NCBI GenBank assembly: GCA_018814825.1
Contig: JAHIYJ010000055.1
Span: 1-34,779, forward strand
Origin: Candidatus Omnitrophota bacterium
Lineage (GTDB): Bacteria > Omnitrophota > Gorgyraeia > Gorgyraeales > Gorgyraeaceae
Length of the DNA: 34,779 bases
Direction: 5' to 3'
The first letter of the stretch is position 1; the number at the start of each line of letters is the position of its first letter. A program made the position numbers and the translations under genes. Below are positions 1-34,779 of this stretch, in pieces. Below the pieces are notes generated by a model. It was given only the letters and a program-made list of their open reading frames with translations. It had not been told where the DNA came from and searched no databases.

Positions 1-105
1 CTTGTATCCATTCTCTCTCAAAAATTCCACCAAGAGTTTTGAATGCGTGGTCTTGCCGCTGCCCTCCGGCCCCTCAAACGTAATAAACAACCCTCTTTTA
101 GGCAT
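1..105 (-). CDS. tmk: thymidylate kinase, N-terminal fragment (runs off window start)
   Basis: Reverse complement of 1..105 translates [35 protein letters not shown], with the dTMP kinase P-loop GPEGSGKTT; not in the ORF track because it is truncated. Confidence 0.85.
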
Positions 106-199
106 AGTTTTTAGATGCTGGTTTATGGGTGTAGAAGCTGGTTAAGAAGCTAGATGTGGAAACTGGAAGCTTGTGTAAATTCCAGCATCTAGCTTCCAC

Positions 200-1669
200 T
201 TATCTTACTCGCCAAACTGTTCCATCCTTAGTATCTTCTAGTATAATCCCTTTCTTATCTAAATCCTGTCTGATCCTGTCCGCTTCCTTAAAATCTTTTT
301 TCTCCCTGGCCTTTTTTCTTAATAGGATCAATTCCTCGATTTCCTTTTTTGATATCGGCGCCTTTTTCTCTTCAAACGCCAAACCAAAAACAGAAAACAT
401 CTCTTCCATCGCTTCCGCGGTATGACGCAGTATAAAATTCTTTGATTCATCTTTGCTTTCCAGCAATATATTACATCTATTGACCATGTCAAAAAGGACC
501 GCCAGCCCTTTAGGAGCGTTGAAATCGTCATCCATGGCCTCTTCGAATCGCTTTTTAAAAGAATCCTCTAGGCTAGAGACTGTAGGCTGTAGGGATTTTT
601 TCACCTTGAGCCTTGAGCCTTGAGTCTTGAGTCTGTTTAATCTTTCTATTAATATATTTATGCGGTCATATACCTTTTTTGCCTCTTCCATCTTCTCCCA
701 CGAAAAATCGACCGGATGGGAATAATGCGTCTGTAAAAATAAGATTTTCAGGACATCAGCCGGATAGCTCTTCAAGACCTCCTCTATCGTGACAAAGTTC
801 CCCAGTGATTTAGCCATTTTCTCTTTATCTATGGTCAAAAGCCCGTTGTGTATCCAAAAACGGGCGAACTTCTTGCCCGCGCCCTCTGACTGCGCGAGCT
901 CATTTTCGTGGTGCGGGAAAATAAGGTCTATCCCGCCGCCGTGTATGTCAAACTCATCTCCAAGGATATCCGAACTCATCACCGAACATTCTATATGCCA
1001 GCCGGGTCTGCCGGGCCCCCAGGGGCTGGGCCACGAGATTTCGCCTTCCTTTGCCGATTTCCACAGAGCGAAGTCAAGAGGATCTTTTTTGTTTTCTCCA
1101 GGAGAAACTCTTGACCCGTACGAAATCTCTGATTTTCGTACGGGCCTTGCCCCGGATTCCAGCATCTCAAGGCTTTGATTAGAAAGTTTTCCGTAATCCC
1201 TGGCCTTCTTTACGTCAAAATACACGTCCCCGCCTGATTCATAAGCCGCACCCCGCTCAATCAATATGCCTATAAAATCCTGCATCTTTTTTATATATTC
1301 CGTAGCCTTTGGCTCCTCATCAGGACGCAAGATACCCATTTCATCCATGCGCTTATGATAAACATCCAGGTATTTTTTGGAAACCTTCGCCACGGCTAAA
1401 GTTATGTCCTCATCCTTAAATTCCTCTCTGGCCTTATTTATTATCTTATCATCCACGTCAGTAACATTACGGACAAATCTTATCTTATATCCTTTATCTC
1501 TGTATTTGTATAAAAAATACCTGCGGATCACGTCAAACACATAGGCGCTTCTCACGTGGCCTATATGAGGGACATCATAGACCGTGGGGCCGCACACGTA
1601 CATGCTGATTGCCTTCCCGTCCGGCCTAAAGTCTTCTTTTTTCCTTGTAAGGGTATTATATATCTTCAT
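200..1669 (-). CDS. cysS: cysteinyl-tRNA synthetase
   Basis: CGPTVYDVPHIGHVRSAYVFD, GWHIECSVMSSD, HGGGIDLIFPHHENELAQSE, KMAKSLGN motifs. Confidence 0.97.
   Translation of the reverse strand: MKIYNTLTRKKEDFRPDGKAISMYVCGPTVYDVPHIGHVRSAYVFDVIRRYFLYKYRDKGYKIRFVRNVTDVDDKIINKAREEFKDEDITLAVAKVSKKYLDVYHKRMDEMGILRPDEEPKATEYIKKMQDFIGILIERGAAYESGGDVYFDVKKARDYGKLSNQSLEMLESGARPVRKSEISYGSRVSPGENKKDPLDFALWKSAKEGEISWPSPWGPGRPGWHIECSVMSSDILGDEFDIHGGGIDLIFPHHENELAQSEGAGKKFARFWIHNGLLTIDKEKMAKSLGNFVTIEEVLKSYPADVLKILFLQTHYSHPVDFSWEKMEEAKKVYDRINILIERLNRLKTQGSRLKVKKSLQPTVSSLEDSFKKRFEEAMDDDFNAPKGLAVLFDMVNRCNILLESKDESKNFILRHTAEAMEEMFSVFGLAFEEKKAPISKKEIEELILLRKKAREKKDFKEADRIRQDLDKKGIILEDTKDGTVWRVR
604..631. repeat. 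heptamer array inside cysS: CCTTGAG x3 + TCTTGAG
   Basis: Direct reading; encodes ..RLKTQGSRLKVK.. Confidence 0.95.
1115..1144. repeat. palindrome inside cysS
   Basis: CCCGTACGAAA TCTCTGAT TTTCGTACGGG (11-bp perfect stem). Confidence 0.9.
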
Positions 1670-1683
1670 CAGGATTTAACATA

Positions 1684-2151
1684 TTAAACTAAACACGCAA
1701 TCGCATACGCGGCAATCGCTTCTCCTCTCCCTATGGCGCCTATGCCTTCCTGTGTGGTCGCCTTTATGCTGATTCTATCTTTATCCACGCCAAGCGCCAT
1801 AGCTATCTCCTGTCTCATGCTGTCCTTGAAAGGCGCTATCTTTGGCTCCTCCAGTATAATAACGGAATCCACGTAATCCACCCTTAAATCTTTTTTCTTT
1901 ATCATATCGCTGATTATCTTCAAGAGTTCCGCGCTGGCTATACCCGCGTAAGCATCATCAGCCACGGGAAACTGATGGCCTATATCATCCATGCCGGCCG
2001 CGCCTAATATAGCGTCGCATATAGCGTGCATAAGCGCGTCGCCGTCTGAATGCCCCTCGAGGCCTTTTATATGCGGGATTTCGATCCCACCGAGCATGAG
2101 AGGGCGCTCATCCACGAATCTGTGTATATCATAACCTATGCCGACTCTCAT
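1684..2151 (-). CDS. ispF: 2-C-methyl-D-erythritol 2,4-cyclodiphosphate synthase
   Basis: MRVGIGYDIHRF, LEGHSDGDALMHAICDAILGA motifs. Confidence 0.97.
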   Translation of the reverse strand: MRVGIGYDIHRFVDERPLMLGGIEIPHIKGLEGHSDGDALMHAICDAILGAAGMDDIGHQFPVADDAYAGIASAELLKIISDMIKKKDLRVDYVDSVIILEEPKIAPFKDSMRQEIAMALGVDKDRISIKATTQEGIGAIGRGEAIAAYAIACLV

Positions 2152-2169
2152 ATAACACCTCTCTGTTTA

Positions 2170-2317
2170 ATGACAAATGACAAATTTCAAATGACAAAAT
2201 AAATCCAATCCTTCGACTACGCTCAGGATTGGCCCTGAGCAAAGTCGAAGGGCTAAAATGCTAAATATTAAACTATTGGTCTTATTTTTTTGAATTTTGG
2301 ATTTTGTCATTTGGATT
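2170..2317. repeat. inverted heptamer arrays flanking a CCTTCGAC...GTCGAAGG palindrome (ispF-ispD junction)
   Basis: ATGACAA ATGACAA ATTTCAA ATGACAA (2170-2197), palindrome 2210-2252, TTGAATT TTGGATT TTGTCAT TTGGATT (2290-2317). Confidence 0.9.
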
Positions 2318-2995
2318 TTTAAGTAGTAATTTTGCCAATTCTAAATCTTCTCTTGTCGTGATCTTTATATTACTATACGAACCCATAATAATCTTGGGCC
2401 TTATTCCCATCATCTCAACAAGCATGGAATCATCTGTTATATTAATATCTCTTTTGTAGAATTTCTTATAGGCCTTCTCTATTAAATCCCTTTTGAATAC
2501 CTGGGGTGTCTGAGCCTCCCAGAAATCCCTCCTGTCAGGCGTATGATTAATGCGGCCGTCTTTCCCGGTTATCTTCAAGGTCGGCTTTACGGGTACACCG
2601 GCTACCGCCGCCCCGAATTTCATCGCGGCTTTCAGGCAGGCGTTTATCAAAGCATCGTCTATAAATGGCCTGATCCCGTCATGTATCAACACATAGCCTA
2701 TGTCGGGCGACACGCTTTCAAGCGCCCTGGCTACAGAGTCTATTCTTTCTTTCCCGCCCCTGACGACCTTTGCGTTTCTTATACCGTACCTATTTATTAT
2801 GTCTCGCTGGGCGCGGCGCACCCTGTTAGGGCTCACAGCGATTATTATTTCTTTTATATTGCTGTTGTGCGAAAGACGCAATAAAGTCCTGGCAAGGATA
2901 GGCTTGCCATTAATCTTTATATAAGGCTTTTCTATTCTTGATTTTATCCTTGTACCCTTACCTGCGGAAGGAACGATAGCGGCTACTCGCATCAA
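2282..2995 (-). CDS. ispD: 2-C-methyl-D-erythritol 4-phosphate cytidylyltransferase
   Basis: [41 protein letters not shown] motifs; the C-terminal [11 protein letters not shown] is encoded by heptamer repeats. Confidence 0.95.
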
Positions 2996-4011
2996 TTTCT
3001 TTTATTCTTATTTAAATCCGCCGGTAACTTACCGAATATCATCCTGCCGGCTGCGGTTTGGAGTACGCTTCCCACGACCACGCGCACATTCTGCCCTATA
3101 AGTCTCCTGCCGTTATCCACCACCACCATGGTGCCGTCCTCAAGATACCCTACCCCCTGATTGTACTCCTTGCCTTCTTTTATCAATCTTATGTCAAGTG
3201 TCTCTCCGGGGAGCACCACAGGCCTTAAGGCATTGGCCAGTTCATTCACGTTTAATACGCTCACGCCCTGTATCTCGGCTATTTTATTGAGATTAAAATC
3301 GTTGGTAAAGACCTTCGCGCCCAGGACCTTCGCCAGCTTGACTATTTTTGCGTCCACCTCTTTTAAATCAGCAAAATCCTCATTGTGTATCTTTATGTCT
3401 ATATTAGGATTTTTCTGGAGTTTCCCTAGTATGTCCAGGCCACGTCTCCCGCGCGCACGTTTTAAAGAATCGCTGGAGTCCGCTATCTGCTGCAGTTCCT
3501 TTAGCACAAAACGCGGGACAATGAACTTGCCGTCCAAAAATTTAGTACTGCATATATCGGCTATGCGGCCGTCTATGATAACGCTCGTGTCAAGGACAAC
3601 CAGCTCGTCCTTCTGGTCCTGCCTTGAAAACTTCACATACGGGACAATGATGTTAAACTCGTCTCTCCCGCGTATAGCCACTATCATACCGAGATAACAA
3701 AATACCAGCGTAAGCGCCACGCGCAATGAGTAAAAGACAGTTTCATCAATATGAATGAGCGCTAGAGTATCTGAAACCAGTTTCGCCATTATAAGACCGA
3801 ATATCAGACCGAACACAGCTGATGAAAGGCCCCTTACCGAGACCTTTCTCATTATAAACTCAAATAATATTATTATCGCGGCCGCCACAAAGCCTATCAC
3901 TCCGCCCAGCCTGCTGAAATCAGCGTTATCTATATGGACAAATGAGCCTATCTGGTTGCCCACAACCACGCTGAGTATGATGAAAAAAACACGTATAAAT
4001 ATTAACGTCAT
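2992..4011 (-). CDS. PIN/TRAM-domain integral membrane protein (YacL-like)
   Basis: N-terminal TM helices, then [17 protein letters not shown]...[16 protein letters not shown] (PIN) and a C-terminal TRAM-like domain; 4-nt overlap with ispD. Confidence 0.9.
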
Positions 4012-4015
4012 GCAT

Positions 4016-4738
4016 TTACCTCCTGTTCTTGCTTTCTTTTGGCCTGTATAACAATTTCCATGGATGCTGTTTTATATCAAGTATCATCTCGTCGATATGC
4101 TTGTATAAGCTATCGTCGGACAGGAGCTTGCCGACAGTGCCCTTGCCCTCTTTCGCGGTCCTGATAAAATCCTGAAGGTTTAGTGTCAGGGATTCAAGAT
4201 TGGAAACTGTGTTTTTAACAGAGCTCCTGAACGTCTCGTCCCCTACTATCTTATCTATGGACTCTATCATATTCTCTATCTTAAGGAGCGTTTCCTGGGT
4301 ATTCCTTGTGAGCTCCTCTGTTGAAACAGGGTCCTGGCCCATGAGGGTATCGTCTTTCCCGAGTAACCGCGTCTCTCTTGAGCCGGGAGCTATCTCCAGA
4401 TATTTTTCACCCAATAGGCCAAGGGTGTTGATAGTCGCGGCCGCGTCCTCATTGATCCAGGTATTCTGCGCCACCCATATAAGAATCTTTACCATGGGCC
4501 TGTTTTCCTTCTCGTCAAAATAGACAGTTATATCCTGGACCTCACCCACTTCCACTCCGGCATACCGCACGGGAGCGCCCATGCTTATGCCATTGGCAAA
4601 ACTGAAAAGCACATTCAGGGTGTATCCGCGCTTGACGCTGTAAAAATTACCGATGGAGAATACTATTACCGACAGGATGATTACTCCTATAAAAATAAAT
4701 ATGCCGACCTTCAGCTCAAAACTTGACCTGGTAAACAT
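4016..4738 (-). CDS. mlaD: MCE/MlaD family lipid-transport substrate-binding protein
   Basis: N-terminal TM plus single MCE domain ([21 protein letters not shown]); adjacent to mlaF and mlaE. Confidence 0.9.
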
Positions 4739-4740
4739 CT

Positions 4741-5493
4741 CTAGCCTCCGTTTTCTGTAATAGGCCCTTTTGAGGCGCCCGTGATAAACTGTCTCACGAC
4801 AGGATCCTGAGAATTTTTTATCTCTTCCGGGGTCCCGACAGCTATGATCCTGCCCTTATATAACATGGCGATCCTGGTGGCTATCTTATAGGCACTTACC
4901 ATATCATGGGTAACCACGATAGAAGTAACCTTCAATTTATGATTCAGGTCTATTATAAGCTCATTTACCGCGTCCGCCATAACAGGATCGACCCCTGTTG
5001 TCGGCTCATCATACAAAATAATCTTAGGGTTATTACATATGGCCCTGGCCAGGCCGACACGTTTTCTCATGCCCCCGGAGAGTTCGGCGGGCGTCAGGTC
5101 CTCTATGCCCTTAAGCCCGACCATGCCCAGGGCCTCGGCCACTTTCTCCCTGAGGAGATCCTCTTTCATGTCAGTATGCTCCCTTAATGCGAACCCCACA
5201 TTCTCGCCTACTGTCATGGAGTCGAACAAGGCGGCTCCCTGGAAAAGCATGCCAAATCTTAACCTCAACTCATCCAGATTTTTGTAATCCATCTTTGCTA
5301 TGTCGTTTCCGTCCATCAATACCTGACCTGAATCAGGTCTCAAGAGGCCTATTATGTGTTTCAAAAGCACGCTCTTCCCGCACCCGGAACGGCCTATTAT
5401 GACCATTGCCTCGTCGGAATTGATGGTAAGGTTCAGGTTGTCTAGAACCTTGCTGTCGCCGAATGATTTTGAGAGGTTTATTATCTCTATCAT
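4741..5493 (-). CDS. mlaF: ABC transporter ATP-binding protein, MlaF family
   Basis: Walker A GRSGCGKS, signature LSGGMRKRVGLARA, Walker B IILYDEPTTGVDP. Confidence 0.93.
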   Translation of the reverse strand: MIEIINLSKSFGDSKVLDNLNLTINSDEAMVIIGRSGCGKSVLLKHIIGLLRPDSGQVLMDGNDIAKMDYKNLDELRLRFGMLFQGAALFDSMTVGENVGFALREHTDMKEDLLREKVAEALGMVGLKGIEDLTPAELSGGMRKRVGLARAICNNPKIILYDEPTTGVDPVMADAVNELIIDLNHKLKVTSIVVTHDMVSAYKIATRIAMLYKGRIIAVGTPEEIKNSQDPVVRQFITGASKGPITENGG

Positions 5494-5505
5494 AATTAAA
5501 CTATT

Positions 5506-6288
5506 TTACGGGAATACAAAGTAAAACAAAGCCGTAAACAGACAATCCGCCATTATGATCATTATAAAGGACGTCACGACGGACAGCGTGGTAGCCCTAC
5601 CCACCCCTTCGGCGCCGCCTTCTGTCCTGAATCCCTCATAACAGGAAATAATACAGATGATGATGGCAAAAACAAATGACTTTAGAAGACCCGTAAACAG
5701 GTCTTTGAATAACAACGGGTCGAATGTCATTTTTATGTATATCGTGTGGCCTATAAGTAACTTATAAACGCCTATCAGGTAGCCGCCTATTATACCCAGG
5801 AAATCAGCGTAGACCGTCAATATCGGAAGCATTACACAGAGTGCGATAAATCTCGGGACAACAAGATATTTAACGGGGTTAACCGCCAGTGTCTCCAGAG
5901 CATCTATCTGTTCGGTTACTTTCATGGTCCCGAGCTCGGCCGTGATACTCGCGCCTACCCTGCCCGCTATTACAAGAGCTGTCAGAACAGGGCCCAGCTC
6001 CCTTACCATGGAAAGAGCCACAAGGCTCGATATATAGATCTGAGCGTTCATCTTCGTGAGCTGGTAAGCGCTCTGGAGCGCAAGCACCATGCCAGTAAAA
6101 AACGCTACCAGGAATACAATAGGGAAGCTGAGCACCCCGACCTTGTACATCTGCGTGAATATCTCTTTTCTGCGTAAAGGTGGTACAACTAACTGAAAGA
6201 GCGTGCTTATCAGAAGATGGAAAATCCCTCCTATGTAAATAAAAAAGTTCACCGTCCTCTGGCCAAGCTTTTTTATCATGTCCCTCAT
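5506..6288 (-). CDS. mlaE: ABC transporter permease, MlaE family
   Basis: VRELGPVLTALVIAGRVGASITAELGTMKVTEQIDAL, typical MlaE motif. Confidence 0.95.
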   Translation of the reverse strand: MRDMIKKLGQRTVNFFIYIGGIFHLLISTLFQLVVPPLRRKEIFTQMYKVGVLSFPIVFLVAFFTGMVLALQSAYQLTKMNAQIYISSLVALSMVRELGPVLTALVIAGRVGASITAELGTMKVTEQIDALETLAVNPVKYLVVPRFIALCVMLPILTVYADFLGIIGGYLIGVYKLLIGHTIYIKMTFDPLLFKDLFTGLLKSFVFAIIICIISCYEGFRTEGGAEGVGRATTLSVVTSFIMIIMADCLFTALFYFVFP

Positions 6289-6303
6289 ACCATCGCCTTT
6301 TTG

Positions 6304-7410
6304 TCAGAATTTAACGCTGTGCTCCACTCCGAAAAATTCCTCATTTTCCTTAAGCTTCATTTTTAGGTATTCCTGCGCGCCTACCTTATACTCAAGGCTC
6401 ATTTCCTCAGGATTTTCTCTGTCCCTGTAAGGGGTCAGAGGTTCCCTGGCAAAGGCCTTAAAACCCACCCGCATATTGTCGCTTATATCCTTTGTCATGC
6501 TCAACGCGTCCTTGCCCTTCTGGTCTATGTCCCATCCGTCCCATACTATGGTCTTCATGTCAGACTTAACGCGCAGGCCTTCGGACAGGGACCTTTTCCC
6601 GATATTTCTTAAGTCTATATATCCGTCTATTGTCAAAAGGCTCTTTCCCCACCTCGCCCTTGAATCAACGATATTTATTATCGGCCCAAACCCTTCTATC
6701 CTTATGGTGGCCACGTCGTATTCTATCCTGCCGACCCTACCGTTCCTGCTCTCAAGTATGCCGTTTGAGTAAATATTCGACAGCGCGCCTTTAATGTAAA
6801 AGACGCCGTTCATCATCCCAAGAGCGATGCCAGGGTTCTTTGGGCTTACTACCGCGACAAGGTCTCTTATGTCCGCTCTCTCGACATCAAAGCGCAAATC
6901 AGTTTCAAATGGCGGAATAAGGCCTATTTCCCCTTTTAACTTGTAAGCCTTACCGAGGCGCAGAGACTTAATCTTCATTGTGTTTCCGGCTATTTCAAAA
7001 GACCCTCTTATGGACACAAAAGGCCTTGAGTCAACACACATGTCGCCTGAAGATAATTTTCCTGAAAACTTCCTGGGATCTCTGTCTTTAGTATCGATAA
7101 ACCGGCCTTTTAAAAAAACATTGCCTGATATCAAGTGGCCTTTTAGTTCCAACCCCTCTATATGCAGCTCCGAGAAGACATACCCTTTATCTAAAAAACT
7201 AATATCCAGGGACACGGCCCTGTTAATATCTTCCTCCTTTAAAAATCCCGGGGCTCTCAAGCACCACGGGGCAGGTCCTGGACCCACGAGATCCTCTTGA
7301 TCTATAAAAACCCTGCAATACAGCCAGGGCGCGATAGACGCGGCCGCGGCGACCAATAGCATCACGAGAAGTATTGCCCTGGCTTTTCTCCTGAGGATCA
7401 AGTACCGCAT
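6304..7410 (-). CDS. inner-membrane-anchored AsmA/TamB-like hypothetical protein
   Basis: One N-terminal TM, then repetitive beta-rich sequence (LSGDMCVDSRPFVSIRGSFEI, GVFYIKGALSNIYSNGILESRNGRVG); family call is inference. Confidence 0.5.
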   Translation of the reverse strand: MRYLILRRKARAILLVMLLVAAAASIAPWLYCRVFIDQEDLVGPGPAPWCLRAPGFLKEEDINRAVSLDISFLDKGYVFSELHIEGLELKGHLISGNVFLKGRFIDTKDRDPRKFSGKLSSGDMCVDSRPFVSIRGSFEIAGNTMKIKSLRLGKAYKLKGEIGLIPPFETDLRFDVERADIRDLVAVVSPKNPGIALGMMNGVFYIKGALSNIYSNGILESRNGRVGRIEYDVATIRIEGFGPIINIVDSRARWGKSLLTIDGYIDLRNIGKRSLSEGLRVKSDMKTIVWDGWDIDQKGKDALSMTKDISDNMRVGFKAFAREPLTPYRDRENPEEMSLEYKVGAQEYLKMKLKENEEFFGVEHSVKF

Positions 7411-9860
7411 TATTTAAACACAATCTTGCCGTTCTTCTCAGTTACCTTGATCGGCTGGCTCTTTTCAAAATTCTTGGCTATGATTTCTTCCGCCAGAGGG
7501 TCTTCCAGCAATTTCTGTATAGTGCGTTTTAGAGGCCTTGCCCCGAACATAGGATCGAAACCTTTTTCTATAAGGATATCTTTGACTTTTTTATCCACCT
7601 CTATGACTATGTCTTGTTCCTTTAGCCTGTTCTTTACCTCGGCCAGCTCTATATCCACTATCTTGTACAGGTGTTCTTTAGTGAGTCCGTGAAAGACAAT
7701 GATATCGTCTATCCTGTTCAGGAACTCAGGTTTGAATGTCTTCTTCACCTGCTCAAGGAGCCTCTCCTTTGTGTCCTTGTAGGTAACCTCTCCTTTTTCG
7801 GGTTTAAAGCCTATGGAACCTTGTTTCCTGAAAATCTCGGCGCCGACATTCGAGGTCATTATCAGTATGGTATTCCTGAAATCCACCTTTCTCCCAAAGC
7901 TATCCGTCAGCCGGCCATCCTCCAGGACCTGAAGCAGTATATTAAAAACATCAGGGTGCGCCTTTTCTATTTCATCCAGCAATACCACGGAATACGGCCT
8001 GCGCCTTACTTTTTCGGTAAGCTGTCCCCCTTCCTCATACCCCACGTATCCGGGCGGCGCGCCTACCAGACGGGATACGTTGAACTTTTCCATGTATTCT
8101 GACATGTCAAGTTGTATAAGCGCGTTCTCGTCTCCGAACATAAATTCCGCTAGTACGCGGCCAAGGTGAGTCTTGCCGACTCCAGTTGGCCCCAGGAACA
8201 CAAACGAGCCTATCGGCCGTTTAGGATTCTTTATTCCGGCCCGCGAACGCCTGATGGCATTGGCAATGGCGGTTATCGCCTCATCCTGGCCCACGATCCT
8301 TTCATGTAGCTCATCTTCCATCTTTAAAAGACGAGCTGATTCTTTCTGCTCCAGCCTGACAATCGGGATGCCTGTCCACTTCGAGACAATATAGGCTATC
8401 AATTCCTCGTCTACCTTAGGTCTTGCCTCCATCCTTGATTTTTTCCATTCCTGCCTTATCTGTTCCAGTTTTTTGCGGGCCTCTTTTTCCTGGTCCCTGA
8501 GATGAGCGGCCTTCTCAAAGTCCTGGTTTTTTATCGCCACTTCCTTTTCTTTGCGTATATTTTCTGTCTCGGCTTCCACGTCTTTTATCTCCTGCGGCGC
8601 AGTCATTATCGAAAGTCGCGCCTTTGCGCCCGCTTCGTCTATCAGGTCAATGGCCTTGTCAGGCAGGAACCTGCCGGCTATGTACCTGTCAGAAAACTTA
8701 CTGGCCGCTTCCAGGGCCTCGTCCGTTATCTCCACCTTGTGATGCGCCTCATACCTGTCTCTTAACCCCTTCAATATTTCTATCGTCTGCTCCACCGTTG
8801 GGGGGTCCACCATTATTGTCTGAAAACGCCTCTCAAGCGCGGCGTCCTTCTCGATGTATTTTCTATATTCGTCAAACGTGGTAGCCCCTATGCACTGTAT
8901 CTCGCCCCTGGAAAGAGCAGGCTTTAGAATATTTGAGGCGTCTATCGCGCCTTCCGCGCCACCCGCGCCCACAAGCGTATGCAGTTCATCCACGAACATG
9001 ATAACGTTCTCAGACCTCTTTATCTCGTCCATTATAGCCTTTATCCTCTCCTCGAACTGCCCCCTGTATTTTGTCCCGGCGACCATGAGAGCCAAGTCCA
9101 GAATAATGACCTTCTTGTCTTTAAGCAGTTCGGGTATGTCTCCCTTTACTATCTTCTGCGCTAGCCCTTCCACTATTGCTGTCTTCCCCACTCCCGCCTC
9201 TCCTAACAGGACCGGGTTGTTTTTAGTGCGCCTAGACAGGGTCTGTATAACACGTTCTATCTCATTCTGACGTCCTATTACAGGGTCTAATTTATTTTCG
9301 CGCGCCAGCTGCGTGAGGTTCCTGCCGAAAGCGTCGAGCGCCGGAGTCTTTGAGCTTGTTTTGGCGGTATGGCTATAGCCTGCGCCTGACTGGGGCACAG
9401 ACCCGCCCGTAAAGCCCGGCGTGGCTGACCCTAAAAGCTCCACTATTTCTTTCCTGACATTATCAAGGTCAAGGCCCAGATTTAACAATACCTGAGAGGC
9501 GACTCCTTCCCCCTCTTTAATAAGACCCAGAAGGATATGTTCAGTGCCGATATAATTATGTCCAATCGCCCTTGCCTCTTCGCCAGAAAGTTCTATGGCC
9601 TTTTTGGCCTTTGGCGTAAAAGGTATATCTCCTGATATTACAGTGCTTGGCCCCGGCTTCACTATCTTCTCGATCTCCAGCCTTATCTGCTGTAAGCCCA
9701 GGCCTATTTTCTGGAGGATAACCGCGGCCACCCCCTCGCCCTCGCGTATCAGACCAAGCAGAATATGTTCAGTTCCGATATAATCGTGGTTAAACCTCTT
9801 CGCCTCTTCTTTCGCCAGTAAAATCACTTTTCTCGCACGTTCCGTAAAACGATTCAACAT
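7410..9860 (-). CDS. clpC: ATP-dependent Clp protease ATPase subunit ClpC
   Basis: Two N-terminal Clp-N repeats with [10 protein letters not shown], two AAA+ modules ([31 protein letters not shown]), UVR-type middle domain. Confidence 0.97.
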
Positions 9861-9875
9861 TGGTCAGACCTCCTT

Positions 9876-10934
9876 TTAATCGTGATTCTGCACAAGCTTG
9901 TTCCTCACTATATCCGCCCTTTTGATATCGCGTTCGTTAGGGTTCAGCCTTTTTTTCTCTATCTTCTGTAAATGAGCGGGCTGCGTTATAATAAATAACT
10001 CATTTATCAGGGCACGGTCCACTGATTTTATCAGATTCAGGTCAACGCCAAGCCTTACGAGAGACAATAGATCTATGGTTTCGCTGCTTGTTATGATATG
10101 CGCACTCCTCAGGGTCCCGTACGCGCGGAAGATCCTGTCTTCCAGTACCGCCCTGTTCTGCGATAGCAGGACTTCTCTCGCGCTCTGCTCGTGATCTATA
10201 ATCTGCTTGATTATCCTTTCTATATTGTCCATGATATCCTCTTCCCTGTGCCCCAAGGAAACCTGGTTGGAGATCTGAAAGAAATTACCGCTGGCCTCCG
10301 TTCCCTCACCGTAAAGCCCTCTGGCTGTAAGGCTGAGCTTTGTGATGGCCTGCAGGACTTTTCCGATCTGTTTTGTCATTACCAGGGAAGGCAGATGCAG
10401 CATAACAGACGCCCTTATGCCGGTGCCGGCATTTGTAGGGCACGCCGTCAGGTAACCAAAATCAGGCGAATACGCGTATAAAAGCAGGTTGCTCACCTCA
10501 TCGTCAAGGGTATCTATTATATGCCATGCGTCCTTAAGGTCAAAACCTGATCTCATTACCTGCATCCTCAGGTGGTCTTCCTCGTTAATCATTATACTTA
10601 TGACCTCCCTGTCGCTTATGCACAGGCCTTTTGATTCTGAATCCATGGAATGTTCCTTGCTCATCAGGTGCCTCTCCACCAGAAACTGCCTGTCTATGGA
10701 ATCCAGTTTTCCTATGTCAAGGCATAAAGCTGTTTTCATCTTTTTAGAGGACCCTATCGCGTCTTTGACCATCGCAAGGATCTCCTGCTGTTCTTTCTTG
10801 CTTGCCCAGTGGGAAAAAGGGTATTTCGCCAGATTCCTGGCGAGCCTTATTCGCGAAGACATGACTATGTCGGCATGGGGGCCTGTTGATCTTAACCACT
10901 CCCCCTTATCCCTTAACAAATCCTCTAGATTCAT
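9876..10934 (-). CDS. mcsB: protein arginine kinase McsB
   Basis: MSSRIRLARNL, NEEDHLRMQ, CPTNAGTGIRASVMLHLP, guanido phosphotransferase fold. Confidence 0.95.
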   Translation of the reverse strand: MNLEDLLRDKGEWLRSTGPHADIVMSSRIRLARNLAKYPFSHWASKKEQQEILAMVKDAIGSSKKMKTALCLDIGKLDSIDRQFLVERHLMSKEHSMDSESKGLCISDREVISIMINEEDHLRMQVMRSGFDLKDAWHIIDTLDDEVSNLLLYAYSPDFGYLTACPTNAGTGIRASVMLHLPSLVMTKQIGKVLQAITKLSLTARGLYGEGTEASGNFFQISNQVSLGHREEDIMDNIERIIKQIIDHEQSAREVLLSQNRAVLEDRIFRAYGTLRSAHIITSSETIDLLSLVRLGVDLNLIKSVDRALINELFIITQPAHLQKIEKKRLNPNERDIKRADIVRNKLVQNHD

Positions 10935-10956
10935 AGAAAAGCCTCCTGATCATTAA

Positions 10957-11092
10957 ACACTAAACTCTAAATCCTAAACTCTAAACAAACTCTAAATTCA
11001 AAATCACAAATCCAAAACTTCATGTTTGAAGATTGGTATTTATGATTTGGGATTTGTTTAGTGTTTAGGGTTTCGGATTTAGGATTTATCAT
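10957..11092. repeat. inverted heptamer array (AYYCTAA units left; TTTAGGR-type units right) between mcsB and mcsA
   Basis: ACACTAA/ACTCTAA/ATCCTAA/ACTCTAA... left arm; TTTAGTG/TTTAGGG/TTTCGGA/TTTAGGA right arm. Confidence 0.85.
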
Positions 11093-11111
11093 ATTGTTTC
11101 TGATCTCGAAT

Positions 11112-11642
11112 TTATTTTTTATTCTTTTTTTCCATCTCTCTTATCATGTCACGCAGTTTTGCCGCTTCCTCGAATTCTTCCTTCTGGATTGCCTGCTGAA
11201 GCCTGTCTTTCAGTTCCTGTAGCCCCTCTTTTTTCTCTTTCGCCGCCTTTGGAGACTTCAGAACCTTAGGGAGCTTCGCGAGTTTCTTAGGAGACTTGCC
11301 GTAATGCTGGGTGGAGCCGTGTATCCTTTTCAATAAAGGCAAGAGGCCCTCTTTAAACGCGGTGTAGCATTCCCCGCATCCAAGACGGCCCACCTTTTTA
11401 AAATCCTCGTAAGTCAAGCCGCAGCGCACACATTTTATCTTTGTCTCTTTTTTTGTTGTGGCGAACTGGCCTCCCAGGTCAGCCAGCCCGGCGAGTAAAT
11501 CAGCCAATCCGAAATGGCTTTCCATCTGGGCGCCTTTTTTCTGGGCGCATTCCTCGCACAGATGCAGTTCCGTCATCTTGTCGTCTATGATCTCCGTGAG
11601 ATGGACCGTAGCCTGGGCCTTCGCGCAAATATCACATAGCAT
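11112..11642 (-). CDS. mcsA: McsA, activator of protein arginine kinase (zinc-finger/UVR protein)
   Basis: CDICAK...CEECAQ and CVRC...CGEC zinc motifs, C-terminal UVR motif (LQQAIQKEEFEEAAKLRDMIREME); adjacent to mcsB. Confidence 0.92.
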   Translation of the reverse strand: MLCDICAKAQATVHLTEIIDDKMTELHLCEECAQKKGAQMESHFGLADLLAGLADLGGQFATTKKETKIKCVRCGLTYEDFKKVGRLGCGECYTAFKEGLLPLLKRIHGSTQHYGKSPKKLAKLPKVLKSPKAAKEKKEGLQELKDRLQQAIQKEEFEEAAKLRDMIREMEKKNKK

Positions 11643-11664
11643 GTTATGCCTCCACTATCCAAAA

Positions 11665-11701
11665 GGTTACCTGAAGTTGCTTTTCGCAACCTCAGGTAAC
11701 C
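11665..11701 (-). terminator. strong hairpin followed by TTTT between ilvE and mcsA (terminator or attenuator)
   Basis: Minus strand GGTTACCTGAGGTTGC GAAAA GCAACTTCAGGTAACC TTTT; 16-bp stem with one G-U wobble. Confidence 0.65.
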
Positions 11702-11706
11702 TCTGT

Positions 11707-12579
11707 TTAATACTTCACTCCATCTTTTTTGGTCAATTCCCTGAACTCCTTCATGATCTTCAGGGTGGTCTTTCCGGGTTTCCCGCTCCCCACAATCCTT
11801 TTCTCTATACTCACCACCGGGACGATCTCCGCCGCGGTGCCGGTAAGAAAACACTCGTCAGCCGTAAAAAGATTATGGCGCGTCAGGACTTCCTCCTTCA
11901 CGTCAAGCCCCAGTTTCTTCCCGATATCCATGGCCGCGGCCCGCGTGATTCCCTTTAAAATCCCGAGATACGCGGGAGGGGTTACCAGAGAGTTGCCTTT
12001 CACTATAAAAATATTATCTCCCGTACATTCCGCCACATATCCGGAAGCGGTAAACATCAACGCCTCCTCATAACCGCTATTGATGGCCTCTATCTTCGCA
12101 AGGATATTGTTCAGGTAATTCAGTGATTTTATCTGAGGATTCAATGCCTCAGGGATATTCCTCGGGGTCGGGACCGTGATAATGCTCAACCCATCTTTAT
12201 ATAACTTCTCGGGATAGAGCTGTATCTTGTCCGTGATAATGATGATCGAGGCATCCTTGCATTTTCTCGGGTCAAGCCCAAGGTCGCCTATCCCCCTGGT
12301 CACAATCAGCCTGATATAGGCGTCATCGAGTTCGTTCAGCTTCAATGTTTCAATAACGGCCTTCGCCATCTCTTTCCTGGATATCGCGATATTAAGCATG
12401 ATACCGTGTGCAGACTCGTAGAGCCTGTCGATATGCTGATCGAGCCTGAAGACAAGCCTGTTGTAGGACCTGATGCCCTCGAAGACGCCGTCCCCGTAAA
12501 GAAGACCATGATCAAAGACAGAAATTTTCGCTTCCTGCTTGTCAAAATACTCACCATTGATATAGACTTGTCGTCCCAT
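11707..12579 (-). CDS. ilvE: branched-chain amino acid aminotransferase
   Basis: YINGEYF, FDHGLLYGDGVFEGIRSYN, class IV PLP aminotransferase motifs (TADECFLTGTAAEIVPV). Confidence 0.93.
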   Translation of the reverse strand: MGRQVYINGEYFDKQEAKISVFDHGLLYGDGVFEGIRSYNRLVFRLDQHIDRLYESAHGIMLNIAISRKEMAKAVIETLKLNELDDAYIRLIVTRGIGDLGLDPRKCKDASIIIITDKIQLYPEKLYKDGLSIITVPTPRNIPEALNPQIKSLNYLNNILAKIEAINSGYEEALMFTASGYVAECTGDNIFIVKGNSLVTPPAYLGILKGITRAAAMDIGKKLGLDVKEEVLTRHNLFTADECFLTGTAAEIVPVVSIEKRIVGSGKPGKTTLKIMKEFRELTKKDGVKY

Positions 12580-12593
12580 AAGACCTCCGAGTT

Positions 12594-13268
12594 TTAAACT
12601 AACATACCATCGCGCATCTCTATGACCCTGCCTGATCTCTTCGCGATTTCCCTGTCATGAGTCACGATAATCACTGTCATATTATTATTCCTGTTCAGAT
12701 CGAACAAGATATTCAGTATCTCTTCCCCCATACCCGAATCCAGATTGCCGGTGGGTTCGTCGCATAACAGGAGCTCAGGACCGTTTATAAGTGCTCTCGC
12801 TATGGCCACCCTCTGCTGTTCGCCGCCTGAAAGTTCGCCGGGCCTGTGCCTTAACCTCTCCCCAAGCCCGAACTTCCTTAATAAATCCTCGGCCTTCTTT
12901 CTCGCGCCCCCGAGCTTTACTCTCCACCCCTCACCCTTAACAAGCGCAGGCATAAGCGTGTTCTCCAGGGCGGTAAATTCAGGCAATAAATGATAGAACT
13001 GGAACACAAAACCTATTTTATTATTCCTTACCCAGGCCCTTTTCTTATCAGACAATCTGTACAGGTCTTTATTGTCCAATAATACTCTGCCCCTGCTCGG
13101 TTTATCCAACCCTCCCATTATATGTAAAAGCGTGGACTTTCCCGCGCCGGACGGCCCGACTATGGCAAGGGTCTCGTTTTTTTTGATTTCCAGATCTATG
13201 CCGTGTAATATCCGCAGCTCTCTCCCGCCTTTTTTGTACACCTTATGGATTCCCTGCGCTAGCAACAT
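12594..13268 (-). CDS. lolD: lipoprotein-releasing system ATP-binding protein
   Basis: [50 protein letters not shown]; next to LolC/E. Confidence 0.93.
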
Positions 13269-13271
13269 ATT

Positions 13272-14453
13272 TTATTCATATCTAAGCGCGTCCACAGGCT
13301 GAAGCCTGGCTGCCTGCCACGCCGGGTAAACAGTGGAGATCAAGGTAATGATCATCGCCGATACTATCACGGTTACCGCGTCATTGACATTGAGGTTAAC
13401 GGGCAACCTGTCTATATAATAAATATCTCTCGGCAGCTTTATAAACTGATATGTCTTGAGCAGATGACATAAGACAAAACCGCACGCCCCTCCGATTGTC
13501 GTACCCAGAAACCCTATAAGGAACCCGTTAAGAATAAAGATATTCTTTACGCTGGAATTTGTAGCGCCGATCGATTTTAAAATACCTATATCCTTTGTCT
13601 TTTCCATCACCATCATTATGAGAGTAGAGACTATGTTAAAACACGCCACCAGCACTATCAGTGCCAGTATTATAAACATAGTCATTTTCTCCAGTTTCAG
13701 AGCGCTGAATAAACTCTTGTTCAGGTCTGACCAGCTCCTGACCCAGTAATCAAAGCCTATTTCTTCCTGTATGATGTCTTTTATCTGGTCCGCCTTGTAC
13801 GCGTCAGCCACCCTTACGCCTATGCCTCCCGCTGTGTCCCCGACATCATAGAATCCTTGAGCGCCCTCGATACTGGTAAAGACCAGGTTCATATCATAGT
13901 CGAACATGCCTGACTTAAAGATACCTGACACTATGAACTCTTTCGGTTTTGGGCTTACAGCTGATATCAGGGAAATCCTGTCACCTATCTTGAAATTCAA
14001 TCTCCACGCGAGCTCAGCGCCTATCAGCACGCTGTCCTTATCGAGAGAAAGCGTGCCTTCCTGTAAATAATCGCCGATCTTTGTGACTTCTTTTTCTCTT
14101 CCCGGATCTATACCCCTGAATATAACGCCAAGGACCTCTTTCTGGGTCTTGATCAGCGCCTGGCCGTTTACGAAAGGCGAACTGGCCACGACATCCGGCA
14201 TATTATCGAGTCTTTTAACAAGTGAGTCGTAATTCTCGATCCCCCCCTCTTTTTCAATCACTATATGGGAATTCGTGCCCACTATCTTATCGCGCAGATC
14301 ATTGTCAAACCCGCTCATCACGGCCAGGACCACAATAAGGGCGGCTACCCCAACCGCCACGCCCATTATCGAGATAAAGCTTATTATTGAAATAAACTTT
14401 TCCCTGCGTTTTGAGACCAAGTACCTGAAACTAATCCACAATTCGCATATCAT
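13272..14453 (-). CDS. lolC: lipoprotein-releasing system permease LolC/LolE
   Basis: FISIISFISIMGVAVGVAALIVVLAVMSGF, C-terminal IYPAWQAARLQPVDALRYE. Confidence 0.92.
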   Translation of the reverse strand: MICELWISFRYLVSKRREKFISIISFISIMGVAVGVAALIVVLAVMSGFDNDLRDKIVGTNSHIVIEKEGGIENYDSLVKRLDNMPDVVASSPFVNGQALIKTQKEVLGVIFRGIDPGREKEVTKIGDYLQEGTLSLDKDSVLIGAELAWRLNFKIGDRISLISAVSPKPKEFIVSGIFKSGMFDYDMNLVFTSIEGAQGFYDVGDTAGGIGVRVADAYKADQIKDIIQEEIGFDYWVRSWSDLNKSLFSALKLEKMTMFIILALIVLVACFNIVSTLIMMVMEKTKDIGILKSIGATNSSVKNIFILNGFLIGFLGTTIGGACGFVLCHLLKTYQFIKLPRDIYYIDRLPVNLNVNDAVTVIVSAMIITLISTVYPAWQAARLQPVDALRYE

Positions 14454-15895
14454 GTTTGTTCCGGCTTCAACTGCGGAAATAAAACCACGTCCCTTATCGA
14501 CGGCTGGTTCGCCAGAAGCATCACGAGCCTGTCTATGCCTATGCCCAACCCTCCCGCCGGAGGCATGCCGTATTCCAGCGCCCTCACAAAATCCTCGTCA
14601 ATCTTTTTAACGCCGTCCTGTCCTACCAGCTGCTCCTCGAATCTCTTTTTCTGCTCTATAGGGTCATTAAGCTCAGAATATGCATTCGCTATTTCCATGC
14701 CCCCTATAAAAAGCTCGAACCTGTCGGTCAACAGGGGATTGCCTTTCTTCTTTTTAGCCAGAGGGCAGAGTTCCGCGAAAAGGTCAACCACGAATATCGG
14801 CTTATCCTTTGTTTCCGGCTCGAGCATCTCTGATATTATGTTGACTATCTGCGAGCGCGTAATATCATTGCCTTTAAAATCAATGCCTTTGACCTTAAGC
14901 TTTTTAATCCATACCTTTGAATCGTCGTCCGGGTTTATGTCAAACTTTTTCTTGATCTCCTCAGCGAATGACCATCTTGGCCACGGCGTGGTTAAATCAA
15001 TCTCCTGGTCCTTGAATTTAATCCTCAACGACCCTAAAGATTCCCGGGCAACGTACGCGAACAACTCTTCCGTGAGCCGCATCATGCCCTCACAGTCAGA
15101 ATACGCCTCGTATATCTCCACCATGGTGAACTCAGGATTATGCCTTGCGGAGATCCCCTCATTTCTGAAATTCCTGTTTAATTCATACACCTTGTCAAAG
15201 CCGCCCACCAGTAGTCTCTTTAAATGCAGCTCCGGCGCCAGCCGCAGGAATAAATCTATGTCCAGGGCATTATGATGAGTCTTGAATGGCTCGCCCGAGG
15301 CGCCTCCTGCGAGAGAGTGCATCATGGGAGTCTCTACCTCTAAAAAGCCTCTCTCATCAAGGAACCGCCTGATCTTCGAGATGATCGAACTGCGGAGATG
15401 GAAAACCTTCCGCACGTCCTCGTTCACTATAAGGTCCACGTATCTCTGTCGGTACCTTATCTCAACGTCTTTCAGGCCGTGCCATTTCTCAGGAAGAGGC
15501 CTCAGGCCTTTTGCCAGCACCGTAATCTCCTCGGCATTCACGGTAATCTCGCCTGTCCTTGTCTTGAAAAGCTGTCCTTTAACCCCTAATATATCCCCAA
15601 TATCTAATTTTTTAAATATATTATTATAGACATCCTCTCCTACTGACCCGGATTTAACATAGACCTGCACCCTGCCGGTAGAATCACGTAAATCAAGAAA
15701 ACTGCTCTTGCCGTGTTCTCTTAAAGCTGTAATCCTGCCTGCTGTCTCGACCCTGGACCCCTCCTGAAAATTCTTCACAAGACCATCTATGGCGGAAGTC
15801 TTGTTAAACTTCATACCATAAGCATCAATGCCTATCTCCTTGAGGGCATTTAACTTATCAATTCTTTGCTGGACAAATTCATTCATCTCCTGCAT
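14450..15895 (-). CDS. lysS: lysyl-tRNA synthetase, class II
   Basis: RFLDERGFLEVETPMMHSLAGGASGEPFKTHHNALD, FRNEGISARHNPEFTMVE, GIGIDRLVMLL; AAGGAG 8 nt upstream of the ATG at 15895 (ORF track uses an upstream GTG at 15904). Confidence 0.97.
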   Translation of the reverse strand: MQEMNEFVQQRIDKLNALKEIGIDAYGMKFNKTSAIDGLVKNFQEGSRVETAGRITALREHGKSSFLDLRDSTGRVQVYVKSGSVGEDVYNNIFKKLDIGDILGVKGQLFKTRTGEITVNAEEITVLAKGLRPLPEKWHGLKDVEIRYRQRYVDLIVNEDVRKVFHLRSSIISKIRRFLDERGFLEVETPMMHSLAGGASGEPFKTHHNALDIDLFLRLAPELHLKRLLVGGFDKVYELNRNFRNEGISARHNPEFTMVEIYEAYSDCEGMMRLTEELFAYVARESLGSLRIKFKDQEIDLTTPWPRWSFAEEIKKKFDINPDDDSKVWIKKLKVKGIDFKGNDITRSQIVNIISEMLEPETKDKPIFVVDLFAELCPLAKKKKGNPLLTDRFELFIGGMEIANAYSELNDPIEQKKRFEEQLVGQDGVKKIDEDFVRALEYGMPPAGGLGIGIDRLVMLLANQPSIRDVVLFPQLKPEQT

Positions 15896-15916
15896 GGTAA
15901 ACACTCCTTGTGTGCG

Positions 15917-15945
15917 ATTATATCCTATATATGATATAGTGTCAA
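15917..15945 (-). promoter_or_regulatory. sigma70-type promoter for lysS
   Basis: Minus strand TTGACA-N17-TATAAT, exact consensus; predicted start of transcription ~15910, just upstream of the lysS Shine-Dalgarno. Confidence 0.85.
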
Positions 15946-15962
15946 TAAAAATAGGGTTGGCT

Positions 15963-16293
15963 GTCTTTTCGCTCTGTCAGGGCCTACTAAAAGACCAATA
16001 TGTAACAAGGTATCTATCTAAGCGCATAACCAGTCCTGCTCGCTCAGTCGAAGATTTGCCCCCGCTTGTTCCAAAACTACCTGGGGCCGCCTTTTATACA
16101 GCATTTTGTCGGGGGCGAGAAAACTTACCCCACACCAACTGCCTTTGGCAGAAGGTGTGGGGTTCGGACAGTTCTCGTCCTTTTAGAAACCGCCAAAATA
16201 CTGCCTAAAAGCCTAAATCTTCAATTCGCGATCAGGACTGGTTATGCGCTTATCTTATCGGTCTTTTCGCTCTACCACGGCCTTCGAAAAGAC
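15963..16293. other. structured intergenic element (candidate ncRNA or palindromic mobile element)
   Basis: 20-bp perfect inverted repeat 16019-16038/16233-16252 enclosing nested stems and three arms, flanked by two related 33-bp repeats (15963-15995, 16261-16293). Confidence 0.75.
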
Positions 16294-16318
16294 TGGCGAA
16301 GTAGTGTCGGACGATTTT

Positions 16319-17683
16319 TTAATTTAAGCTTACTCTGGAGGTTTTGTAGCCGGTGACAAACAGGTGCGTATTGCCTTCGCTGACAGAGTCATGGATCCTG
16401 CCTTTTGAGTCTATGAAGCAGGAATAGCCGGTGTTCGCGCATCTTACGACAGGTACCCTGTTCTCTATAGCCCTGAAGACCGAACACGCGGCGTGCTGGT
16501 ATGGCGCACCGCTTTTGCCATACCAGGCATCGTTGGTGATGACCACCAGGAATCTTGCGCCATTCCTGACAAACTCTCTAGCAAGAGATGGAAAGATATC
16601 TTCGAAACAAATTAATGTGCCAAACTTAATGTTTCGGCTGAAAGCTGAAGGCTGAAAGCTGAAGGCTTTATATTCCTTTCCTGGAGTGAATTCCCCCAGT
16701 TCTCCCAGGACTAACCTGTGCAGAATAGGAAGATTATCCGAAAACGGCACATATTCGCCGAATGGGACGAGATGGATCTTGTTGTACTCCGCTTCTACCT
16801 CCCCTCTCGGGGAAACCAAAACAGCGCTGTTATAAGTATCTAAACCCCTGGTTGTGTTAGCCCCTATCAGCGTCGGTATCATTATTTCTTTTACCATTTT
16901 CAGGACACGGTTTGTCTCTTCCTTGTCTTCCATGAAAAATCCCGGGAAAGAAGTTTCCGGCCATATTATCAGGTCAGGGTTCTGGAAAGCCACAAGCCTT
17001 GTGAGATTTATGTATTTTTTTATTATATCATCCGCGGCCGCGGGGTCCCATTTGACCTCCTGCGGGATATTGCCCTGGATAACCGAGACTCTTATATCCT
17101 GACCTTCTTTCGTCTCATTAACTCTCATCATCCCGTATCCAAACACCATTGCCAGCATGAGTCCGGCTATCACCAATTCCCTGAGAGACCTTCTGAAAAA
17201 TTTATAGACAGCCACGTTCACCGTCATTATCACAAAGGAAACCCCATATACTCCCGAGAAGTCAGCGACCTGTATAAGGAGATGGTTTTTGTATTGCGAA
17301 TAACCTAATAGCGACCAGCCGAATCCTGTAAAGAGACGCGCCTTGACCCATTCAAGAGATATCCATATAAGGGGAATTAAAAATATAGCGTATAGCGTGC
17401 AGCGTTTAGCGTATAAATTAAAAAATAGGGCAAAGATGCCAAAATATAACGCTAAATACAGACACAGAATAATTAACCCAATAACAGTCACATGATAAAG
17501 CCAGTATAGGACTCCCAGGTAAAATAAAAACCCGGAGATATATGAGATCAGAAATGCCTTCCTGGGAGATTTATTTTGTATCGCGAAAAAAAGCGGGACA
17601 AAACCTACAAAAGCAAGATAGCTGAGATTGAAATCAGGGAAGGCTAGGATTAATAGTATCGCTGAAAATATCGCAAGGAGCAT
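16319..17683 (-). CDS. lnt: apolipoprotein N-acyltransferase
   Basis: WPETSFPGFF, YNKIHLVPFGEYVP, LICFEDIFP, TNDAWYGKSGAPYQHAACSVFRAIENRVPVVRCANTGYS. Confidence 0.95.
   Translation of the reverse strand: MLLAIFSAILLILAFPDFNLSYLAFVGFVPLFFAIQNKSPRKAFLISYISGFLFYLGVLYWLYHVTVIGLIILCLYLALYFGIFALFFNLYAKRCTLYAIFLIPLIWISLEWVKARLFTGFGWSLLGYSQYKNHLLIQVADFSGVYGVSFVIMTVNVAVYKFFRRSLRELVIAGLMLAMVFGYGMMRVNETKEGQDIRVSVIQGNIPQEVKWDPAAADDIIKKYINLTRLVAFQNPDLIIWPETSFPGFFMEDKEETNRVLKMVKEIMIPTLIGANTTRGLDTYNSAVLVSPRGEVEAEYNKIHLVPFGEYVPFSDNLPILHRLVLGELGEFTPGKEYKAFSFQPSAFSRNIKFGTLICFEDIFPSLAREFVRNGARFLVVITNDAWYGKSGAPYQHAACSVFRAIENRVPVVRCANTGYSCFIDSKGRIHDSVSEGNTHLFVTGYKTSRVSLN
16636..16667. repeat. heptamer array inside lnt: GGCTGAA AGCTGAA GGCTGAA AGCTGAA
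   Basis: Direct reading; encodes KAFSFQPSAFS. Confidence 0.95.
17384..17411. repeat. heptamer array inside lnt: TATAGCG TATAGCG TGCAGCG TTTAGCG
   Basis: Direct reading; encodes LYAKRCTLYAI. Confidence 0.9.
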
Positions 17684-17685
17684 AT

Positions 17686-17763
17686 TATCAGCTATCAGCT
17701 ATCAGCTATCAGCTATCAGCAAAACATTTAAAACTGATAGCTGAAGACTGAAAGCTGAAAGCT
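17686..17763. repeat. inverted heptamer array: 5x TATCAGC, 12-nt loop, 4x GCTGAWA-type
   Basis: TATCAGC x5 at 17686-17720; ACTGATA GCTGAAG ACTGAAA GCTGAAA at 17733-17760. Confidence 0.95.
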
Positions 17764-17766
17764 CCT

Positions 17767-20532
17767 CTATTTTCCGCAGCATTTTTTGTATTTTTTGCCG
17801 CTGCCGCACGGACATGGGTCATTACGGCCGACCTTTGGCTCTTCGCGCCTGTATGGCCTCGACTCAGACTGGTTACCTGAGTCTTCTATGTCTGCCGGTC
17901 CCGCGGAAGAACCGGACATACTGGACATGGGCACGGCCTCACTGTGCTCAAATTTCTTTGGCAGGACCTGAAATACGCCCCGCGGGCGGCCTTCCTCGCG
18001 CATGGCCTGCACCTTGAACAAAAATTCTACTGTCTCGTCTTTTATGGAGTCTATCATCGCCATGAACATATCATAACCCTCGTGCTGATACTCAACCAAT
18101 GGGTCGCGCTGGCCATATGCCCTTAGGCCAATACCTTCTCTGAGATTATCCATGGCGTGCAGATGGTCTTTCCACTTTGTGTCAATCACCTGGAGCATGA
18201 CCATTTTCTCCATGTGTCTTACGAGCTCAGGGCCCATCCTTTTTTCTTTTTCCTCATAATACGACTTTACCGTCCCGACCAGCTCATCAAGTATAGCGTC
18301 CCTGTCCTTCCCCTCCACCATGTCTTCCAGGCCTTCGAGTCTGATATTGAACTTTGACCAGAACCATTCCGTAAACTCTGTGTATTTCCAGTCCGACTTA
18401 TGCTGGTCAGGATTAAGATATAAACCTATGGCACTGTCTATCAACTCCTCTATTATCTCATAGAGATGTTCCTTTATATTCTCCCCCAGCAGTATCTTTT
18501 TTCTCTCCTCGTATATGACTTCCCTCTGCTTATTCATCACGTTATCGTACTCAAGGACATGCTTTCGTATGTCGAAATTATGCTGCTCCACCCTTTTCTG
18601 GGCAACCTCTATAGCCCTTGTTATAAGAGGGTGCTGTATGTCCTGCCCTTCCTCTATGCCGAGCCTGTTATATATGGCCGATATCTTACCCGAACCAAAG
18701 AGACGCATAAGATCGTCTTCAAGCGATATGTAAAATCTGGAAGAACCCGGGTCTCCCTGTCTGCCCTGCCGGCCGCGCAGCTGGTTATCTATGCGCCTGG
18801 ATTCATGTCGTTCAGTGCCTATCACGTGCAAACCGCCCAGCTGCACAACTTTCTCGTGCTCATCTTTCACCTTAGCCTTCGCCTCTTCAAGCAAACTGTC
18901 CATTTCTTCTTTTGTCACATTTTTAGGCCCCAGGCCTTTCGCCTTAAGCCAGTCACTGACCATCAATTCAGGATTACCTCCCAGCAGAATATCAGTGCCT
19001 CTACCCGCCATATTTGTTGCTATGGTCATGGCGCCCAGCCTGCCGGCCTGGGCGATAATCGTGGCTTCCATCTCGTGATACTTAGCGTTCAGGACATTGT
19101 GCGGTATCCCGCGGCGGCTCAAAAAAGAACTGATACGCTCTGACTTTTCTATCGAAATAGTGCCCACAAGGGCAGGCCTTCCTTTTCTATATAATTCCTC
19201 GATCTCGTTACAGGCGGCGTCAAACTTCTCTTTCTCGGTTTTATAGATCACGTCGGGATAGTTTGTCCTTATTAGCGGTTTATTAGTGGGAATGGATGCC
19301 GTGTCCAGCTTGTAGATATGGCTGAATTCCTGGGCCTCTGTCATGGCGGTGCCTGTCATTCCGGAAAGCTTTTGATACATCTTAAAATAATTCTGGAACG
19401 TAATGGTGGCTAACGTTTGGTTTTCCCGCGCTATCTTAAAGCCCTCTTTCGCCTCGATCGCCTGATGCAATCCGTCTGACCACCTGCGGCCCGGCATCAG
19501 GCGGCCCGTAAATTCATCGACGATAATCACCTCGCCGTCCTTCGCCACGTAATCAACGTCTCTTTCAAAAAGGTTGTGGGCCTTAAGGGCCTGTATGATA
19601 TGGTGCCTGTATTCCATGGTGCTTATGTCATGCATGTTATCAATCCCGAGCATCTCGGAAACCCTGGCCTCTCCGTCCTCTGTCAGGTGCGCGGTATGCG
19701 CCTTTTCGTCAACAATATATTCATAGCCTTTTGAAAGGTCTATGCCTTTGAACTTGGCGTCGATCTCGTCTTTTTCCAATATTATCCTGCCTTTTAAGTG
19801 CGGCACTATCTTATTGCATATGTAATACTTTTCGGTAGATTCCTCCGAGGGGCCAGAAATAATAAGCGGGGTCCGCGCCTCGTCAATAAGTATACTGTCC
19901 ACCTCATCGACAATAGCGTAGTTTAATTCCCTCTGTACCCTGTCTTCTTTTCTGACCACCATATTGTCGCGCAGATAGTCAAAGCCGAACTCATTGTTGG
20001 TCCCGTAAGTAATGTCGCTGCCGTAAGCCATCTGCCTGAGTTCCGGACCCATGTCATGCTGTATCACGCCTACCGTAAGCCCCAGGAACTCAAAAACAGG
20101 GCCCATCCAGTCCCTATCTCTCCTGGCCAGATAATCATTGACCGTTACGATATGGACGCCTTTCCCGCTAAACGCATTCAAATAAGCGGCCAGCGTCGCG
20201 ACAAGCGTCTTTCCTTCGCCAGTCGTCATCTCGGCGATCTTACCCTGATGCAGGACAATGCCTCCCATAAGCTGCACGTCAAAGTGTCTCATCCTTATCG
20301 TGCGCCAGGCCGCCTCCCGCACCACACTAAACGCCTCAGGCATGATATCATCCAGGGTCTCATCCTTTGAGATACGGGCCTTAAACTCATCAGTCTTTCT
20401 ACTCAGCTCATCATTGCTGAGCTTCTTTATCTCAGACTCAAGGGAGTTTATTTTATCGACCAGAGGCTTTAGCCTCCTGATCTCCCTCTGATTCTGCGAC
20501 CCTATGATTTTTCTTAATATCCAAGTAAACAT
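17767..20532 (-). CDS. secA: preprotein translocase ATPase SecA
   Basis: [56 protein letters not shown]-terminal [15 protein letters not shown]. Confidence 0.98.
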
Positions 20533-20534
20533 AA

Positions 20535-20600
20535 TTCAGCCTTCAGCCTTCAGCCTTCAGCCTTCAGCAGCTGATAGCTGAAAGCTGATAACCGAAAGCT
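20535..20600. repeat. inverted heptamer array: TTCAGCC x4 + TTCAGCA, then GCTGATA GCTGAAA GCTGATA ACCGAAA
   Basis: Direct reading; 5+4 heptamers in uninterrupted 7-bp phase. Confidence 0.95.
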
Positions 20601-20607
20601 TACTATT

Positions 20608-21705
20608 TTACTTCCTCGCCTTCCATTTCAAAAAAGCCTCTATAAACTCGTCTATGTCACCGTCCATAATAGCGTTGACATTGGACGTTTCATGGCTAGT
20701 CCTGTGGTCCTTTACCATTGAATAAGGGTGCATCACGTATGAGCGTATCTGACTCCCCCATTCGATCTTCTGTTTCTTGGCGTATTCCGCCTCCAGCTCC
20801 TTTTTTCTCTCTTCCATCTTTAATTCGTAAAGCTTGGCCTTTAACACCTTCATGGCCGTGGCTTTGTTCTTGTGTTGAGACCTCTCGTTCTGACATTGGA
20901 CCACGATGTTCGTGGGTATATGCGTAATCCTTACGGCGGAATCAGTTACATTTACATGCTGCCCTCCGGCGCCGCTCGAGCGATAGGTGTCGATCCGCAG
21001 GTCAGACTCATTCACTTCTATCTCTATGTCGTCCTCGATTTCCGGTATCACGTCCACTGACGCGAAAGACGTGTGACGCCTTTTATTGGAATCAAAAGGT
21101 GATATCCTGACGAGCCTGTGGACACCTCTCTCCGACTTAAGATACCCGTAGGCATATGGGCCCTCTATAATCATGACAACGCTTTTTACGCCGGCCTCTT
21201 CCCCTGACAGCATATCTATTATCTCTGTTCTATAGTTATTGCTGTCAGCCCACATGGAATACATCCTTAAAAGCATGCTGGCCCAATCGCATGATTCTGT
21301 CCCGCCGGCTCCGGCATGTATGCTGATAATAGCGCTGTTTTTATCCGTTTCGCCGTTCATCAGGCTCTTGAATTCAAGAGAACCTATATCTTTTTCCAGT
21401 TTACGTAGAAAAGATTCTATCTCTTTCGCGTCCTCTTCGTCCTTTTCGTCGACGATAACAAGAAACTCGCCCAGCTCGTCAAACTCTTTCCTGCATTGAA
21501 AATAAGGGTCTATTACAGCCCTTACTGTCTTTAATTCCTGGATAACCGGCCTTGCCTTTTCCTGGTTATCCCAAAATCCGGGGCTAGCCATGCTCGCCTC
21601 GAGCTCCTTAAGCCTGGCTTCGTTTTTATCAATATCCAGATAATTACGCAGCTCATCCAGCTTACTGTCCAATTCCTTCAATTTTAACTGAATTTCTGAT
21701 AACAT
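20608..21705 (-). CDS. prfB: peptide chain release factor 2
   Basis: GAGGTESCDWASMLLRMY, SSGAGGQHVNVTDSAVRITH; start at 21705 chosen because AAGGAT lies 5' of that ATG (ORF track starts at 21732). Confidence 0.95.
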   Translation of the reverse strand: MLSEIQLKLKELDSKLDELRNYLDIDKNEARLKELEASMASPGFWDNQEKARPVIQELKTVRAVIDPYFQCRKEFDELGEFLVIVDEKDEEDAKEIESFLRKLEKDIGSLEFKSLMNGETDKNSAIISIHAGAGGTESCDWASMLLRMYSMWADSNNYRTEIIDMLSGEEAGVKSVVMIIEGPYAYGYLKSERGVHRLVRISPFDSNKRRHTSFASVDVIPEIEDDIEIEVNESDLRIDTYRSSGAGGQHVNVTDSAVRITHIPTNIVVQCQNERSQHKNKATAMKVLKAKLYELKMEERKKELEAEYAKKQKIEWGSQIRSYVMHPYSMVKDHRTSHETSNVNAIMDGDIDEFIEAFLKWKARK

Positions 21706-21997
21706 AATATCCTTCAAACACTTTTCTGTCATTTATAGCTGATAATTCTATATCCAGCAATTTCTTTTTCAAACCAGAGCCAAACGCATACCCGCCTAAA
21801 GAACCATCTGAAGATACTACTCTGTGACACGGAACTATAATAGTAAAGGGGTTTTTATTAAGCGCGTTTCCCACTGCCCTGGCCGAGCGCGGCTTCTTAA
21901 GCCTCCTGGCTATCCAAGCATATGTCCTAACCTGGCCGGCTGGAATTTGCTTTACAACAGTATATACCCTTTTCTCAAACGAAGTCAACGGTTTCAT
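21662..21997 (-). CDS. ogt: methylated-DNA--cysteine S-methyltransferase, C-terminal-domain-only form
   Basis: VGNALNKNPFTIIVPCHRVVSSDGSLGGYAFGSGLKKKLLDIE with active-site PCHRV; 111 aa; overlaps prfB start. Confidence 0.88.
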   Translation of the reverse strand: MKPLTSFEKRVYTVVKQIPAGQVRTYAWIARRLKKPRSARAVGNALNKNPFTIIVPCHRVVSSDGSLGGYAFGSGLKKKLLDIELSAINDRKVFEGYYVIRNSVKIEGIGQ

Positions 21998-21999
21998 CT

Positions 22000-23250
22000 T
22001 TAATGAGGTACCAGTATCTTTTTCTCCCTCAGCTTATGATGGTACTTCAACGCAAACCTATGCGCCTCGTCCCTTATCTGCTGTATAAAATGTACTATCT
22101 CGGAATCCCTGTTTATGTCCAGGGGCGTTTTTGAGCCCAGCGTATATATCTTCTCGTGCTCCTTGGCGATTGATATAACAGGTATCCGCCTTAGGTTCAA
22201 TCCCAACAATTCCTCATAAGCGGCGCGCAGATGCCCTTTGCCGCCGTCTATTATGACAAGGTCCGGAAATTTAGCTTTCTCTTCCTTTAGTCTCGCGTAC
22301 CTGCGTTTCACTATCTCACGGATCATCGCGTAATCATCTATGTCCTTTACGCCTTTTATCTTGAATTTCCTGTAATTCGACTTGTCCGGCCTGCCGTTGA
22401 GAAAATACACCATGGAACCAGTCGCCTCTCTGCCGGCTATATTCGACACATCGAAGGCCTCTATCCTCAGAGGAAGCCATGGGAGCCTGAGCAGGCGCTT
22501 TAACTTCACGGCCACCTCTCCCCACCCGCTGTAATCGCTGAATCTCCTTCCGGGCACTTCTGAAAGCGCCGCAATCCTGTTTCTTATTATAGCGGCCTCC
22601 TCGAAATTCCGCGCCAGCGCCAGGCTGTTCATCTTTTTAGTCAATTCATCCAGGAGCTGTGTCTTCCTGCCTTCCAGAAAAAGTATAAGCTGTCGGACAA
22701 TCTCTCTGTATTTCTTTTGATCTATCTTTCCCGCGCACGGCCCGGCGCATTGACCTATGCGATAAGACAGGCAGACCTGGAAAGACATCTTCGCGCACGT
22801 CCTTAAAGGAAAAATGGCCTTCATTATGGACAGGGCCTTACGCAAGAGCTTAACGCGCGCGTACGGCCCAAAATACCTGGCCCCGTTATCCTTCCTTTTT
22901 CTTGTTATCAAGAGCCTGGGAAATTTTTCGTTTAATGTTAATTTTAAATAAGGAAAGCTCTTGTCATCCTTTAGATCGACGTTGTACCTGGGCCTTTTTT
23001 CCTTGACTAGGCCGGCCTCGTATATAAGAGCCTCCTCTTCCGAGGAGGTGACTATAAAATCCAGGTCTTTTACGTGTTCCAGAAGAGCTGTCTCTTTTGC
23101 CGTCCTGGGCCTGGATTTCTGAAAATAACTCGGCACCCTCTTCGAGAGGTCCTTCGCCTTACCTATGTAAAGGACCTCGCCTTTACCGTCTTTCATCAGA
23201 TAGACGCCCGGTGCCTTCGGTATGTCTTTTAATTTATCCTTAACGCCCAC
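22000..23250 (-). CDS. uvrC: excinuclease ABC subunit C, short form
   Basis: GIY-YIG (PGVYLMKDGKGEVLYIGKAKDL), UVR motif, RNase H-like endonuclease (EAFDVSNIAG, VIIDGGKGHL, IRDEAHRFA); 416 aa, ends before HhH. Confidence 0.92.
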   Translation of the reverse strand: MGVKDKLKDIPKAPGVYLMKDGKGEVLYIGKAKDLSKRVPSYFQKSRPRTAKETALLEHVKDLDFIVTSSEEEALIYEAGLVKEKRPRYNVDLKDDKSFPYLKLTLNEKFPRLLITRKRKDNGARYFGPYARVKLLRKALSIMKAIFPLRTCAKMSFQVCLSYRIGQCAGPCAGKIDQKKYREIVRQLILFLEGRKTQLLDELTKKMNSLALARNFEEAAIIRNRIAALSEVPGRRFSDYSGWGEVAVKLKRLLRLPWLPLRIEAFDVSNIAGREATGSMVYFLNGRPDKSNYRKFKIKGVKDIDDYAMIREIVKRRYARLKEEKAKFPDLVIIDGGKGHLRAAYEELLGLNLRRIPVISIAKEHEKIYTLGSKTPLDINRDSEIVHFIQQIRDEAHRFALKYHHKLREKKILVPH

Positions 23251-24806
23251 TTTAAAAACTCCTTGGCCTCTTTTACGTCAAAGATAACGGCCGCCAATCC
23301 ATAACTTAACATGCCCAGGGATATAACGATAAAAAGATTCAGCTTTATCTTAAAAATAGAGACGTAAATAACCGCTGCCATTACTATGCTCGCCATAAAC
23401 ACTTTCAGGAATGAACGCAGTATCTTAGCCCCGTCAATAGCCCCTATTTTTTTTCTCAATATAAAAAACAAAAGAAAGAAATTGAACGTCCCCGAAAGTG
23501 ATGTGGCCAGCGCCAGCCCGCTTATCTTCAGGGGAAACATGAAAATTATACTAAGTATTATATTAAGTATCAGGGAAGCGCTTGCCACCTTTACGGGGGC
23601 AAGTGTATCCTTCAAAGAATAAAAACACGACACCAGAATCTTTATGCCTGCGTAGCTGAAAAGGCCTATGGAATATAACGAAAGCGCCCGCGCCGTAATA
23701 AAGGTCGAGTAACGGTCGAACATGCCCCTTTCAAACAACATGCTCGTTATGGGCTCTGAGAGCACTATGAGTCCCACTGACGCCGGAAGCATGATAAAAT
23801 TCACAGCCCTGAGAGAGAAAGAAAGCGTCTTTTTTAAATTACCGAGTCCAGCTTCAAGCGCCTCTCTTGACATGGTTGGCAGGGCCGCCTGCGCCAGAGC
23901 TATGCCGAATATCGCCAGCGGGAACTGAAAGATCCTGTTCGCGTAATAGAGCGCCGCCACGCCGCCTTCGCCCACTATGGACGAAAGAGACGCCAGCAAG
24001 GTATTTATAAAAATGTTTATCTGGTACACGCATGAACCCAAAACCCTGGGCGCGAGCAACCTGCCTATCTTTTTTACGGCCGGGTGATAAATGCCGCTTA
24101 AAAAATTAAACCCATGCCCCGTTCCAAACTTCTGCTCTCCTTTTATCAATCTTGATGTTTGGAATGGGGAGAACCCCCTGGCCGTTAAAAAAGGCACCTG
24201 GACAACGAGCTGTATAACCCCTCCTATCAAGACACCCGTGGCAAGCGCCCTGACGCTGCCCTGCCGCACCAGGGCGCATATTATTACGGAAAGGTTCAGT
24301 ATGGCCGGAGCGAAAGCAGGCGCTGAAAAATGTTTCAGGGAATTGAGGATGCCCATACAGTACGCCAAAAGCCCCACAAGCAACACATAAGGAAAAAGAA
24401 GCCTGGTCAGATATACCGTAACCCTGAATTTTTCGGGGTCATCTACAAACCCTGGAGCTATAAGGCGGATTATTACCGGAGCAAAGGCCACTCCCAGTAA
24501 AGTCACAAGGGCCAGGATGATTAACATAGCGTTCAGGAGCGCGTTTGCCAGATGCCAGAATTCTTCTTTCTTCCTGGTCTCTGAGTACTCGCTGAGGATA
24601 GGTACAAACGCCGCGTTCATGGCCCCTTCCCCTATTAAATCTCTCAGCATATTAGGTATACGGAACGCCACAACGAATGCCTGGGCGTATTTCGCGGTGC
24701 CGAAAAACTTGGCTATCAGGATATCGCGCAAAAACCCAAGCACCCTGCTTATGACAGTGGCAAACCCTATAGTGCCTGCTGATTTAAGGATGTGTTTTTT
24801 TGACAT
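23229..24806 (-). CDS. murJ: lipid II flippase MurJ (MviN)
   Basis: GFLRDILIAKFFGT, ALYYANRIFQFPLAIFGIALAQAALPTMSREA, multi-TM. Confidence 0.93.
   Translation of the reverse strand: MSKKHILKSAGTIGFATVISRVLGFLRDILIAKFFGTAKYAQAFVVAFRIPNMLRDLIGEGAMNAAFVPILSEYSETRKKEEFWHLANALLNAMLIILALVTLLGVAFAPVIIRLIAPGFVDDPEKFRVTVYLTRLLFPYVLLVGLLAYCMGILNSLKHFSAPAFAPAILNLSVIICALVRQGSVRALATGVLIGGVIQLVVQVPFLTARGFSPFQTSRLIKGEQKFGTGHGFNFLSGIYHPAVKKIGRLLAPRVLGSCVYQINIFINTLLASLSSIVGEGGVAALYYANRIFQFPLAIFGIALAQAALPTMSREALEAGLGNLKKTLSFSLRAVNFIMLPASVGLIVLSEPITSMLFERGMFDRYSTFITARALSLYSIGLFSYAGIKILVSCFYSLKDTLAPVKVASASLILNIILSIIFMFPLKISGLALATSLSGTFNFFLLFFILRKKIGAIDGAKILRSFLKVFMASIVMAAVIYVSIFKIKLNLFIVISLGMLSYGLAAVIFDVKEAKEFLKWALRIN
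24117..24169. repeat. palindromic element inside murJ
   Basis: CCCCGTTCCAAAC ... GTTTGGAATGGGG (13-bp stem, one wobble). Confidence 0.9.
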
Positions 24807-24815
24807 ATTTAAGCC

Positions 24816-24844
24816 TTGACATGCTTAAAAACATATGTTATTTT
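24816..24844 (+). promoter_or_regulatory. candidate sigma70-type promoter for rpsT
   Basis: TTGACA-N17-TATTTT upstream of the only plus-strand gene. Confidence 0.55.
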
Positions 24845-24914
24845 ATCATTCACCATATTAATACGGAGCATTAATCCCCTCGCCGCCAAACAACAAAACC
24901 AGGGCAGCTCGGGA

Positions 24915-24937
24915 TCAAATTTGCTTCGCAAATTTGA
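24915..24937 (+). promoter_or_regulatory. perfect hairpin abutting the rpsT Shine-Dalgarno
   Basis: TCAAATTTGC TTC GCAAATTTGA (10-bp stem) immediately followed by GGAG and the ATG at 24949. Confidence 0.7.
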
Positions 24938-24948
24938 GGAGCAATATT

Positions 24949-25221
24949 ATGCCAATATTACATGCATCTTACAAGAGTATAAAGGTAATCAAAAGAAGAA
25001 CGGAACACAATCTTCCCGTAAAGTCCCTGCTCAAAACAGAGACTAAAAAATTTATAGAGCTCCTGGCCTCTAAAAAACTGGATGAAGCGAAAAAACAGCT
25101 TATTAAGGTCTCCTCAGAGCTCGATAAGGCCTGCTCAAAGGGCGTAATACACAAGAACACGGCGTCCCGTAAAAAATCCCGCCTGGCAAAGAAACTTAAT
25201 TCCGCAAAAATAAACGCCTAG
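24949..25221 (+). CDS. rpsT: 30S ribosomal protein S20
   Basis: MPILHASYKSIKVIKRRTEHNLPVKSLLKTETKKF...GVIHKNTASRKKSRLAKKLN; start at 24949 has a GAGGAG SD (ORF track starts at 24934). Confidence 0.93.
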   Translation: MPILHASYKSIKVIKRRTEHNLPVKSLLKTETKKFIELLASKKLDEAKKQLIKVSSELDKACSKGVIHKNTASRKKSRLAKKLNSAKINA

Positions 25222-25231
25222 GGCGTATTAT

Positions 25232-26194
25232 CTATACGGCGCACATCTTTACTATCAATCGCTCTATGGCGTCACGGGGAGGCGTGCCTGATTTAATATC
25301 CAGATCAGCCGATAATATTTCTTTCAATAAAGCCAGGATATCCTTTTTCTTAAACCTCGCCGCGTGGGCCGCGATTTTATCAAATCTCCCCGGGCTTAGA
25401 CTGAGATCCCGGCATATCTCCGTTTTATTCTTTATCCTCATAAGTTCCTTGACCCTTAAAAGCATCCTTGCGTTCCACGCTAAAAGCCCTAACAGTTCCG
25501 TCTCTCTTTTCTTGTCTTTTTTCAGAGCTGAAAATATACGCAAAGCCCTCGCTGCATCTTTCCTCTCTATCGTATTCATAAGATCAAATGCCGTGTGGGA
25601 CGGGTTCACGCCTATGACCTTTTCGACATCTGACTTGGTTATGACCGGCCTATTGCCGATATATAATATAATATTATCCATGCCGGAGTTAAGCACCCTA
25701 AGTTCTCCTGCAAGGCTTTCCTTTATCTCGTTTATCGCGTCAGAAGCTATCTTTTTACCGGAAAGCTCCGCCTTTTTAACGAGCCAGGCGCTTATTCCTG
25801 AATCCGTCAGCCGTCTGAAATAAGAAAGATTGGCCAGGCCGGACGCCTTTAAAAGAAATCCCCCCTTTATTACGAGAGAAGGGCTTTCGATCACAAATAT
25901 CGTGCTTTCTCTTGGGTTCTGGAGGTAAGAAATGACTGATTCCTTAAAAGACGCCTGCATAGAGTCAGCGTCTTTTAACACAACCAACCTCTTCTTTGAG
26001 AGAAATGGCGTGGTATTCATGGTGCCCAGCATCTCTTTGATGTTGAAATTTTTCTCTTTAGCGTAAAACACACTGTAATTTAGCTCCAGGGAAACACCTG
26101 ACAGGAACTTGGATTTTAGCCTGCTAATCTCTTCTTCCTTTAAGAAATCTTCCTCTCCTAAGAAAAGATATGCGGGAAAAATTTTGGCGGGCAT
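25232..26194 (-). CDS. holA: DNA polymerase III delta subunit
   Basis: YLFLGEEDFLKEEEISRLKSKF, PFLSKKRLVVLKDAD, LAWNARMLLRVKEL. Confidence 0.88.
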   Translation of the reverse strand: MPAKIFPAYLFLGEEDFLKEEEISRLKSKFLSGVSLELNYSVFYAKEKNFNIKEMLGTMNTTPFLSKKRLVVLKDADSMQASFKESVISYLQNPRESTIFVIESPSLVIKGGFLLKASGLANLSYFRRLTDSGISAWLVKKAELSGKKIASDAINEIKESLAGELRVLNSGMDNIILYIGNRPVITKSDVEKVIGVNPSHTAFDLMNTIERKDAARALRIFSALKKDKKRETELLGLLAWNARMLLRVKELMRIKNKTEICRDLSLSPGRFDKIAAHAARFKKKDILALLKEILSADLDIKSGTPPRDAIERLIVKMCAV

Positions 26195-26204
26195 AGTAAA
26201 AGGG

Positions 26205-26789
26205 TCACCAGTTTTCTACGATGCTGTTTACTATCCTTCTGGCCAGATCTGAGGCGGCATCCGTCAATGCCTGATTCTCGCTTTTTTGCAATGACCCTGT
26301 GGTGAAATACGTGGTGTCCCCCGTTATATTCTCAAGTTCTAACAGGACGCTTGAGTCATCCGCGTCCCTCAACACTATATCGCACACAAGACTTATCCTG
26401 TACTCCCTGACTTCTTCGTCCTGGTATCTCAGGGGGTCTTTTCTGTATTGAATTATCTCGCCCTCCAGGATAGCATCAGCCTGGTCCATAGCGGCTACCC
26501 TGAGATGGCCGTCTAAAAATATCCTGTTCACGATAGCGTCCCTCAGATCAACCTCCAGGTTCGGCCTGTAAACCTCGTATTTATCTTTAGCACTTACCTC
26601 TTTTACTATATCCACATTGTTCTTGAATAGCTGCACGTGGATAGTCTTCATGTCCGGAGGCAGGATCACGCTTCTTGTCGCATAGCCACAGCCGGATAAT
26701 AGAATAGCGTATAGCGTACCCCATACCACAAGGGTACGGGGCAGGTAGCGTATAGCGTATAGAAAAAGTTTATTTCTTTGCGATCTCAT
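26205..26789 (-). CDS. lptE: LPS-assembly lipoprotein LptE-like
   Basis: Lipobox LLSGCGYATRSVILPPDMKTIHVQLFKN..., DLRDAIVNRIFLDGHLRV; start may be internal because the N-terminus contains heptamer-derived sequence. Confidence 0.75.
   Translation of the reverse strand: MRSQRNKLFLYAIRYLPRTLVVWGTLYAILLSGCGYATRSVILPPDMKTIHVQLFKNNVDIVKEVSAKDKYEVYRPNLEVDLRDAIVNRIFLDGHLRVAAMDQADAILEGEIIQYRKDPLRYQDEEVREYRISLVCDIVLRDADDSSVLLELENITGDTTYFTTGSLQKSENQALTDAASDLARRIVNSIVENW
26719..26741. repeat. palindrome inside lptE N-terminus, embedded in an AGCGTAT heptamer array
   Basis: CCCCATACC ACAAG GGTACGGGG flanked by AGCGTAT units on both sides. Confidence 0.8.
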
Positions 26790-27714
26790 CCAATCTCTCC
26801 TGGGCCTTTTCCGCCCATTTAGTATCAGGATAATTCTGGATTATATCCCTGTAATATACCGCGGCGCTGGCCGGCATCCTGCGTTCTTCGTAGAACTGGC
26901 CTATGTTGTACGCGTTTTCGGATTCCCTGTTCTTGAGTTTTTCTATAATCTTTTTGGCGTCAGACGCCATTTCGCTTTCAGGGTGTTTTTCTATGAACTC
27001 CTCGAATTCCTCGCGCGCGACTTCAGTGGGAGTCTGGTCATACTCAGCCTTAAGGGACAGAAGCTTCGAGCATTCCGCCAGTTGGTACCTTGCCTTGTCA
27101 ATAAGTTCGGAATTCGGGTATTTATCGATCAGGCCCTTGAACATCAGGATCGCGTTGTCATAATCTAAGATATCCTTATAGGTCAGCCCCGCTTTGTACA
27201 TGGACATGTCAGCATACTTCCCGTAAGGGGCGTTATCAGCCACTTTCTTGAATATCTCTATGGCTTTATCTTTAGCCGGCATCCTTATCGGCCCTAGCAC
27301 GTTTATCTTATGTCCTGAGAAAAATAACTCGCCTATCCTGTATTCCCTTTCGATTACGTCATCAACCAGCTCCGTGTACGGATAGAGATCTATGACCTTC
27401 TGCAAGGCCTTAAACGCGTCATAGTACTTACCCGTGTCCTGCATTATACGGCCGATATAGTACTGAGCCGTAGGGGCTTCCTTTGAGAGAGGATAATATT
27501 TTATCAGCTTCTTAAATTCTTTAAGGGCCAACTTAAAATTGCCCTGTTTATAGGCATCTTGGGAATAAGTAAGCTGTTCCTCGGGTGTATCCTTGGCGGC
27601 GTATTTCGGGTTCTCCCATTTGCCGCTTTCAGGGGTCCACACCCAGTAAGCGTACGCGGGCTGTATGGCTAGGCCTATTATCAATATCAATGCTATATAT
27701 ATTCTATAAATCAT
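26770..27714 (-). CDS. BamD/YbgF-like TPR outer-membrane assembly protein
   Basis: Signal peptide (AYAYWVWTPESGKWENPKY), TPR units (AYKQGNFKLALKEFKKLIKYYPLSKEAPTAQYYIGRI). Confidence 0.75.
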   Translation of the reverse strand: MIYRIYIALILIIGLAIQPAYAYWVWTPESGKWENPKYAAKDTPEEQLTYSQDAYKQGNFKLALKEFKKLIKYYPLSKEAPTAQYYIGRIMQDTGKYYDAFKALQKVIDLYPYTELVDDVIEREYRIGELFFSGHKINVLGPIRMPAKDKAIEIFKKVADNAPYGKYADMSMYKAGLTYKDILDYDNAILMFKGLIDKYPNSELIDKARYQLAECSKLLSLKAEYDQTPTEVAREEFEEFIEKHPESEMASDAKKIIEKLKNRESENAYNIGQFYEERRMPASAAVYYRDIIQNYPDTKWAEKAQERLDEIAKK

Positions 27715-27789
27715 GTCTTAAATCTTATCACACCCCGCTTGCCGTGTCAACTCACTTCAGGAGGGATTACGGGAGTGGTTAATTATCCT

Positions 27790-29418
27790 TCATATGTAAA
27801 AATGACCGAATTTGAGGCCGGCGAAGAAATCTGCCAGGGCGAAAATAACATTGCAGCACAAATTATTCGCCGACACCAGCACCCCTGCCGCAAAGTCCAT
27901 CCATCCAAACAAAAGAAAGACCAGGCCGGATATCAGCGATACGAACAAAGCGGGTATTATCAAAAGGTTGGCTATAACGGCGACTGGCGTAACTATCTTG
28001 AAATAGTACACTATTAATGGCGAAGTCCCGATCCAGGCGGCCAGAGAGACAGCGAACGGCGCAAGGAAGAATCTGTTTATAATAAAATTTTTCTCCGTCT
28101 TTATCAGGTTCAAAAATAAAGGGGCTAAAAATATTATTGATAACACGGCGACAAACGAAAGCTGAAAACCCACATTGAATACGTCATGAGGATTCCTTAT
28201 CAATATAAAAAGTGCCGCCATGGCGACAGAATTACTTATGTCTATCTTCTTGCCCAGTAAACGTCCTATAAAAAAGAGCACTACCATGACTGTCGCCCTG
28301 ACTACCGAAGGGCGGGATAGGGCGAGCATGGCGAAAAACACAATGAATAATATGGTCAGGATATAAGCGGCCTCTCTTTTCATCCTGAAAAACCTGAATA
28401 GATACAGGAGGGCCGCGGCGACAAGCCCCACATGCAAACCGCTTATAGCCATAATATGATAAACCCCGCAGTTTTTGAAGGCGGTTTGTAGATGCTTTGG
28501 TAATTCAGAGCGATCTCCGAGAAGAATAGCACTCAAAAACGCTCCACTCTCAAGAGGCATTTTTTCAAGGATTTGGTTCTTGAGTTTCTCTCGGATTAAA
28601 TATGTATATTTTAGAATAGGATTTGATCTGTAGTTATGCGATAAAAGTGTTATGTTGTTTTCTTTTGTGTTTATAACTGCAAATATATTCTGTCGCTCAA
28701 GGTATTCACGGTAGTTGAAATCGCCTTTGCGCAACCTAAACCCCGTACCAAATTTTACAACTTCAAAGATTTGGTACGGGGTAAAGGTTGCGGCTACCTT
28801 ATCATCATTGGTTGCGGAAACATCACCATTATCGGTAGCCGCAGGCTTTAGCCTGCGAGAAATGGGCCTCTTTACCGTCCCCCTCACAACCAACCTATCC
28901 CCATACCCATAATCTTTTTCTGTCTGGATCCTGATCTGAGCTAAACCCTTTACATCCCGCCAATCGTCTTCTTCCTTTATCGCCTCTATCTCAAATAGAT
29001 ACATAGAATTAATCTTCCCATAATAGGGTTTCCGAGTCAAAACAGGACTCTTTATAACTCCGACTATACCTGTCTTAAGTTTTTCTTCTCCCAGAAAATG
29101 GCTAATATGATGTTTGGGGAATATATTGGAATTAATATATAGAAGTGCTGCAAATGAACTAACCGATAAAACCAGGAAAATATTGGCTATCTTTTCCCGC
29201 ATTGTAGGGGTTCGATTCATCAAACCCGAAACCTCTGGTTCGGACGCGATACCCTTGCGGGCATAAGTAAATCGCGCCCCTACAATAAAGGAAGAAAGGA
29301 TAAAAACTAACGTGATTATGGATATATGAAGGAATTTAATTGAATCAGGAAGAAATCGAACTAAGATTATCCCTAATATAAAGAAAATGGCGATTACTGC
29401 AAGCGGTCTTTTATCCAT
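27790..29418 (-). CDS. comEC: ComEC/Rec2-family competence protein (no C-terminal metallo-beta-lactamase domain)
   Basis: GDRSELPKHLQTAFKNCGVYHIMAISGLHVGLVAAALL plus multi-TM domain; 542 aa. Confidence 0.88.
   Translation of the reverse strand: MDKRPLAVIAIFFILGIILVRFLPDSIKFLHISIITLVFILSSFIVGARFTYARKGIASEPEVSGLMNRTPTMREKIANIFLVLSVSSFAALLYINSNIFPKHHISHFLGEEKLKTGIVGVIKSPVLTRKPYYGKINSMYLFEIEAIKEEDDWRDVKGLAQIRIQTEKDYGYGDRLVVRGTVKRPISRRLKPAATDNGDVSATNDDKVAATFTPYQIFEVVKFGTGFRLRKGDFNYREYLERQNIFAVINTKENNITLLSHNYRSNPILKYTYLIREKLKNQILEKMPLESGAFLSAILLGDRSELPKHLQTAFKNCGVYHIMAISGLHVGLVAAALLYLFRFFRMKREAAYILTILFIVFFAMLALSRPSVVRATVMVVLFFIGRLLGKKIDISNSVAMAALFILIRNPHDVFNVGFQLSFVAVLSIIFLAPLFLNLIKTEKNFIINRFFLAPFAVSLAAWIGTSPLIVYYFKIVTPVAVIANLLIIPALFVSLISGLVFLLFGWMDFAAGVLVSANNLCCNVIFALADFFAGLKFGHFYI
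28454..28840. repeat. mosaic direct repeat, copy A (inside comEC)
   Basis: 28454-28566 identical to 34393-34505; 28730-28840 identical to 34669-34779; middle ~77% identical. Confidence 0.95.
28730..28792. repeat. palindromic element inside comEC
   Basis: CGCAACCT-AA-ACCCCGTACCAAAT ... ATTTGGTACGGGGT-AA-AGGTTGCG (8 bp + 2x2 loop + 14 bp). Confidence 0.95.
29200..29285. repeat. composite palindromic element inside comEC N-terminal part
   Basis: ATTGTAGGGG ... CCCCTACAAT outer arms, nested CGAAACC/GGTTCG and GCGAT/ATCGC. Confidence 0.8.
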
Positions 29419-29487
29419 ATTCTTTAGATATTTTTACATCTAAAGGATGTTTTGTCTATAAAAAATATTTTTGCTCTTGAGGAAATT

Positions 29488-29536
29488 ACAAAAAACAAGG
29501 CCTTTTGTACAGTTATAACTACACAACAAAAGACCT
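29488..29536 (-). terminator. rho-independent terminator for the giant gene
   Basis: Minus strand AGGTCTTTTGT...ACAAAAGGCCT followed by TGTTTTTT; 11-bp stem with one G-U. Confidence 0.7.
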
Positions 29537-29589
29537 CTCATGGAATTATAACATCGAATATGATATTGGTGTATTCTAGGTACTTAATA

Positions 29590-32500
29590 TTATACGCCCC
29601 TCGATAAATCATCTTCTACTTCTTTTTGTCTGTCTATTAGTTCACTCAAACTATCTAAATCTATTCCATTTGCCTCATAATAGGTAGTAAGTTCAAAAAA
29701 TAATTTATTGAGCTGGGTCTCGGACAAATCCTTAATTATCTGGGTTGGTTTCAAACCAAGCCCATCCACTCTCTCTCCTTCTCCATGTATAACCCTACCA
29801 AATTCATCCACTCCTTTTCCTTCTCCATATACCACCTTTATATGAACCCTTTCGTCATATTCAAGATATTCAACATCTCTATATTCCGCTGGATTCCTGG
29901 CAATTATTACTACTGTTTCATCTGCATCTAATTTCGTCACAAGCCAGGTGGCAAATCTACTTCTGCCTTTATTTACTACACTTTGCGCAGCCCAAACAAT
30001 AATTTTACTTCGCGCTTCTTCTACATCACGATCTTCACTAGAAGCAGCTTCGATAACTCGTTTCTCAGGAACCTTAGCTAACTCAATACCAACTTCTTTT
30101 TGTAAACCCTCTCTTATCTCTGCCCTCTCTTCTGTCCTCACTCTTCCCATATCTAATTTTGTCCTTAAATCTCTAATCCCTTGTGAAGGCTCTTCTGGAA
30201 CTAAGGCTTGTAATCTCTCACTTGTAGCACCTGCAAGCACTTCATACTCATCCTTTCCATCTTCGTTCTTCCCTATACGTCTCACTAACCCAATATCTTC
30301 AGCATCTCTCAATTCTCTCCGAACTGTAGTTTCAGAATATTGACGAGTTTCATCTGGAGTACCATCTTCATGTTCGTAAAATCTGTTTTCATGAACCTTG
30401 CTTACAGTTACTGTAGCACCTTCTTCGAACTTACCCATTCTCGCAAGGGTCTTCATAAGACCGACTGTGGAACCCCTGCTTTTCAATTGTGTTTCAGGAC
30501 TCTGTCTTGGCCCAGATAATCCAAGTGTAAGGAATTGTCTTCGATCTATCTTTGGAGGGTCATGCAGTGAATTTGATAATACACCCATTGCAACTACTGC
30601 AGCACCTAGCCCTTCTATTGCTGGGATAGCACTATCTTGTTGCATTAAACCTAACTCAATAAGATAATTTCTTGCTCTTTGTGCTATCTCAGGATTAACA
30701 TCATTCACAAGTTCCCTCAAAGAACGAATAGCAGCATTACTTAAATAGGGGTCTTCTTCTCTTGCAATTTGATATACATAATCGACTCTCTCCGGAGTTG
30801 TTACTCCAACTATAACGCTGGGAATAGGCTCTTCGTCAAAGACACCAGATTCCAATGCTATAATATGGAAAAGTGGGAAATCAGCATTTCTTAAGTCATC
30901 GGTCAATAATGCATTTGTAATATTCTGGATAGTAGGTGAAAAAGGGAAATTTGTTATTATCATCCAAAGGAAAAAATCTGGGCCAAACTGCTCTACGGCA
31001 TAATTATCATAATTTTCATAAATCCAACTACCTCTTAGTAAGTCTTCAAAACTAGGGGCTAAAGGCATACTAGCCCTTTCGCCTTGCTCCTGGAGTTCAA
31101 TCTGTCTATCGATCTCCTGTCGTAAAGCAGCAACACCTGCTTCTATAGCTAGATAAGGATTAGTTAAAAGCATCTGATTTATTTCTCTATTAGATAAATT
31201 TGACGCATCTATACCTAGTCGTTTCCAAAGCCCATGTGTTTTTACGTTTCTTTCTTCAGGAAATTCTTTGACAGGGCCTGCACGTACCTGCATAAGCCCT
31301 GAGGTCGGAGAAGTATTTGCAGCCGAACCCAACCTGTCAGCTATACTATCTTGTAACTTCATATCTGTTGGTAAAATACCTGCCAACATATCATAAAAAG
31401 GATATCCAGTTTGTCCGGATCTCGCTTCATCTATACCAACATCATCAGGCAACATATCATGGTGCCAGAAAAACATCCCTAATCCCTCCTTAAGATCATA
31501 GGTAGGAAAACGATCTTTTATCATCTTGTTATATAAAATAAAAGTTGCAACAATGTCTGGAGGTATATTATGTGCTTCTGCAATTTCCTGTATATCTGCT
31601 TTTAACGGCAAAAGTATTTCCCTTGCTTTTCTTACTGCCTCAACGTTTTCAATAGCCACCGGTCTCCTTGGTCCATGCTGCAATTGTCGATAGTATTCAA
31701 CTCTCTCGCCAAACATCTCTTCAGAATAAACAGGGGGCTTTCTATATGCAAGATCATCTATATCTCTGCGATGAGGCAACCCTCTCGATTCTATATCTCT
31801 TTTTTCTCCTTCTATTCTTTCTCGAATTTGTCCTAGCAAAATTAAAGCATCTGCATCCTCAGGGTAATCGCGTTCAATAGCCTGAAAAATGGACTCAAGT
31901 CTTTCTATGTTCAAAACTCGTAAGCGATATGTATCAGCTAAAGATAGGAATTGACTCGGAAACTCCTCCCCAAGCTCTAGAGCTCTTGTAAAATCAAAGG
32001 GTGTATCTATGAATTCTTCTATATACTTAATAAACTCTATAACATTAAAATCATCTTCTCTTGTCTTACCATAATACTCATAAAAGTAGTATCTATCATT
32101 TACATAAATCTCTAACAACAAGATTCTCAAATCTGCAGCTGCCCATTGTGATTGCCAATCAGGAAATCTATCTGGTCTTAATTCCGAAATTAGCATATTT
32201 ACATATTCTAATTCTTCGGCAGTTGACATGCTCATTAAATTAGGTGTTCTATCGTATTCATCATAGTCTCCGAAATAGCTATCGTATTTTGGTCTATATT
32301 GATCTACAATCTCTATTAACCTTTCGATTTTTTCTTCATTAATCTCTTTCTCAAGTTCCAATCCTCTTAGTTCATCTATAAATACTGCTTGATGTAGCGC
32401 CCTAATAACTTTTATCTTACCTATACCATCTACTATTATTGGTGGTGGGGTAATATTAAAATTTGCAGGCCCTAGTTGTGGTGTAGAAACCGGTAAAGAT

Positions 32501-33849
32501 TCTGTTCCCACAGGTCTTACTCTTGCGATTTCATCAATATTAAGATAACCATATTTCCAACTTTTAAAACTTCTATCTCGTGAAAATATATATAAAAGAT
32601 TAACTCCCGATAGATTCGCAATAAAAGTTGCTAATCCAGCACCTAAACTAGCACGTAAAAAAGTCCGTCTACTCCATTTTTTCGATTTCGAACCTTCTTT
32701 ATGTCCCGCTGACAGTTTAGATGATCTTACTAATCGAAATTCATATAAAATAAATCCTCCCATTATGATAACAGCAGGTAATAAAAGCGGTAGAAAAGGT
32801 TTTATAGCTATAGCAATATGTTCTTTATCATTAAATACTACAAATACTATCAAAGTTGCAACAAAAGATAATGTTGAAAAAATTGTAAACTTTTTCCTTT
32901 TGATTTTAGAAATAGTAGTTTCTCTAACCTCTGTCTCCTTATAGCCTAAATCAGCCGAGGGAGAAATATCTCCCTTTTGTGCTCCAGCATCCCCTCTTGC
33001 ATCACCTATATCACCAATAATTAAAGTCCTTTCTATCCGCTCTCCTGCAGTAGGTTCTTCAGCAGAAGAAGGCGATCCCTTACCCTCCTCCTTACTAACT
33101 TTTGTCACCCTATGAATCCTCTTACCTTCTCCCTTTCTATCTTTAATCACCCCTTCCTCTTGTATTTTAGCTACAATTTTACTCTTTTCTTTTAAGTCAA
33201 AGAAATACTTAAAGAAATTTGCATATTCATCACCTTCTGGTCTTAGTATAGGCATCATTATTGCAAGAAACGCTCTTTCTTCTTGTGTAAGATCTGATTG
33301 ATCGACTAAATCCTCTGTGATATATAAAAGTTCAAAGGCTTGGGAGATTATATCATTAAAGAGTCTATTTTGATTTTGATGTGCTGGTTCATGATGAGGT
33401 AATGCATAATACAAAGTCATAATATCTGGATTGTGTAGAACTTGTTCCATTATTCTTTCATATCTGCCTCGATGAAGAACTTGCATCCTTTGCATCAGGA
33501 GTTCATAATCTTCATGTGTAATATATCGAATCAATCTGAGATCATCATCATAAACTTCCTGATCTACTACGTATATGCCATTTCGACGAATTAAGGCTTG
33601 TGTACCTTCTTCATTCAAACGGTCTCGATTTTCTCCTATATGTCCTGCAACACTTATATTCCTACTTTCTCTATGCATATCAGCTATCATTTTTCTTCTA
33701 GTTTCAGGAAAATATTTAGATACGATAGGCGGTCTTAGGTGGGAATTATTAGAAAAATCTAGCCCATAAGCTATGGTAGTGATACAGAAAGTAATAGCTG
33801 TAACAAATGATACCACCTTCAAATTATAACCTTTTTTAAACATCATCAT
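29590..33849 (-). CDS. giant multi-domain envelope protein (1419 aa) with N-terminal signal, TM hairpin, internal Tat-like motif, SLT-like segment, winged-helix-like segment
   Basis: Single long ORF; hydrophobic N-terminus then SNNSHLRPP; SRRTFLRASLGAGLATF; TSGLMQVRAGP...NPYLAIEAGVAALRQ; SETTVRRELRDAEDIGLVRRIGK. Confidence 0.85.
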   Translation of the reverse strand: MMMFKKGYNLKVVSFVTAITFCITTIAYGLDFSNNSHLRPPIVSKYFPETRRKMIADMHRESRNISVAGHIGENRDRLNEEGTQALIRRNGIYVVDQEVYDDDLRLIRYITHEDYELLMQRMQVLHRGRYERIMEQVLHNPDIMTLYYALPHHEPAHQNQNRLFNDIISQAFELLYITEDLVDQSDLTQEERAFLAIMMPILRPEGDEYANFFKYFFDLKEKSKIVAKIQEEGVIKDRKGEGKRIHRVTKVSKEEGKGSPSSAEEPTAGERIERTLIIGDIGDARGDAGAQKGDISPSADLGYKETEVRETTISKIKRKKFTIFSTLSFVATLIVFVVFNDKEHIAIAIKPFLPLLLPAVIIMGGFILYEFRLVRSSKLSAGHKEGSKSKKWSRRTFLRASLGAGLATFIANLSGVNLLYIFSRDRSFKSWKYGYLNIDEIARVRPVGTESLPVSTPQLGPANFNITPPPIIVDGIGKIKVIRALHQAVFIDELRGLELEKEINEEKIERLIEIVDQYRPKYDSYFGDYDEYDRTPNLMSMSTAEELEYVNMLISELRPDRFPDWQSQWAAADLRILLLEIYVNDRYYFYEYYGKTREDDFNVIEFIKYIEEFIDTPFDFTRALELGEEFPSQFLSLADTYRLRVLNIERLESIFQAIERDYPEDADALILLGQIRERIEGEKRDIESRGLPHRRDIDDLAYRKPPVYSEEMFGERVEYYRQLQHGPRRPVAIENVEAVRKAREILLPLKADIQEIAEAHNIPPDIVATFILYNKMIKDRFPTYDLKEGLGMFFWHHDMLPDDVGIDEARSGQTGYPFYDMLAGILPTDMKLQDSIADRLGSAANTSPTSGLMQVRAGPVKEFPEERNVKTHGLWKRLGIDASNLSNREINQMLLTNPYLAIEAGVAALRQEIDRQIELQEQGERASMPLAPSFEDLLRGSWIYENYDNYAVEQFGPDFFLWMIITNFPFSPTIQNITNALLTDDLRNADFPLFHIIALESGVFDEEPIPSVIVGVTTPERVDYVYQIAREEDPYLSNAAIRSLRELVNDVNPEIAQRARNYLIELGLMQQDSAIPAIEGLGAAVVAMGVLSNSLHDPPKIDRRQFLTLGLSGPRQSPETQLKSRGSTVGLMKTLARMGKFEEGATVTVSKVHENRFYEHEDGTPDETRQYSETTVRRELRDAEDIGLVRRIGKNEDGKDEYEVLAGATSERLQALVPEEPSQGIRDLRTKLDMGRVRTEERAEIREGLQKEVGIELAKVPEKRVIEAASSEDRDVEEARSKIIVWAAQSVVNKGRSRFATWLVTKLDADETVVIIARNPAEYRDVEYLEYDERVHIKVVYGEGKGVDEFGRVIHGEGERVDGLGLKPTQIIKDLSETQLNKLFFELTTYYEANGIDLDSLSELIDRQKEVEDDLSRGV

Positions 33850-33914
33850 AATCTTGGCAAAAAAATAGCCTCTCCTTCTCCCTGAAAAGCTATGTTAGCC
33901 CAACTATAATATTA

Positions 33915-33923
33915 AGTATACCA
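33915..33923 (-). promoter_or_regulatory. extended -10 element upstream of the giant gene
   Basis: Minus strand TGGTATACT (TGnTATAAT-like), ~65 nt upstream of the start codon. Confidence 0.4.
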
Positions 33924-34000
33924 CATATATGGCTCAATAAGAAAGATTTTCGCAGGAATTTTTCGCAGATTTTCCGGATTTTTATAGAACCTGCAAGGAG

Positions 34001-34471
34001 TCAAAACCTCTTAACCGCCCCTCTCGCCAACTCTGATATCTTCCTGCCTGTTTTTTCCGCTATTTCTCTCAGCCTTCTATCCTGCTCTATGGTTATGGTT
34101 CTCGGTAAAACCTTCATACCAAGGGGCGAGATTTTTCTGTATGGTTCAAATGACAAGCCTCTAGTTTCAATGCTCTTTAAGTAAGCATCGAGCACCTGTC
34201 TTAATGCCCCAGATTCAGATTTTCTATGCTTTTTGGCTAAATTCCTGAGCTTTTGGGCTTGTTTTGGGGTTAGGCTGACGTATAGGGTTGTATAATTCCT
34301 GCACGGCTTATTTGCCTTAACTAATTGATTTGTATAGGGTAAGGTCACTTTTAAGTGAATAATTAAGTTTTTTCGTGTTTTGTACTGGCAAGATATGATA
34401 AACCCCGCAGTTTTTGAAGGCGGTTTGTAGATGCTTTGGTAATTCAGAGCGATCTCCGAGAAGAATAGCAC
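34001..34471 (-). CDS. tandem (double) ribbon-helix-helix protein; true start uncertain, N-terminal part of the ORF overlaps the comEC repeat
   Basis: TTLYVSLTPKQAQKLRNLAKKHRKSESGALRQVLDAYL and PRTITIEQDRRLREIAEKTGRKISELARGAVKRF, two CopG-type units. Confidence 0.6.
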   Translation of the reverse strand: MLFFSEIALNYQSIYKPPSKTAGFIISCQYKTRKNLIIHLKVTLPYTNQLVKANKPCRNYTTLYVSLTPKQAQKLRNLAKKHRKSESGALRQVLDAYLKSIETRGLSFEPYRKISPLGMKVLPRTITIEQDRRLREIAEKTGRKISELARGAVKRF

Positions 34472-34779
34472 TCAAAAACGCTCCACTCTCAAGAGGCATT
34501 TTTTCTAAAATCTGATTTTTCAATTTCGCTCGGACTGAGTAAATATATCTCAGGAGAGGATTTGATTTGTAATTGTGGGATAAAAGCGTTACATTGTTCT
34601 CTCTTGTATTTATAAGAGCAAATATATTCTGCCGTTCGAGGTATTCCCTGTAGTTAAAATCGCTTTTACGCAACCTAAACCCCGTACCAAATTTTACAAC
34701 TTCAAAGATTTGGTACGGGGTAAAGGTTGCGGCTACCTTATCATCATTGGTTGCGGAAACATCACCATTATCGGTAGCC
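34317..34779 (-). pseudogene. comEC: 3'-truncated second copy of comEC (runs off window end)
   Basis: FNYREYLERQNIFALINTRENNVTLLSHNYKSNPLLRYIYSVRAKLKNQILEKMPLESGAFLSAILLGDRSELPKHLQTAFKNCGVYHI matches comEC, then diverges to a stop. Confidence 0.85.
34393..34779. repeat. mosaic direct repeat, copy B
   Basis: See copy A; fixed offset of 5939 bp. Confidence 0.95.

Follow-up and report, generated by a model that had tools for sequence, protein, structure and literature searches.

The palindromes with CCCC...GGGG ends that are dispersed through a Candidatus Omnitrophota genome (a 1.3-Mb assembly, the host genome, labelled G000), in places in frame inside protein genes, probably represent a non-autonomous, MITE-like mobile element, present as copies and remnants, that belongs to one Omnitrophota family. 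Its canonical unit, known from a consensus of 39 aligned rows taken mostly from the relatives G003 and G006 with some loci entered in both orientations, is ∼100 bp long and contains no gene, with a recognizable interior between perfect terminal inverted repeats of 16 bp (CCCCGTTCCAAATTCT...AGAATTTGGAACGGGG); CCCCGTTCC marks the ends of the element. Shorter copies of 22–80 nt look like internally deleted hairpins. Together with a 4-bp target-site duplication described below, the canonical form and its terminal inverted repeats indicate a transposing, MITE-like family. The smallest hairpin, at 22 nt, is very short for a transposase substrate and counts against this reading.

We analyzed a window of 34,779 nucleotides from the host, whose nearest named relatives are Candidatus Omnitrophota MAGs. 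The initial annotation had placed palindromes at four loci in the window and in a second comEC copy, and all of these positions were borne out (table 1). The pattern CCCCRYWCC(N3-33)GGWRYGGGG has four matches in the window versus none in 100 dinucleotide shuffles, and misses the murJ palindrome because its loop exceeds the allowed gap. Across the host genome, a looser pattern with a gap of 3–33 nt occurs at 34 places versus 2 for a reversed-pattern control, and a gap of 34–64 nt adds 20 places versus 0, giving 54 versus 2, far above chance and in keeping with the dispersed family first proposed from the window. Half-site searches recovered additional copies of 84–125 nt and one-armed copies, bringing the host total to about 60 palindromes, an estimate made after discounting overlaps and a few chance matches. 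Four matches with poor arms (C24:1819, C92:20002, C22:14718, and C47:64) were taken as chance or decayed. Since copies were found through pattern searches, degenerate ones are under-counted. The unit of the ACACC copy in the window recurs at L008, L019, and L027; a larger structured repeat (AAGCGCATAACCAGTCCTG ... CAGGACTGGTTATGCGCTT) surrounds this copy at window positions 16020–16250 and has related compounds at several further genomic positions. An Rfam search of the window returned no known RNA.

Table 1. Palindromes, flanking duplications, and host genes in the window
Feature	Position	Strand	Basis or remark
ACACC-arm palindrome CCCCACACC...GGTGTGGGG	16128..16162	.	nested in larger structured repeat
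murJ, lipid II flippase, host gene of insert	23229..24806	-	Pfam PF03023, E 8e-120
CATG, 4-nt flank counted into murJ insert	24113..24116	.	identical CATG in relative G006
53-nt palindrome CCCCATTCC...GGAACGGGG (coding strand) in murJ	24117..24169	-	alignment to 39 homologs
lptE, host gene	26205..26789	-	PF04390
23-nt palindrome CCCCGTACCCTTGTGGTATGGGG (coding strand) in lptE lipoprotein signal sequence	26719..26741	-	
comEC, host gene	27790..29418	-	Pfam PF03772
REP-type hairpin CGCAACC-TTTA-GGTTGCG, TTTA loop took in comEC palindrome	28730..28792	.	
TAAA, left copy of 4-bp duplication (coding strand TTTA)	28737..28740	.	
41-nt palindrome CCCCGTACC...GGTACGGGG in comEC, in frame	28741..28781	-	pattern and alignment
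TAAA, right copy of 4-bp duplication	28782..28785	.	
Second identical 41-nt copy, in partial comEC duplicate at contig end	34680..34720	-	

The arms form sub-families (GTACC, GTTCC, GCACC, and ACACC). In a set of 100 distinct copies drawn from five genomes, Watson–Crick pairs make up 618 of the 700 cells at variable arm positions, more than both the mean (426) and the maximum (470) obtained when right arms were shuffled among loci, and the arms therefore covary between loci. The earlier claim that arms differ between loci yet stay complementary within each is upheld as far as covariation goes, but the pairing is not always perfect: a G-T/A-C arm position is common, with one each in murJ and lptE. 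Covariation also accords with the suggestion of selection on structure or copying through the palindrome.

The murJ insert consists of the 53-nt palindrome plus 4 nt, that is, 57 nt or 19 residues in frame. None of 39 MurJ homologs has this segment (three from Omnitrophota at 75–78% identity and 36 others). The site is empty in L086–L088 and filled in L236, and the relative G006, which belongs to another genus, has a 32-nt palindrome there that is shorter by 21 nt and so still keeps the frame. ComEC likewise has ∼42 extra residues between conserved blocks, and alignment found several relatives without them. The outcome that would have counted against the initial annotation, homologs sharing these segments as normal protein sequence, was thus seen for neither protein. 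The palindrome is one part of this larger compound insert; the compound of hairpin and palindrome is found at about nine other places in the genome, and ComEC of G003 and G009 carries other, unrelated repeat-derived inserts at the same place. The partial second comEC (34317–34778), which encodes a protein 88% identical to the main copy, lies at the contig end and has the same palindrome; positions 29590–33849 encode a predicted 1419-residue protein with a signal-like N-terminal stretch.

In lptE, the palindrome and CAGG (26742–26745) make up a clean insertion into a TAGCGTA heptamer array. Heptamer arrays (CTAAACT-, TCAGCTA-, TAGCGTA-, GGCTGAA-, and CAGTTGA-like) lie at 10954–11088, 17688–17763, and 26700–26765 of the window and at L011, L013, L022, L024, and L026; some are in frame within essential proteins (ValS, IleS, PurL, and LptE) and are landing sites for palindromes. 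Many copies of the element sit in loops of other palindromes, among them a REP-like family tagged GTAG, the CGCAACC-TTTA-GGTTGCG hairpin of comEC, the CTTATTTGACAAA... palindromes of G006, and the AACATAA... palindromes of G000. These nested compounds spread as units, several copies being clearly passengers of other repeats, which accounts for some of the copies and for many of the sites that have no duplication of their own.

Ten host proteins contain in-frame copies: MurJ, ComEC, LptE, ValS, IleS, PurL, a lipid-A acyltransferase (as a lipid-A acyltransferase/ELM1 fusion), and three prepilins. Alignment of ValS and IleS to solved structures places extra residues at the palindrome sites, and relatives have in-frame copies in PrmC (G006) and a 4Fe-4S protein (G003). 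Of ∼20 prepilins, four contain a copy; one of these has internal stops, though also an internal ATG. Adding 4 nt to the element gives a length divisible by three in all in-frame protein cases except ComEC of G003, where the palindrome sits within a larger compound; because copies were recognized via open frames, frame-breaking ones are less likely to be seen, and the agreement checks consistency without being an unbiased test. With 4 additional nt, the canonical 100-nt form would put a gene out of frame, and recognizable coding regions contained no copy of that length. The initial annotation had described related peptides in a single frame, which is true of murJ, comEC, and the three prepilins (TPxQ...FGxG) but not of lptE, ValS, PurL, IleS, and the acyltransferase, which use the other two frames.

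RNA genes are also hit. Five host tRNA genes (three tRNA-Pro, one Ala, and one Met-type CAT) start inside the right end of a palindrome. At tRNA-Pro(tgg), a palindrome occupies the same spot in five genera (G000, G001, G003, G004, and G006), with lengths between a few tens of nt and roughly 100 nt and partly degenerate in G001 and G004, and the site is empty in five species of genus g3. The stems clearly differ between genera, for example GTTCC/GGAAC versus GTCCC/GGGAC. In the RNase P RNA (RF00010, 499 nt; L023:1040-1538), four helices are built of the GCACC sub-family; G001 (L192) has the same four palindrome helices, and other relatives have unrelated short helices there. A 57-nt GTTCC-type palindrome lies in a variable stem of an FMN riboswitch (L079:1451-1636). 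Three further arrangements involve tRNAs: a 5' tRNA-Arg half directly followed by a palindrome, with no adjoining 3' half, in two genera (L021:2966-3038 and L223); element units of ∼104 bp repeated in tandem upstream of tRNA-Pro(ggg) (L166:1500-1763); and a left flank, GGGGCGTG, that recurs ahead of different tRNAs in G003.

Identical 4-mers flank the palindrome at 10 of 39 host sites and 15 of 60 sites in relatives (25 of 99), although some duplicated sites are related via larger repeats and the 25 are not all independent. Permuting the right flanks gave means of 0.9 (host) and 2.1 (relatives) and maxima of 5 and 8 in 5000 trials, and there was no excess of flank duplications at 3, 5, or 6 bp. 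All 25 duplications read CNNG (20) or TNNA (5). This 4-bp duplication is a signature of staggered-cut transposition, by an enzyme whose action we infer. Three quarters of the sites have no 4-bp duplication, which counts against the mobile-element reading, and the insertions in heptamer arrays are clean, without visible duplication, although duplicated whole heptamers could not be told apart.

We predict that the element is mobilized in trans by a DDE-type transposase making a 4-bp staggered cut at CNNG/TNNA, and that after insertion the hairpin erodes inside while its stem would stay complementary through RNA-hairpin selection or palindrome-templated conversion. As far as can be judged from sequence, the essential proteins, tRNAs, and RNase P RNA that were hit are not visibly broken. 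Surviving genic copies are of three classes. In the first, the element and 4 nt together have a length divisible by three, and the insert keeps an open frame. In the second, the GGGG end and the duplicated 4 bp rebuild a tRNA 5' end or a GTG start. In the third, the copy takes the place of a free helix in a structured RNA or lies in a part that is normally removed later (tRNA 5' leader, prepilin leader, or lipoprotein signal sequence). A copy entering a tRNA gene after its first G's would re-create them with its own GGGG, the remainder becoming 5' leader, a part that RNase P ordinarily cuts off. Where a copy has entered an A^TGAA start codon, the result is GGGGTGAA, a GTG start (L177, L229, and L241); this is seen in a glycosyltransferase gene of the host genome and two genes of relatives. 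In prepilins, the insert comes after G-F of the leader and reads ...FGTG^FTL at its end, and would therefore rebuild the prepilin-peptidase site and leave the extra residues in the cleaved leader; prepilin leaders and lipoprotein signal sequences are normally cleaved off in processing. We tentatively suggest that the element may be a self-healing palindromic transposon, whose CCCC...GGGG ends and CNNG/TNNA choice make insertions at tRNA 5' ends (GGGG^CNNG), start codons (A^TGAA to GTGAA), and prepilin sites (G-F^TL) harmless by rebuilding the signal, after which the hairpin would persist for long, its stem actively kept complementary, and substitute for native helices of RNase P and other essential RNAs.

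The strongest alternative, although an unlikely one, is that palindromes are copied without a transposase, one hairpin replacing or invading another at a stalled fork through template switching or gene conversion, a process that may coexist with transposition. It would suit the presence of one subfamily in all four peripheral rnpB helices in two genera, the nesting within loops of other palindromes, the duplication-free clean insertions in heptamer arrays, and the different subfamilies carried in different genera at shared tRNA sites. The exact 4-bp duplication with its symmetric consensus, however, points to a staggered cut.

The MITE-like reading calls for a transposase, and none with matching ends was found; the DDE search was made with one family, PF01609, whose profile gave no hit in G000 or G003 and two in G006 among the three genomes searched. 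The host genome has two Y1 transposase genes of the REP-associated type (L032:1340-2849 and L033:983-2083), each with a different palindrome of its own on its flanks (AGGGGACAGCGACC type and TTAACTTGACG type). We set these aside as mobilizers, as the flanking palindromes differ from the CCCC...GGGG element. It is accordingly improbable, more so than palindrome copying, that these are REP/BIME-type elements moved by a RAYT-like Y1 transposase through a single-stranded hairpin route, even with two such genes present and many copies in loops of REP-like hairpins, one family of which is GTAG-tagged: besides the mismatched flanks, the element has no GTAG/CGTC foot, and Y1 transposition of the IS200/IS605 kind is not expected to give a 4-bp target duplication.

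Within the taxonomic family of the host, the element is frequent in several genera (29 copies in G003 and 27 in G006); the strict pattern occurs in 15 of 384 genomes of the phylum and is sporadic outside the taxonomic family. The 100-bp consensus had no match in plasmid and phage collections. The 16-bp end CCCCGTTCCAAATTCT appears in six viral contigs as single arms in apparently unrelated coding sequence, with no paired element, and we consider these matches coincidental. Lineage-specific presence, identical or near-identical copies in unrelated genes, copies in unrelated proteins, and target-site duplications make it very unlikely that the palindromes are functional RNA hairpins (leaders, attenuators, or processing sites) retained after an ancient dispersal and alike partly by convergence, for which the tRNA-Pro leader stems, complementary across genera despite sequence change, and the hairpins in rnpB and the riboswitch would otherwise speak. 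A metagenome assembly artefact is extremely unlikely, for although several copies lie at contig ends, the same sites are filled in independently assembled relatives (MurJ in G006; tRNA-Pro in G001, G003, G004, and G006) and the inserts in essential genes are in frame.

In its behavior the MITE-like family resembles the Rickettsia palindromic elements (RPE), as the initial annotation proposed, and the resemblance extends beyond proteins to RNase P RNA, the FMN riboswitch, and tRNA genes; it is an analogy drawn from behavior and published descriptions, and the anatomy is MITE-like. RPE are found in 19 reading frames, tmRNA, and RNase P RNA, with their target duplication listed as "?" (PMC2229807), and measure 105–146 bp with a CGTC end tag (PMC3733652). 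Like RPE and the protein-coding palindromes of Wolbachia, the Omnitrophota element is ∼100 bp long and dispersed, with in-frame copies in many conserved proteins and further copies in RNA genes. Unlike RPE, it belongs to another phylum, differs in sequence by description, ends in CCCC...GGGG with no CGTC tag, has a 4-bp CNNG/TNNA duplication, and uses tRNA 5' ends, start codons, and prepilin leaders. With bacterial MITEs such as Correia/NEMIS, RUP, and ERIC, which have mostly TA-type ends (PMC2229807), it shares a short noncoding unit, terminal inverted repeats, target-site duplication, and a strong hairpin, but those are mainly intergenic, and no parent insertion sequence was found for the Omnitrophota element. 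GTAG-/CGTC-tagged REPs are also short palindromes and sometimes intragenic, and the ComEC hotspot resembles recB of related species, where different REPs occupy one site (PMC3733652); the Omnitrophota element, however, has no GTAG/CGTC foot and flanks no Y1 transposase.

We found nothing in the literature on such elements in Omnitrophota. To our knowledge, in-frame selfish palindromes are known mainly from Rickettsia and Wolbachia, without a known mechanism or target duplication. The Omnitrophota family is an independent example from a distant phylum, and a rich one: its 4-bp duplication is clear, a canonical full-length form is known, sites occur both empty and filled, and insertion recurs exactly where damage is repaired or processed away. 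Two questions thereby become testable, namely by what mechanism palindromes of this kind move and whether selection or copying maintains their stems. The family also shows a route from mobile DNA to added peptides in proteins and added helices in ribozymes.
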